From: Rodentibacter genomosp. 1
GTDB lineage: Bacteria > Pseudomonadota > Gammaproteobacteria > Enterobacterales > Pasteurellaceae
Length of the DNA: 64,000 nt
Direction of reading: 5' to 3'
NCBI RefSeq assembly: GCF_001999285.1
Contig: NZ_MLHN01000007.1
Location: forward strand, 62,001-126,000
The notes below the pieces were generated by a model. That model made no database searches. It saw nothing but the letters and a program-made list of their open reading frames with translations, and was not told where the DNA came from. A program made the position numbers and the translations under genes. Shown here one piece after another: positions 1 through 64,000 of this stretch; the first letter of the stretch is position 1; each line of letters opens with the position of its first letter.

Positions 1-634
1 CAAATAGCGTTGTCCACGACTTACTATGGCGTGCTTGAAAACAAAGTGCAATCTGCGCAGCTGTGTTTTTGGCTTCGTCTAAGGGTGGCAGTTCATCTAA
101 CGCAAAATAATCGGATTGCAAGGTTTCGGTGTTTGATTGAAATTCACCACTTAATTGCTCACACATCACAAAGGTTTTTAATACACGATAGGCAAAAGGT
201 GGAAAATTGTGTTTATGTTGATCGTGAATGGCAATAATGAAAGTGGGTTTTACCTCAAGACCAGCTTCTTCTTTTACTTCTTTTATTGTATTGCTATGAA
301 TGGTTTCTAACACATCACACCAACCGCCGGGTAGCGACCAAAGTCCATCATTTTCTTGCACCAGCAAAATTTTATCGTTTTTGAAAATTACCGCGCGAGT
401 ATCCACTTTGGGCGTTTGATAGCCTTCTTCACTGCAGAAAAGATGTTTCACGGTTTCTGTTGGGAGTGCCGTTTTATAGCTTAGCATTTCCGCAGAGAGA
501 GCACGTAAGCGTTCATAACGTTCAATATCGTAGATATTTTTACAATAAGTAAGTCCGTTTTGTGCAATGCTTTGGATTTCAATCGCCCAAGTGAGCCAAG
601 GCTCGGTTAGCAGTGAATGAGTGGGTATAGTCAT
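1..634 (-). CDS. Nudix hydrolase (partial, runs off the window start)
   Basis: The reading frame is open from an ATG at 634 to the window edge (211 codons). The protein starts MTIPTHSLLTEPWLTWAIEI, and its first ~65 residues match the small N-terminal domain seen in some ADP-ribose/nucleoside-diphosphate Nudix enzymes. A Nudix box follows, G-x5-E-x7-KE-V-K-EE-A-G-L, after the segment LWSLPGGW. The canonical box has REUxEE, so the arginine is lysine here. Such enzymes cleave nucleoside diphosphates linked to another group; the substrate cannot be read from sequence. It lies downstream of eno on the same strand but beyond a strong terminator, so it probably has its own promoter. Confidence 0.85.
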   Translation of the reverse strand, partial: MTIPTHSLLTEPWLTWAIEIQSIAQNGLTYCKNIYDIERYERLRALSAEMLSYKTALPTETVKHLFCSEEGYQTPKVDTRAVIFKNDKILLVQENDGLWSLPGGWCDVLETIHSNTIKEVKEEAGLEVKPTFIIAIHDQHKHNFPPFAYRVLKTFVMCEQLSGEFQSNTETLQSDYFALDELPPLDEAKNTAAQIALCFQARHSKSWTTLF

Positions 635-645
635 AAAAAACACCT

Positions 646-681
646 TAAAAAAACACCGCACTTTTTCCTAAAAGTGCGGTG
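646..681 (-). terminator. Rho-independent terminator of eno built from paired uptake sequences
   Basis: A perfect 12-bp stem (654-665 with 670-681) and a 4-base loop are formed by two inverted USS cores. On the minus strand the stem is followed by seven T. It lies directly after eno. Confidence 0.9.
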
Positions 682-707
682 CGATTTCAGTTTAAATCAA
701 CCAAAAA

Positions 708-2063
<1,356 letters not shown>

Positions 2064-2077
2064 CTAAATCGCGCGTT

Positions 2078-2106
2078 ATGATAAAGCTATTTTGTTTTTT
2101 TGTCTT
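2078..2106 (-). promoter_or_regulatory. Predicted sigma-70 promoter of eno
   Basis: On the minus strand a -35-like AAGACA (2101-2106) and a -10-like TATCAT (2078-2083) are separated by exactly 17 bases, about 60 bases before the eno start codon. Each hexamer matches the consensus only partly (4/6 and 5/6). Confidence 0.5.
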
Positions 2107-2160
2107 GCAAAAAATGCACTTGCTTTGATCTTTGTCTAATTTTTGAGGGGGAGAAAAATG

Positions 2161-2201
2161 AAAGTGCGGTTAAAATTTTCATAGAATTCTGACCGCACTT
2201 T
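2161..2201 (-). terminator. Inverted USS pair downstream of purB
   Basis: AAAGTGCGGT at 2161-2170 and its exact complement at 2192-2201 enclose a 21-base spacer just beyond the purB stop codon. USS pairs in this orientation commonly act as terminators in Pasteurellaceae. The T-run is weak. Confidence 0.6.
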
Positions 2202-2212
2202 ATTATATCAAG

Positions 2213-4238
<2,026 letters not shown>

Positions 4239-4384
4239 AAAAGAAACGTAATAGACGCAATAAACAGGCTGAAATTGCGTGCAATATAGCATTTTTGCCA
4301 TAGGTTTTGAACTCTCTCATTAAAAAACGCTATATCTTTTGATATGATACCGCCAATTTGTTTGCAAGATAAAAAGGATAAAGT

Positions 4385-5389
4385 ATGACAAAACCAATCG
4401 TATTTAGCGGTGTACAGCCTTCCGGTGAGCTGACTATCGGAAACTATTTAGGCGCATTGCGTAATTGGGTGAAAATGCAAGAGGATTATGAATGTATTTT
4501 CTGCGTGGTGGATTTACACGCAATAACGGTTCGTCAAGATCCGGCGGCATTGCGTAAAGCGACCCTTGATGTGGTGGCACTTTATTTGGCTTGCGGTATC
4601 GATCCTAATAAAGCGACAATTTTTGTTCAATCCCATGTGCCGGAACATACCCAATTAAGTTGGGTGCTCAATTGTTATACTTATTTTGGTGAAATGAGCC
4701 GTATGACTCAGTTTAAAGATAAATCGGCACGTTATGCAGAAAATATTAATGTGGGGTTGTTTGATTATCCGGTGTTGATGGCTGCGGATATTTTACTTTA
4801 TCAAGCCAAAAGTGTGCCGGTGGGGGATGATCAAAAACAGCATTTGGAAATTACCCGTGATATCGCAAACCGTTTTAATGCACTTTATGGTGATATTTTC
4901 ACCATTCCTGAAATTTTTATTGGCAAAGCAGGTGCCCGTATTATGTCATTACAGGATCCGGAAAAGAAAATGTCAAAATCTGATGATAATCGAAACAATG
5001 TCGTCACACTTTTAGAAGATCCAAAATCTGTGGCGAAGAAAATTAAACGTGCGGTGACGGATTCTGATGAACCGCCAATGGTTCGTTATGATGTGAAAAA
5101 CAAGGCCGGCGTATCGAATTTATTGGATATTCTTTCTGCCGTAACAGATAAATCCATTGCCGAACTGGAACAAGAATTTGAAGGAAAAATGTACGGTCAT
5201 TTAAAAACGGCGGTGGCTGATGAAGTATCAAATTTACTTGCAGGGTTACAAGCTCTTTTCCAAGAATACCGCAATAATGAAGCCTTGCTTGATGACGTTC
5301 TTCGCCAAGGGGCGGAAAAAGCACGTGTTAAAGCACAAGAAACCTTAACAAAAGTCTATGAAGCGGTAGGCTTTGTGGCGGCAAAATAG
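4385..5389 (+). CDS. trpS: Tryptophanyl-tRNA synthetase
   Basis: A 334-residue class I aminoacyl-tRNA synthetase charging tRNA-Trp in the cytoplasm. The HIGH-type signature is TIGN (residues 17-20) and the KMSKS loop is KMSKS at 195-199, spaced as in bacterial TrpRS. The start is preceded by AAAAAGGATAAAGT, a good ribosome binding site. A -10-like TATGAT at 4343 lies upstream. The next gene starts 20 bases after the stop and is probably co-transcribed. Confidence 0.97.
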
Positions 5390-5408
5390 AGATAAAAAGG
5401 AAAGAAAG

Positions 5409-5699
5409 ATGGCAATTCAAACAGAAAAACCCATTGAATGTGTGGGCTGTAATACTTTCGATATGAAATCATTATTTGATAATCGAGATTGTACCCAAGA
5501 GATCAACTATATCTATGACACCCAAGAACAGGCGCAAACCGCACTTGATTTCTTCACTGAGAAAGCCCGTGAGGTTGAAAGTGAACCTTGTGAAATTCAG
5601 TCGGAAATTACTAAAGTCGATGACGGCTATTTATTAAAGGCAAAATTTGCTTTTTGTTGTCAGGCGGAATTGGTGATCTTCCAAATGAAGGCTGCATAA
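5409..5699 (+). CDS. YfcZ/YiiS family (DUF406) small protein
   Basis: A 96-residue protein starting [19 protein letters not shown] with a ribosome binding site (AAGGAAAGA) just upstream. It matches the DUF406 family of E. coli YfcZ and YiiS: Cys-containing N-terminus (CVGC), a central alpha/beta region and a Cys pair near the end (FCCQAEL). The function of the family is not established; its ferredoxin-like alpha/beta pattern is an inference. It follows trpS closely on the same strand. Confidence 0.85.
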
Positions 5700-5749
5700 C
5701 GCAACGAAAAGTGCGATTGAAATTCTCTGAATTTACGCAACATTATGAA

Positions 5750-5830
5750 GTAGGGACACACTGCGTGTGTCCGTTATAAAATAAAATTATTTCAATATGT
5801 TACAAGTGGACACACGCAGTGTGTCCCTAC
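5750..5830. repeat. Dispersed palindromic repeat, core-only copy
   Basis: An 81-bp imperfect palindrome whose arms read GTAGGGACACACTGCGTGTG and the complement, around an AT-rich centre (ATTTCAATATGTTA). The same core occurs inside longer elements at 14599-14755, 32841-32997 and 34532-34691. This copy lacks the outer ATTATGT-type ends, so it is truncated or the ends have decayed. Confidence 0.9.
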
Positions 5831-5880
5831 GAACCTTAAACCACCTTTTCCAAGCGCAATAGAATACGAAGTTTCTCTCG

Positions 5881-6087
5881 GTTTATCCAATTTGCCGAGC
5901 AAAGCACATAGCATTAATCGGTGAACTAAGCAAAGCCATTTAGGTTTATCGTGAACGGGCAGATTTTAACCCCGTGCGGATTGAACTTGCTATTGTCCTG
6001 TTTATGGATAAACAAAACACCGCTGCTATGGCGCAGTTATTCCGACAATATATTCTACAACCGTCAAAACCTGAATTTGATTTTTGA
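5881..6087 (+). pseudogene. Remnant resembling the N-terminal TPR region of a DUF560/Slam protein
   Basis: In one frame the DNA reads GELSKAI, stop, VYRERADFNPVRIELAIVLF, then MDKQNTAAMAQLFRQYIL and a second stop at 6085-6087. The pattern (short helix pair, an N-P-V-R-x-E-L-A motif, Q-N-x-A-A-x-x-Q-F) resembles the N-terminal repeat region of surface lipoprotein assembly modifiers (DUF560). There is no start codon, an in-frame stop at 5941 and no downstream barrel, so it is not functional. Family assignment is by eye. Confidence 0.45.
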
Positions 6088-6145
6088 GAAATCCTTTTAA
6101 ATTCTATTGTAAATTGAGGACGCTGTGCCAGCCTCCCCACAATCT

Positions 6146-6310
6146 CTATTTAGAAAGAAAAATCTTGATTAATAACCAAATTGCCGCAGCATCATCTACT
6201 AGGCCCAAAGGGCCGAGTACGGCTTCCGGTAGAATATCAATCGGGCTAAACAGATAAATCAAAATTACCACGATTTTGAGTAATTTTGTTTTATTCATTT
6301 GAGAAAACAT
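6146..6310 (-). CDS. Short DUF1232 (YkvA-like) membrane protein
   Basis: A 54-codon frame starting MFSQMNKTKLLKIVVILIYL. It contains the DUF1232 hallmark, a hydrophobic helix followed by SPIDILPEAVLGPLGLVDDA, and ends LIKIFLSK. A ribosome binding site (AAGG, 7-base spacing) precedes the ATG at 6310; an in-frame ATG at 6298 is the alternative start. It begins 3 bases after the stop codon of the upstream ferredoxin gene, so the two form an operon. Function unknown. Confidence 0.75.
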   Translation of the reverse strand: MFSQMNKTKLLKIVVILIYLFSPIDILPEAVLGPLGLVDDAAAIWLLIKIFLSK

Positions 6311-6313
6311 AGC

Positions 6314-7429
<1,116 letters not shown>

Positions 7430-7452
7430 TTGGGATTTCTTTGATCTAAATC

Positions 7453-7481
7453 GTTACAACATTCTGAGAACTCGGTATAAT
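7453..7481 (+). promoter_or_regulatory. Predicted promoter of pgk-fba
   Basis: GTTACA (7453-7458) and a perfect TATAAT (7476-7481) are separated by 17 bases and lie about 45 bases before the pgk start codon. Confidence 0.65.
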
Positions 7482-7525
7482 GTGCAAGTTTCAATTTTAA
7501 CTTTAACCAACAAAGAGGATAGATT

Positions 7526-8689
7526 ATGTCAGTAATCAAAATGACCGACTTAGATTTAGCGGGCAAACGTGTGTTTATCCGTGCAGATCTTAATGTACCG
7601 GTAAAAGACGGCAAAGTGACTTCCGATGCACGTATTCGTGCAACCATCCCAACTTTGAAGTTAGCCCTTGAAAAAGGGGCGAAAGTGATGGTGACGTCTC
7701 ACTTAGGTCGTCCGACTGAAGGGGAATTTAAACCTGAAGATTCTTTACAACCGGTTGTTGATTATTTGAACGAACATCTTGATGTTCCTGTGCGTTTAGT
7801 GCGTGATTACCTTGATGGTGTGGATGTAAAAGAAGGCGAAATCGTTGTTTTAGAAAACGTTCGTGTAAACAAAGGTGAAAAGAAAAATGATCCTGAATTA
7901 GGGAAAAAATATGCTGCACTTTGTGACGTATTCGTGATGGATGCATTCGGTACCGCACACCGTGCACAAGCTTCAACTTATGGTGTTGCTGAATTTGCGC
8001 CGGTTGCTTGTGCCGGTCCATTGCTTGCCGCTGAGTTAGATGCCTTAGGTAAAGCGTTAAAAGAACCTGCTCGTCCAATGGTGGCAATTGTAGGCGGTTC
8101 TAAAGTTTCCACAAAATTAGAAGTGTTAAACTCTCTTTCAAAAATTGCTGATCAAATTATCGTGGGTGGCGGTATTGCAAATACGTTCATCGCTGCGGCC
8201 GGTCACAATGTAGGTAAATCTTTGTATGAAGAAGATTTAATTCCTGTGGCAAAAGAATTAGCCGCCAGTACGGATATTCCCGTTCCGGTTGATGTGCGTG
8301 TAGGAACAGAATTTTCTGAAACAGCACCAGCAACCGAAAAAGCCGTGACTGAAGTAAAAGACGATGAATCCATTTTTGATATTGGTGATAAATCTGCAGA
8401 GCAATTGGCTGAAATCATCAAAAATGCGAAAACCGTTTTATGGAATGGGCCAGTAGGCGTGTTTGAATTCCCTAATTTCCGTAAAGGGACTGAAGTGATT
8501 TCTCACGCTATTGCCAATAGTGATGCATTCTCTATTGCCGGTGGTGGTGATACCCTTGCCGCGATCGATTTATTTGGCATTGCAGATAAAATTTCTTACA
8601 TTTCAACCGGTGGCGGTGCATTCTTAGAATTTGTCGAAGGTAAAGTATTGCCTGCGGTGGAAATTCTTGAAAAACGTGCGAACGGTTAA
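7526..8689 (+). CDS. pgk: Phosphoglycerate kinase
   Basis: A 387-residue protein, the standard bacterial length. It transfers phosphate between 1,3-bisphosphoglycerate and ADP in glycolysis. The substrate-binding RADLNVPV near residue 20, the hinge region and the nucleotide loop GGGDTLAA near residue 350 are present. An AGAGGATAG ribosome binding site precedes the ATG. The downstream fba gene is 81 bases away on the same strand with a hairpin between them, the gene order common in gamma-proteobacteria. Confidence 0.98.
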
Positions 8690-8705
8690 TTAACCGAATA
8701 TGATG

Positions 8706-8733
8706 ATGGTGTGTGTTAAATGACATACACCAT
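8706..8733. other. Intercistronic hairpin between pgk and fba
   Basis: Two 11-base arms (8706-8716 and 8723-8733) pair with one mismatch around a 6-base loop. There is no T-run, so it is more likely an attenuating or mRNA-processing hairpin than a full terminator. Confidence 0.5.
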
Positions 8734-8770
8734 ATAAAAGTTCTTAACATTTAAAGAAGGAAACAACAAG

Positions 8771-9847
8771 ATGGGTTTATTAGATATTGTAAAACCGGGT
8801 GTATTGACCGGTGAAGATGTGCAGAAAGTGTTTGCTTATGCAAAAGAGAATAATTTTGCTATTCCGGCAGTAAACTGTGTAGGTTCGGATTCCGTGAATG
8901 CGGTATTAGAAACGGCGGCACGCGTAAAAGCCCCTGTGATTGTTCAATTTTCTAACGGTGGTGCGTCTTTCTATGCGGGTAAAGGTATTAAACCTGCATC
9001 AGGTACGCGTGCCGATGTATTAGGTGCGATTGCCGGTGCGAAACATGTTCATACTCTCGCAAAAGAATACGGTGTGCCGGTTATTCTTCACACTGACCAC
9101 GCTGCGAAGAAATTACTTCCATGGATTGATGGTTTGTTAGAAGCAGGTGAAAAACACTTTGCTGAAACCGGTCGTCCATTATTTTCTTCTCATATGATTG
9201 ATTTATCTGAAGAGCCAATGGAAGAAAATATGGCAATTTGCCGTGAATATCTTGCTCGTATGGATAAAATCGGGATGACTCTTGAAATTGAAATCGGTAT
9301 CACCGGTGGTGAAGAAGACGGCGTAGATAATTCAGATGTGGAAGAGTCTAAACTCTATACCCAACCTGAAGACGTATTATACGTTTATGACCAATTAAAT
9401 CCGGTCAGCCCGAACTTTACTGTTGCAGCGGCATTCGGTAATGTACATGGTGTTTATAAACCGGGTAACGTGAAATTAAAACCGTCTATTCTAGGGGCAT
9501 CACAAGAATTTGTGGCAAAAGAACGTAATCTTCCGGCTAAACCAATTAACTTTGTATTCCATGGTGGATCAGGTTCTTCTCGTGAAGAAATCCGTGAAGC
9601 AATTGGTTACGGTGCAATCAAAATGAACATTGATACTGATACGCAATGGGCAGCTTGGGATGGTATCTTAAACTTCTACAAAGCAAATGAAGCTTATTTA
9701 CAAGGTCAATTAGGTAACCCTGAAGGACCGGACGTACCAAACAAAAAATACTATGATCCACGTGTTTGGTTACGCAAAATGGAAGAATCCATGTCTAAAC
9801 GCCTAGAACAGTCTTTCGAAGACTTAAACTGTGTTGATGTTTTATAA
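8771..9847 (+). CDS. fbaA: Class II fructose-bisphosphate aldolase
   Basis: A 358-residue zinc-dependent aldolase that cleaves fructose-1,6-bisphosphate to glyceraldehyde-3-phosphate and dihydroxyacetone phosphate. The zinc/catalytic motif LHTDHAAKK near residue 110, the acidic segment EIEIGITGGEEDGVDN and the C-terminal phosphate-binding HGGSGSS and NIDTDTQ segments are visible. AGAAGGAAACAACAAG precedes the ATG. Terminated by the USS hairpin at 9871-9897. Confidence 0.98.
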   Translation: MGLLDIVKPGVLTGEDVQKVFAYAKENNFAIPAVNCVGSDSVNAVLETAARVKAPVIVQFSNGGASFYAGKGIKPASGTRADVLGAIAGAKHVHTLAKEYGVPVILHTDHAAKKLLPWIDGLLEAGEKHFAETGRPLFSSHMIDLSEEPMEENMAICREYLARMDKIGMTLEIEIGITGGEEDGVDNSDVEESKLYTQPEDVLYVYDQLNPVSPNFTVAAAFGNVHGVYKPGNVKLKPSILGASQEFVAKERNLPAKPINFVFHGGSGSSREEIREAIGYGAIKMNIDTDTQWAAWDGILNFYKANEAYLQGQLGNPEGPDVPNKKYYDPRVWLRKMEESMSKRLEQSFEDLNCVDVL

Positions 9848-9870
9848 TCCACAAAAATAGCATAAAATAC

Positions 9871-9897
9871 AACCGCACTTTTTAGTGCGGTTTTTTT
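9871..9897 (+). terminator. Rho-independent terminator of fbaA (USS pair)
   Basis: A perfect 9-bp stem (9871-9879 with 9884-9892), a T-rich 4-base loop and a run of T after the stem. Confidence 0.9.
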
Positions 9898-9915
9898 ATA
9901 TTTGAGTGATGATTT

Positions 9916-11166
9916 ATGCAAATTTCAAAACAGAATTTTCTCCCCTTTTTAGCTAACTTTGGTATTAGTGCTTTCTTTTTATCCGTATTGACTTTTAAAG
10001 GTGGGCATAATTTTGCCCCATTCTTTTTAATGGCTTTAGGGATTGGTTACGGTATTTATGGGCTAATTAAAAAGTTTAAATGGAATTTATCTCAAGAGGA
10101 TAAATGGCTGATTTATAGTTATATTTTTTATTTTTCTGTCTTTGTCCTTTCCTTTTTGGTGAATGACGAAAAGGGAAGAGTGCTAGATAATCCAAGCCGT
10201 GCAATTTTACTAATTCCGACTTTAGTTTTATTGTTAAGAATACCATTAAAGTTATGTGCATTGATTTATGCCATCCCGTTAGGCTCGGTGATTGTCGGGC
10301 TTGTCGCTCTTTATGATAAATTTATTTTGCATAGTCCTATGGCGTATTCCCCCCGTACAATGCAAATTCAAGGCGGTGATATTGCCATGTCGTTAGGCTT
10401 GTTTAGTCTTGTGATTGGGCTTTATTACTGGCAAAAATCTCAGAAAAAAATCACCGCACTTTGTATTCTTGCCTCATTTTTCGGTATCTTAGGTAGTATT
10501 CTTTCGACCGCCCGTGGGGGCTGGGTCGCATTGCCGATTATGCTGATTGTGATGCTATGGATTTACCGTCATTCACTTTCAAAAAAATTCTTCCTTGGGG
10601 TGATTAGCTTGTTTGTTATCGCCCTTATTGGGATCAGTCAAATGCCAAATAGCCGAATGATGGAGCGTTTTTCTTTAATTCATACTGATATTGCTAGCTA
10701 TGAGAAAAACAATGCCAATACATCGCTTGGGCTACGTTTTGACATGTGGAAAAGTGCGGTTCTAATGATAAAGGAAAAATCAATTTTCGGATGGGGAGAG
10801 AAAGGCTCGATAGAAAAGCGTAAGCAAGATGTTCAAGGGAATGTGGTAACCGGAAATATTGGGCAATTCGATCATGCTCATAATCAGTATCTTGATGATT
10901 TTTCTAAACGGGGTGTGATTGGATTTATTGCTTTGCTAGGGGTTTTACTGGTGCCGTTGTATCAATTTAAACGCAATTTAAATAGTGCCTCTTTTGATGT
11001 TAAATTAGTGGCGACTTTAGGCACAGTACATATTCTTTCAATTATGATTTACTGTTTAAGCCAAGGTTTTTTAACACATAATTCCGGTAATATTTTCTAT
11101 CTTTTATTAACCGTTGTGTTTTATGCGATGTTAAGGCAAGCAGAAAAAACACAAAATTTGGAGTAA
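9916..11166 (+). CDS. O-antigen ligase-like membrane protein
   Basis: A 416-residue polytopic membrane protein with roughly ten hydrophobic segments and a large periplasmic-type loop (about residues 245-325) with the Wzy_C/WaaL-type motif FDHAHNQYLDDFSKRGV, whose histidine is conserved in O-antigen ligases. Members transfer polymer from undecaprenyl diphosphate to lipid A-core at the periplasmic face. In the Haemophilus group such a protein could act on lipooligosaccharide or on protein glycosylation; the sequence does not discriminate. It is followed after 2 bases by a family 9 glycosyltransferase, indicating an operon for cell-surface glycan. Confidence 0.8.
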   Translation: MQISKQNFLPFLANFGISAFFLSVLTFKGGHNFAPFFLMALGIGYGIYGLIKKFKWNLSQEDKWLIYSYIFYFSVFVLSFLVNDEKGRVLDNPSRAILLIPTLVLLLRIPLKLCALIYAIPLGSVIVGLVALYDKFILHSPMAYSPRTMQIQGGDIAMSLGLFSLVIGLYYWQKSQKKITALCILASFFGILGSILSTARGGWVALPIMLIVMLWIYRHSLSKKFFLGVISLFVIALIGISQMPNSRMMERFSLIHTDIASYEKNNANTSLGLRFDMWKSAVLMIKEKSIFGWGEKGSIEKRKQDVQGNVVTGNIGQFDHAHNQYLDDFSKRGVIGFIALLGVLLVPLYQFKRNLNSASFDVKLVATLGTVHILSIMIYCLSQGFLTHNSGNIFYLLLTVVFYAMLRQAEKTQNLE

Positions 11167-11168
11167 TA

Positions 11169-12206
11169 ATGATGAAAAAAATGTTGCTTATTCGTAATGA
11201 TAAACTCGGTGATTTTATGCAGGCATGGCCGGCTTTCGCTATGCTGAAAGCGTCGAATCCTTCACTAAAATTGACCGCACTTGTGCCGAGTTATACCGCT
11301 CCGCTTGCACAAATTTGTCCTTATTTGGATGATGTGATTATTGATAGTAAAAAAGACGACAAAGCAGATTTTAACCGCCTTATTCATGAGATTAAAATAA
11401 GAAACTTTGATGCGATGATCAGTTTTTTTTCCAATACGCATAATGCTAAATTAGCTTGGAAAAGCGGGATTAAATATCGCCTCGCTCCAGCAACAAAAGT
11501 GATTCAATTTCTTTATAATCATCGTCTCACACAACGCCGTTCCCGTTCAGAAAAATCAGAGGCGGAATATAATCAGGACTTAGTACGGGCATTTTTAAAA
11601 AAATATAATATGCCGATTATTGAGCCAAAACCACCCTATCTTGTATTAGATAAAAGTGCGGTTGGAAATCAGCGTATTTTTTTACAAGAAACCTTGGGGC
11701 TTTCAGCGAAGAAGAAATGGATTTTTGTGCATAGCGGTTCAGGAGGCTCGGCAACGAATCTATCGCTTGCTCAATATGCCGAACTCATTCAAGGACTACT
11801 CGCGGTGCTTGATTGTCAAATAGTGTTGACCGCCGGCCCTGGTGAAAGTGAGAAAGCTCATGAAGTGGCACAATTAGTGAGCGATTCACGCGTGGTTATT
11901 TATGATAAAAATAAAGGGTTGGTTGATTTTGCCCATTCTTTAGCTTGTGCCGATTTATTTATTGCCGGTTCGACAGGGCCGTTGCATTTAAGCAGTGCCT
12001 TTAATCTTCCAACGGTAGGGTTTTATCCTAATAGCCGTTCCTCTCAACCAAGGCGTTGGAAACCGATTAACGATTCGGATAAACACCTCGCATTTTGTCC
12101 TCCTGCCGGTAAAGAAACACAAATGAATTTAGGCTTAATTTCAATCCCACTGGCATTAACGAAGATCATTCCTTTCATTCAACGAGTGTGGCAGGTGGGA
12201 AATTAA
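11169..12206 (+). CDS. Family 9 glycosyltransferase (heptosyltransferase-like)
   Basis: A 345-residue protein starting MMKKMLLIRNDKLGDFMQAW, with the family 9 signature R-x-D-x-L-G-D at the N-terminus and the nucleotide-sugar motif GSTGPLHLSSA in the C-terminal domain. GT9 enzymes transfer ADP-heptose or related sugars during lipooligosaccharide core assembly at the inner membrane. GGAG precedes two adjacent ATGs (11169, 11172). It starts 2 bases after the ligase-like gene. Its last 51 bases overlap the end of the convergent YczE-type gene. Which sugar is transferred is not known. Confidence 0.82.
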   Translation: MMKKMLLIRNDKLGDFMQAWPAFAMLKASNPSLKLTALVPSYTAPLAQICPYLDDVIIDSKKDDKADFNRLIHEIKIRNFDAMISFFSNTHNAKLAWKSGIKYRLAPATKVIQFLYNHRLTQRRSRSEKSEAEYNQDLVRAFLKKYNMPIIEPKPPYLVLDKSAVGNQRIFLQETLGLSAKKKWIFVHSGSGGSATNLSLAQYAELIQGLLAVLDCQIVLTAGPGESEKAHEVAQLVSDSRVVIYDKNKGLVDFAHSLACADLFIAGSTGPLHLSSAFNLPTVGFYPNSRSSQPRRWKPINDSDKHLAFCPPAGKETQMNLGLISIPLALTKIIPFIQRVWQVGN

Positions 12207-12821
12207 ACGAAGATAGCCCTGTACAATCCAACCAATTCCGGTGGCGAATATGAGTGTGCCAATCCCTACGGTGCCACCGAGGATAAAGCCTAATAGACAA
12301 ATAGATACTTCAAGGGTTGTACGAACAATACCCACGTTTAGCTGAAAACGTTGGCATAATCCCACCATTAAGCCGTCCCGAGGTCCTGCCCCCAAATGAC
12401 AGCTGAGGTAAAACGCCGTGCCTAATCCATATAACAAGATCCCAGCAAGACCAAAGGCGAGCCGTCCTGAAAGTGCGGTCGGTGGTGGTAAAATTTTTGT
12501 GGTCAGCCCTAGAAAGAAAGCGATTACAATCATATTTAAAATCGTGCCTAACCCAAAACGCAGCTTTAACGGCAGCCAGGCAAACATCACAATGCAACTG
12601 ATAAAAAATGATGACCAACCTATGCTGATTTGAGTTTGTAACGCTACCCCTTGAGAAAGTACCGTCCAAGGCGTTGATCCTAACCCTGAAAGTACAATTA
12701 ATCCATCGCCTATCCCTAAAGTAGCTAAGGATAAGATTAAAACCGATAAGGTTGAGAAATTTGCAGACCACAAGGAACTTGCCGCCCAACGAGGATAGGG
12801 AAGAACTCGGGATTTTTTCAT
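12156..12821 (-). CDS. YczE/YitT-type integral membrane protein
   Basis: A 221-residue protein with five to six hydrophobic segments and the family motif HLGAGPRDGLMVGL near residue 145; an earlier half-repeat reads GLGSTPWTVLSQG, which gives the internal duplication typical of YczE proteins. Function unknown; related proteins are often predicted transporters. The ATG at 12821 has AGGT at 6-base spacing. The 3' end overlaps the convergent glycosyltransferase gene by 51 bases. Confidence 0.75.
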   Translation of the reverse strand: MKKSRVLPYPRWAASSLWSANFSTLSVLILSLATLGIGDGLIVLSGLGSTPWTVLSQGVALQTQISIGWSSFFISCIVMFAWLPLKLRFGLGTILNMIVIAFFLGLTTKILPPPTALSGRLAFGLAGILLYGLGTAFYLSCHLGAGPRDGLMVGLCQRFQLNVGIVRTTLEVSICLLGFILGGTVGIGTLIFATGIGWIVQGYLRLISHLPHSLNERNDLR

Positions 12822-12929
12822 AAATTACCTAGAGGGAGAAAAGATTACTATGCTACTGGAAATAGATTAAAACGAAAATATTTTAATGCCATATTATATA
12901 ACAGAATTGATTTTCCTTATTCTTGATAA

Positions 12930-12945
12930 TGTGATCTAAGTCACA
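12930..12945. promoter_or_regulatory. CRP binding site upstream of yjjI
   Basis: TGTGATCTAAGTCACA is a perfect TGTGA-N6-TCACA palindrome centred about 75 bases before the yjjI start codon, implying cAMP-CRP control; a related FNR-type input is possible given the anaerobic enzyme. Confidence 0.8.
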
Positions 12946-13012
12946 TTCTTAAAATTGCCTTACTAGAAGGGCTGAACTACAATACCTCATCTTTTCTATT
13001 CAGGTAAATATT

Positions 13013-14551
13013 ATGCTTGCTTCACTTCAAGATATCCTCGATACTGTTAAAGCCAATAACCTTACTTATCACCAAAAATTAATGATGCTGGGCAATATTG
13101 CCGAGCGTCTGTTTGATCCAAGAGCACTACTTGGTTACACCGATGAAGAATGGGGCTTTTTGCAGAATCAAATGATTTGTGATTTATGCGAAGGTTACGC
13201 CATTTATCGTCCACGCTATATTTTGCCGGATTACAATGTGTATATTCAAAAAGGTTGTGAGTTTTTAGAATTACCGCCACCAAAAGATCTTGATGAAGTG
13301 CTTGATGGCTTGCTTATTCTTTACTCTCATGTGCCTTCCATTACGACCTATCCGGTTTATGTGGGTCGGCTAGATGTATTGCTTGATCCCTTCATTACGG
13401 ATGAAGAAAAAGACTACATCAAAATCAAACGCTTCTTGAATCATATTGATAAAACTGTGCCGGATTCTTTTTGTCATGCCAATATTGGTCCCTATGATAC
13501 CAAAGCTGGTCGCCTGATTTTACGGGCAGTGATTGAGCTTGAAGCGCCTACGCCAAATATGACAATCCGCTATGATAAAACAAAAACAAACCGTGAATTT
13601 GCAGAGCTTGCGGCAAAAGCCTGTCTGTTAGTTTCTAAACCTTCTTTTGCCAACGATGCTTACTATATTGCTGATTTAGGCGAAGAATATGGCGTGGCAA
13701 GTTGTTACAATGCACTGCCTGAATGTGGCGGAGCTTATACATTAACGCGTTTACGCCTTGGCACTATCGCCCGGGCTTGCAAAAGTGTGGATGAAATGGT
13801 GAATGAATTATTACCACGTGTTGCGAAATGCGCTCTTTCTACAATGGATAAACGCCATAAATTTGTGGTAGAAGAAAGCCACTTTTTTAACAGTTCGTTT
13901 TTAGAAAAAGAGGGTTTCATTAAACGTACCAATTTTACCGGTATGTTCGCGATTGTCGGATTAGCGGATGCGGCTAACCATTTGTTGCAGTGTGAAGATT
14001 TAAATGAAACCTTTGGGAAAAGTAAACGGGGAGATGAAATTGCCACTGCCATTATGGATAAACTGAAGGAAATCACTGAGGAGCATGAAGGTGTGTATGC
14101 CGAGCGTACCGGCAACCGCTATTTATTACATGCGCAAGTAGGGGCAAGTAACCATGAGGAAGATAAACGCAACGCACCGGCACATCGTATTCGTGTAGGT
14201 GAAGAGCCAACATTACTTGCTCATCTAAAACAATCCGCCCCATTCCACAAGTATTTCCCATCAGGTACAGGAGATTTATTTGCTTTCGACCAAACCTACG
14301 TAGATCATTGCGATGCGGTGGTGGATATTATTGATGGCGCTTTTTCTTTAGGCTATCGCTATATTACAACCTATTTAAAAAATACGGATTTAATTCGTGT
14401 AACAGGCTATTTAGTGAAGAAAAGCGAAGTGGAAAAATACCGTAAGGGCGAAGTTGCATTACGTGATACCACTTGGTATGGGTCAGGTACGGATGAATGT
14501 GCTCAGGTATTTGATCGCCAATTACGTGATGAACAAGATGTGAAGGCTTAG
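13013..14551 (+). CDS. yjjI: YjjI family glycyl-radical enzyme
   Basis: A 512-residue protein matching the YjjI (DUF3029) family of glycyl-radical proteins. The C-terminus carries the radical motif as LIRVTGYLVKK, with the glycine expected to hold the radical. Cys residues in the CYNALPECGG segment may supply the active-site thiol. The physiological substrate is not firmly established. A perfect CRP site lies 68 bases upstream. In E. coli yjjI is paired with yjjW, a radical-SAM activase; no activase gene follows here or appears elsewhere in the window, and the downstream DNA is occupied by a dispersed palindromic repeat. Confidence 0.88.
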   Translation: MLASLQDILDTVKANNLTYHQKLMMLGNIAERLFDPRALLGYTDEEWGFLQNQMICDLCEGYAIYRPRYILPDYNVYIQKGCEFLELPPPKDLDEVLDGLLILYSHVPSITTYPVYVGRLDVLLDPFITDEEKDYIKIKRFLNHIDKTVPDSFCHANIGPYDTKAGRLILRAVIELEAPTPNMTIRYDKTKTNREFAELAAKACLLVSKPSFANDAYYIADLGEEYGVASCYNALPECGGAYTLTRLRLGTIARACKSVDEMVNELLPRVAKCALSTMDKRHKFVVEESHFFNSSFLEKEGFIKRTNFTGMFAIVGLADAANHLLQCEDLNETFGKSKRGDEIATAIMDKLKEITEEHEGVYAERTGNRYLLHAQVGASNHEEDKRNAPAHRIRVGEEPTLLAHLKQSAPFHKYFPSGTGDLFAFDQTYVDHCDAVVDIIDGAFSLGYRYITTYLKNTDLIRVTGYLVKKSEVEKYRKGEVALRDTTWYGSGTDECAQVFDRQLRDEQDVKA

Positions 14552-14598
14552 CGTAAAAATAAATGAAAAGAGCGGTTAATTTTTGACTATTTTTCAGT

Positions 14599-14755
14599 AC
14601 TATGTAGAAATGCACAAAGCAGGAAATTTCAACGACATGTAGGGACACACTGCGTGTGTCCGTTATAAAATCAGGTTATTTCAATATGTTATAAGCGGAC
14701 ACACACTGAGTATGTCCCTACAAGCTCCCCCAGATTTGTGCAACTGCTGCATAAT
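14599..14755. repeat. Dispersed nested-palindrome repeat, full copy
   Basis: About 157 bp. Outer ends read ACTATGTAGAAATGCACAAA on the left and the inverted form (TTTGTGCA...TGCATAAT) on the right; the core palindrome GTAGGGACACACTGCGTGTG at 14639-14721 lies inside. It occupies the gap between the converging ends of yjjI and the NhaC-type gene, which otherwise holds nothing I recognise. Confidence 0.85.
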
Positions 14756-14789
14756 ACAGACATTGAGTATTCCTTGGGGCTTGTGCGTT

Positions 14790-16190
14790 TTATTCTATTC
14801 TTTCAATTTTAATATTAAATAGGGCAAACATCATTGCCAGCAGAGGAACGGTATAATTAAAAACAGCATAAGGTGCATATTCAAATGCGCTGACTTGGAG
14901 CATAGAGTAAGCATAGACGCCACAAGTATTCCAAGGTACAAGTACAGATGTCACCGTGCCGCCGTCTTCTAAAGCACGAGAGAGGTTTTTAGAATGTAAT
15001 TTCCGCTCTTTATAGGCGGTCACATACATTCTGCCGGGTAGTAGAATAGAAATATATTGCTCAGAAGTTGTACAATTTGTCACCACTGAAGAAAAAATCG
15101 TCGCAATAATTAACATACTGGCATTGCGGGCAAAATGCAAAATCGTTGAAACGACTGATCTCAGCATTCCTGTTTGTTCAGCAATTCCGCCAAAGCTCAT
15201 TGCGACAATCGTGAGTGAAATGGTGTACATCATTGACTCAATTCCACCGCGATTAAACAGTGTATCAATAATTTCATGCCCGCTTTGAATTTTAAACCCA
15301 TCGTGCAAAGTTTTAACAGCCGTTCCTACATCACTACCTTGTATAATAACGTGGCAGAGTGTACCAAGCAGTATGCCAATCGTTAATGCCGGAATAGCAG
15401 GAATTTTTTTCATCACTAACAATACAACGATCACCGGTACAAGTAATAACCAAGGACTAACAACAAAATTTTGGGTAATATTTTCCATAACATTCTGTAT
15501 ATGGGAAAGATTGGTATGCGAAGTATCAAATTGCATCCCTATATACAAATAGAAACTTAACGCAATAAGATAAGCCGGCAATGTTGTAGTTAGCATATGT
15601 TTAATATGCTCAAATAAATCAGTACCTGTAATCCCAGAGGCAAGATTAGTAGTATCGGAAAGTGGCGACATTTTATCACCAAAATAAGCGCCTGAAATCA
15701 CTGCTCCCGCAACCATTGGGGTAGGAATCCCAATACTTAAACCAATACCAATTGCAGCGACACCGATTGTTCCCATTGTTGACCAAGAACTTCCTATAGA
15801 AAGTGTAACGATCCCACAAATAATACAAATCGTGAACAAAAATAATGAGGGCGAAATCAGTTTTAAACCATAATAAATCATGGTTGCAACAATGCCACCA
15901 CCTAACCAAGCACCGATAGTCAATCCGATCATTATGATGATCACGATGGCGGGGAGAGCCATTTTAATCCCCCGGTAAATCCCCTGTTCAATAGTATCCC
16001 AACGATAACCAAATTTCATGGCGACTAATGTAGCTGTAATCGCACCAATAATTAAAGGAACATGTGGCGAAGCCTCAAATTTAATAATAGAAACTGCCAT
16101 TGCAACCACCATCACAATAACCGGCAGTAATGCATACAGGAAAGGGATATTGATTTGTTGGTTTGATGCTTGAAATTTTGTATTTGACAT
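14790..16190 (-). CDS. NhaC family antiporter
   Basis: A 466-residue polytopic membrane protein with about eleven hydrophobic segments. Family landmarks include GAVISGAYFGDKMSPLSDTTN in the middle and the C-terminal VPWNTCGVYAYSML. NhaC members exchange Na+ for H+, and some exchange organic or amino acids. The frame is open 10 codons further up, but the ATG at 16190 has AGGAGG at ideal spacing and begins MSNTKFQASNQ. It lies downstream of ornithine cyclodeaminase on the same strand, so an amino-acid-linked substrate is a reasonable inference. Confidence 0.85.
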   Translation of the reverse strand: MSNTKFQASNQQINIPFLYALLPVIVMVVAMAVSIIKFEASPHVPLIIGAITATLVAMKFGYRWDTIEQGIYRGIKMALPAIVIIIMIGLTIGAWLGGGIVATMIYYGLKLISPSLFLFTICIICGIVTLSIGSSWSTMGTIGVAAIGIGLSIGIPTPMVAGAVISGAYFGDKMSPLSDTTNLASGITGTDLFEHIKHMLTTTLPAYLIALSFYLYIGMQFDTSHTNLSHIQNVMENITQNFVVSPWLLLVPVIVVLLVMKKIPAIPALTIGILLGTLCHVIIQGSDVGTAVKTLHDGFKIQSGHEIIDTLFNRGGIESMMYTISLTIVAMSFGGIAEQTGMLRSVVSTILHFARNASMLIIATIFSSVVTNCTTSEQYISILLPGRMYVTAYKERKLHSKNLSRALEDGGTVTSVLVPWNTCGVYAYSMLQVSAFEYAPYAVFNYTVPLLAMMFALFNIKIERIE

Positions 16191-16207
16191 ACAGACCTCC
16201 TCCTGAG

Positions 16208-16237
16208 AAGTACAATTCAAGTAGAAGAATTGTACTT
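16208..16237. promoter_or_regulatory. Perfect 11-bp inverted repeat in the ocd-nhaC gap
   Basis: AAGTACAATTC (16208-16218) and its exact complement (16227-16237) are separated by 8 bases and lie immediately upstream of the nhaC ribosome binding site. It could be an operator or an mRNA hairpin modulating the distal gene. No T-run follows on the coding strand. Confidence 0.5.
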
Positions 16238-16310
16238 TTTCATAAAAACATAATTGTGTTTAATACATCATTACAGGTTTCCTTATTATCTAACTGACAT
16301 TTTAGAATGA

Positions 16311-17369
16311 TTAAAGGTTTACATAATCTGTAAGATAACTAAATAAGTCTTTTGGATCTTTCAAATCCGGAGTAAGAGACAATGGATGCGATAAACCCAG
16401 TTTTATCACTGTATCATTCATATATCGAATAGCTGAAAAATCTTCAATAGCAAATCCAACAGAATCAAATAAAGTGATCTCCCCCTCTAACTGTCGGGCT
16501 GATTCTCCTTTTTGGAAGACTTCAAATAATGGCGTCACAGGAAAATCGGCCGGCATATTTTGTAATTCTCCCTCAATTCGAGTTTGAGGTTCAAATTCAA
16601 CAAACACACGAGCATTTTTCACTACATCCACATGTAATTCCGTTTTATTGATATTGTCCCCTCCTACGGCATTAATATGCATGCCTGCTTCAATCATTTC
16701 CGGCGTGATAATGTTCGCTTTTGAATATTCAGCAGTGACAGTCGTAATAATATCTGCGTTCTTGACTGCCTCCGCCACAGTATCAAAAATCTCAATTTTT
16801 AATGAGGTATTCGCTAAATTTCCGGCGAGTTTTTCACTGGCTTTTCGATCAATATCAAATAAGGCTAATTCTTCAATACCAAGCAAATGATGAAAGGCGA
16901 GCGCCTGAAACTCACTTTGACAGCCATTGCCAATAATAGCCATTCGTTTACTATTTGGACGGGCAAGATATTGAGCCGCAAGCACTGACGTTGCTGCAGT
17001 ACGCAAAGCGGTAGTCAGGGTAAATTCACTAATCACATCAGGTTGTCCCGTATCATTACTGATCAAAGCACCAAAGGCTAAAATCGTAGAAAGCCCTTCA
17101 TTAGGGTTTTTAGGGTGACAATTTACATATTTAAAACTGTACTGCTGTTGATTCGCGATAGGCATTAATTCTAATACCCCATCTGAAACGTGATGGGAAA
17201 TTCGAGACGTTTTATCAAAAGCGTCCCAGTTGAGGTAATCCTCTAAAATATAGTCCCTCATTCCTTCCAGCGTTTCCTTAATACCTTGACGCTTAATAAT
17301 ATTAGCAATGTCTTGTGGGCTAATGATAATGGTTGGCAAACTTCCTGAAATAGTAGATGGGTATGACAT
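16311..17369 (-). CDS. Ornithine cyclodeaminase
   Basis: A 352-residue protein of the ornithine cyclodeaminase/mu-crystallin family. The stretch SRISHHVSDGVLELMPIA with FKYVNCHPKNP closely follows true ornithine cyclodeaminases, which convert L-ornithine to L-proline and ammonia. The Rossmann NAD motif is IGNGCQSEFQALAF (normally GxGxQ), and the conserved VGGDNINKTELH loop is present. A ribosome binding site (AAAGGAGAA) precedes the ATG. Divergent from an Lrp/AsnC-type regulator, which probably controls it, and followed by an NhaC-type transporter. Confidence 0.88.
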   Translation of the reverse strand: MSYPSTISGSLPTIIISPQDIANIIKRQGIKETLEGMRDYILEDYLNWDAFDKTSRISHHVSDGVLELMPIANQQQYSFKYVNCHPKNPNEGLSTILAFGALISNDTGQPDVISEFTLTTALRTAATSVLAAQYLARPNSKRMAIIGNGCQSEFQALAFHHLLGIEELALFDIDRKASEKLAGNLANTSLKIEIFDTVAEAVKNADIITTVTAEYSKANIITPEMIEAGMHINAVGGDNINKTELHVDVVKNARVFVEFEPQTRIEGELQNMPADFPVTPLFEVFQKGESARQLEGEITLFDSVGFAIEDFSAIRYMNDTVIKLGLSHPLSLTPDLKDPKDLFSYLTDYVNL

Positions 17370-17460
17370 AACTTTTCTCCTTTTGGTTAATAAAATATTA
17401 ATGAATTGTTATGACAACCCTAGTGTGCAAGATTTTTCTATTAATTAAAATAGTGAAATA

Positions 17461-17476
17461 TGCTAATGTTTTAGCA
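17461..17476. promoter_or_regulatory. Candidate Lrp-type operator
   Basis: TGCTAATGTTTTAGCA is a perfect 6-bp inverted repeat with a 4-base centre in the divergent promoter region between ocd and the Lrp-type gene, set in AT-rich DNA as Lrp/AsnC sites usually are. Confidence 0.45.
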
Positions 17477-17510
17477 AAATTTAATCATTTTGTTAGGGAG
17501 AACTTGCATT

Positions 17511-17939
17511 ATGTCAATTTTGGACGAAACCAATCAAAAATTATTGAGTCTATTACGGGAAAATGCGAGATACTCCATTGCCTTTTTAGCAAAAAAATTA
17601 AACGTTTCTCGGGCAACCGTAGTGAACCGTATCGCACGACTTGAAAAAGAAGGTATTATTTTGGGTTATAGGGTTGAGCTTCACTCCACCGTAGAATCTA
17701 ACGGCATTAAAGCTTGGACAACCGTGATAGTCGATGGTGGTGCAACGTCAGAGGTTGTTCAAACCCTTCGAGGTGAGCCTTGTATCAATGCCATTTATGA
17801 TACTAACGGACGTTGGGATATTCTTATTGAACTTATCGCTCCGTCATTGGAAGAACTGGGACAAGCATTAGAACGAATTCGCTCAATTAAAGCGATTAGT
17901 TCTTCTGAAACCTATATCCATTTGAAACGTTACGTTTAA
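17511..17939 (+). CDS. Lrp/AsnC family transcriptional regulator
   Basis: A 142-residue protein starting MSILDETNQKLLSLLRENAR. It has the family layout: N-terminal winged helix-turn-helix (residues ~5-60, AFLAKKLNVSRATVVNRIARLEKEG) and a C-terminal ligand-binding RAM domain (~70-140). A frame start 7 codons upstream (17490) is less likely because the family begins just before LDxxNxxLL. Divergent from the ornithine cyclodeaminase gene; amino-acid-responsive control of the ocd-nhaC pair is the natural inference. Confidence 0.88.
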   Translation: MSILDETNQKLLSLLRENARYSIAFLAKKLNVSRATVVNRIARLEKEGIILGYRVELHSTVESNGIKAWTTVIVDGGATSEVVQTLRGEPCINAIYDTNGRWDILIELIAPSLEELGQALERIRSIKAISSSETYIHLKRYV

Positions 17940-17941
17940 CG

Positions 17942-17967
17942 AAAAAAATCGGCACCAAGGTGCCGAT
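17942..17967 (-). terminator. Terminator of the nap operon
   Basis: A perfect 9-bp stem (17948-17956 with 17959-17967), a 2-base loop and a run of seven T on the minus strand, 44 bases past the napC stop. Confidence 0.85.
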
Positions 17968-18010
17968 AATTCATGAAGTGCGGTCAAAATTTTGTTTATT
18001 TTGCCTGAAA

Positions 18011-18607
18011 TTATTTTTTGAAACCGGATTCCACTTCGCGCATATCCGGCAATTGGTGTGCGATCCCTTTATGGCAATCAATACAAGTTTTCCCTTCTGT
18101 TTTGATTTTTTCATGCATTTTGGCAGCAACAGGACGTTGTTCGCTAAAATTCATTCTCTCCACATTATGGCAATTACGACACTCTTGGGAATCATTGGCT
18201 TTCATTCTTGCCCACTCTCTTTCCGCCATTTCCAAACGATGCTCGTTAAATTTCTCTAACGTATCGACTTTTCCGGTATAGTGCGCATACACTTCTTTCG
18301 CCGCAATGATTTTTCGTTTCATTTTTGGCCCAAACTCGTGTGGTACATGGCAATCCGGACAGCTTGCCCCTACACCGGTGCGGGTTTGATAATGCACGCT
18401 GTGGAGATATTCAGGGTAGGCATCATTCATATGGCAACTTGCGCAGAATTGTTCGGTATTCGTTTTCTCTAAACCATAATTGAACCCTACCCAAGATAAA
18501 ATGCCGCCAATGAAAGCCAAGCTAATGATGGTTCCCACCGCAAGACGGCTCGGTTTACGAAACCAATGCCAAAAACGTACAATGAAGTTTGTTTTTTTCT
18601 CTGACAT
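18011..18607 (-). CDS. napC: NapC tetrahaem quinol dehydrogenase
   Basis: A 198-residue NapC/NirT cytochrome. One N-terminal membrane helix (about residues 20-42) anchors a periplasmic domain with four CxxCH haem motifs: CASCH, CPDCH, CRNCH, CIDCH. It oxidises membrane quinol and passes electrons to NapB/NapA. GGAAGG precedes the ATG. Last gene of napFDAGHBC, 12 bases after napB. Confidence 0.96.
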   Translation of the reverse strand: MSEKKTNFIVRFWHWFRKPSRLAVGTIISLAFIGGILSWVGFNYGLEKTNTEQFCASCHMNDAYPEYLHSVHYQTRTGVGASCPDCHVPHEFGPKMKRKIIAAKEVYAHYTGKVDTLEKFNEHRLEMAEREWARMKANDSQECRNCHNVERMNFSEQRPVAAKMHEKIKTEGKTCIDCHKGIAHQLPDMREVESGFKK

Positions 18608-18619
18608 AATCCTTCCTTC

Positions 18620-19063
18620 TTAGTTACCGTAGCCTTTCATCGGTTTGAAATCATTTGGTACGATAGGATCGACATTTGATTGAGAAACGTGGCACTGTAA
18701 GCAAAAATAACGGCGTGGCGATGAGCTGGAACCAATGTTTCCGTCACGATCCATAAAGTGTGTTGGACTGATTCGGGTTGCCCCACTTAAACGTGAGTTT
18801 TCCGGACTATGGCAGTTTAAACACTGGTTCACATTTTTTGTCACTTGATAATTGGCAACACTATGAGGAACCATAGGTGGCTGGTTTACATAATTGAGCG
18901 CAGGCAGTTCGCTATGGCGTGGAGAATTGTGAAATTCCGGTGCAATATTTTCCGGTGATTGAGTTAAATCTTTCCCTACCGGTTGAACCTCTGTTGCCAT
19001 CAATGAACCGGCAAAAAGTGCGGTCATTAATCCGATTAAAATTTTAGATACCTGTTTGGTCAT
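18620..19063 (-). CDS. napB: NapB dihaem cytochrome c subunit
   Basis: A 147-residue exported protein: signal peptide MTKQVSKILIGLMTALFAGS then a periplasmic domain with two haem sites, CLNCH and CLQCH. It is the electron-transfer subunit of periplasmic nitrate reductase. A GTG three codons upstream (19072) overlaps the napH stop, but the ATG at 19063 has GGGGAG at 8-base spacing and gives the normal signal peptide. Confidence 0.95.
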   Translation of the reverse strand: MTKQVSKILIGLMTALFAGSLMATEVQPVGKDLTQSPENIAPEFHNSPRHSELPALNYVNQPPMVPHSVANYQVTKNVNQCLNCHSPENSRLSGATRISPTHFMDRDGNIGSSSSPRRYFCLQCHVSQSNVDPIVPNDFKPMKGYGN

Positions 19064-19068
19064 ATTAA

Positions 19069-19932
19069 TCACTCCCCTGAATGATCGAATCGAGTCGAAA
19101 ATTTAAATACTTTTTCAGCGCAAACATCAATACAGCGTCCACAGCTGATACAATCTTTGGAAAGCACGAGTAGGCTTTCGTCTTTTTTTCCGTGTAAAGG
19201 TGAACGTAACACTTGGGGTTCGGGGCAGACATTGTAGCAGTCCATGCAATGATCACATTTCGTGCGCTCAATCACTTTAACTCGGATGAGACTTTTTGCA
19301 CCGATTAAACCATACATTGCCCCAATTGGGCATAAATGGCCACACCAACCATGTTCGACAATCAACAAATCAAAAAGAAAAATAACTATAATTAACCAAG
19401 TTGTCGCGCCAAATCCAAAGACAAAAGCACGTCCTAATGCCGCAACGGGATTAATCCATTCCCACAATAGCATTCCGCTTGTCGCACTGCCGACTAAAAT
19501 CATCGCCAAAATACCGTAGCGTAACCCTCGTGAAAGCTTTGCCGTTTGGCGAATACCGAGTTTACGGCGTAACCATGCTGCGGTATCCGTCACGACATTT
19601 AGCGGACAAACCCAACCACAGAAAACTTTACCCCCCAAAACGGCGTAGCAAAGTACAATAATTGCCGCACCGATTAACGTCAGCACATCGGGTAAATGCC
19701 CTGTTGCAAGGCTTTCGGCAGTAATTAAGGGATCACTTAAAGGAATCGTATCAAACAGCAGGCTACCACTGTAATTACCTTTTAAGATCCACACGCCGAA
19801 ATAAGGGCCGCTTAAAAACATCGCCAGAATGCTGAATTGGCTTAAACGTCGCCAAAATAAAAAGCGGTTGACATACCACCATCCCCATTTTTGGCGAGTC
19901 TCTCTGCCGGCATGTTTAGGTACATTCGCCAT
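19069..19932 (-). CDS. napH: NapH membrane iron-sulfur quinol dehydrogenase subunit
   Basis: A 287-residue protein with four to five membrane helices, two CxxxCP motifs (CGWVCP, CGHLCP) and two C-terminal 4Fe-4S motifs (CDHCMDCYNVCP, CISCGRCIDVC). With NapG it moves electrons from quinol to the periplasmic nitrate reductase. It starts at the base where napG ends, indicating translational coupling. Confidence 0.95.
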   Translation of the reverse strand: MANVPKHAGRETRQKWGWWYVNRFLFWRRLSQFSILAMFLSGPYFGVWILKGNYSGSLLFDTIPLSDPLITAESLATGHLPDVLTLIGAAIIVLCYAVLGGKVFCGWVCPLNVVTDTAAWLRRKLGIRQTAKLSRGLRYGILAMILVGSATSGMLLWEWINPVAALGRAFVFGFGATTWLIIVIFLFDLLIVEHGWCGHLCPIGAMYGLIGAKSLIRVKVIERTKCDHCMDCYNVCPEPQVLRSPLHGKKDESLLVLSKDCISCGRCIDVCAEKVFKFSTRFDHSGE

Positions 19933-20738
19933 TATTTTACCCCTCCCAAAATGGGAGCTAACACAGGCTCAAGCGGCTCGGACGTTGCCATATTTTCAGG
20001 CATTCTCGTTGGTACAGAAATTATTGCTTCCGGCGAAAGAGAATGACCGGCTTTCGCCTTTTCTTCCCAACCTAAACGGTAGTGTTTCCCCAACATGCCT
20101 TTTGCCAGTTCCATTGGTAAAACCTTAATCGCCGCTTCTTCCAACACACAGGCTTGTTCACATTTTCCACAACCGGTGCAGGCATCGGAATGCACTGTCG
20201 GAATGAATAAAGCATGTTTATCCGAACGGGGATTATGTTGTTTTTCCAATGTAATTGCTTTGTCGATTAATGGGCAAACCCGATAGCACACATCACAACG
20301 CAACCCTTGCCAGTTGAGGCAGGTTTCGTGGTCTAATAGCACGGATAATCCCATACGGGATTCGTTAATATCCGTTGCATTGCGGTCTAACGCACCACTT
20401 GGGCAAACATGTGCACAGGGAATATCAGGGCACATTTCGCACGGTTTATCCCGAGCAATAAAATAGGGTGTCCCTGCTTCTACCGGCGACAATAGCGATG
20501 CCAAATGCAACATATCGTAAGGGCAAGCCTGCACGCATTGACCACAGCGAATACAGGCGGCTGAAAAGGCTTTCGCATCCTGTAATGCAAAAGGAGGACG
20601 CAGTGGTACGCCTTCTCGTGCCAAACTTTGGTTTTGTTGTAACCCCAATAAAATCCCCACGCCGACAAGCCCTCCCGTGGTTCGGGCGGTTTCCTTTAAG
20701 AATCGTCTGCGTTCAGGATTAAGTTTGGGTGTCTTCAT
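19932..20738 (-). CDS. napG: NapG iron-sulfur protein (Tat-exported)
   Basis: A 268-residue ferredoxin-type protein starting [20 protein letters not shown], with a twin-arginine export signal. Four 4Fe-4S motifs follow: [35 protein letters not shown] and [11 protein letters not shown]. It partners NapH. The ATG at 20738 is chosen over a frame extension to 20771 because the Tat signal then lies at the usual distance from the N-terminus. Its Shine-Dalgarno sequence is weak (AAAGAAA). Confidence 0.94.
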
Positions 20739-20847
20739 TTTCTTTTTAATTATTAACCGCACTTTTCTCACTCATATTGTGCAATGCTTTGCATTCCCAT
20801 AAATGAGAGAAAGGCAAGATAAAGTGCGGTTGATTTTGACATCATTT

Positions 20848-23331
20848 TTATGCTGCCTTTTCCACTTTTACCGCACATTTTTTGAAGTCGGTTTCTTTTG
20901 AAATAGGATCAGTAGCGTCAAGCGTAAGCACATTGGCAAGCTGACCTGCATCAAAGAAAGTAGTGAAAACTAACCCTCGTGGCGGCTTATTACGTCCCCG
21001 AGTATCTAAGTGTGAAATCATTTCACCACGACGAGATGAAATCTTAATTTTATCACCATGACGTAGTCCTCTCGCTTCGGCATCAAGCGGATGCATCCAC
21101 ACTAAGTTATTTGGAAATGCACGATGTAATTCCGGTACACGACGAGTCATAGAGCCGGTATGCCAATGTTCAAGCACACGACCGGTTGATAACCATAAAT
21201 CGTATTCTTGATCCGGTGATTCTGCCGGCGGCTCATAAGGCACGGCAAGGATAATCGCTTTTTTATCCGGATAGCCGTAAAACGCTACGCCTTCCCCTTC
21301 TTTGACATAAGGATCGTAACCTTCACGATAACGCCATAAGGTTTCTTTGCCATCCACTACCGGCCAACGTAATCCACGGGCTTTATGGTACATCTCAAAC
21401 GGTGCTAAATCATGACCGTGACCTCGACCAAATTCGGCGTATTCTTCAAATAATCCTTTGTGTACGTAGTAACCAAAATGCGCTGATTCGTCGTTTAATT
21501 GCCCTTCGGCGAGCTCACTTAGCGGGAATTTATCCACTTGCCCGTTTTTGAATAGCACTTCATATAATGTTTTTCCGCGGTATTCCGGCATTTGTGCAAG
21601 CAATTCTTCTGTCCACATTTCATCTGTTGTGAAGTATTTGGCAAATTCCATTAATTGCCACAAGTCGGATTTCGCTTCTCCCGGCGCTTTCACTTGTTGA
21701 CGCCAGAATTGGGTGCGGCGCTCTGCATTACCGTATGCCCCCTCTTTTTCCACCCACATTGCTGTTGGAAGGATTAAATCGGCGGATAAAGCGGAAACCG
21801 TTGGATAAGGATCGGATACAACGACGAAGTTGCCTTCTTTACGCCAACCGGGCAAACGATCCGTATTGATATTTGGCCCTGCTTGCATATTGTTGTTACA
21901 CATTTGCCATAATACGTTCATTTTACCATCGTGCATTGCACGATCTTGGGCGATAGTATCCAAACCGACTTTTTCGGAAATTGTCCCTTTTGGTAGTTTC
22001 CAAATACGTTCTGCCGTTTCACGATGTTTAGGATTGGTTACGACTAAATCGGCAGGCAAACGGTGTGGGAAAGAACCCACTTCACGTGCCGTACCGCAGG
22101 CGGAAGGTTGGCCGGTTAAAGAGAACGGACCACAGCCCGGAATAGAAATTTTACCGGTTAGCAAATGAATGTTATAGACTAGATGGTTTGCCCAAACACC
22201 ACGGGTGTGTTGGTTAAAGCCCATGGTCCAGAAAGAGACCACTTTTTTATTTGGATCGGCATAAAGTTTTGCCAGATTCTCAAGTTGGGTTTTATCCACA
22301 CCGGACATTTCTGCCACTTTTTCAAGGGTATATTCCGATACCAATTGTTTTAATTCTTCAAATGAAGAATCGTGCATTTTACCTGCGGTTTTACGGTTGG
22401 TGTCTTTCTCTAACGGATTTTCAGGACGTAAACCGTAACCGATATTGGTTTCACCACGTTTAAATTTAGTGTGTTTATTAACAAAATCCCAATTAATTGC
22501 ATTATTTTGAATGAGATAGTTAATGATGTAGTTCATAATGGCTAAATCGGTTTGCGGTGTAAATACCAAACCGTGATCGGCAAGCTCAAAACTACGATGT
22601 TCAAAAGTGGAGAGTACGGCAACTTTCACATCAGGATTCGAAATGCGGCGATCTGTAATACGAGACCACAAAATCGGGTGCATTTCCGCCATATTGGAAC
22701 CCCAAAGTACAAACGCATCGGCACGTTCAATATCATCATAGCAACCCATTGGTTCATCCATACCGAAAGTACGCATAAACGCAACTGCCGCAGATGCCAT
22801 ACAGTGACGGGCATTCGGATCGACGTTATTAGAACGGAAGCCGGCTTTCCAAAGTTTGTTTTTGGCATAGCCTTCCCAAATGGTCGATTGACCGGAACTG
22901 AACATTCCCACGGCATTTTGACCATTTTTCTTAAAGGCTTCTTTGAATTTTTCAGCCATGGTTTTAAAGGCAATATCCCAAGAAACAGGGGTAAAATCCC
23001 CATTCTTGTCGTATTTTCCGTTGGTCATCCGCAACATCGGTTGTGTTAAACGATCTTTACCATACATAATTTTTGGTAAGAAGTAACCTTTAATACAGTT
23101 TAAACCACGGTTAACTTCTGCATCCGGATCACCTTGGGAAGCAACAACCCGCCCATCTTTAGTTCCTACTAACACAGCACAGCCTGTTCCACAAAAACGG
23201 CATACGGCTTTATCCCACTTAATTTCAGGTTCAGCCGCAATCACATTCTTGACCGGAATAGTTAATCCCGCTGCGGTTGCCGCAGCTATCGCCGCATTGG
23301 CTTTCATAAAGTCTCGACGACTTAAACTCAT
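20848..23331 (-). CDS. napA: Periplasmic nitrate reductase catalytic subunit
   Basis: An 827-residue molybdopterin-guanine-dinucleotide enzyme that reduces nitrate to nitrite in the periplasm. It has a Tat signal ([16 protein letters not shown]), an N-terminal 4Fe-4S motif CRFCGTGC with downstream GLNCIKGYF, and the Mo-coordinating cysteine in [16 protein letters not shown]. Length matches other NapA proteins. The ATG at 23331 has GAGGGG at good spacing; an upstream GTG (23340) is less likely. The 109-base gap to napG contains a USS. Confidence 0.97.
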
Positions 23332-23367
23332 TGTATTCACCCCTCGTAACAGATTGAATTTATCAAT

Positions 23368-23649
23368 TTATTCATTTTGCTCATCTTGCTCGTGATAAAC
23401 TAACGACACATTAATCACACCATCAATATCCTTCACACTTTCTATTTTATCCAGTAGAAGATGCGGATCGTGCGACTGCATCACCACGACAAGTTTTCCC
23501 ATTTTTTCATCAAAAACAGGGATTTCCGTATGTTCAATCATGGAAAGTGCGGTCTGAATCGCCGCTAATTTTTCAGGATTTCCTTGCACAATCAGCCCAA
23601 CAACGTGCCAATCCTGCTCATTTTCCAACGTTAAATTCATTTTATTCAT
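23368..23649 (-). CDS. napD: NapD, NapA maturation chaperone
   Basis: A 93-residue cytoplasmic protein with the ferredoxin-like fold pattern of NapD (WHVVGLIVQGNPEKLAAIQ and VVVMQSHDPHLLLDKIE). NapD binds the NapA twin-arginine signal and delays export until the cofactor is loaded. The ATG at 23649 overlaps the napF stop codon; a second ATG three codons in is possible. Confidence 0.92.
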   Translation of the reverse strand: MNKMNLTLENEQDWHVVGLIVQGNPEKLAAIQTALSMIEHTEIPVFDEKMGKLVVVMQSHDPHLLLDKIESVKDIDGVINVSLVYHEQDEQNE

Positions 23650-24154
23650 TTTTTACAATTTTAATTGCACGCACAGGGCAGCTTTGCAAACAAGCACCAC
23701 AGCCATTACAAATCTCTGCATCAAACAAAGGTTGTGCAACACGACCTATCTGTAAACGAAACCGAATGGCATTCATTGAGCAATTATCTTGGCATGAGCG
23801 ACATTCAATACGATTATGTGTTAAGCAATTCTCATTAATCATGATTTTGTGTCCCCAAGGCCTATCCTCCAATGAACGAAAAATAGGTTGCTCACAAGCC
23901 TCAACACATTTTTGACAAAAAGTGCATTCGCCATTTTCAAACCTAACCTCAGGAAAACCGTCATCATCTTTTACTAGAATATGCGTTTCACAAACGGCAA
24001 AACAGTCCCCACAACCTGTACATTGTTGAGTAAATTCAGCATTATTTATCGACCATGGCGGACGTATCACTCCAGAGCAATCCTTATTTTTCTGAGACTG
24101 TGTTAAAAATCTACCTCGTAAAAATTGTCTGCGTGGTAAGTTTTCAACAACCAT
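23642..24154 (-). CDS. napF: NapF ferredoxin-type protein
   Basis: A 170-residue cytoplasmic iron-sulfur protein, first gene of the nap operon. Cluster motifs are CTGCGDCFAVCE, CTFCQKCVEACE and CNGCGACLQSCP, with a further CRSCQDNC group. NapF is thought to help mature NapA. It starts MVVENLPRRQFLRGRF; the frame is open 21 codons further up, but this ATG has AAGGCGAG upstream and the family N-terminus. Confidence 0.93.
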   Translation of the reverse strand: MVVENLPRRQFLRGRFLTQSQKNKDCSGVIRPPWSINNAEFTQQCTGCGDCFAVCETHILVKDDDGFPEVRFENGECTFCQKCVEACEQPIFRSLEDRPWGHKIMINENCLTHNRIECRSCQDNCSMNAIRFRLQIGRVAQPLFDAEICNGCGACLQSCPVRAIKIVKNE

Positions 24155-24204
24155 TTTACTCGCCTTATATGAATGATTTATGCCTAAACTCAGGTAGTGA
24201 ATTA

Positions 24205-24284
24205 TGTGGTTTACCACAAGAAGATAGAAACTACCTAAAAGAGGTAAATAAATAAAAAAGTGAACTTTTATTGTGATAGATCAA
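24205..24284 (-). promoter_or_regulatory. nap operon control region: FNR-like site and two dyads
   Basis: TTGTGATAGATCAA (24271-24284) matches the FNR consensus TTGAT-N4-ATCAA at 8 of 10 positions. TACCTAAAAGAGGTA (24232-24246) has near-consensus NarP/NarL heptamers facing each other, though spaced by 1 base rather than 2. A third perfect dyad, TGTGGT-TT-ACCACA, lies at 24205-24218. Anaerobic, nitrate-responsive control of nap is established in E. coli and H. influenzae. Confidence 0.55.
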
Positions 24285-24494
24285 GAAAATGCGCGAATAT
24301 GGCCGAATTTATGACATCATTTTCTCAGCGAAAAGAAAAGTTTCGTGTTTTAGGGTGATTGAAACACTTACCGAACTTGAATTAACAATATATCCTATTG
24401 ATAACTAACAAAATAGATATTCACAACATTATCGCAGGGTACTATTTTTATCCTGCACCATCATACCCTATCAAAAAGGCTTAGAATGTAGTAT

Positions 24495-24756
24495 TTACAA
24501 CTGCAACCGTTGAATATTTTCTTGCTCTGCCGGATCAATCCCTAGTGCAAGTAAATCACACCATTTACGCGCTTTTTCACGTGCCAAAGTTAAGGAGAAA
24601 TAAGGATAAGCCCCAAAAGATTTTTTTACGCATTTTCTGTTTATGGGGTGCGAATAAATAAAGGTTATCCCTATCCGCAAATAATTGTTCTTTATCTGTC
24701 GGTTTGATTGATTGAATGTATGAATCCGTAAATTTTTTTAGAAAATTTCTAGCCAT
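24495..24756 (-). pseudogene. Decayed tyrosine-integrase N-terminus next to tRNA-Ile
   Basis: One frame starts MARNFLKKFTDSYIQSIKP and continues to ADRDNLYLFAPHK, as in P4-type integrases (DUF4102 N-terminus). The match then jumps to another frame, FGAYPYFSLTLAREKARKWC followed by LLALGIDPAEQE, and ends at a stop at 24495. A deletion plus frameshift has removed the link between them, and the catalytic domain is absent. It reads away from the 3' end of the tRNA, as integrases at tRNA attachment sites do. An inverted repeat GTTCCCTC (24793-24800 and 24820-24827) lies in between. The rest of 24285-24952 holds nothing recognisable. Confidence 0.75.
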
Positions 24757-24952
24757 CGTTTAAGCCCTAATGAACAAAAGACAACCGCTTTTGTTCCCTC
24801 GCTTTCATTCCTTTATCAAGAGGGAACAGAAAAGGGAACAAGAAAAGCGAACAATGACAAACAATAACGGACGAAAACAACAAAAGAAAAATTTTTAATA
24901 TACTGTTTTTACTATGTTTTTTGACAAAAAAGACGTTATTTGAGGGGTTAAA

Positions 24953-25029
24953 TGGTCCCCCCTACCGGACTTGAACCAGTGACCAAGCGATTATGAGTCG
25001 CCTGCTCTAACCGACTGAGCTAAGGGGGG
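24953..25029 (-). tRNA. tRNA-Ile (CAU anticodon, lysidine type)
   Basis: A 77-nt cloverleaf on the minus strand: acceptor CCCCCCT pairing with AGGGGGG, D arm TTAGCTCAGTCGGTTAGAGC, anticodon stem-loop GGCGACTCATAATCGC, T arm with GGTTCAAGTCC, and an encoded CCA. The anticodon is CAT. The AGCAGGCGACTCATAATCGC stretch is that of E. coli minor tRNA-Ile (read as AUA after TilS makes lysidine), not elongator tRNA-Met. Confidence 0.93.
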
Positions 25030-25040
25030 AAAGTGCGGTG

Positions 25041-25069
25041 ATTATAGAGAAATAATCTGTTGAAGTCTA
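25041..25069 (-). promoter_or_regulatory. Predicted promoter of tRNA-Ile
   Basis: On the minus strand TAGACT and a perfect TATAAT are 17 bases apart, with the -10 ending 12 bases before the tRNA. A USS core lies between promoter and gene. Confidence 0.65.
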
Positions 25070-25115
25070 TAAGGAAAGGGATGGTCGCTGAAAAAACAAC
25101 CACCCTTATACTCAA

Positions 25116-27182
25116 TTATTGAAGCACTGAAATATCCGCTACTTGTAAGAATAAGCTTTGTAAGGTGTTCAGGATCGCCAAACGGTTGTGGCGTAATGCA
25201 GGATCTTCTGCGTTCACCATCACATTGTCAAAGAAATTGTCCACTGGTGTACGCAAGTTGGCAAGTTTATCCAACACATTCGTATATTTACCTTGAGCGA
25301 TTAACGGCTGCACTTCGGTTTTCAATGCCAATACGGCTTCAGCTAAGTTTTTTTCCGCCGGCTCAACACAAGCATTTAAATTAATCTCACCGATAGTAAT
25401 ATCCGCTTTGGCAAGAATATTTGCCACACGTTTATTTGCCGCAGCTAAGGCTTCTGCAGAATCTAAAGTGCGGAAATGAGATACTGCACGCACACGAGCA
25501 TCAAAATCTGCAGGGCGGGTTGGGCGACGAGCCAATACAGCTTGAATCACATCCACTGCAATGCCCTCATCTTGATACCATGCACGGAAACGCCCAAGCA
25601 TAAAGTCCACGACATCAGCAACCACATTTTTATTGATGAGTTTATCGCCGAAAAGTGCGGTGGCTTTTTGCACAAGATCTTCCAAATCAAGAGGGAGATT
25701 TCTCTCTACGATAATACGTAGCGCCCCCAATGCAGCACGACGTAAAGCAAAAGGGTCCGCACTGCCTTTTGGTGCTTGTCCGATACCGAAAATCCCTGTG
25801 AGGGTGTCGAATTTATCCGCTAAAGCGACCGCACTTGCTACCAAGGATTTCGGCAACTCATCGCCAGCAAAACGTGGCATATATTGTTCGTTTAACGCTA
25901 CTGCCACTTCTTCATCTTCCCCATCGTGGCGGGCATAGTGCATTCCCATCACACCTTGAGTATCGGTAAACTCAAACACCATATTGGTCATCAAATCACA
26001 TTTTGACAGCAAACCTGCTCGCTTCGCTTTGGTTTCATCTGCCCCGATTTGTTTGGCAATTTCGCCTGCAAGCTGTTCAATACGGGCAGTTTTATCACGC
26101 AATGTACCGAGTTGTTGTTGAAACAATACGGTTTCCAAACGTGGTAAGCGATCCACCAATCTTTGTTTTAAATCGGTTTTAAAGAAGAATTCCGCATCCG
26201 TTAAACGTGGGCGAACCACTTTTTCGTTTCCTTCAATGATTGCGCTTGGATCTTCAGGATTGATGTTGGATACAAAAATAAAGTGCGGTAATAATTTGCC
26301 CTCTTTATCATAAATTGGGAAATATTTTTGGTCGCCTTTCATGGTATAAACCAAAGCTTCCGCCGGCACCGCAAGGAAACGCTCTTCAAATTTTGCCGTT
26401 AATACATTCGGGTATTCAACTAATGACGTCACTTCATCAAGCAAATCTTCTTCAATATCAGCTACGCCACCAAGTGCGGTCGCTTTTTCTTGAGATTTTG
26501 CCAAAATTTCCGCTTTCCGCTCGTTGAAATCGGCAATCACCGAACCTTTTTCACGCAATAATTGTGGATATTGATCGGCATGTTGAATTTCAAACTCACG
26601 CTCTCCTAAAAAACGATGACCACGAATAGTACGACCGCTTGCCACACCTAAAATTTCACCTTCGATGAGTTCATCGCCAAGCAACATGGTAACAGTATGA
26701 ACCGGGCGAATAAATTGTACGGTTTTATCTGCCCAACGCATTGGTTTTGGAATAGGCAATTTTGCTAAAGCGTTCGCCACAATCTCACCAAGCAAATTTT
26801 TAGTCGGCTGCCCCTCAATTTTTGCCCGATGAACCAGCCATTCACCTTTATCTGTCGCAAGGCGTTCCGCTTGATCCACCGTAATCCCACAACCACGCGC
26901 CCAGCCTTCAGCTGCTTTGGTCGGTTTGCCTTCGGCATCAAATGCTGCGGATACCGCAGGCCCACGTTTTTCAATTTCTTTGCTCGGCTGCTGTGTGGCA
27001 AGCGCCAACACTTTCACCGCCAAGCGGCGTGGTGCCGCAAACCATCCGATTTTATCAAATTCTAAGCCAGCTTGATTTAATTCTGCCTGTACGTTATCCG
27101 CAAAGGCAGTGGCTAATGTTTTCAGAGCTTTTGGCGGCAGCTCTTCCGTGCCGATTTCTACTAGGAAGTTTTGGGTTGTCAT
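25116..27182 (-). CDS. glyS: Glycyl-tRNA synthetase beta subunit
   Basis: A 688-residue protein matching the beta chain of the tetrameric alpha2beta2 bacterial GlyRS, which binds tRNA-Gly; it begins [22 protein letters not shown]-like segments around [15 protein letters not shown] and the C-terminal anticodon-binding region are visible. The alpha-subunit gene glyQ lies 2.5 kb upstream on the same strand, separated by a phosphatase, a small lipoprotein and a haem-binding-like protein. Confidence 0.97.
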
Positions 27183-27450
27183 TGTTTTATCTCTTATCTA
27201 AAAATTCCGTGGGTTAAAATTACTATTTTTTGTTTTCACTTCTGCCAATCTCCCCTCTCCCTCTTTCGTGAAGAAGAATGAGGGAGATTTGCCCTCATTT
27301 CCAAAAACGAATGAATCTGTTCAATTACCGCCTCAATTTCATGCATTAGTCATATCATTACTAAAATCACATCACTGTAAAACTCGGCATCTCGTAATGT
27401 ATCTTTTCCTTGATAATCAAGCTCATAATCACCGATTTTCTCTTCCAACA

Positions 27451-27675
27451 CTATTGGTGGCGTACCATATTCTTTTTTCTTAGTGAACCCATTTTCTTAT
27501 AATGTTCTTCGCTACGTGATACACATTTCTGTTTATCATAAGAAAAATACTCTCCTGAAGAAACTAAGCAACCATACATATCCCGCTTTTCAACAATTTG
27601 TGTTGTTTGAGGTGTTTGGCTACAAGCACTTAAAACACAGACAAAAACAACCGCACTTAGGGTTTTCTTCATCAT
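27451..27675 (-). CDS. Small lipoprotein, possibly frameshifted
   Basis: A 74-residue frame starting MMKKTLSAVVFVCVLSACSQ, with a clear lipobox (LSAC) for lipid attachment at Cys18. The rest is short and polar. After RKK at an A-rich tract near 27475 the frame soon stops, but a different frame runs on from there for about 40 codons (EYGTPPIVLEEKIGDYELDY and onwards) to a stop at 27350. The gene may therefore be a frameshifted version of a ~110-residue lipoprotein. The remaining bases up to glyS hold nothing recognisable. It overlaps the end of the phosphatase gene. Function unknown. Confidence 0.6.
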   Translation of the reverse strand: MMKKTLSAVVFVCVLSACSQTPQTTQIVEKRDMYGCLVSSGEYFSYDKQKCVSRSEEHYKKMGSLRKKNMVRHQ

Positions 27676-28958
27676 TTCTCTGTTTTATCCTTTAAACTAT
27701 CCTGCAAGACCTGTTGGAAACGCTCATAGTCGCATAAGCCTTCATCATCAGGTGAACAATCTGCCAAGGTAAGTCGTGTACGATTAGGCGGTGTAGATAA
27801 ACTTAACGGCGTAAGATTAATTAACTGCTCTGTGGTTTGGTAAACATATTCTAAGCGGAACTGACGTTTACCACTTGAGTGATATCTCCACACTTCAAAC
27901 ATCAATTTTCCGCCGATAGGGATATTTTCCAAAGAGTTTTCCAATTCATAAGGCTCCACACCAAGAGCTGCAAGTAAAGCGACGATATTGGAATCATGCC
28001 CCACTAAAAGACTGATTTTATTTTCGCTATTTAACTGTTGCTGAATAAATTGCAACAGTGGGTAAGCAACATTCTGAGCCAGTTCCCGATTATTTTTAAA
28101 TAGGGTTCGATAATATTCATTTTTGATTTCATTAATCGCCTGCCATTTTTGCGCACTATCAATGTTGCCATTTGCGATCTCGTTTGGCGACTTACCTACA
28201 TAATGAGCAAGCAATAAACTACTCACGATTTTTTTTGCCGTGCTGATAGAACCTGTGATTCGTACAGATTTCCCCTCTTGAATACTATATTCGCCTTGCT
28301 TCCCGCCTAAATCACAATCGCCTTTTTGCAAACAGTTCGGTGAATGTTTATAGTCAATTAATTCGCTTAATAAGGCATAGTTTGGTGCAAGTTTTTGCTG
28401 TAAGGCAACTAAATCAATATTCTTTTTAGCGAACTCAATCAATGTGATATCAGGATTTCGTGCCTGTGCGTGAAAAACAGGATCTTTGCCCCGACCAATC
28501 TCACCCTGATGTTGCAGTGGTACATAGCAACCGGCAAAAGCTCCTGCAATAAGAGCCTGCCCGGTGGCAATTGTTCGCTGAACACTATTGGCGTAAGCAA
28601 AAATCCCTTCGCCACTGGCGCAACGTTCTGCGGTAAGCAAGCCATTTTGTTTCAGCCATTGTCCCAAATATTGACCAAAATAAGTTTCCAGAATCGTCCC
28701 TTTCGCTGTGAGATAACCTGAAGGGACATCCCATTTTGCCCACGAATAAGGTGAATATTTTGCCATTTCCTCTGGGTCTTTTTCGACCGGAGAACGTAAT
28801 CCGTGGCGGCTGAAAATCAACACTTTATCCAACGTATAAGCATTTAATGATAAATCATTCTGTTCACTCGCCCCCGCCTCATTAATACAGATCAAAAGGC
28901 AACAAAGTGCGGTTAAATTTCGAGAAATTTTTGTAAGAAATTGTTTCATCATCAACAT
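27672..28958 (-). CDS. agp: Periplasmic histidine acid phosphatase, glucose-1-phosphatase-like
   Basis: A 428-residue exported protein. The phosphohistidine motif is RHGLRSP near residue 52 and the proton-donor motif is GHDSNIVALLAAL. Long stretches follow E. coli Agp (YANSVQRTIATGQ, PIGGKLMFEVWR, YVYQTTEQL), although Agp itself has RHN in place of RHG. Agp releases phosphate from glucose-1-phosphate in the periplasm; phytase activity is an alternative. Three close ATGs (28958, 28952, 28949) are possible starts. It overlaps the small lipoprotein gene by 4 bases. Confidence 0.85.
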   Translation of the reverse strand: MLMMKQFLTKISRNLTALCCLLICINEAGASEQNDLSLNAYTLDKVLIFSRHGLRSPVEKDPEEMAKYSPYSWAKWDVPSGYLTAKGTILETYFGQYLGQWLKQNGLLTAERCASGEGIFAYANSVQRTIATGQALIAGAFAGCYVPLQHQGEIGRGKDPVFHAQARNPDITLIEFAKKNIDLVALQQKLAPNYALLSELIDYKHSPNCLQKGDCDLGGKQGEYSIQEGKSVRITGSISTAKKIVSSLLLAHYVGKSPNEIANGNIDSAQKWQAINEIKNEYYRTLFKNNRELAQNVAYPLLQFIQQQLNSENKISLLVGHDSNIVALLAALGVEPYELENSLENIPIGGKLMFEVWRYHSSGKRQFRLEYVYQTTEQLINLTPLSLSTPPNRTRLTLADCSPDDEGLCDYERFQQVLQDSLKDKTEK

Positions 28959-28976
28959 GACACCTTATTTAAAACA

Positions 28977-29624
28977 TTATTCAGATTGTGCTGCCAGTGC
29001 TGTTGGATTTGGCGTTGGTTCTGCAATTTTGGTTAAACGGTTACGATCCGTATGATGGAAAGGTTCATCATAGTTTGGAATAATCATCACCGTATCTTGC
29101 TCATAAGACCAGGTGCCATCATCGTTGATTTTCACCTTAATGGTATAGCTTTCAGTAGTGAAATTTTGCTCGATAAACGGATTGGAAATAATGCCGTTGG
29201 TGAGCGAACCCCGCACTGCTTTCACGGTAAATTCTTTTGCATCCGCCGGTGCATTGCCCGTTGCCATGAGCGTTTGCCCACGTGGAATACTTAAGGTAAA
29301 GAGAATATTTCCTGTTGCCGGTTCCCATAACCAATACCCCACTTGATCATGAAAGGTTTCCACTTCATTGGGCTGAACAATGCGGGTGTGATAGCGTAAA
29401 CCATAAAAAAGTTGAGGGCCGTTCGTTTGGGCATCAATGGGTTGTAATTCAATACGTTCGATATAGGGATCTTTCTCCGCACCTTCTGCTTTTGGATTGA
29501 TATCCAATCCACGTTTGCCTTCCCAAATCCCCGCCATACCGGTTAAAGGTCCAAGATTAGCTAAGGTGTTGACATCCGGCTCGGCTTCCGTGTAAATGTC
29601 TTTTGGATATTGGTAATCGGTCAT
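28977..29624 (-). CDS. Haem-binding beta-barrel (nitrobindin/DUF1794-like) protein
   Basis: A 215-residue protein starting MTDYQYPKDIYTEAEPDVNT. Motifs GPLTGMAGIWEGKRG near the N-terminus, VGYWLWEPATGNI in the middle and a C-terminal FHHTDRNRL histidine region match the fatty-acid-binding-like/nitrobindin family, in which the barrel can bind haem. There is no signal peptide, so it is cytoplasmic. AGGAG precedes the ATG at 6-base spacing. It lies 18 bases upstream of the phosphatase gene in the glyQ-to-glyS stretch. Physiological role unknown. Confidence 0.78.
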   Translation of the reverse strand: MTDYQYPKDIYTEAEPDVNTLANLGPLTGMAGIWEGKRGLDINPKAEGAEKDPYIERIELQPIDAQTNGPQLFYGLRYHTRIVQPNEVETFHDQVGYWLWEPATGNILFTLSIPRGQTLMATGNAPADAKEFTVKAVRGSLTNGIISNPFIEQNFTTESYTIKVKINDDGTWSYEQDTVMIIPNYDEPFHHTDRNRLTKIAEPTPNPTALAAQSE

Positions 29625-29671
29625 TCTTATCTCCTACTACATAAATATTTAAAGTGCGGTCATTTTTCGGG

Positions 29672-30580
29672 TTATTTTTTACAACCAGGGAAACCTAAAG
29701 CCTCACGGCTAGCATAATAGGCTTCCGCCACCCCTTTGGTTAAAGCTCGAATACGTAAAATATAACGTTGGCGTTCAGTCACCGAAATCGCTTTGCGGGC
29801 ATCAAGCAAGTTAAAACTGTGTGCCGCTTTTAAAATACGTTCATAAGCTGGCAACGGTAATGGTTTTTCTAGTGCTAATAATTCTTGTGCTTCTTTTTCA
29901 TATTGGTCGAAACAGTAGAATAAGAAATCCGTGTTGGCATATTCAAAATTGTAAGTCGATTGTTCCACTTCATTTTGGTGGAATACATCGCCATAGGTGG
30001 TTTTGCCAAGCGGGCCGTCTGACCACACGAGATCGTACACGCTATCCACACCTTGAATATACATGGCTAAACGTTCTAAACCATAGGTGACTTCACCTGT
30101 TACCGGTTTACATTCCAAACCGCCCACTTGTTGGAAATAAGTGAATTGAGTCACTTCCATTCCGTTCAACCACACTTCCCAACCCAAGCCCCAAGCCCCA
30201 AGAGTCGGGTTTTCCCAGTTATCTTCCACGAAGCGAATATCGTTTTTGGTGGGATCGAAACCAAGCATTTCTAGCGAGCCTAAATACAATTCTTGAATAT
30301 TATCCGGTGAAGGTTTAATCACCACTTGGAATTGATAATAATGTTGTAAGCGATTTGGGTTCTCTCCGTAACGACCATCAGTCGGGCGACGAGAAGGTTG
30401 AACATAAGCAAATGCCATCGGCTCCGGACCTAACGCACGCAATGCTGTCATCGGGTGGGACGTGCCTGCCCCCACTTCCATATCAAAGGGCTGAACAATA
30501 GTACAACCTTGCTTTGCCCAATAATCTTGCAGGGCGAGGATCATACCTTGGAATGTTTTTACATTGAATTGACTGCTCAT
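29672..30580 (-). CDS. glyQ: Glycyl-tRNA synthetase alpha subunit
   Basis: A 302-residue class II synthetase subunit starting [20 protein letters not shown]. It holds the catalytic site: motif 2-type sequence around [18 protein letters not shown] and the C-terminal motif 3-like region. It activates glycine and pairs with GlyS. The frame is open 30 codons further up, but the ATG at 30580 matches the family start. Confidence 0.97.
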
Positions 30581-30775
30581 AATCTTGAATATTAAATGTG
30601 ATGAAAAAATGGCGCCATTATACTTGAAAGCAAAGGGCGGATAAAGGCGAAAAGTGCGGTGAGAAACCAATGAGTTTTTATGAATGAAATTAACACTTGA
30701 TATGAAAAATCTCGATTAGGAAAGAAAAAGGAGTTATGCCAAAATACCTCTTTATTTAACCCAAGGAACCTATTG

Positions 30776-32713
30776 ATGAAAAAGAATCTCATAACCGTCT
30801 CGCTTTTGCTCGGCACTTCTGCATTTTCTTATGCAGAATCCGGCACAGAACTTCCTACCATAAATGTTTATTCCGCCTATGCAACACCGATCAATCAAGA
30901 TCAAACCGCTTCATCCGTCACGGTCTTAACCGAAAAAGATTTTGCATCACGTAATGCCACTTATGTGAGTGATGTGTTAAAAACCGTGCCGGGCGTGGCT
31001 ATGGGGATAAGTGGTGGGCGTGGGGCTTCAACCAGCTTATTCTTACGAGGAGCTAATTCTAAACATACCGCTGTGATTATTGATGGTATTCGTGTAAATC
31101 CTGCTGATACTAACTTTGACTTTGGAGGATTATCTCTTAGTAATATTGACCAAATTGAAGTGTTGCGTGGTGAGCAATCTGCTCTTTGGGGAAGTGATGC
31201 AATGGGGGGAGTGGTTTATATCACAACGAAAAGTGGTCTGTATAAAGACAAACTATTTAATATTGATTTTGACGTAGGTACAGGTTCACACCGTACACGT
31301 GATGGTTCTGTGACGATTTCTGGTCAAAAAGATGGTTTTTATTATGCCCTTCATGGTGATAGCCATCGTACTCGAGGTATTTCGGCTCGTAGCGAACATA
31401 TATTTAATTATACTAGCATTTCAGGGCAAACGACCAGCAATGTACCAACAAGTGAAAAAGATGGTTTCCATCGTGATAACACCTCTTTACGTTTAGGTTT
31501 TGATAATGGTACGAAAGGGATAGATTTCCTTGTATCACACTCTTCTCAAACGCTCCATTTCGATAATAGTGCTATAAATGAAAGAGTATTTGATGACAAC
31601 ACTCGCATTCGGGAAACCCGTTATAAGTTAAGTGGTTATGTAGGTAATGCAGATGACTTATTTGTTCATAAAGCATTAATAAGCCACGTGAAAACAGATA
31701 ATGACACTACTCAATACAGTTCGTGGAGTTCTTCTGTGGGTAAAACAGAATATGAGAGCGAGAAATTAAATACAAATTATCAATTAGATATTAACTTTGA
31801 CCCTGATGGTGAAATTAAACAAGCGGTTAGCTTACTAGCTGACTATCAAAATACAAAATATATCGCCTCAACATACAATTTTAATGAAAAAAAACTAACA
31901 GAAAAAAGTATTGCAACCGAATATCGTTTATTTACTGAATCGGATCATAGTCTTTCTCTAAGTAGTCGTTATACTGATAACAGCTTATTTGAAAACGCAT
32001 TTACCGCCCGTATTGCTGGGGCATACCGTTTATCACCAAACTTTAAAGCACATGCAAGTTTTGGTAAAGCAATTCATAACCCAACAATGTCAGAGTACTA
32101 TGGTTGGGGGGGAACTTGGCTAGCAAATCCAAACTTGAAAGCAGAGAAAAGCCTAGGCGGTGAACTAGGTTTATTAATAGAAAGTGAAGACAAACACCAT
32201 AGTCTGGATACGACATATTTTGCTCGTAACGTAGATAATTTCTTAAGCGATGAAAATTCAGTCTTAGGTGACTATAGCCATCCCAACCGTGCAATAAACC
32301 GTGATGGCAAAACTAAAATTAACGGTATAGAAATTGCTTACAATAGTAAATTTACTGATAACCTTTCTAGTTATGCAAATTACACTTACACCTACATTAA
32401 ATCAGAAAACGATCAATATGGTTTAAATTATGTTCGCCGTCCTAAACATGTAGCTAACCTCGGTTTATCCTACCAAATCACTAAAAAGTTTGGTTCTGAT
32501 GCGAATATCTCTTATGTAGGCAAACGCCTTGATTCCGGTGACTTCAAGATGCCTTCATACACATTGGTCAATTTAGGTGTGAATTATCAAGTTATTCCGA
32601 ACTTAAATATTTATGCACACTTAAACAATGTATTCGACAAAAAATACGAAAATATTCTTGGATACAGTCAGGACGGTCGTAATATCTACGTTGGTTTAAA
32701 AGGTTCGTTCTAA
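30776..32713 (+). CDS. TonB-dependent outer membrane receptor, BtuB-like
   Basis: A 645-residue outer membrane protein: signal peptide ending near SYAES, TonB-box-like ELPTINVYSA, a plug domain (about residues 40-150, with GVAMGISGGRGASTSLFLRG and IEVLRGEQSALWGSDAMGGV), then a 22-strand-type barrel ending in aromatic F (VGLKGSF). Plug and barrel resemble the cobalamin receptor BtuB, but ligand assignment is inference. The ATG at 30776 has AAGGA at 8-base spacing. No cobalamin riboswitch could be recognised in the ~190-base leader. It stands alone, with no ABC transporter genes nearby. Confidence 0.8.
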   Translation: MKKNLITVSLLLGTSAFSYAESGTELPTINVYSAYATPINQDQTASSVTVLTEKDFASRNATYVSDVLKTVPGVAMGISGGRGASTSLFLRGANSKHTAVIIDGIRVNPADTNFDFGGLSLSNIDQIEVLRGEQSALWGSDAMGGVVYITTKSGLYKDKLFNIDFDVGTGSHRTRDGSVTISGQKDGFYYALHGDSHRTRGISARSEHIFNYTSISGQTTSNVPTSEKDGFHRDNTSLRLGFDNGTKGIDFLVSHSSQTLHFDNSAINERVFDDNTRIRETRYKLSGYVGNADDLFVHKALISHVKTDNDTTQYSSWSSSVGKTEYESEKLNTNYQLDINFDPDGEIKQAVSLLADYQNTKYIASTYNFNEKKLTEKSIATEYRLFTESDHSLSLSSRYTDNSLFENAFTARIAGAYRLSPNFKAHASFGKAIHNPTMSEYYGWGGTWLANPNLKAEKSLGGELGLLIESEDKHHSLDTTYFARNVDNFLSDENSVLGDYSHPNRAINRDGKTKINGIEIAYNSKFTDNLSSYANYTYTYIKSENDQYGLNYVRRPKHVANLGLSYQITKKFGSDANISYVGKRLDSGDFKMPSYTLVNLGVNYQVIPNLNIYAHLNNVFDKKYENILGYSQDGRNIYVGLKGSF

Positions 32714-32716
32714 ACC

Positions 32717-32826
32717 AAAAGTGCGGTCACAAAAAACAACGTTTTTTGAACGTTGGCTTTGCCAACGACCCCGAAAGGAGTACACAAACGAGTAAGCGAG
32801 TTTGTGAATAATTTTGACCGCACTTT
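32717..32826. repeat. USS-bounded repeat (91-bp family), intergenic copy
   Basis: Inverted USS cores at both ends (AAAAGTGCGGTC from 32717; GACCGCACTTT ending 32826). Bases 32717-32807 align without gaps to the complement of 60200-60290. It contains two small hairpins (CGTTGGCTTTGCCAACG and ACAAAC...GTTTGT). It follows the TonB receptor gene and may serve as its terminator. Confidence 0.85.
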
Positions 32827-32840
32827 AGAACCACTCCAGC

Positions 32841-32997
32841 ATTATGTAGCAAATGCACAAAAACAGAAATTTTAACAGAATGTAGGGACACACTGCGTGT
32901 GTCCGTAACATATTGAAATGATTTGATTTTATAACGGACACAAGCAGTGTATCCCTAGAAGAGAACCAAAAATAACTTTCTGTAACTGCGACATAAT
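32841..32997. repeat. Dispersed nested-palindrome repeat, full copy (inverted orientation)
   Basis: 157 bp with ends ATTATGTAGCA and TGCGACATAAT; the core GTAGGGACACACTGCGTGTG palindrome lies at 32882-32957. The AT-rich centre reads in the opposite direction to the copies at 5750 and 14599. It fills most of the 336-base gap between the convergent TonB receptor and ispH genes, together with the USS-bounded repeat. Confidence 0.88.
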
Positions 32998-33013
32998 ATT
33001 GAATCACGCCATA

Positions 33014-33047
33014 AAAAAACGGTATCCCAATTGAGATACCGTTTTTT
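33014..33047 (-). terminator. Terminator of the ispH transcript
   Basis: A 13-bp stem (33014-33026 with 33035-33047), an 8-base loop and T-rich stem ends on both strands; it lies 3 bases beyond ispH. Confidence 0.85.
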
Positions 33048-33049
33048 CT

Positions 33050-33994
33050 TTAATTCACTTCTTTTATCCGCAATTCTTTCGGTACTTCAAAGAACATATT
33101 TTCTTCTAGCCCTTGGAGCTCTTCTAATTCATTAGCCCCTAATTCTTTTAAGCGGGCAATGATGGATTGCACTAATTCTTCCGGTGCTGAAGCGCCTGCG
33201 GTAATCCCGATCGTCTTTACTTTATCAAACCAGTCTGCTTGAATATCGGCAGGATCATCAAGGAGCTGAGATTGCACGCCCATACGGGAAGCTAATTCTG
33301 CCAAGCGATTAGAATTCGAGGAATTTTTCGACCCCACCACTAAAACAAGATCCGACAACTTTGCCAACTCACGCACGGCTTCTTGGCGGTTTGTGGTCGC
33401 ATAACAAATATCATTTTTATGCGGTCCTTGGATTGACGGATATTTTTCTTTTAATGCTGAAATCGTTTCCGCTGTGTCATCTAAAGAGAGTGTTGTTTGG
33501 GTCATAAATGTCAATTCATCATTTTCCTGCACAGGTAAACGGGCAATATCTTCCACACTTTCAATGAGATAAATCCCACCTTTATCATTGCTATATTGCC
33601 CCATTGTTCCTTCGACTTCAGGATGCCCTTTATGCCCGATAAGAATGGCTTTTGTTCCTTTACGGCTAGCACGTGCAACCTGCATATGCACTTTCGTCAC
33701 TAACGGGCAAGTGGCGTCAAACACTTTTAATTGGCGATCTTTGGCTTCTTGACGGACGGCTTGAGAAACACCGTGAGCTGAGAAAATGACAATGGCACCG
33801 TCCGGCACTTCACTCAATTCCTCCACAAAGATAGCGCCACGTTCTCGTAACCCATTCACCACAAAACGGTTATGCACCACTTCGTGACGTACATAAATCG
33901 GCGCACCGTGAATTTCAAGGGCGAGTTCGACAATGCTGATGGCTCGGTCAACACCGGCACAAAATCCACGTGGATTAGCTAAAATTATCTTCAT
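33050..33994 (-). CDS. ispH: 4-hydroxy-3-methylbut-2-enyl diphosphate reductase
   Basis: A 314-residue iron-sulfur enzyme catalysing the last step of the non-mevalonate isoprenoid pathway to IPP and DMAPP. The three cluster-ligand cysteines are in [11 protein letters not shown] (residue ~12), DATCPLVTK (~96) and [10 protein letters not shown] (~197); the catalytic TQTTLS and [11 protein letters not shown] segments are present. It overlaps lspA by four bases (ATGA-type), so the two genes are translationally coupled. Confidence 0.97.
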
Positions 33995-34509
33995 TTTTGA
34001 CCGCTCTTTTCTGTTTGTTTATCTTGTAGGTTTTTCTTTTCGCTCTTAAATGCATCCAACATAAGCAAGCCTGCACCAATACAAATGGCTACATCCGCAA
34101 TATTAAACACCGGATAATGATAAATATCCCAATAAAAATCGAGGAAATCGACCACAAAACCGTGATAGGTACGATCCACCATATTTGCCAACGCACCGCC
34201 AATAATCAGCGCATAAGCCGCATTTTGTAATTTTTGAGTTGCCGTATTTTTCTTTAGAAAATACATCAGCATCAGGGAAATACCGATAGCCAATACAATG
34301 AAAAAGTATTTTTGCCAACCACCGTGATCCGCTAAAAAGCTAAACGCTGCACCGTAGTTACGCACATAAGTGAGATTAAATATCGGCAAAATATTCACGC
34401 TCTCGTAGAGGGCAAATTTTTGAACTACAAAATATTTTGTCAATAGATCAAAGACAAAGGCCACCGCACTTAACCAAAGAAAGGAGAGACCGGATTTTGT
34501 TTTAACCAT
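33991..34509 (-). CDS. lspA: Lipoprotein signal peptidase
   Basis: A 172-residue inner membrane aspartic protease with four hydrophobic segments. It removes the signal peptide from diacylglyceryl-modified prolipoproteins. Catalytic aspartates lie in [20 protein letters not shown] and [12 protein letters not shown]. Overlaps ispH. In this family ileS, lspA and ispH usually sit in one operon; here a palindromic repeat separates lspA from ileS. Confidence 0.96.
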
Positions 34510-34531
34510 AAAAAATTCCTAAATAAATCAA

Positions 34532-34691
34532 TATTATGTCGCAGTTACACAAACCTAACCGGGGTGCATTTGTAGGGGCACACTACCTGTGTCCGCTTAA
34601 TAATCTATTGAGATAATTTGATTTTATAACGGACACACTCAGTGTGTCCCTACATTTGAAATTTCCTGCTTTGTGCGTTTGCCACATAATA
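34532..34691. repeat. Dispersed nested-palindrome repeat, full copy between ileS and lspA
   Basis: 160 bp with matching ends TATTATGTCGCA and TGCCACATAATA, internal GCACAAA-type segments, and the core GTAGGGGCACACTACCTGTG palindrome at 34572-34654. Orientation of the AT-rich centre matches the copy at 32841. Confidence 0.88.
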
Positions 34692-34704
34692 CCGAAATAA
34701 ATGC

Positions 34705-34732
34705 AAAGTGCGGTCAAAATCAACCGCACTTT
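34705..34732 (-). terminator. Inverted USS pair downstream of ileS
   Basis: AAAGTGCGGT (34705-34714) and its exact complement (34723-34732) with an 8-base loop, just past the ileS stop. There is no long T-run, so read-through into lspA is possible. Confidence 0.6.
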
Positions 34733-34749
34733 GAATATGAAAATTTACA

Positions 34750-37575
34750 CTATGCAAAATGGCGAATTTCACCACTACCTGCCACATTTTCCACACAGCG
34801 TGGACATAATGCAGGGTGTGCCGGATTTATGCCGATTTTATCGGAATAATGCCAGCAACGCGGACATTTTTCCCCACTTGAACGCACCACTCTCACTACA
34901 ATGCCTTCAAGTTCGCCTTCCACCACTTCAGCCGGTTTATCAGCAAGTGGTTTGACTGTCGCTTTTGAGGTAATTAACACAAAACGTAATTCATCGCCAA
35001 GTTGTTCAAGTAAAGTATGGTATTCATCATTGACATAAAGGGTCACTTCTGCTTCTAATCCACCGCCAATCACTTTTTCATTACGGGCAATTTCCAACAC
35101 ACGATTCACTTCGGAACGCACTGCGATAAGTTTTTGCCAATAGGCATCGTCTAATTTTTCGTTTTCACCTAATCCGAATAAGCCTGTGTAAAATTCCTCT
35201 GTGAAGACAAATTCCGCACGTTCATCCTCGGTTTTTGGTAGATATTGCCAAATTTCGTCTGCGGTGAAAGATAAAATAGGCGCCATCCAACGAACCAAGG
35301 CTTCTGAAATATGCCACAATGCAGTTTGACAGCTACGACGGGCGAGGCTATCCGCTTTGGTGGTATATTGGCGATCCTTGATGATATCCAAATAGAACGA
35401 TCCCATTTCCACGGAACAGAAACGCATTAAGCGTTGCACCACGGCATGGAATTGATAATTATCGTAAGCCTCTTTAATTTCGTTTTGTGCTTCAAGCGCA
35501 CAAGCCACCGCCCAGCGGTCAAGGCTAATCATCTCTTCCGCTTTCACTAAATCACGTTTTGGATCAAAACCATTTAGGTTCGCTAACAAGAAACGTGCCG
35601 TGTTACGAATACGGCGATAACTGTCGGCCGCTCGTTTTAAAATTTCATCGGATACGGCTATTTCACCGGTGTAATCCGTTGATGCCACCCATAAACGTAA
35701 AATATCACCACCGAATTTATCCATCACTTCTTGTGGTGTCACCGTGTTGCCGATAGATTTTGACATTTTTCTGCCTTGACCATCCACCGTGAATCCGTGG
35801 GTGAGTACCTGTTTATAAGGGGCTTTATTATCTGTTGCAGTGGAAAGCATTAAGGATGACATAAACCAGCCACGGTGTTGATCAGAGCCTTCCAAATACA
35901 TATCAATCCCTTGACCGCTAAATTCAGGACGATTCGCCACCACGGAAGAATAGGTTGACCCGGAATCAAACCACACGTCTAACGTATCCGGTACTTTGCG
36001 ATAATGTTCGGCATCTACACCAAGGATTTCTTTTTCGTCCAGATCCCACCATGCTTGAATGCCTGATTTCTCGACTCGTTTTGCCACTTCTTCCAATAAT
36101 TCTAGGGTACGAGGGTGTAATTCTTCCGTTTCTTTATGCACGAACATGGTCATCGGCACGCCCCAAGTACGCTGACGGGAAATACACCAGTCAGGACGAT
36201 TTTCCACCATTTTTTCGATTCGGGCTTGACCCCAATCAGGAATCCAGCGTACGCCTTTAATTTCGCCCAAAGCTTTAGCACGCAGCCCTTGGGTTTCCAT
36301 ACCAATAAACCATTGTGGTGTGGCACGGAAGATAATCGGAGTTTTATGACGCCAACAGTGCGGATAACTATGCGTAATTTTTTCTACTTTCAACAAATTA
36401 CCCGTTTCTTGCAATTTTTCCACCACAAGCGGGTTGGCTTCAAATACAGCTTTGCCAGCAAAAAATGGCGTGGTAGAAATAAATTTGCCGTCATTTGCCA
36501 CCAAACATGCCATTGGCAAATTATATTTTTGCCCCACCATAAAATCGTCTAAACCGTGATCCGGAGCGGTATGAACCAACCCTGTACCGCCATCGGTGGT
36601 AACGTGATCGCCTAAAATCATCGGCACGGTAAAATCATAGAACGGATGATGGAAACGACTTAACTCTAGTTCCACACCTTTCGCCGTCCCTAAAATTTCC
36701 ACGTTTTCAATGCCAACCGCTTTCGCTACGGATTCCACAAGTTCTGTCGCTAAAATGACACGTTCGTCACCAAATTGAACAAGCTGATATTCCAATTCGG
36801 GATTAATTGCAATCGCACGGTTAGACGGAATTGTCCAAGGTGTGGTTGTCCAAATTACCGCGGAAAGTTTGCCGCTGCCTTTACCTTGCACGTTAAATTT
36901 GGCTTCAATTTCAACCGCACTTTCTGCCGGAAAACGAACATAGATAGACGGTGAAACTTTATCTTCGTATTCTACTTCCGCTTCGGCTAAAGAAGAGGCG
37001 CAATCCAAACACCAATGTACCGGTTTTGAACCTTTGTATAAATGCCCGTTTGCAATCACTTTTCCAAGGGTACGAATAATATTGGCTTCCGTCTCAAAAT
37101 TCATGGTTAAGTACGGATTATCCCAATCGCCCAATACACCTAAACGGATAAAATCTTTTTTCTGCCCTTCCACCTGCTCTGCTGCGTATTCACGGCATTT
37201 TGCACGAAATTCCGCCGCTGAGATTTTTTCGTTTGGTTTACCCACCAAACCTTCTACTTTTAATTCGATCGGTAAACCGTGACAGTCCCAACCCGGAATA
37301 TAAGGGGAATCAAAACCCAATGCGGTTTTAGATTTAATAATGATATCTTTTAAAATTTTGTTTACCGCATGACCGATATGAATGTTACCGTTTGCGTAAG
37401 GAGGGCCATCGTGCAGAATAAAGGACTTTTTACCTTTTGAGGCTTCACGAATTTTTTGGTAAAGATTTTTCTCGTACCAATTTTTCAACATCACAGGCTC
37501 GCGCTTGGCTAAATCACCACGCATTGGAAAACCTGTTTCCGGTAAATTAAGCGTGTTTTTGTAATCGACTGTCAT
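34750..37575 (-). CDS. ileS: Isoleucyl-tRNA synthetase
   Basis: A 941-residue class I synthetase starting [20 protein letters not shown]. The HIGH motif appears in [13 protein letters not shown] (~residue 60) and KMSKS in [10 protein letters not shown] (~600), with the CP1 editing domain between. A C-terminal zinc ribbon is formed by CPRCWHYS and CPRCVEN. It charges tRNA-Ile and edits valine. A TTG four codons earlier (37587) is less likely than the ATG. ribF ends 15 bases upstream of it, so the pair is co-transcribed. Confidence 0.97.
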
Positions 37576-37590
37576 TTTATTTTCCAATTT

Positions 37591-38529
37591 TTACTTTTTA
37601 AAATTCTTGCTAAAAAACGCTTTTGCGGTTTCAACATCCCGTTCAATCTGTGCTTTTAAAACATCAAAAGAAGGAAATTTCATTTCCTCTCTGATTTTAT
37701 GGCAGAACTCAACTTCAACCTGTTCACCATAAATTGTCTTAGCAAAATCAAATAAATGCACTTCTAATAATTGCATTACACCGTTAATTGTTGGACGTTT
37801 TCCCATATTGGCAACACCGTTAAAAATCTCGCCGGATTTTAACCGCACTTTTACCGCATACACCCCTTTAATCGGATTCACTTGGCGGTGCAAGCGGATA
37901 TTGGCGGTGGGAAATCCCAATGTTCTGCCTAATTTATTGCCGTGAATGACACGACCAAAAATACGATAAGGCTTGCCTAACAAACTTTCTGCAAGGGATA
38001 ATTCATCTTTTGCTAAGGCTTCCCGAATGGTAGTACTGCTAATGCGTTGTTCATCCAAACAGAAACTATGATTATCTTCCACGGTAAAACCGAAACGCTC
38101 ACCCGCTTGTTTTAACATCGCAAAATTGCCTTGACGGTTTGCACCGAATTGGAAATCATCGCCAATGCTTAAAAATTTTACGTGGAGCTGATTCACTAAT
38201 GTTTGTTCGATAAACTGTTGCGCTGATTGTTCGGCAAAAGTGCGGTCAAATTTCGCGACAATCACCACATCTACTTTGGCTTGCCGTAAATAATAAAGCT
38301 TATCACGCAAGCGCATTAAACGTGCCGGTGCATTATCCCCCATAAAATATTCTCGGGGCTGCGGTTCAAATAGTAATACCGCCATAGGTAAATTTAATTC
38401 GTCCGCTTTTTGGCGAAGGTGGCGTAATACCGCCTGATGCCCTAAATGCACGCCGTCAAAGTTGCCGATTGTGAGCGCACAACCTTGTAAAACTCGGCTT
38501 GCATGATGTAGCCCACGAATTAATTGCAT
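37591..38529 (-). CDS. ribF: Bifunctional riboflavin kinase/FAD synthetase
   Basis: A 312-residue protein: N-terminal FMN adenylyltransferase domain (IGNFDGVHLGHQAV, and SSTTIREAL near residue 155) and C-terminal flavokinase domain (GRVIHGNKLGRTLGFPTANI). It makes FMN and FAD from riboflavin. The ATG at 38529 (MQLIRGLHHAS) is preferred over an upstream TTG (38541) by family length. First gene of the ribF-ileS-lspA-ispH block. Confidence 0.95.
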   Translation of the reverse strand: MQLIRGLHHASRVLQGCALTIGNFDGVHLGHQAVLRHLRQKADELNLPMAVLLFEPQPREYFMGDNAPARLMRLRDKLYYLRQAKVDVVIVAKFDRTFAEQSAQQFIEQTLVNQLHVKFLSIGDDFQFGANRQGNFAMLKQAGERFGFTVEDNHSFCLDEQRISSTTIREALAKDELSLAESLLGKPYRIFGRVIHGNKLGRTLGFPTANIRLHRQVNPIKGVYAVKVRLKSGEIFNGVANMGKRPTINGVMQLLEVHLFDFAKTIYGEQVEVEFCHKIREEMKFPSFDVLKAQIERDVETAKAFFSKNFKK

Positions 38530-38575
38530 GACCTTACCCAAGAAAATTTCAGAATTTCGGCATTATAGCGGTAAG

Positions 38576-40150
38576 TTAGTTTTTTGTCAGCAAATGGTGC
38601 GGACGAATGCCTAACAAAACCAACATTCCACCATAAACTATCGCAGCCAGTGCAATGAGCCAAGCCAACCAATGAACCCGTTGCATAAAACTCATCACAG
38701 CCCATTCATTAATCACAGGCGTGTAATACCACACCAATGCCCCCATCACACAGGCAGCCAATAAAACTTTCACGAAAAAGACCGCACTTTGGCGTGAAAA
38801 ACGGTACACATCGGACTTCGCCAAACCACGATAAAGTAAGTAAGCATTCAGTGTCGCGGACATGGCAGAAGCCATCGCTAATCCCACATAACTAAAGGGA
38901 ATCGCCAATACATTAAATCCCATATTACTCAGCATCGCAATAATGCCGATTTTCACCGGCGTTTTGGTGTCTTGACGAGCGTAGTAGCCATTGGCAAGAA
39001 TTTTAATCAGCATAAAACTCAACAAGCCGGCATTAAACGCCCACAAAGAATAGGAGGCAGAATGCACGTCGTTAAAGGTAAAACTTCCCCGCATAAAAAG
39101 AGTGAGTAGCATGGGTTGCGCCAGTACAGCAATGCCCACCGCAGCAGGTACGCCAAGTAATAAAATCATCCGCACGCCCCAATCCATAGTGCTGCGAAAA
39201 TCTACCGCGCTTTGTTCGGAATTATCTTCCCGATTAACATGATGACGAGCGAGGGTAGGTAAAATCACCGTAGAAATGGCAATGCCGAACAAACCGAGAG
39301 GAAACTCCAACAAACGATCGGAATAATAAAGCCAGCTGATCGAGCCGGTCATTAAAAAACTGGCGATGACGGTATCCAGTAATAAATTGATCTGACTGAC
39401 GGATACGCCAAACAATGCCGGAATCATCAATTTACGAATTTTTACCACGCCTTCATCATGCCATGCCCACTTCGGTTTTACCAAAAGTCCGGCTTTTTTC
39501 ATAAAAGGAATTTGGAATAAAAATTGGAATAACCCGCCGAGAAAAATACCGATGGCTAATGCTAGATCGGGATTATTCATTTGTGGCGCGAGGAAAAGTG
39601 CGGTCGCAATCATGGCAATATTTAGTAACACCGGCGAAAAAGACATCACACCAAACTTGCCCAGCGTATTCAATACCGCTCCGGAAAGGGCAACAAAAGT
39701 GACAAACCACAAATAAGGAAAGGTAATTTTCAATAGCAAAGAGGCTTGTTCAAACTTATGCGCATCAGGGCCATCATTAAGCCAATCGGTGAACCAACCC
39801 ATACCAAATAATGCGGCAACAATAGGCGAACCCACCATCGCTAACAAAGTCACAATACTCACCAAACCGCCTAATGTACCGGATACTTTACCGATAAATT
39901 CACGGGTTTTATCTATATCGCCTGTCTTACGATATTCTGCCAACACAGGAACGAAGGCTTGGGAAAATGCCCCTTCGGCAAATAAACGACGGAGAAAATT
40001 CGGAATACGATTGGCAAATAAAAAAACATCCGCCGCCGCTCCCGCCCCAATCAAATGGGCGATGACAACATCACGCACCAAACCTAATACGCGCGATAAT
40101 AGCGTCATACAGCTGACAATCACGCCCGATTTTAAAAGTCGTTTACTCAA
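38576..40150 (-). CDS. murJ: Lipid II flippase MurJ
   Basis: A 524-residue inner membrane protein with about 14 hydrophobic segments of the MATE-like MurJ family; it begins MSKRLLKSGVIVSCMTLLSR and has the conserved GLVRDVVIAHLIGAGAAADVF and RRLFAEGAFSQAFVPVL segments. It moves lipid II to the periplasm for peptidoglycan synthesis. Located upstream of ribF on the same strand (46-base gap) and divergent from rpsT, an arrangement shared with other gamma-proteobacteria. Confidence 0.95.
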   Translation of the reverse strand: MSKRLLKSGVIVSCMTLLSRVLGLVRDVVIAHLIGAGAAADVFLFANRIPNFLRRLFAEGAFSQAFVPVLAEYRKTGDIDKTREFIGKVSGTLGGLVSIVTLLAMVGSPIVAALFGMGWFTDWLNDGPDAHKFEQASLLLKITFPYLWFVTFVALSGAVLNTLGKFGVMSFSPVLLNIAMIATALFLAPQMNNPDLALAIGIFLGGLFQFLFQIPFMKKAGLLVKPKWAWHDEGVVKIRKLMIPALFGVSVSQINLLLDTVIASFLMTGSISWLYYSDRLLEFPLGLFGIAISTVILPTLARHHVNREDNSEQSAVDFRSTMDWGVRMILLLGVPAAVGIAVLAQPMLLTLFMRGSFTFNDVHSASYSLWAFNAGLLSFMLIKILANGYYARQDTKTPVKIGIIAMLSNMGFNVLAIPFSYVGLAMASAMSATLNAYLLYRGLAKSDVYRFSRQSAVFFVKVLLAACVMGALVWYYTPVINEWAVMSFMQRVHWLAWLIALAAIVYGGMLVLLGIRPHHLLTKN

Positions 40151-40417
40151 AACATTGTTCTCTTGGCTAAAAATTTTGCCTAATTGTATAGAAATTTTGT
40201 TTTTACGCTATATTCCACGCAAAAAAACTGATAAAATCCGCCCCACATCGTTTGTGTGAGCCCCTATTGAAAGCGCTTGTAAAAATAACGATGCTTACTT
40301 TCGGTTGTGTCTCACCGAAATCAACACAAATTTTCCATTGACAAACGTATAAAAAATCGTCATATTGACGCCCTTTATTTTGTCACACTAATTAACAGAA
40401 ATTTTAGGAGTTTGACC

Positions 40418-40681
40418 TTGGCTAATATCAAGTCAGCAAAAAAACGTGCGGTACAATCTGAAAAACGCCGCCAACACAACGCAAGCCAACGCTCTATGAT
40501 GCGTACTTACATCAAAAAAGTTTATGCTCAAGTAGCAGCAGGTGAGAAAGCAGCAGCTGAAGCAGCATTCGTTGAAATGCAAAAAGTTGTTGACCGTATG
40601 GCTTCAAAAGGCTTAATCCACGCTAACAAAGCAGCGAACCACAAATCTAAATTAGCTGCGCAAATCAAAAAATTAGCGTAA
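40418..40681 (+). CDS. rpsT: 30S ribosomal protein S20
   Basis: An 87-residue basic protein, with [20 protein letters not shown] after the initiator, typical of S20. It binds 16S rRNA in the small subunit. The start codon is TTG at 40418, with AGGAG at 7-base spacing; E. coli rpsT likewise starts with UUG, which there links to S20 autoregulation. A USS terminator follows. Confidence 0.97.
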
Positions 40682-40701
40682 TGAAAACAGCATAAAAAAA
40701 G

Positions 40702-40726
40702 ACCGCACTTTTAGGTGCGGTTTTTT
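40702..40726 (+). terminator. Terminator of rpsT (USS pair)
   Basis: Stem ACCGCAC/GTGCGGT (40702-40708 with 40715-40721), 6-base loop, run of six T. Confidence 0.9.
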
Positions 40727-40868
40727 ATTGCTCAAAATAGAAAAAAAGTGCGGTGAAAATTTTTTACACTTTCTTAACTTTCCCCTTATCCTTAAATCAT
40801 TTTATTTGCTGTTTGAGCCTCCAGCTCCCAATGCTTCGCCTTTCTTTATTCTCCCATTTCAGGCATAA

Positions 40869-40893
40869 TTCCGATAATAAAAACTTATCGGAA
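40869..40893. promoter_or_regulatory. 25-bp palindrome overlapping the first ribosome binding site of the island
   Basis: TTCCGATAA (40869-40877) and its exact complement (40885-40893) flank a 7-base centre. The right arm includes the first four bases of the GGAAGG Shine-Dalgarno sequence of the gene starting at 40904. It could be an operator (as for controller proteins) or an RNA hairpin hiding the ribosome site. The rest of 40727-40868 holds a lone USS and no recognisable gene. Confidence 0.6.
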
Positions 40894-40903
40894 GGTTTGG
40901 ATA

Positions 40904-41056
40904 ATGTCATTTAGTAAAGAAGAAAAATTAAAAATGTCTGAATCGGATATTCGCTCAAAATTTATCACGCCTGAAATTCGTAATGCAGGTTTGGATGATC
41001 ATCAAATTCGAGAGAAATTTTCGTTTAAAACGGATAAAATATTTACAGATGAATAA
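40904..41056 (+). CDS. 50-residue remnant or mini-protein resembling the HsdR N-terminus
   Basis: The frame starts MSFSKEEKLKMSESDIRSKF and continues ITPEIRNAGLDDHQIREKFS. This matches the start of type I restriction HsdR/helicase subunits (S-E-x-D-x-R-x-K-F-I-T-P-x-I-x-x-A-G-W, then Q-I-R-E-E). The product stops after 50 residues, before any nuclease or helicase domain. It has a good Shine-Dalgarno sequence (GGAAGG, 8-base spacing). Probably what is left of a type I locus displaced by the island genes, unless it is retained as a small regulator. The gap to the next gene is 40 bases. Confidence 0.6.
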   Translation: MSFSKEEKLKMSESDIRSKFITPEIRNAGLDDHQIREKFSFKTDKIFTDE

Positions 41057-41096
41057 ATAAACTAATAAAGTTATAAAAAATTAGAGTATCTTGATA

Positions 41097-42539
41097 ATGA
41101 AAAAAATAAGTGAGAAAAGCATAGATAATAAATGTCAAATATTTACTCCTAAAAATTATGTAAAAGAGCTTTTAGATTCTATTGGTTACCGTAAGAATAT
41201 AACAAATAAAACAATTTTAGAAAACTCTTGTGGAAATGGAAATATTCTTATTGAAATAGTTAAAAGGTACATTCATGAAGCGTGTGAGTTAAAATATTCT
41301 AAAGAGAAAATAAAAATTGGATTAGAAAAAAATATTTATGGATTTGAAATTGATGAAAAGCAATTTAAAAAATGCATTTTTAATTTAAATCATATTGTCA
41401 AGAAAAATAACATAGAAAAGATTGAATGGAAAATTTATAACGAAGACTATTTAAAAAGTGAAATAAATATAAAATTTGATTTTATAGTAGGGAACCCACC
41501 ATATATAAATTATAGAGATTTACCATCAGAAGAAAGAATTTTTATTAAAGAAACGTATGAAACATGCAAAAATGGGAAATTTGATTACTGTTATGCATTT
41601 ATTGAACGCAGTATAAATCTTTTATCAAATGAAGGAAAAATGTCATATCTAATACCTAGTAGTATATTTAAAACAGTTTTTGGTAAAAAACTTAGAATAT
41701 TTATGAATCAGTATCTTGTTCAAATAAAAGACTATACAAAGGAAAAAATATTTGATAATGCATTAGTGAAATCAGCAATCATAGTTATTGATAAAAGTTG
41801 TAATACTAGACAAGTTTGTTATTTAGATATAAATAGCGATTATAAAATTTATATTCCAAAAACAAGAATGAAAGAAAAGTGGATTTTTTCTGATGAATTT
41901 AACATAGGTGGAAATAGAAGATTTGGCGACTATTTTCAGGTATCACACGTAGTAGCAACTTTATTCAACAAAGCATATGTTATTAGTAAAGAAATCTATG
42001 ATGATATAGAAGGCTATTATAAAGTAGGAGGTATTAAAATTGAAAAAGAAATTGTTATGTCTACATCCTCACCTAGAACTTGGCGATACGATAAAATGGA
42101 AAAAATTATTTTTCCATATAAATATATTAATAATCAGTTAATAAAGTTTGAAGAAGATGAATTAAAAAAATTATATCCAGGTGCTTTTGCTTATTTAAGT
42201 CAATTTAAAGAAGATTTAATAAGGAGAAAATCCGATAAAAATTCCAAGTGGTTTGAATATGGAAGAACTCAAGCACTTTCAAAAATTAGATGTGAAAAAT
42301 TGCTTATATCAACAATTATCACAGATAAAGTCCATGTATATAAACTCACTGAAGAATATATTCCATATGCAGGTATGTATATTTCCATAAGGAAAGGAAA
42401 TCAGAAATATGATTTAGATTTTGCAAAAAAAATTCTTGAAAGTGAGAATTTTATGAATTATATAAATAAAATAGGAATAAATATTAGTGGAAGTTCGTTA
42501 AGAATTACATCAAAAGATATTGAAGGATTTAACTTTTAG
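41097..42539 (+). CDS. Class I N6-adenine DNA methyltransferase
   Basis: A 480-residue protein starting MKKISEKSIDNKCQIFTPKN. Motif X-like QIFTP lies at residues 14-18, the SAM-binding motif I is ILENSCGNGNIL (40-51), and the catalytic motif IV is NPPY at 133-136, preceded by DFIVG. The layout (motif X, I, IV, then a long C-terminal half likely to recognise the target) is that of gamma-class N6-adenine methyltransferases such as the Eco57I type. No nuclease motif is visible within it, so cleavage would need another subunit. Very AT-rich codon use and no USS, unlike the flanking genes. The next gene starts 10 bases after the stop. Specificity unknown. Confidence 0.85.
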   Translation: MKKISEKSIDNKCQIFTPKNYVKELLDSIGYRKNITNKTILENSCGNGNILIEIVKRYIHEACELKYSKEKIKIGLEKNIYGFEIDEKQFKKCIFNLNHIVKKNNIEKIEWKIYNEDYLKSEINIKFDFIVGNPPYINYRDLPSEERIFIKETYETCKNGKFDYCYAFIERSINLLSNEGKMSYLIPSSIFKTVFGKKLRIFMNQYLVQIKDYTKEKIFDNALVKSAIIVIDKSCNTRQVCYLDINSDYKIYIPKTRMKEKWIFSDEFNIGGNRRFGDYFQVSHVVATLFNKAYVISKEIYDDIEGYYKVGGIKIEKEIVMSTSSPRTWRYDKMEKIIFPYKYINNQLIKFEEDELKKLYPGAFAYLSQFKEDLIRRKSDKNSKWFEYGRTQALSKIRCEKLLISTIITDKVHVYKLTEEYIPYAGMYISIRKGNQKYDLDFAKKILESENFMNYINKIGINISGSSLRITSKDIEGFNF

Positions 42540-42549
42540 TGGAGAAAAT

Positions 42550-44688
42550 ATGGAAAACCTTAAATATATTATTGAAGATAGTACAATTGCAGAACTTTTA
42601 GGTGTACAAAACTTTTCTACCGATGAGGCTGCTATATTAGAATTAGTGAAAAATGCATATGATGCGAATGCTTTAAATTTGACTATGGAATTTATGGGTA
42701 CAATGTTAAAGATAACTGACGATGGAGATGGAATGGATTCAGAGGATATAAAGAAACATTGGATGCATATAGGAAAGAGCAGTAAAGGATATAGTTTTGT
42801 TGATATAAATAAAAATGTGAGAGTCCAAGCGGGTTCAAAAGGTGTAGGTAGATTTGCATTATCAAGGTTAGGTAAGAATGTACGATTACACAGTAAGAAG
42901 ATTGAAAAAGATGGTGTTATTTGGGAAACAGATTGGAATAAATCAACATTATATTTAGACCATAATATAAAAAATAAAGGTACTTGTATTTTAATAAACA
43001 ATCTTAGAGAAAAATGGAGTACTAATAGGATAAAAAAATTAAACAAGTACCTTGAAAGAACATATCATGATACAGCCATGAAGATTAGAATTAAATCTAA
43101 TGAATACGATGAATTTATAGGTTTGCATTTTCCAGAACCAGAACCTGGTAAAAACTGTAGATCAAATATTAAGTTAGAATACGATAAAGGAATTTTATCT
43201 ATATTAGTATTTTCTGATGAATTTACTAATGAAGCCGAAAAATATTGCCCTAAAATAGATTTAAATAAACATATTTCTAAAGTAAACATTATTGATGAAC
43301 TTGAAGGAAATGATATTATTGACTTATCAGGCTATGATTTAATTAATAAATTAAATGAACTTGGCAGATTTTCTGCTAATTTATTTTTTAATCTAAATGC
43401 GACAAACTATGATAAAGAAAAGTTTTTATATAAATATCTAAATACAATTGAAAATATTGAAAGTGGAGTAATTTTATATAGAAATGCTTTTAGTATCTCT
43501 TCATTTGAAGGTGAAAAAGATTGGTTAGGATTAGGAAAAAGATCGAGAAAATCACCGGCAGCAGCATCTCACCCCACTGGTTCCTGGAGAGTCAGAGAAA
43601 ATCAAATATCAGGGTATGTATTAATTGATAAAAAAATAAATTATATGTTACAAGATCTTATGAACAGACAAGGATTGGATGAAAATATATATTATAAGTT
43701 ATTTGTCCAAATTATATTAATTGGATTGAAAGAGTTTGAAAGATATAGACAAGATATAGTTAGAGCGATAAATATAAAAAATAAAAAAGAAGAAGAAATA
43801 TCTACTAATAAAATATCAGATAAAATTGTAAATAATCCTAAAAAATTAGATAAGCTAGACGATCGTGATAAAAAACAACTCATTGATGAGCTTAAATCAT
43901 TCAGACAAGATAGTAAGAAATTTGAAAGAGAGAAATCGGATGTAGAAGCAAGATATAAATATGATGTAAGGATCTTAAATGTGCTTGCTACGATTGGACT
44001 AAAAGCATCATCTATTGCTCATGAAATGAAGACCGATAGAAACGTGATGTATAGCAATTGTTCATATATTATTGATGCATTGAAAGAATACGGACTTTGG
44101 GAGAAACTTAACCATCCAGAAAACACAAATAAACATCATAAAAACATTCCTTCATTATTAAAAAGAATGGATGACGTAGGGAAAAAAATTATATCTTTCA
44201 TGGATACAATGTTAATTGAAATAGAAAAGAAACAATTTAAAACAACCTTACTAAATATTAAAGAGGTTGTTACAAATATAAAAAATGTTTGGGAAAAAGA
44301 CTATGGAACAATTAAAATAAATATAGACTCCGAGGAAAATACCATATACAATATATCAGAGGATCTGGTTAGAGTTATATTAGATAACTTAATTTTAAAC
44401 AGTATACAGCAAAATGAAACTAATTTTGAATTAAAATTATCAATTAAAATAATTAAACATAATGAATTTATTCTTATAATTTATTCAGATAATGGAATTG
44501 GACTAGATCACAAATATGTAGTTAATCCTTTTAAGATATTAGAGGTACATGAAACAACACGCAATAATGGGCATGGTCTTGGGATGTGGATTGTCAATAA
44601 CACAATAACTATGACAGGAGGGGAAATAAAAAAAATAGAAGGAAGTAATGGGTTTAAAATTGAGTTTACTTTAGGGGATAAAAGCTAA
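42550..44688 (+). CDS. Double GHKL ATPase: MORC/Hsp90-like N-terminus plus histidine-kinase-like C-terminus
   Basis: A 712-residue protein (start MENLKYIIEDSTIAELLG, GGAG at 5-base spacing). The N-terminal module has an N-box ELVKNAYDANA (E31, N35, D38), DDGDGMD (57-63) and GSKGVGRFALSRLG (from 95), as in Hsp90/MutL/MORC ATPases. A charged, lysine-rich, probably coiled-coil segment spans ~400-470. The C-terminal module resembles a sensor kinase: SSIAHEMK (H491), DNLILNS (612-618), SDNGIGLD (~646-653), an F-box-like NPFKILEVHETTR, and GHGLGMWIV (674-682). There is no transmembrane segment or signal, so it is cytoplasmic. Both ATP sites look intact. Kinase activity is inferred from motifs only; H491 may not be phosphorylated. 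The stop overlaps the next start by one base. Confidence 0.82.
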   Translation: MENLKYIIEDSTIAELLGVQNFSTDEAAILELVKNAYDANALNLTMEFMGTMLKITDDGDGMDSEDIKKHWMHIGKSSKGYSFVDINKNVRVQAGSKGVGRFALSRLGKNVRLHSKKIEKDGVIWETDWNKSTLYLDHNIKNKGTCILINNLREKWSTNRIKKLNKYLERTYHDTAMKIRIKSNEYDEFIGLHFPEPEPGKNCRSNIKLEYDKGILSILVFSDEFTNEAEKYCPKIDLNKHISKVNIIDELEGNDIIDLSGYDLINKLNELGRFSANLFFNLNATNYDKEKFLYKYLNTIENIESGVILYRNAFSISSFEGEKDWLGLGKRSRKSPAAASHPTGSWRVRENQISGYVLIDKKINYMLQDLMNRQGLDENIYYKLFVQIILIGLKEFERYRQDIVRAINIKNKKEEEISTNKISDKIVNNPKKLDKLDDRDKKQLIDELKSFRQDSKKFEREKSDVEARYKYDVRILNVLATIGLKASSIAHEMKTDRNVMYSNCSYIIDALKEYGLWEKLNHPENTNKHHKNIPSLLKRMDDVGKKIISFMDTMLIEIEKKQFKTTLLNIKEVVTNIKNVWEKDYGTIKINIDSEENTIYNISEDLVRVILDNLILNSIQQNETNFELKLSIKIIKHNEFILIIYSDNGIGLDHKYVVNPFKILEVHETTRNNGHGLGMWIVNNTITMTGGEIKKIEGSNGFKIEFTLGDKS

Positions 44689-45284
44689 TGGAAAAAATAA
44701 AAATTGTTTATATTGATGATGTTCCAGATGCAGCATTATCAAGTTATTTAGACAAATATAAAATTGAAGGCTATCAGATTGAGTCAATAGATATAGAATT
44801 TGATCCTAAAAATGGATATGAGAGTCTTATACAAAATAATGACGTCTTATCTGCAAATATAATTTTTATTGACTCTAGACTATTTGAGAATAGAGATCCA
44901 ACTCAAAGAAAATTTACTGGAGAAGAATTTAAACTAATATTTAAGAAAATATTTCCCTTTATAGAAGTTATTGTAATAACTCAGAATACTATCCAAGATG
45001 GATACCAAACTATTGCGAAATATAACTCAAAAAATCAAAAAGACGCTAATGAATATTATAGTTCGATTATTCCTTATAAAATAAAAGAAGCGATAAAAAA
45101 CATTAATGAGTCACGAAAAATAATGGATATTATTAGGAACAATCGCTCATGGGATAATTACTTTTTTGTTGAAAAGCTTACTAATTCATTAAACGGAATT
45201 GTCTCATATGATGAACTTAAAAAAGAGGATATTGATAATATTGTAAGTTTATTTAAAGAGATTAAAGGTAGTATAGATGACTGA
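44688..45284 (+). CDS. Receiver-like protein without a recognised output domain
   Basis: A 198-residue protein starting MEKIKIVYIDDVPDAALSSY. The N-terminal ~120 residues fit a response-regulator receiver: acidic pair D10-D11, candidate phospho-acceptor D62 in IIFIDSRLF, and the conserved hydroxyl residue T98 in VIVITQN. The usual lysine after T98 is not obvious, so chemistry may be atypical. Residues ~130-198 are helical and match no output domain I know. The start codon overlaps the stop of the double-GHKL gene (TAATG), strongly suggesting the two proteins are partners. Last 8 bases overlap the HNH gene. Confidence 0.65.
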   Translation: MEKIKIVYIDDVPDAALSSYLDKYKIEGYQIESIDIEFDPKNGYESLIQNNDVLSANIIFIDSRLFENRDPTQRKFTGEEFKLIFKKIFPFIEVIVITQNTIQDGYQTIAKYNSKNQKDANEYYSSIIPYKIKEAIKNINESRKIMDIIRNNRSWDNYFFVEKLTNSLNGIVSYDELKKEDIDNIVSLFKEIKGSIDD

Positions 45285-45906
45285 TTACAGAAACACAGAA
45301 TATTGTCCCAATTTAAATAATATTCTGGTATCGAAGCAAAGTGTAAAGAGTTTAATTTTAAATGATCATCCTAGGGCAAAAGACATGCATACTTACATAA
45401 GTAATAATAGTTATAACTATAAAAATGTATTTTTAGAAGCCTACAATCACAAATGCTCATATTGTGGAGTGTCAATTGAACTATTACCCAAACGTTACTT
45501 TGAAATAGATCACTTCTTATATAAAAAATCTCCTAAATTTAAGACAAAGGCAAACGCTGGAAATATAGATAACCTTGTACTGGCTTGTCATGACTGTAAC
45601 CATAATAAACTTGATTTTGATGTTGAAAGTAATAATTGTGTTAATTTACATCCAGACTTGAGCTCCATAAAAGATACATTTACTAGAGACGATAAGTATT
45701 ATATAAGAGTATCCCCCAAATTTCTAGGAAATATACACATAGAGGAATTTTATAGAAAGTTAAAACTTGATTCTGAAGTTCATAGATTAGACTATTTATT
45801 AATGAATCTTATAGGTTTCCAAAAAAAGTATAAAAGCAATACAAATTTATATACAAAACTTGGAGAAGTAATTCAAATTTTAAGAGTAACAAGAAATACA
45901 TTCTGA
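45277..45906 (+). CDS. HNH endonuclease
   Basis: A 209-residue protein. The HNH/zinc core is clear: C60-x2-C63 (CSYCGVSI), EIDHF with D78-H79, N99 in NIDNLVLACHDCNHNK, C104-x2-C107 and H109. This beta-beta-alpha-metal fold cuts DNA, less often RNA. About 55 residues precede the core and 100 follow it. It overlaps the receiver gene by 8 bases and closes the four-gene island operon, so it is the likely effector nuclease for the methyltransferase/GHKL proteins. AT-rich, no USS. Confidence 0.85.
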   Translation: MTDYRNTEYCPNLNNILVSKQSVKSLILNDHPRAKDMHTYISNNSYNYKNVFLEAYNHKCSYCGVSIELLPKRYFEIDHFLYKKSPKFKTKANAGNIDNLVLACHDCNHNKLDFDVESNNCVNLHPDLSSIKDTFTRDDKYYIRVSPKFLGNIHIEEFYRKLKLDSEVHRLDYLLMNLIGFQKKYKSNTNLYTKLGEVIQILRVTRNTF

Positions 45907-46027
45907 TGACTAAAGTCTAGAAGATAAAACCTAATCTAGTTGTTTACTCTTAAGGTTCAATTAACGTCAGATTGGTTTTTTCTTCTACAGCTAATCTTCC
46001 ACACAATTTTACCTTATCTTATATCCA

Positions 46028-46063
46028 ATAAAAATGGCAGCAAATCGCTATTTTTGCAGCCAT
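46028..46063 (-). terminator. Terminator of srmB
   Basis: An 11-bp stem with one mismatch (46034-46044 with 46053-46063) and, on the minus strand, a following TTTTATT run; 6 bases beyond the srmB stop. It could also stop transcripts leaving the island from the other side. Confidence 0.65.
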
Positions 46064-46068
46064 GTTGA

Positions 46069-47409
46069 TTATGGTAGTTCTGAGTTTGTTGGATTTTCAC
46101 TACTACTCGCCTTTCTCCGCTTCCCAATATTTTTCGTATCCTTGTGCCGCAATTTCACTTTTTTCTTCGCCGCCTCTTTTTTCTTTTCTTCCCGTTTTGT
46201 TTTGATACGGGCCTTTTGTTTTTTACTCACCGATTTAATTTCACCGTCTTTCGGTGGTTTGGTGCGGGGTTCCAAGCCTTCCAAAACACGGGCTTTTAAT
46301 ATTTCTTCCGTATAACGCTTAATTTTGCCGAGTAATTTATAATCGTGGGCTTCCACAAAAGATACCGCAGTGCCTTTTTTGCCTGCTCGAGCGGTGCGCC
46401 CAATACGGTGTAGATAAGTATCCGCACTATATGGCAAATCAAAATTCATCACATGGCTGACATCATCAATATCAATACCTCGAGCCGCTACATCCGTTGC
46501 CACTAATACTGTCACCACACCCAATTTTAATTTATCAATGGCATTATTACGTTGGGTTTGAGCCATTTCACCTTCCAAGTAAGCGGAACGAATACCCCGT
46601 TTACGCAAGGTTTCGGAAAGTTCTCGGGCATTTTCACGGCGACGCACAAAAATAATGCCTCGGCTTACTTTTTCTGTTTCAATAAAACGAGCCAATAATT
46701 TCACTTTGTGTTCATAACTATCGGCGTGGTAATACCACTGATTGATTTTTTTCCGTTCACGGCGGCTTGGTTCGGCATCTACTTGCACGGGATCATTAAG
46801 CAGACGTTCGGCAAAATCCACCAATAATTCCCCCTCTAAGGTTGCTGAAAATAATAAGGTTTGTTTACGCCAACGGGTTTCCGCCGCAATTTTTTCCGCA
46901 TCTTGTCCAAAGCCCATTTGCAACATTCTGTCTGCTTCATCAAAAATTAAGATTTCCACCGAACGACAATCAAAATTCTCTTCTTGAATATATTGCAATA
47001 AACGCCCTGGGGTCGCCACCACCAAATCTTGATTGGTATTGAAAACTTCACCATGGTTTTGATAGGCCACACCGCCGGTGATGGTAGCGATGTTTAAATG
47101 GGTAAATTGTGCTAATTCTTCCGCCTGTTGTGCCACCTGCATCGCCAGCTCACGGGTTGGGGTTAATACAAGAATACGTGGCGGGCCGGGTTTACGACGT
47201 GGATAATCAAGCAGATGTTGCAATGCCGGTAAGAGAAATGCTGCCGTTTTTCCTGTTCCCGTTGGGGCAGAACCTAACACATCACGGGCTTCCATTGCTG
47301 CCGGAATCGCATTCAATTGAATCGCTGTTGGACGTGAATACCCTTTTTTTTCAAGCGCTTGAAGAAGTTCAGGGGAAAGATCGAATTGTTCAAATTGGGG
47401 AAAATTCAT
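46069..47409 (-). CDS. srmB: DEAD-box RNA helicase SrmB
   Basis: A 446-residue helicase with all classic motifs: Q-motif region (GYSRPTAIQ), motif I SAPTGTGKT, PTRELA, TPGR, DEAD (IFDEADRML), SAT, and HRIGRTAR. The C-terminal ~70 residues are lysine-rich, as in SrmB, which assists early 50S ribosome assembly. It begins MNFPQFEQFDLSPELLQALE, matching SrmB rather than RhlE or DeaD. Divergent from trmN6, which is also next to srmB in E. coli. Confidence 0.92.
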   Translation of the reverse strand: MNFPQFEQFDLSPELLQALEKKGYSRPTAIQLNAIPAAMEARDVLGSAPTGTGKTAAFLLPALQHLLDYPRRKPGPPRILVLTPTRELAMQVAQQAEELAQFTHLNIATITGGVAYQNHGEVFNTNQDLVVATPGRLLQYIQEENFDCRSVEILIFDEADRMLQMGFGQDAEKIAAETRWRKQTLLFSATLEGELLVDFAERLLNDPVQVDAEPSRRERKKINQWYYHADSYEHKVKLLARFIETEKVSRGIIFVRRRENARELSETLRKRGIRSAYLEGEMAQTQRNNAIDKLKLGVVTVLVATDVAARGIDIDDVSHVMNFDLPYSADTYLHRIGRTARAGKKGTAVSFVEAHDYKLLGKIKRYTEEILKARVLEGLEPRTKPPKDGEIKSVSKKQKARIKTKREEKKKEAAKKKVKLRHKDTKNIGKRRKASSSENPTNSELP

Positions 47410-47509
47410 TATTGTATGGTTATTTGTTAAAATTGGCGCAAATTATACCTGAAAAGCCTCGAAATGACTAAAAATAAACAGGAAAGTGCGGTCAATTTAA
47501 GAAATATTT

Positions 47510-48208
47510 ATGAGTAGTTTCACCTTTAAACAATTTCACATTAATCAGCAACATTGCGCAATGAAAGTAGGTACGGACGGTATTTTACTGGGGGCGTGGG
47601 CTGACACAAATCATTGTAAAAATATACTGGATATGGGAAGCGGAACAGGCTTGCTGGCATTAATGCTTGCACAACGCAGTACGTCAGATTGCCAAATTCA
47701 TGCCGTTGAATTAGATCCTGCCGCCGCACAACAAGCACAAGAAAATATTACGCTTTCACCTTGGAAATCACGTATAAATTTGGTTCAGGGAGATGTGCAA
47801 CATTTTTTATCCGACACAAAAGAAACCTTTGATCTCATTGTCGCCAATCCTCCCTATTTTGAACAAGGCGTGGAATGTAAAAACGAAGAACGAGAGTTAG
47901 CCCGTTATACTACACAAAGTCATTTAGATTGGCTAACCTGGGCGGCTAAACGCTTATCTGAAAAGGGAAAAATCAGTTTTGTGTTACCCTATGAAGCAGC
48001 AAAAACCCTCGAAAAACTGACCGCTCTTTGTTGTGTCAAACAAACGGAAGTCATCACAAAAATCGGAAAATCGCCACAAAGAATGTTAATCACCTTTTCC
48101 AAACAATCACAAAAATTAGTGCATGAGCAAATCGTGATTTACGATGAAAAAAACCGTTATACCAAGGAATTTACCGAATTAACGAAGGATTTTTATTTGA
48201 AATTTTAA
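47510..48208 (+). CDS. trmN6: tRNA1(Val) (adenine-37-N6)-methyltransferase
   Basis: A 232-residue SAM-dependent methyltransferase (YfiC). Motif I is ILDMGSGTGLLALMLAQ and the adenine-N6 catalytic motif is NPPYFEQG. The N-terminal FTFKQFHINQQHCAMKVGTD matches the YfiC family. It modifies A37 of tRNA-Val. The start has only a weak ribosome binding site. Adjacent and divergent to srmB, as in E. coli. Confidence 0.9.
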   Translation: MSSFTFKQFHINQQHCAMKVGTDGILLGAWADTNHCKNILDMGSGTGLLALMLAQRSTSDCQIHAVELDPAAAQQAQENITLSPWKSRINLVQGDVQHFLSDTKETFDLIVANPPYFEQGVECKNEERELARYTTQSHLDWLTWAAKRLSEKGKISFVLPYEAAKTLEKLTALCCVKQTEVITKIGKSPQRMLITFSKQSQKLVHEQIVIYDEKNRYTKEFTELTKDFYLKF

Positions 48209-48209
48209 T

Positions 48210-48247
48210 AATAAAGGCAGCCTTAAATTCCCAAGGTTGCCTTTATT
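48210..48247. terminator. Bidirectional terminator between trmN6 and pnuC
   Basis: Arms AAAGGCAGCCTT and AAGGTTGCCTTT pair with one mismatch around an 8-base loop, with T-rich flanks. Confidence 0.7.
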
Positions 48248-48275
48248 CTCTCTAAAGTGCGGTTGTTTTTTTTCC

Positions 48276-48947
48276 TTATTTTGACAATTTCGTCCAGTTG
48301 TAATAACCGTAAAGGGAGTTCAGTAAATACGCACTGTACATTAAATACATCGCCGGTGTTTCCGCCCATAAAATAATAGAAAGAATATTAAGGACAATCC
48401 ACAACAGCCATTGTTCACGATAACGCAAAATCATCAGCAACTGGGCTGCCACCACGATAATGGTCGTTAAGCCGTCTAACCCAGTTGAACTTCCGCCCGC
48501 CGTCTGCAAGGCTTGAACAAATAAAAGCGTACCAATACCAATAAAAAGTGCGAGGGCAATCCAACCTTGTGGAGAGAGTGCCTTTGCCACCACGCTTTCG
48601 CCGCCATTGTCATTTTGCATATTATTTTTCCACATGAAATAGCCGATAAACTGTGCCGGCAAATAGACATAAAGTACGGTGTTCATTTCCCCTAAGAAAT
48701 TTTGCCCCCATGCCACATAGAAATAGGTATAAGCAAAAATCAAGCCGAAGAAATAGTTACTGATTTTCCCTTTACTCACCAATACCACACATAAAATGCC
48801 TGAAATACCGGAAATCATTGCCAGCCATGAATCGGGTGCTTGCACATACGCCCAAATTTGCGCCATGATAAATACCACCAGCCAGACCACTTCAAAAGGC
48901 TTCCAACCGGATAAAAACTCCCGTTTAAGACGTTCAGACCAATCCAT
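48276..48947 (-). CDS. pnuC: Nicotinamide riboside transporter PnuC
   Basis: A 223-residue inner membrane protein with seven or so hydrophobic segments. Conserved PnuC landmarks include ISGISGILCVVLVSKGKISNYFF near residue 50, YLPAQFIGYFMW and the C-terminal LLNSLYGYYNWTKL. It imports nicotinamide riboside for NAD synthesis, the route that underlies V-factor use in Haemophilus. GGAG precedes the ATG. A perfect CRP site lies 90 bases upstream, shared with divergent rapA. Confidence 0.93.
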   Translation of the reverse strand: MDWSERLKREFLSGWKPFEVVWLVVFIMAQIWAYVQAPDSWLAMISGISGILCVVLVSKGKISNYFFGLIFAYTYFYVAWGQNFLGEMNTVLYVYLPAQFIGYFMWKNNMQNDNGGESVVAKALSPQGWIALALFIGIGTLLFVQALQTAGGSSTGLDGLTTIIVVAAQLLMILRYREQWLLWIVLNILSIILWAETPAMYLMYSAYLLNSLYGYYNWTKLSK

Positions 48948-49036
48948 TTTTTACTCCATAATAATGAAAAAAACCGCGCCATTTTTGCACCGCACTTTGG
49001 CAAAGTAAAGCATAGAATCAGAACAATCGCCACGAT

Positions 49037-49052
49037 TGTGATAGAGATCACA
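49037..49052. promoter_or_regulatory. CRP binding site between pnuC and rapA
   Basis: TGTGATAGAGATCACA is a perfect TGTGA-N6-TCACA site, about 90 bases from the pnuC start and 75 from the rapA start. It could serve either divergent gene; control of NAD-precursor uptake by cAMP-CRP is the likelier reading. Confidence 0.75.
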
Positions 49053-49126
49053 GTTTTCATTGCTTTCCCTTTGAATCGGGCTACAATAGCCGCCCGAATT
49101 TTAATGAATGAAAAATAGAGAATTGT

Positions 49127-51910
49127 ATGACACCTTTTGCCCTTGGTCAGCGTTGGTTAAGCGGAAGTGAAAATAACCTTGGATTAGGCACTGTTACTGC
49201 TTTTGATATGCGTACTGTGACGTTGCATTTTCCTGCCTCTGACGAAACGCGTATTTATTCTATCGCTCAAGCCCCTCTCACCCGCATTCAATTTAACAAA
49301 GGTGAAACCTTAAATCATAAAGACGGTTGGCAAGGCAAGATTGTGGATATTCAAAGCATGAACGGCTTGAATTTTTATTTGGTAGAAAATCCGCAAGGTG
49401 AACAAGTGATCGTTCAAGAAAGTGATATTTCACCGCTTATTTCCTTTAGTTCGGCGAAAGATCGCCTCTTTTCCGCACAGTTAGATCGTAGCCATCATTT
49501 TGCGTTGCGTTATCGTACCCTCAAGCACCAACAAGCCCAATTTCAATCGCCATTACGTGGTTTACGCGGTATTCGTGCCGGTTTAATTCCCCATCAATTG
49601 CATATTGCCGCTGAAGTGGGCAACCGAGTGAATCCCCGAGTATTGCTTGCCGATGAAGTAGGATTAGGTAAAACTATTGAAGCCGGTATGATTTTACAAA
49701 ATCAACTGTTTGCCGAAAAAGTTCAACGTGTATTAGTGCTTGTGCCGGAAACGTTACAACATCAATGGCTGGTTGAGATGTTGCGCCGATTTAATTTGCA
49801 TTTTTCACTGTTTGATGAAGAACGCTGTGAGGATTTTACTATCAGTGGTGAAAATCCTTTTAGCTCGGAATCGCTGATTATTTGTGCCTTAGATTGGTTA
49901 GTGAATTCACCAAAACGTGCCGAACAAGCCCTTGATGCAGGTTTTGATTGCCTTATTGTGGATGAAGCCCATCATTTAGCTTGGTCAGAGGATTCCCCTA
50001 GCCGTGCATATTTATATGTAGAACAACTTACGAAGGTCATTCCTTCTGTATTATTACTCACCGCCACACCGGAACAATTAGGGCAAGCAAGCCATTTTGC
50101 CCGATTACGATTACTCGATCCCGAACGCTTTTTTGATTATGCGACTTTTCAAAAAGAGCAACAAAATTACCAACCGGTGGCGCAAGCAGTGCAATCTTTA
50201 CTGGAAGATAAACCACTAAGTGCGGTCGAAAAAAATCAGATTTCTCAATTGCTGGGAGAACAAAATACCGCTCAACTTTTTCAAGACATTAATAATTCTA
50301 ATGAAGAAGCACAATCAGCACGCCAAACCTTAATCCAAAATTTGATTGATCGCCATGGCACAAGCCGAGTGTTATTCCGCAATACACGCCAAGGGGTGAA
50401 AGGTTTTCCTCGGCGTATTTATCACCCGATCACGTTAACCGTTGAAAATATCGCTCAAGTGGAAGAGGTGAAAACACAATGGTTGTTGGATTTTGTAAAA
50501 ACACAACGTGATAAAAAAATCTTTGTGATTTGCCAATATGCGCAAACAGCCATTCACCTTGAACAGCATTTACGGGAGAAAGAAGGGATTCGAGCCACGG
50601 TTTTCCACGAAAACATGTCAATTATTGAACGTGACCGTGCTGCTGCTTATTTTTCTGATGTAGAACACGGCGCACAGGTGTTACTCAGTTCCAGCATTGG
50701 CTCAGAGGGGCGCAATTTCCAGTTTGCGGATACGTTAGTCTTATTTGATTTGCCACAAAATCCTGATTTACTTGAACAATGTATCGGGCGTCTAGATCGC
50801 ATCGGTCAGCAAAATGATGTGCAAATTTATGTGCCTTGTGTGGAAAAATCCGCCGATGATGTATTGGCTCGCTGGTATCACGAAGGATTGAATGCCTTTG
50901 AACAAACCACACCGATGGGAATGGCATTATTTGAACAGTTTGCAGAATCGCTACAAAAAGTGCGGTCAAATTCAACCGCACTTTCAGAGCTAGATAACCT
51001 CATTGCAGATACCAAACAAGCACGCGAAAAACTCAAAATCGCCTTGGAACAAGGACGTGATCGCCTATTAGAATTAAACTCCAATGGTGGCGAACAGGCA
51101 AAACAGTTAGCCCATGCTATCGCTGCACAAGATAATGAGGTAGAACTCGTCAATTTTGCCCTAAACTTGTTTGATATTATTGGGGTAGAACAAGAGGATC
51201 TTGGTGAAAACAGCATTGTACTTACCCCTACCGGCACAATGCTTGTACCGGATTTTCCGGGCTTAAAAGAAGAAGGCGTGACAGTCACCTTTGATCGCAA
51301 TCTTGCCCTTGCCCGTGAAGAATTGGAATTTTTAACCTGGGATCACCCAATGATTCGCCAAGGAATTGATCTCATCGCCTCCGGCGATATTGGGAAAGCG
51401 GCAATGGCATTGCTGATTAACAAGCAATTACCTGCCGGCACATTATTATTAGAATTAATTTATGTAGTAGAATCACAATCGCCGAAAGGATTGCAGCTCA
51501 ATCGTTTCCTACCACCTACGCCGATCCGCTTGCTAATTGATAACAAGGGCAATAATATTGCAGAACAGGTTGAATTTGAGAACCTTCACACCAAATTGAA
51601 ACCTCTTGGTAAAGTAGTGGCTAACAAAATGATCAAAATGGCACGCCCGACTTTAGAACAGTTACTTGTTCAGGGCGAAAAGCAAATCCAGCCCCTTGCT
51701 CAATCTTATGTTACCCAAGCACAACAATTAGCAAATCAAAGGTTGAGTGAAGAAATCAACCGATTACAAGCCTTACAAAAGGTGAATAAAAATATCCGCC
51801 AAAGTGAAATTGAGATTTTAGTGGCACAACGTGATGAAGCTTTAGAAACATTGGCAAAAGCAACCTGGCGATTGGATAGCCTTCGGGTTATCGTCACCAA
51901 TAAGGAATAA
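49127..51910 (+). CDS. rapA: RNA polymerase-associated ATPase RapA
   Basis: A 927-residue Swi2/Snf2-type protein. After N-terminal Tudor-like domains (residues ~1-110), the ATPase core shows Walker [13 protein letters not shown] and Walker [10 protein letters not shown], then motif [14 protein letters not shown] and, in the second lobe, [14 protein letters not shown] and [13 protein letters not shown]. RapA recycles stalled RNA polymerase. An inverted USS pair lies inside the coding region at 50957-50984. rluA begins at its stop codon. Confidence 0.95.
50957..50984. repeat. Inverted USS pair inside the rapA coding region
   Basis: AAAGTGCGGT and its exact complement with an 8-base loop, the same design as the terminators in this window but inside an open frame, encoding part of [11 protein letters not shown] in the linker before a coiled region. 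No T-run follows. Confidence 0.85.
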
Positions 51911-51912
51911 TG

Positions 51913-52572
51913 ATGGCACTGATTGAATATCATCCCCCAATGGAGCCTTATTTAGACATTGTTTATCAAGATAACTATATTTGCGTGGTGAATAAACCGA
52001 GCGGGCTGCTTTCCGTACCGGGCAATCAACCGCAATATTACGATAGTGCGATGAGTCGGGTGAAAGAAAAATTTGGTTTCTGCGAACCGGCACACCGTCT
52101 TGATATGGCAACCAGCGGCATTATTTTGTTTGCTTTAAGCAAAGCGGCGGATAAAGAACTCAAACGCCAATTCCGCGAGCGAGAACCGAAAAAACATTAT
52201 CAGGCCTTAGTGTGGGGGCATCTTGCACAAGACAATGGCGAGGTTAATTTGCCAATGATTTGTGATTGGGAAAATCGTCCACGCCAACGTTTAGATTTTG
52301 TCCTTGGCAAAAGAGCGGTCACAAAATTTGAGGTTTTGGCACGTTTACCCAATAACAGCACTCGGGTAAAACTGACGCCGATTACCGGGCGATCCCACCA
52401 ATTACGCCTGCATATGCTGGCATTAGGCCACCCGATTTTAGGGGATAAATTCTACGCCCATCCACAAGCCAAGAGTATGTCGTCACGCCTCTGCCTTCAT
52501 GCAGAAAGTCTAAGCATCACTCACCCCATCACCGGTGAACCCATGACTTTTTGTGCAAAAGTCGATTTTTAA
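51913..52572 (+). CDS. rluA: Dual-specificity 23S rRNA/tRNA pseudouridine synthase RluA
   Basis: A 219-residue protein with the RluA-family catalytic motif PAHRLDMATSG (catalytic Asp) and the C-terminal TPITGRSHQLRLHM. It converts U746 of 23S rRNA and U32 of some tRNAs to pseudouridine. AAGGA sits 6 bases from the ATG at 51913; an ATG one codon earlier overlaps the rapA stop. In E. coli rapA and rluA are likewise adjacent. Confidence 0.93.
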   Translation: MALIEYHPPMEPYLDIVYQDNYICVVNKPSGLLSVPGNQPQYYDSAMSRVKEKFGFCEPAHRLDMATSGIILFALSKAADKELKRQFREREPKKHYQALVWGHLAQDNGEVNLPMICDWENRPRQRLDFVLGKRAVTKFEVLARLPNNSTRVKLTPITGRSHQLRLHMLALGHPILGDKFYAHPQAKSMSSRLCLHAESLSITHPITGEPMTFCAKVDF

Positions 52573-52615
52573 CGAAAAACAGCCTCCCCAAAAATATGGG
52601 GAGGATAGCGATTAT

Positions 52616-54109
52616 CTAATCTTCTTTTCCTAAAATCTGATTGACCTCGCTTTTATATAATACCGCTTTCGCCCCGAAAACGGCTTGAATCCCGCCGCCG
52701 ACTTCCAACACATCAATCGCGCCAAGGGATTTTAATCGTGCTTTATCCACTAATTTCACATCTTTAACCGATACCCGTAAACGGGTAATGCAGGCGTCCA
52801 CATTTTCAATATTTTCCGACCCACCAAGACCCGTAATAATATAGTGGGCATTTTCGGTGAGAGATGTCGTTTGTAATTCCGCACTTTCTTCCGTGTCTTC
52901 CGCTCTTCCCGGCGTCATCACATTGAATCGGCTAATCAAGAGACGGAACGAGAAATAATAGAGTAACGCCCAAGGAATTCCCACTAAAACCACACGAATC
53001 CAATGCGTATTCCCATCGCCTTGTAAAATACCAAAGAGCAAGAAATCAATAAATCCACCGGAGAACGTATTTCCAATAGAAATATTAAGTAAATCGGCAA
53101 TATAAAAAGAAACACCATCTAAAAATGCATGGAAGACATAAAGCCAAGGTGCAACGAATAAGAACATAAATTCGATAGGTTCGGTAATACCGGTGATAAA
53201 TGAGGTTAACGCCGCACCTAAAAATAATCCGCCAACTTTGGCTCTTCGGGCTTTCGGCACGCAATGATACATTGCTAAACAAGCAGCCGGTAAACCAAAC
53301 ATCATGGTATCAAAACGACCGGCAAAGAAACGCGTACCTTCGGTGAATAAACCTTGATGGTTAGGATCGGCTAATTGAGCAAAGAAGATTTTTTGTGCCC
53401 CAATGATGGTTTCTCCATTTACGATTTCCGTCCCGCCTAATTCGGTGTACCAAAATAGCGGATAGATCATATGGTGTAATCCCACTGCGCCACTTAACCG
53501 CATAAGAAAACCGTAGAAAAATGTTCCGATCTCCCCCATTGAAGCAATGCTTTTGCCTGCGGATGCCAGCCAGCTCTGAAACGTCGGCCAAATTAAAAAG
53601 AAAACTGCACCGATAAAAATTGCCGAAAATGCTGTGACGATTGGCACAAATCGAGAACCACCAAAAAAGCCCAAGATTTGCGGTAATTGGATATTATGGT
53701 AACGATTATGTAGTTTTACCGTTACCAAGCCCATGACTAATGATCCGATCACACCGGTATCTATACTTTTCACCTCAGGAGAAAAAAGAGGAATTAAGGC
53801 ATAAATCGTCCCGGTCATAATTAAATAACCGACTACTGCTGCAAGTGCAGCCACACCTTTATCCCGTTTTGCCAACCCAATACCTAAACCGATACAGAGA
53901 AACAATGCCAAATTCGCAAAGACGACCGAACCTGCAGAAGACATAATTTGGAAAATACCTTGCAGCAGCGAATTATCCAGTACGGGGTAGGCTTGTAGTG
54001 TGGCTTTATTGGATAATGCACCGCCAATACCCAGTAACAGACCGGCGGCAGGCAAAATAGCAATAGGCAGCATAAAGGCTTTGCCAATTTGTTGGAGTTG
54101 TTTAAACAT
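52616..54109 (-). CDS. PTS permease of the glucose family, EIICB
   Basis: A 497-residue protein: membrane EIIC domain (about residues 1-390, with GLHHMIYPLFWYTELGG, FGLPAACLAMYH and ALTSFITGITEPIEF) and a C-terminal EIIB domain with the phospho-cysteine in VDACITRLRV (~residue 440). It imports and phosphorylates a sugar of the glucose/maltose/N-acetylglucosamine class. It is longer than E. coli PtsG, so the sugar is uncertain (PtsG or MalX-like). No EIIA is fused or nearby, so a general Crr-type EIIA is presumably used. Confidence 0.85.
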   Translation of the reverse strand: MFKQLQQIGKAFMLPIAILPAAGLLLGIGGALSNKATLQAYPVLDNSLLQGIFQIMSSAGSVVFANLALFLCIGLGIGLAKRDKGVAALAAVVGYLIMTGTIYALIPLFSPEVKSIDTGVIGSLVMGLVTVKLHNRYHNIQLPQILGFFGGSRFVPIVTAFSAIFIGAVFFLIWPTFQSWLASAGKSIASMGEIGTFFYGFLMRLSGAVGLHHMIYPLFWYTELGGTEIVNGETIIGAQKIFFAQLADPNHQGLFTEGTRFFAGRFDTMMFGLPAACLAMYHCVPKARRAKVGGLFLGAALTSFITGITEPIEFMFLFVAPWLYVFHAFLDGVSFYIADLLNISIGNTFSGGFIDFLLFGILQGDGNTHWIRVVLVGIPWALLYYFSFRLLISRFNVMTPGRAEDTEESAELQTTSLTENAHYIITGLGGSENIENVDACITRLRVSVKDVKLVDKARLKSLGAIDVLEVGGGIQAVFGAKAVLYKSEVNQILGKED

Positions 54110-54268
54110 AGCTTCCTCACGTTGATTAATTTGCGATGCCCGTTATTGAAACCAATACTTCAAACTAAATCACAAATAGACACTATTTTTTCTTATCCGA
54201 AGAAGATAAATCAAGTAGTTACAGTCTATGACTAAATCCCTTTATGCTCAATAAGCAAACATTGATTT

Positions 54269-54284
54269 TGTGATAACGTTAACA
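54269..54284. promoter_or_regulatory. Possible CRP half-site upstream of the PTS permease gene
   Basis: TGTGATAACGTTAACA has a perfect left half TGTGA and a degenerate right half (TAACA), in the 294-base gap between the divergent PTS and PepSY genes. No other element in that gap was recognised. Confidence 0.35.
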
Positions 54285-54403
54285 TTTTTTATCGCAATTT
54301 TATTTGCTAATTTTCCCCTAATTTTCTTTCTTTAGAATACACGCCATCGGAAAGCAAATGGGTTACTAATCGTAGCCCTCAAACTTCAAATTAAGGAGAA
54401 GAT

Positions 54404-55051
54404 ATGAAAAAATCAAATAAAACCGTTTTAGCACTTTTATTATCTGGAGCAATGACATTGGGTGCAGCAAATATGGCACAAGCAATGTCCCCAGAAGCAC
54501 AAGAAGCCTTAGCAAAAACGCAGATTACAGCAAGCCAAGCCTTAAATACAGCACAAAATAAAATCGGTGCTGACGCAAAAGTGAAAGAGGTGGAATTCCA
54601 CTACACCAAATACGGTAAAGATTATTTTGAGGTGGATTTATTCGCCAATAATCAGTACCACAAAGTCGATGTCGATGCAGCAAACGGTGAAATTTTAGGC
54701 ACAACCAGTAAAACACCAAAAGAAGTGAGAGTACGTGCCGAGCAAAGTTCCCCTAAAATTTCCTTTGATCAGGCAATGAATGCCGCCATAGAAAAAGCGG
54801 GCGGTAAAGTGGCTGAAGCAAATTTAAAATTCAGAGATGGACAAGGGTTTTATAAAATTGAAACTATTGCTAACGGACAACGTTTTCACGTTATCATAAA
54901 TGGCGAAAACGGGCAGATTATGGATATGCCAACGAAACACAAGGGTATGCATAAAGGCGAACACAAAGAAAAACAGGCTAAAGATAAGCATCATCGTAAA
55001 GAAGGAGGCAAAGGCGGTTTCCACGCCGAACGTCCGATGCAAACAAATTAA
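54404..55051 (+). CDS. Periplasmic double-PepSY protein with a His/Lys-rich tail
   Basis: A 215-residue exported protein: signal peptide ending MAQAMSPEAQ, two PepSY domains (~30-105 and ~115-180, each with a D/N-G-x-I-L/M pattern as in AANGEILG and GENGQIMDM), and a tail from about residue 180 with many His, Lys and Gly. PepSY domains commonly inhibit proteases or sense; the tail could bind metal. AAGGAG precedes the ATG. It lies upstream of a two-component system, separated by a USS terminator, and is a plausible regulon member or sensor accessory. Confidence 0.8.
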   Translation: MKKSNKTVLALLLSGAMTLGAANMAQAMSPEAQEALAKTQITASQALNTAQNKIGADAKVKEVEFHYTKYGKDYFEVDLFANNQYHKVDVDAANGEILGTTSKTPKEVRVRAEQSSPKISFDQAMNAAIEKAGGKVAEANLKFRDGQGFYKIETIANGQRFHVIINGENGQIMDMPTKHKGMHKGEHKEKQAKDKHHRKEGGKGGFHAERPMQTN

Positions 55052-55061
55052 TTGAAAACCG

Positions 55062-55088
55062 ACCGCACTTTCTACAAAGTGCGGTTTT
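55062..55088 (+). terminator. Terminator after the PepSY gene (USS pair)
   Basis: A perfect 10-bp stem (55062-55071 with 55076-55085), 4-base loop, short T-run. Confidence 0.85.
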
Positions 55089-55152
55089 TCCTTTATCAAA
55101 TTTTCAGTATGATGAATAAGTTCTGCGGACATTTTAGTTTGGTGAAAAGATT

Positions 55153-55833
55153 ATGCGAATTTTATTAGTTGAAGACGATCGAATGATCGCTGATGCCGTT
55201 TCAGAGGGATTGAAAAACGCTTGTTATGCGGTGGATTGGGTCAATAATGGCAACACGGCAGAACAGGCATTGGCGACACAACCTTATGATTTAGTATTGT
55301 TGGATCTTGGCTTACCCGGACAAGATGGATTGCAGGTGTTACGCCATTTACGCCAAACCAAAAATCACACGCCTATTTTAATCGTCACGGCTCGCGATGA
55401 TTTAGAAAGTCGTCTCGCAGGCTTAGATGGTGGCGCAGATGATTATATTATTAAACCTTTTGATCTTGCCGAATTACTCGCCCGCATTCGTGCGGTGCTA
55501 CGCCGACAAGGTGGACAAAGTACCCCATTATTGACGAACGGTTCACTCACCCTAAACCCAACGAATTATCAAGTTTCCGTTGCCAATCAATCCGACCCCA
55601 TTCTTCTAAGTAATAAAGAATTTGCGATTTTACAAGCCTTGATGAACCGACCTGGAATTATTCACTCTCGTGCAGAATTAGAAGATAAAATTTATGCTTG
55701 GGGAGATGAAGTGGAAAGTAACGCCATTGATTTTTTAATTCATAGCCTACGGAAAAAAATCGGGAAAGATCATATTAAAAATGTGCGTGGTGTAGGTTGG
55801 TTAGTCGCCAAAAATGAACATATTGGAAAATAA
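55153..55833 (+). CDS. OmpR-family response regulator (QseB/PmrA-like)
   Basis: A 226-residue protein: receiver domain (1-115) with acidic pair in LLVEDDR, phospho-acceptor Asp in VLLDLGLPG (~51) and Lys in YIIKPFD (~102), then a winged-helix DNA-binding domain (~125-220, LLSNKEFAILQALM and SNAIDFLIHSLRKKIG). It is closest in style to QseB/TctD/PmrA regulators. The sensor kinase starts 2 bases after the stop. Signal unknown; metal or cationic compounds are possible given the adjacent PepSY protein. Confidence 0.9.
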   Translation: MRILLVEDDRMIADAVSEGLKNACYAVDWVNNGNTAEQALATQPYDLVLLDLGLPGQDGLQVLRHLRQTKNHTPILIVTARDDLESRLAGLDGGADDYIIKPFDLAELLARIRAVLRRQGGQSTPLLTNGSLTLNPTNYQVSVANQSDPILLSNKEFAILQALMNRPGIIHSRAELEDKIYAWGDEVESNAIDFLIHSLRKKIGKDHIKNVRGVGWLVAKNEHIGK

Positions 55834-55835
55834 AA

Positions 55836-57200
55836 ATGAGAAATTCCCTTCAATTTCGCCTCACATTGGCATTAACGATTTTATTCACTCTTGTCGCATT
55901 CAGTGCCGGAGGAATGGCGTTTTATAACACCTACCGAGAAACCAACAAACTCCAAGATGAAATGTTGGAACGGTTTTCAGGATCGGTCAATTTATCGGAA
56001 AATCCCACCTCACTTTTACCCCCTAAAATGCTTGACGGGCGGGTTCGGGTCTATTTTGATCACAACCGTCCTAGTGCCCCTCCAACGGATTTTCCTGAGC
56101 AAATGGCGGAGGGGTTTCACAATTTGAAAAAAGAGGGAAAAAAATATCGTCGTATGCTGGCTGAGAATATGCCGAAGGAAATGCGCCCTCATAAACATGA
56201 AAAAAACGCCGACCAATTCTACCGCACTTATGTACGCAATACGCCGGAAGGCAGAATTATCGTGATTCAAGATAACAGCTATCGCGAAACCTTGGCATTT
56301 CGCAATGCATGGACAAGTATATTGCCACTGCTCGTCTTATTTCCACTTGTTATTTTACTCACTATTGTCATTGTAAGATTCGCAATGAAGCCGGTACAAC
56401 GCCTATCAAGAAAAGTAGAGCAACGGCACGAACAAAATTTACAACCCTTACCAACCGCTCATCTTCCCAGTGAGATTCGTGGATTTGTGGTGGAAATTAA
56501 CCGATTATTATCACGTACTCATAGCTTTATTCAGCAGCAAAAACGTTTTATTGCCGATGCCTCACACGAATTGCGTAGCCCAATGACTGCCCTTTCTTTA
56601 CAAATCGAACGACTTGCCAACCAAGATTTACCCACTGAGGCGAAAAACCAAATTAGTGCCGTAAAACAAGGTATTCAACGTAGTCGTCATTTATTAGAGC
56701 AATTACTTTCCCTTGCCCGTCTGCAAAATCAAGGAGAAAAGCCTTATCTCAAAATTGAGATCCAAACCATTTTCCGCCGAGTGATTGAAGATTTGCTTCC
56801 CCTCGTATTAGAAAACCAACAAGATTTAGGGGTAGAGGGAGAACAAAATGTCACATTTTATGGTAATGAAACGGATCTCTATTTACTCATCAAAACCCTG
56901 ACCGACAACGCCATTCGCTATACCCCCAAGGGTAGCCAAATTGACCTTAGTGTAAAAACCACACATAATGGAATCACCATAAAAGTGGAAGACAATGGTA
57001 AAGGTATCCCAACAGCAGAACGGGAGCGTGTGCTTGATCCCTTCTACCGAATGCTTGGCACTGAGCAACAAGGTTCAGGACTTGGCTTAGCTATCGCCAT
57101 GGAAATCGTTAACCATTATGGCGGCACATTGACACTAAAAGAGAGTGAGAAGTTTGAAACCGGATTATTAGTGGACGTGTGGTTGCCTAGAGGGAATTAA
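55836..57200 (+). CDS. Membrane sensor histidine kinase
   Basis: A 454-residue partner of the preceding regulator. Transmembrane helices at ~8-30 and ~158-182 flank a periplasmic region rich in His, Pro and charged residues (MRPHKHEKN). The HisKA domain has the phospho-His in FIADASHELRSPMTAL, followed by the HATPase boxes DNAIRYTPKG, VEDNGKGIP and GSGLGLAIAMEIV. It resembles the QseC/PmrB type. The His-containing sensor region would suit a metal ligand, which is inference. Confidence 0.9.
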   Translation: MRNSLQFRLTLALTILFTLVAFSAGGMAFYNTYRETNKLQDEMLERFSGSVNLSENPTSLLPPKMLDGRVRVYFDHNRPSAPPTDFPEQMAEGFHNLKKEGKKYRRMLAENMPKEMRPHKHEKNADQFYRTYVRNTPEGRIIVIQDNSYRETLAFRNAWTSILPLLVLFPLVILLTIVIVRFAMKPVQRLSRKVEQRHEQNLQPLPTAHLPSEIRGFVVEINRLLSRTHSFIQQQKRFIADASHELRSPMTALSLQIERLANQDLPTEAKNQISAVKQGIQRSRHLLEQLLSLARLQNQGEKPYLKIEIQTIFRRVIEDLLPLVLENQQDLGVEGEQNVTFYGNETDLYLLIKTLTDNAIRYTPKGSQIDLSVKTTHNGITIKVEDNGKGIPTAERERVLDPFYRMLGTEQQGSGLGLAIAMEIVNHYGGTLTLKESEKFETGLLVDVWLPRGN

Positions 57201-57208
57201 CAAATGCC

Positions 57209-57230
57209 CTAGGGTAACTTGTTACCCTAG
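57209..57230. other. Perfect 22-bp hairpin after the sensor kinase gene
   Basis: CTAGGGTAAC and its exact complement with only two bases between. No T-run, so it is either a degenerate terminator between converging genes or a protein site. Confidence 0.5.
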
Positions 57231-57251
57231 TAAGCATGATCACACTTTCCC

Positions 57252-57620
57252 TTATTTACCCGGCTGTTTTTGATAACTCACACTGAGTAAATCGAGAAAA
57301 TTGACGACAGCTTGGCGCTGTTGGTGATCGAATTGTTGCCAATGATAATCGTAGCGGGCTTTAAGTTCATCATTAGTGAGTGTAGCTTTGCTGCAACAAT
57401 CCAAGAAAAACCAGTTTAACGGCGTATCTAAAGCTTGGGCGATCAACATTAAATGGCTGATATTGATCTTGTTATCACCACGTTCATAACGAAGTAATTG
57501 TTGTTGTGAAATGCCGATATTTTCGGAAAGTTGATCGGCGGTAAGCCCGACTTCTTTGCGTCGCATTTGAATGCGTTTGCCAATCAAGTGATCGGCTTTA
57601 GAAGGGTTTAATTGAGCCAT
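57252..57620 (-). CDS. Xre-family transcriptional regulator
   Basis: A 122-residue protein with a Cro/CI helix-turn-helix (about residues 12-68: IGKRIQMRRKEVGLTADQLS then QQQLLRYERGDNKI). The C-terminal half has no recognised ligand domain, though CC at ~80 could be redox-sensitive. It begins MAQLNPSKADHLIGKR. Divergent from a four-gene cluster of small-molecule enzymes, which it may control through the inverted repeats in the shared gap. Confidence 0.82.
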   Translation of the reverse strand: MAQLNPSKADHLIGKRIQMRRKEVGLTADQLSENIGISQQQLLRYERGDNKINISHLMLIAQALDTPLNWFFLDCCSKATLTNDELKARYDYHWQQFDHQQRQAVVNFLDLLSVSYQKQPGK

Positions 57621-57643
57621 TATTGTCTCTTTTGCTTAAAATT

Positions 57644-57684
57644 TTCAGTTAATGAATTTTCAAGCAAATCTATGCTTAACTGAA
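57644..57684. promoter_or_regulatory. Inverted repeats in the Xre divergent promoter region
   Basis: TTCAGTTAA (57644-57652) and its exact complement TTAACTGAA (57676-57684), spaced by 23 bases, with an inner AAGC...GCTT dyad. Candidate operator for the Xre regulator and the divergent gene at 57774. Confidence 0.45.
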
Positions 57685-57773
57685 TTTCATCAATTAAAAC
57701 TTATCAATATAAATTTTCATCTATTAAAAATAGGTTGTTTAAATTTTCAATAAAAGACTTTAAGGATTCAAAT

Positions 57774-58076
57774 ATGCGTATTTTAGTTTTAGACGAACCA
57801 CGTGAAGGTGTCACCTCAGCAGATTATGCTCCACATTTGTTAAATGAAATCAAACATGGTTGGGCATTGATTAAATCTGACTTTATTCGTGAGATTTATA
57901 TGCGACAAGATCGCCCGGGTGTAGCATTTTTCGTTGAAGCGGAAAGTGTAGAAAAAGCAAAAGAAGTGTGCACCGAATTTCCATTAGTGAAAGCAGGCTT
58001 AATCGACTTCAATTATATTCCATTAGGCAACTACCTTTTTGTAGAGCAACTTTTTGCAGAGGAACACAAAGGGTAA
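57774..58076 (+). CDS. Small dimeric alpha/beta-barrel (YciI/muconolactone-isomerase-like) protein
   Basis: A 100-residue protein starting MRILVLDEPREGVTSADYAP. The pattern of beta strands and helices (REIYMRQDRPGVAFFVEAES, AKEVCTEFPLVKAGLIDFNYIPL) fits the ferredoxin-like dimeric barrel superfamily. AAGGA precedes the ATG at 7-base spacing. The DJ-1/PfpI gene follows after 29 bases, so the two are an operon. Substrate unknown; by analogy it may handle a small aromatic or reactive compound. Confidence 0.7.
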   Translation: MRILVLDEPREGVTSADYAPHLLNEIKHGWALIKSDFIREIYMRQDRPGVAFFVEAESVEKAKEVCTEFPLVKAGLIDFNYIPLGNYLFVEQLFAEEHKG

Positions 58077-58105
58077 TTTAACACTCAAACAGTGAGGAAA
58101 GTAAA

Positions 58106-58786
58106 ATGACAAAACCGATTTTATGTGTAGTTACCAGCACCACAGAAAAAGGTAATACCGGTATTTCGACAGGTTTCTGGTTAAGCGAGTTAACCCATCC
58201 ATTAAAAGTCATGGAAGAGGCAGGGTTCAAAACAGTGATCGCTTCAATCAAAGGTGGGCAAGCACCAATTGATAAAGATAGTCTGGATTTTACCGATCCG
58301 GTAAATCAATATTTCTGGAATGAAACGGATTTAGAAGCCCGTTTAGCCCACACGCCAAGCGTCTCAGAATTGAATGGTGAGGATTATTCAGCGATCTTCT
58401 TCGCCGGCGGTCACGGCACGATGTGGGATTATCGTGAAAACCAAGATGCACAACGCTTAATTCGTGAAGTGTATGAAAACAATGGGGTAGTTTCAGCCGT
58501 ATGCCACGGCCCCGCTGCATTAGTGGATGCAAAATTAAGCAATGGCGAATACCTTGTGAAAGGTAAAAATGTGGCGGCATTCACAAACAAAGAAGAGGAG
58601 GAAGTAGGCGGTACGGCTATCGTTCCTTACTTACTTGAAAGTGCATTAATCGAACATGGGGCAATCCACCACGAAGCACCAAACTGGTTTGAAAACGTCT
58701 ATGTAGATGGTCGTTTAGTCACCGGTCAAAATCCTGCTTCTGCACACAAAGTGGGCGTGGAAGTAGTTAAGGTGCTGAAGGGGTAA
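58106..58786 (+). CDS. DJ-1/PfpI family protein (type 1 glutamine-amidotransferase-like)
   Basis: A 226-residue protein with the nucleophile elbow AVCHGPAALV (Cys133-His134) and the segment FFAGGHGTMWDYREN. This places it with Hsp31-like/DJ-1 proteins, which include glyoxalase III-type and chaperone activities. No signal peptide. GAGGAAAG precedes the ATG. Co-transcribed with the upstream small barrel protein; detoxification of a reactive carbonyl is inferred, not shown. Confidence 0.83.
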   Translation: MTKPILCVVTSTTEKGNTGISTGFWLSELTHPLKVMEEAGFKTVIASIKGGQAPIDKDSLDFTDPVNQYFWNETDLEARLAHTPSVSELNGEDYSAIFFAGGHGTMWDYRENQDAQRLIREVYENNGVVSAVCHGPAALVDAKLSNGEYLVKGKNVAAFTNKEEEEVGGTAIVPYLLESALIEHGAIHHEAPNWFENVYVDGRLVTGQNPASAHKVGVEVVKVLKG

Positions 58787-58968
58787 ATATCTTATCCCCC
58801 CTCTTGTGGGAGAGAGGCAGACATAAAGTGCCTTCAGCACTTGGAGCTAAAGAAAGTGGAAGCGATATAAATTTCCCTCTCCGAAAATCCTTTGGATTTT
58901 CTCTCCCCCTCTCTCATTTACGGGAGGGGGAGAGTTAAAAAGACCAAATCTACAAAAACTTTACAAAT
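58787..58968. other. Intergenic region rich in CTCCCCCTC-type sequence
   Basis: Contains a hairpin, AAAATCC-TTT-GGATTTT (58884-58900), and several inverted CTCTCCC/GGGAGAG stretches; similar C-rich sequence occurs at 27251-27290. No coding potential recognised. It may terminate the DJ-1 transcript. Confidence 0.45.
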
Positions 58969-60120
58969 ATGAACAATCTCAATCGTCGTCAATTTCTCAC
59001 ACAAAGTGTGGTCGTTTTGGCAGGGGGATTTTTACCGCATATCAGCACCGCACAACCGATTGTCCAATCAAGTCAAAACAAGAAAAAAGGTCATAAAATG
59101 AAACTGATTTGTGTCGAAGAACATATTTTAGATCCCAATATCGCCAAAGCGACAATGCCACAAGTGCTTCAGCAAGCACCTTATCTTACTAATTGGGGAA
59201 AACGGGTGAAAGATGGCAATCATACCGATCACAGCCGTCCTCAAATCGAAAAAAATGACTTAATTACCCCAAAAGGTATGGAATTTGATGTCAAACGTCT
59301 AGCAGACATGGATGCTGCAAACATTGATATGCAGGTACTTTCTGTGGGTGGTTTTCCACAATTTGCTTCTCTTGAATTACACAAACAGGCGAATGATAAA
59401 CTGGCAGCCGCCATCAAAAAACATCCTAACCGTTTTGCTGCTATGGCGACCTTACCTTGGATGGAACCAGAGCAAGCAGTGACAGAATTAGAACGTACGG
59501 TAAAAGAATTGGGTTTGCGTGGCGCCTTGTTGAATGGTCGCCCATCGGACGATTTTCTCGCCCCCCCACGTTATGAAAGGTTGTTGGTGAAATTCAATGA
59601 ACTGAATGTGCCACTTTATCTTCACCCCGGTATTCCTGTGCCTACCGTACAACAAGCCTATTACAGCGGTTTTGATGATGAAGTGACCGCCCGCCTTTCT
59701 ATGTTCGGTTGGGGTTGGCACAATGAAGCAGGGCTCCATTTATTGCGATTAATGTTATCCGGTGCATTTGATCGCTATCCGAATTTACAAGTGATTAGCG
59801 GACATTGGGGTGAAATGTTGCCATTCTATCTCCAACGTTTAGACGACAGCCTGCCACAAGCTGCTACCGGTTTAAAACGTAGCTTGACCGACACCTTCAA
59901 ACAACAAGTTTTCGTTAGCCCTAGTGGTATGCTGACTCAACCGCACTTTCAGTTTATCTATAATTTAATCGGGGCGGAACGTATCTTATTCTCGGTAGAT
60001 TATCCTTATCAGACTCTTAACGGTGTACGTAATTTCCTCGAAAACTTACCCATTTCAGAGGCTGAAAAAGAATTGATTGCCTATAAAAATGCAGAGAAAT
60101 TGTTTAGGATCAAGACGTAA
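58969..60120 (+). CDS. Tat-exported amidohydrolase-family enzyme
   Basis: A 383-residue protein: a twin-arginine signal (MNNLNRRQFLTQS, hydrophobic core, cleavage near STAQP) followed by an amidohydrolase_2 TIM barrel. Metal/active-site-like positions include CVEEHI near residue 48, LYLHPGIP (~222), SGHWGE (~283) and FSVDYPYQ (~345). Family members include aromatic decarboxylases. An internal ATG at 59098 (MKLICVEEH) has AAAGG at ideal spacing, whereas the ATG at 58969 has no clear ribosome site, so a cytoplasmic form is also possible. An ABM-domain gene follows. Confidence 0.82.
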   Translation: MNNLNRRQFLTQSVVVLAGGFLPHISTAQPIVQSSQNKKKGHKMKLICVEEHILDPNIAKATMPQVLQQAPYLTNWGKRVKDGNHTDHSRPQIEKNDLITPKGMEFDVKRLADMDAANIDMQVLSVGGFPQFASLELHKQANDKLAAAIKKHPNRFAAMATLPWMEPEQAVTELERTVKELGLRGALLNGRPSDDFLAPPRYERLLVKFNELNVPLYLHPGIPVPTVQQAYYSGFDDEVTARLSMFGWGWHNEAGLHLLRLMLSGAFDRYPNLQVISGHWGEMLPFYLQRLDDSLPQAATGLKRSLTDTFKQQVFVSPSGMLTQPHFQFIYNLIGAERILFSVDYPYQTLNGVRNFLENLPISEAEKELIAYKNAEKLFRIKT

Positions 60121-60186
60121 CCGTTCAACTTGTCAGATAACCATGAGTAATAAATTACCCATGGATCATCATATAAGGAAAAAACA

Positions 60187-60969
60187 ATGAAAAAACTACT
60201 CACAAACTCGCTTACTCATTTGTTCCCCCCTATTGGGGCAGTGAGTAAAACCACCATTCAAAAAACGTTGTTTTTTATGACCGCACTTTTAGGACTTACT
60301 ATGGCTATCACCGCAAACGCCACCCCGATGATAAACATTTTTGAACTCGGCGTGAAAAAAGGGGCTGAAGTGCAATATCACGCCGTGGCTGAACACAATA
60401 TCAGCACATCAATCCGCAATGAAAAAGGCACATTGGCAATGTATTCGGTGAAATCAAACACCGATCCCAATATAGCCTATATGGTGGAAATTTATGCGGA
60501 TCAAAAGGCTTATGAAACCCACCGCACGTCACCTCAATATCAAGCATTTTTAACTGCATCACCTGAGATTTTAACGGATCACAAAAAGCGTATTGCCTTA
60601 GTTCCACAATTTTTAGGGGATAAAAAAGTGGTACAAACGCCCGAAATCCTCACAAATTATGTAGTGGTAGAAGTGAAACCTGAATATAACGAACAATTCA
60701 AGAAGATTATTATCGCAGAAATGGCACAATCGCTAAAAGTAGAAGAGGGGATGATTGCGACGTATGCCACCACAATGCAAGAAAATCCAAACAAATGGAT
60801 TTTCTTTGAGATCTACGCCAACAGTGCTGCTTACCAACATCACAGAGAAACACCTCATTTTAAAGATTACCTAAAACAAACGGGTGAGATGCTGAAAGAA
60901 AAAAGTTATGTGGGAATTCATCCTGAGTTTTTGGCGAATCAAGGAAATTTTTATTTTAATCAACCTTAG
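60187..60969 (+). CDS. Exported protein with two ABM (monooxygenase-like) domains
   Basis: A 260-residue protein with two tandem antibiotic-biosynthesis-monooxygenase-type domains (~50-135 and ~155-240), each with the Y-x-x-x-x-x-T/S-x-x-Y/F signature as in YETHRTSPQYQAFL and YQHHRETPHFKDYL. A hydrophobic export signal TALLGLTMAITANA precedes them. Residues ~5-35 are encoded by a copy of the 91-bp repeat also found at 32717, so the original start may have been nearer the hydrophobic core, for example the ATG at 60277. It lies 66 bases downstream of the amidohydrolase gene. Such domains often handle quinones or haem-like molecules; the substrate here is unknown. Confidence 0.78.
   Translation: MKKLLTNSLTHLFPPIGAVSKTTIQKTLFFMTALLGLTMAITANATPMINIFELGVKKGAEVQYHAVAEHNISTSIRNEKGTLAMYSVKSNTDPNIAYMVEIYADQKAYETHRTSPQYQAFLTASPEILTDHKKRIALVPQFLGDKKVVQTPEILTNYVVVEVKPEYNEQFKKIIIAEMAQSLKVEEGMIATYATTMQENPNKWIFFEIYANSAAYQHHRETPHFKDYLKQTGEMLKEKSYVGIHPEFLANQGNFYFNQP
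60200..60290 (-). repeat. 91-bp USS-linked repeat inside the ABM gene
   Basis: The complement of this segment aligns without gaps over 91 bases to 32717-32807. The first 34 bases differ at one position (AAAAGTGCGGTCA, then AAAAAACAACGTTTTTTGAA) and the last 17 (AGTAAGCGAGTTTGTGA) are identical, while the centre diverges. One end holds a USS core. Confidence 0.88.
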
Positions 60970-60976
60970 CTTTAAC

Positions 60977-61016
60977 AAAAAGGCTTTATTCCTGACAGAG
61001 GAAATAAAGCCTTTAT
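60977..61016 (+). terminator. Terminator after the ABM gene
   Basis: Arms AAAGGCTTTATT and AATAAAGCCTTT pair perfectly (60979-60990 with 61003-61014) with short inner extension and a following T-rich stretch. Confidence 0.8.
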
Positions 61017-61108
61017 TTTCGTTTTCTCATGATAAATCCCCCCTATTTCCTTGCATTATCCCCCTTACAGTGTCAAACTCTCTCCACTTTTTAAAACTGT
61101 AAAAAATA

Positions 61109-63445
61109 ATGACAAAAAAACGAAAATACCAAGATCCCCATTACCAACAAGAATTAGCGAAGTATGGCAATCCTATCCCAAGTCGGGAGCTTATTTTAAA
61201 TGTAATTCGTGAAAATAACGCCCCAATGAATCGGGAGGAAATTTTGACCGCACTTTCTATTCGTGATGAGGAAAAAATGGAGGCAATGCGCCGTCGTTTA
61301 CGGGCAATGGAAAATGATGGGCAGCTTGTGTTCACCAAACGTAAACGCTATGCCTTACCGGAAAAACTCGATCTTGTAAAAGGTTTGGTGATTGGTCATC
61401 GAGAAGGCTACGGCTTCTTACAAGTCGAGGGTAAAAAAGAGGATTTATTTATTCCCAATCATCAGATGCAGCGGGTGATGCACGGTGATTTTGTATTGGC
61501 ACAGCCGGCAAATTTGGATCACCGTGGACGTCGTGAAGTCCGCATTGTGCGTGTATTGGAAAGTCGCAAGAAACAGATTGTCGGGCGCTTTTTCTTGGAA
61601 AACGGCTTTGGGTATGTGGTACCTGACGACAGCCGTATCGGACGCGATATTCTTGTGCCAAACGAACACCGTAACGGTGCGCGGATGGGGCAAGTGGTTG
61701 TGGTGGAATTACAACAACGCTCTGCCGCTTTCAATCAGCCAATAGGGATTATCACGGAAATTTTGGGCGATAATATGGCGAAAGGGATGGAAGTCGAAAT
61801 TGCGTTACGCAATCACGATATTCCCTATCAGTTCCCAAGTGCGGTAGAAAAATACATTAGAAAATTCACAGAGGATGTGCCGGAAGAAGCAAAAAAAGGT
61901 CGTGTGGATTTACGCCATTTACCGTTAGTTACTATTGATGGTGAAGACGCACGGGATTTTGATGATGCGGTATATTGCGAAAAACAAGGTAAAGGCTGGA
62001 AACTTTGGGTGGCGATTGCGGATGTGAGTTATTACGTACGTTTGCGTTCGGCACTCGATAACGAAGCCCATAATCGGGGGAACTCAGTCTATTTTCCAAA
62101 TCGAGTCGTACCGATGCTGCCGGAAATTTTATCTAATGGCTTGTGTTCGCTTAATCCGCAAGTGGATCGCTTGTGTATGGTGTGTGAAATGCACATTTCC
62201 GCCAAAGGCAAACTCACCGATTATCGTTTTTATGAAGCGGTGATGAATTCCCACGCACGTTTGACCTACACCAAAGTGGCGAAAATTTTGGAAGGTGATA
62301 GGGAACTTCGTGAACGCTATCACGCACTCGCCCCTCATCTAGAAGAACTTTATCATCTTTATCAAGCATTGCTTTCTGCCCGTCATCAGCGTGGGGCGAT
62401 TGATTTTGAAACCATTGAAAGCAAATTTATCTTTAATTCAATGGGACGTATTGAACGCATTGAACCGGTAATCCGCAACGATGCCCATAAAATCATCGAA
62501 GAATGTATGATTTTGGCCAATATCGCCGCCGCTAATTTTATGGAAAAACATAATGAACCGGCACTATATCGTATTCACGCAACACCAAGCGAAGAAAAAC
62601 TCACTTCATTCCGAACCTTTCTCAGAGAGTTTGGTTTAAGCTTGGAAGGGGGGCTAAAACCGACCACGAAAGATTACGCAGAACTGTTAGAAAAAGTCAA
62701 AGAGCGACCGGATCACGAATTAATTCAAACCATGTTACTCCGTTCTTTAAGTCAAGCGGTATATAGTGCGGATAATATCGGGCATTTTGGTTTAGCATTG
62801 GAAGAATATGCCCATTTTACTTCACCTATTCGCCGTTATCCTGATTTAACGCTCCATCGGAGTATTAAATATCTGCTTGCTAAAGAACAAGGGGCGAAAC
62901 GTAAAACCACCGACAGTGGCGGTTATCATTATTCTTTTGATGAGATGGATCAGCTTGGCGATCATTGCTCTATGACCGAACGTCGCGCCGATGAGGCTAC
63001 CCGTGAAGTGGCGGATTGGCTGAAATCTGAATATATGCAAGATCACGTTGGCTGTGAATTTAATGGCGTTATTTCTTCTGTGACCGGTTTCGGACTGTTT
63101 GTACGTTTAAACGACTTATTCATTGATGGCTTAGTGCATATCTCAACCTTAGAAAATGATTATTATCAATTTGATGCTGCCAAACAACGCTTAATCGGTG
63201 AAAACAGCGGAATGCAATATCGTTTAGGCGATAAAGTGCGGATTCGTGTGGAAGCCGTCCACCTAGAACAGAAAATGATCGACTTCTCGCTGGTGGGGAG
63301 TGAACGCAAACCCCGTCGAGCAGGTAAAACGGCAAAAGAGAGAGCAAAGAAAGTCTTTAAAGAATTGCCGCCAAAAGCGACGAAAAAGCGTAAAAGTGCG
63401 GTTAAAAATAAAGAAGTTTCTCAAAAAAAGAAAAAACGTAAATAA
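61109..63445 (+). CDS. rnr: Ribonuclease R
   Basis: A 778-residue 3'-5' exoribonuclease: N-terminal helix-turn-helix and cold-shock domains (~20-230), RNB catalytic core with the Mg-binding [14 protein letters not shown] near residue 275, S1 domain (~640-730, [17 protein letters not shown]) and a lysine-rich tail. It degrades structured RNA and takes part in rRNA and tmRNA-linked decay. rlmB starts 33 bases downstream, the order found in E. coli (rnr-rlmB). Confidence 0.96.
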
Positions 63446-63478
63446 TGTCGTCCTAAAATCAAAAAATAGAGAAAAATT

Positions 63479-64000
63479 ATGTCAGAACAGATCTATGGTA
63501 TTCACGCCATCAATAGCATTCTAGCCCATACACCGGAGCGTTTAATTGAAGTATTTGTATTAAAAGGACGTGAAGATAAACGCTTACAACCTTTACTTAA
63601 TGAACTCCACGCAATGGGTATCGCCGTGCAATTTGTTAATCGCCAAACCTTAGATAAAAAAGCAAATGGTGAAGTACATCAAGGGGTGATTGCACGCATA
63701 CAAGCCGCAAAGGAACTCAATGAAAATGATCTTGATGTGATTCTTGCCGGTAAACAAAATCCACTTTTATTAGTACTTGATGGGGTAACTGATCCCCATA
63801 ACCTTGGTGCCTGTTTGCGTACCGCCGATGCAGCAGGTGTCTCCGCTGTCATTGTGCCAAAAGATAAATCTGCACAACTCACCTCTGTGGCCCGCAAAGT
63901 GGCCTGTGGCGCAGCGGAAAGCGTGCCACTCATTCGAGTGACTAACCTTTCCCGTACCCTTCGTGATTTACAACAAAATCACAATATTTGGGTGGTAGGT
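63479..64000 (+). CDS. rlmB: 23S rRNA (guanosine-2251-2'-O)-methyltransferase, partial
   Basis: The first 174 codons are in the window and the frame is open at its end. It begins [20 protein letters not shown], with an N-terminal substrate-binding domain and the SPOUT methyltransferase start [21 protein letters not shown] (motif 1 with the catalytic Arg). It methylates G2251 in the ribosomal P loop. Follows rnr, as in E. coli. The C-terminal knot is outside the window. Confidence 0.95.

Follow-up and report, generated by a model that had tools for sequence, protein, structure and literature searches.

An 81-bp repeat within the signal-peptide codons of a Rodentibacter ABM-domain gene points to insertion at an existing DNA uptake sequence

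The window, meaning the whole 64,000-nucleotide stretch analysed here, is part of a 2.35-Mb genome (G000) in or close to the genus Rodentibacter, as judged from named relatives of its ABM gene. The window carries a gene coding for an ABM-domain protein (PF03992, E-value 5.8e-29) whose 5' coding part contains, in frame, DNA of a repeat that is also found between two DNA uptake sequences (USSs) in an intergenic region (Table 1). In an ungapped alignment, 60200-60290 and 32717-32807 (reverse complement) agree at 75 of 91 bases; elsewhere in the window, with both strands considered, identity never rises above 48 of 91. The preliminary description was right on the alignment, on the in-frame position of the repeat and in calling it USS-linked; the near-identical ends that it reported take in both parts of an extended USS that has been split and that flanks the 81-bp insert without belonging to it. 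In folding tests the intergenic copy gave stem-loops (z -2.87) and the ABM mRNA stretch 60160-60330 folds no better than its shuffles (z 0.00). A consensus scan of 60050-60350 revealed neither a promoter-like site nor a terminator.

Table 1. Coordinates of the two repeat copies of the window and of the features around them.
Feature	Position	Strand	Evidence or remark
Left USS of inverted pair, AAAAGTGCGGTC, adjoining the intergenic copy	32717..32728	+	
Intergenic repeat copy of 81 bp, flanked by two USSs and following a TonB-dependent receptor gene	32729..32809	+	RF02902, 73.1 bits; bounds from empty sites
AT tract and second USS, AATTTTGACCGCACTT	32810..32825	+	
AAGGA, Shine-Dalgarno-like	60175..60179	+	common to repeat-free orthologues
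RF02902 match of the ABM copy	60186-60286	- (opposite to gene)	55.4 bits; gathering score 39.8
ABM-domain gene, 260 codons, repeat within signal-peptide codons	60187..60969	+	ORF, PF03992, orthologues
Ancestral start ATGAAAAAACT (MKKL), left of the insertion	60187..60197	+	orthologue comparison
Inserted repeat, 81 bp (27 codons)	60198..60278	+	empty-site comparison
USS GACCGCACTT present before the insertion, coding for the beginning (TAL) of the old hydrophobic core	60279..60288	+	present in repeat-free orthologues

Comparison of the ABM gene with its orthologues revealed what the locus looks like without the repeat. Repeat-free orthologues start with ATGAAAAAACT^GACCGCACTT (MKKL^TALLGL), the first of these segments being identical in R. 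rarus (L040), R. myodis (L041) and A. actinomycetemcomitans (L042, L043), and in these nearest repeat-free relatives the uninterrupted reading is ATGAAAAAACTGACCGCACTTTTAGGA, or MKKLTALLG. The window gene agrees with them in its start, in the AAGGA ahead of it and in the USS, and 81 bp separate ATGAAAAAACT from GACC. Its signal peptide, MKKLTALLGLTMAIT.NA, is interrupted after codon 4 and retains its core and its end, while the insert lengthens the charged n-region and places LFFM ahead of the old hydrophobic core. Because start, AAGGA and USS are all shared with the repeat-free orthologues, 60187 can be regarded as the old start and the repeat as having split an existing signal peptide. Nine of the ten named relatives fetched lack the insert and its N-terminal residues, an outcome that agrees with the preliminary description's own test for repeat DNA in the coding part; the tenth, R. 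mrazii (apparently the same as G003), is the nearest of them (95% over the protein) and shares the insertion. In G003 and R. mrazii (L010, L039), a TAA also ends the ABM reading frame prematurely, shortly past the signal peptide. In G010, a copy of a different repeat subfamily, 78 bp or 26 codons long and read in another frame, occupies the same USS of the same gene; it may be a second insertion or an old one overwritten.

A blastn search of the genome of origin retrieved 12 matches, query included, with an E-value of 5.2e-22 for the window pair. Both window copies belong to the Rfam family RF02902 (AaHKsRNA22), and the gathering score was exceeded in all six loci first scanned. The intergenic copy was matched in 15 of 15 genomes of the genus. 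Within the family Pasteurellaceae, 70 of 121 genomes match at E <=0.001 and 59 score above the cut-off, no more than 30 candidates having been scored per genome. At the level of the order, 21 of 197 genomes match and 10 pass the cut-off, one of these (G247) lying outside the family; ten further genomes of the order outside the family match weakly. G247, a 5-Mb genome, has 10 RF02902 matches with 2 above the cut-off, and its repeat may be either a relative or a look-alike. Out of 159 unique copies, 22 were dropped as not full length, and the 137 full copies represent 90 site clusters. At one site, with six copies (L004, L206, L209, L218, L221, L232), the repeat adjoins the start codon of a putative response regulator gene (named by sight) and therefore forms its 5' leader.

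Filled and empty alleles were observed at several sites. The repeat is present in rbsB of G007 and G008 and absent from 10 other Rodentibacter orthologues, some of which are also without a perfect USS. It is present in lolA of G000, G001, G002, G003, G006 and G008 and absent from eight; lolA of G004 (L145) has a remnant, MKK-TTFFV-TALG, apparently the scar of a partial repeat deletion. An rluA-like gene is filled in G003, G005 and G008 and empty in the ten others compared, and rseB is filled in G006 only among 13 Rodentibacter, several of the others keeping an intact USS. In recD of G137, 78 bp are inserted at an Apl-type USS that lies on the opposite strand, and the site is empty in the four genus mates compared. 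The intergenic site of the window is filled in G000 and G003, holds a diverged copy in G010 and is an intact, empty USS pair in G005, G007, G008 and G011, the other eight genomes differing downstream. Together with ABM, these six sites are those for which filled alleles were compared with empty ones.

In rbsB, lolA, the rluA-like gene, recD and the intergenic site, the junction falls at one point of the USS, GCGGTC^ before the AT tract (GCGGTT^ in rbsB). Its position can be fixed to within about 1 nt at the rluA-like gene and the intergenic site, whose empty and filled pairs show no target-site duplication. The rluA-like inserts of G005 and G003 are identical over 81 columns; the 300 bases to their left are 88% identical between these two genomes, against 94% between G005 and the insert-free G000 and G007. 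Such a pattern would be expected if transformation had carried the filled allele across, or if a second insertion had come from a similar source.

A USS with at least 8 of 9 matching positions adjoins 81 of the 90 full-length site clusters, 63 of Hin type and 18 of Apl type, and the remaining nine adjoin neither. Both dialects are established in Pasteurellaceae, as part of PMC1626085 sets out, and both are used as targets by the repeat. Hin-type USSs are found at 45 of 46 Rodentibacter sites and at 15 of 17 sites of genus g56, Apl-type USSs at 14 of 18 sites of genus g57; the remaining genera contribute few sites. Counts of USSs in the flanks (Hin vs Apl: 170 vs 13 in Rodentibacter, 50 vs 0 in g56, 2 vs 13 in g57) agree with this genus-wise choice.

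Eleven of the 90 site clusters lie in frame in genes with family support, a proportion that is not an unbiased rate because some loci were fetched for their open frames. Seven are N-terminal (RbsB, LolA, an M16 peptidase, a Peripla_BP_2 protein, ABM, Lnt, RseB) and share a single reading frame; four are internal (RluA-like, HypF, FruB, RecD), and in RecD and HypF the insert corresponds to a gap relative to solved structures. Two further N-terminal cases stand beyond the 90, namely a partial copy in ThiB of G013 and the ABM copy of G010. ABM aside, in-frame copies are thus found in eleven kinds of gene. An ORF of 110 aa or more spans the repeat in 16 clusters, five of which were not classed as coding; four of these have an ORF that begins within or beyond the element, and the fifth has a 129-aa ORF with a TTG start. 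The insert measures 81 bp in all eight measurable coding clusters and a multiple of three in 15 of 52 non-coding ones (Fisher p 2e-4); the test has some circularity, an open frame having been the definition of coding. It was run without the copies whose match starts beyond model position 2 and without 29 copies that have no Hin-type anchor, which is why FruB, RecD and Lnt are absent. The inserts of recD and of the G010 ABM gene, of 78 bp (26 codons), are still in frame. As a measure of selection on the lolA insert, pooled pN/pS is 0.49, from six sequences with few changes.

In the window, 31 of 54 USSs lie inside ORFs of at least 120 aa, and 8 of these 31, that of the ABM gene included, are in the first 40 codons, so that USSs may be enriched at gene starts. 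Set against the 11 of 90 repeat sites, the 31 of 54 suggest, as a rough comparison across genomes, that most insertions within genes do not persist, those at N-termini being the least prone to loss.

We consider it probable, at about 0.88, that the 81-bp stretch of the ABM gene is a mobile, hairpin-rich repeat which integrated at a fixed point of a USS and added 27 in-frame codons to an existing signal peptide. The preliminary description had offered two other readings of the same N-terminus, and neither is supported by the comparison with orthologues. One held that the start had been set too far upstream of a true one at 60277; the repeat would then be a 5' untranslated leader. An ATG does stand there (ATG ACC GCA CTT), and many repeat copies have a GTG at the equivalent place, directly before TAL; yet this ATG is preceded by GTTTTTT and nothing resembling a Shine-Dalgarno sequence, a product begun there would be without its positive n-region, the coding copies keep their frame, and it is 60187 with its AAGGA that the repeat-free orthologues share, all of which makes a mis-annotated start very improbable. 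The other held that the repeat became the 5' coding end and supplied the signal peptide. Charged residues and LFFM are indeed brought ahead of the old core, and the same frame recurs at seven N-termini, but a full signal peptide predates the insertion in ABM, lolA and rbsB, and in ABM the repeat-free alleles already read MKKL-TALLGLTMAIT.NA in the same start context. Exaptation in that strong form is refuted, and we hold this reading to be just as improbable as the mis-set start, although the insert may conceivably make a better leader.

What the repeat recognises is a separate matter. If the USS belonged to the element and travelled along with it, with something else as target, nearly every copy would have a USS beside it, as observed, and USS-bearing DNA would spread well by transformation. 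The USS type follows the genus, however, and a USS was already present at the empty ABM, lolA, rbsB, rluA-like, rseB, recD and intergenic sites; a travelling USS is refuted at these seven and scarcely credible elsewhere. A stronger rival is an enzyme that reads a short motif, about GCGGTC plus an AT tract, which is nearly always part of a USS in these genomes; a match to the dialect of each genus would then follow without recognition of the USS as such. GCGGT is present in both USS types, according to part of PMC1626085. All ten GCGGTCAAW sites of the window are USSs (at least 8 of 9 positions), therefore the shorter motif would give the same pattern. GCGGTC alone is insufficient, since only 27 of its 37 window sites are USSs as compared with 45 of 46 Rodentibacter insertion sites (p 9e-6). 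Insertion sites also have the distal AT tract of the USS: left flanks are 88-98% A/T at -20 to -16, vs 79-95% at the corresponding position of 48 window USSs, the profile having been taken from first members of 69 clusters matching from model position 1 and then from the 54 without a left inverted USS. We give this short-motif alternative a little under even odds.

On the favoured reading, the repeat integrated next to GCGGTC, between the core and the first AT tract of an existing extended USS, and left no visible target duplication. In the ABM gene the target USS sat in signal-peptide codons (MKKL-TAL), and for that reason the insertion added 27 codons in frame while keeping the old start codon, the upstream AAGGA, the core and the mature protein. 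Alleles with and without the repeat, the junction, the reading frame and recurrence in other genes were all observed. The element is presumably mobile, the long ABM leader presumably translated and the protein still exported; leaders would tolerate insertions, so that these may be retained at gene-start USSs more often than at internal ones.

A search for a mobilising enzyme, confined to loci of IS200-type (Y1) transposases, found none. Such transposases (PF01797) have matches in 15 of 15 genomes of the genus. As the mover of the repeat they were rejected, no full repeat being present at the 10 best loci (flanks of about 1.5 kb or less), where the best repeat match is 20 bases at the USS end; the IS ends inspected (left of six loci, right of seven) differ from the repeat. 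Two IS200-type elements (L101, L103) start just after inverted USS-pair terminators, a position different from that used by the repeat.

REP elements associated with RAYT or IS200-type (Y1) transposases are hairpins that insert at a fixed short motif without duplication. The repeat described here likewise forms hairpins at a fixed short motif without duplication, but differs from them in the results obtained at the Y1 loci. With MITEs such as the Correia elements it shares small size, hairpins, multiple copies and the lack of any gene inside; unlike them it has no target-site duplication at empty and filled pairs, only a short imperfect match between its ends, and no parent transposon at the Y1 loci examined. 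Its scores place it with RF02902, a family listed as an sRNA gene, whereas here its sequence context gives it the look of an insertion that is scattered through genomes and bordered by the parts of split USSs; another AaHKsRNA family is named in part of PMC9577009. In contrast to the repeat, USSs are described in PMC1626085 as products of substitution rather than of insertion. The closest parallel by description is with the Rickettsia palindromic elements, small palindromic repeats present in many copies and in frame within unrelated protein genes (PMC10969869, in part). The present repeat is also small, palindromic, multi-copy and in frame in unrelated genes (the 11 of 90 and two further cases), but it is about 80 bp long as against about 150 bp, is found in other bacteria, has a fixed insertion point at uptake sequences, and has most of its copies outside genes and most of its in-gene copies at N-termini. 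In-frame palindromic selfish DNA is already known from Rickettsia genes (PMC10969869), and what appears to be new is a repeat integrating at one exact point of the USS and thereby entering signal peptides. Our literature search, with most subscription papers outside it, returned no report of a repeat inserting at USSs.

A broader reading is tentative, and we think it rather unlikely in full: that a mobile element uses the label by which competent cells know their own DNA, in the dialect of its host, as its integration site, so that genes labelled in their signal-peptide codons receive it; and that it can pass between species on transforming DNA and give scattered secreted proteins a common leader complementary to RNA which other copies may express.

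Our findings tie a dispersed repeat to DNA uptake sequences through a single exact insertion point and explain an odd leader in several proteins, including the lipoprotein chaperone LolA. They suggest that a listed sRNA family may also be a mobile repeat, and they are a warning that N-termini in Pasteurellaceae can be repeat-derived. Moreover, signal peptides that occur naturally both with the 27-residue insertion and in its absence make it possible to test how much an export signal tolerates.
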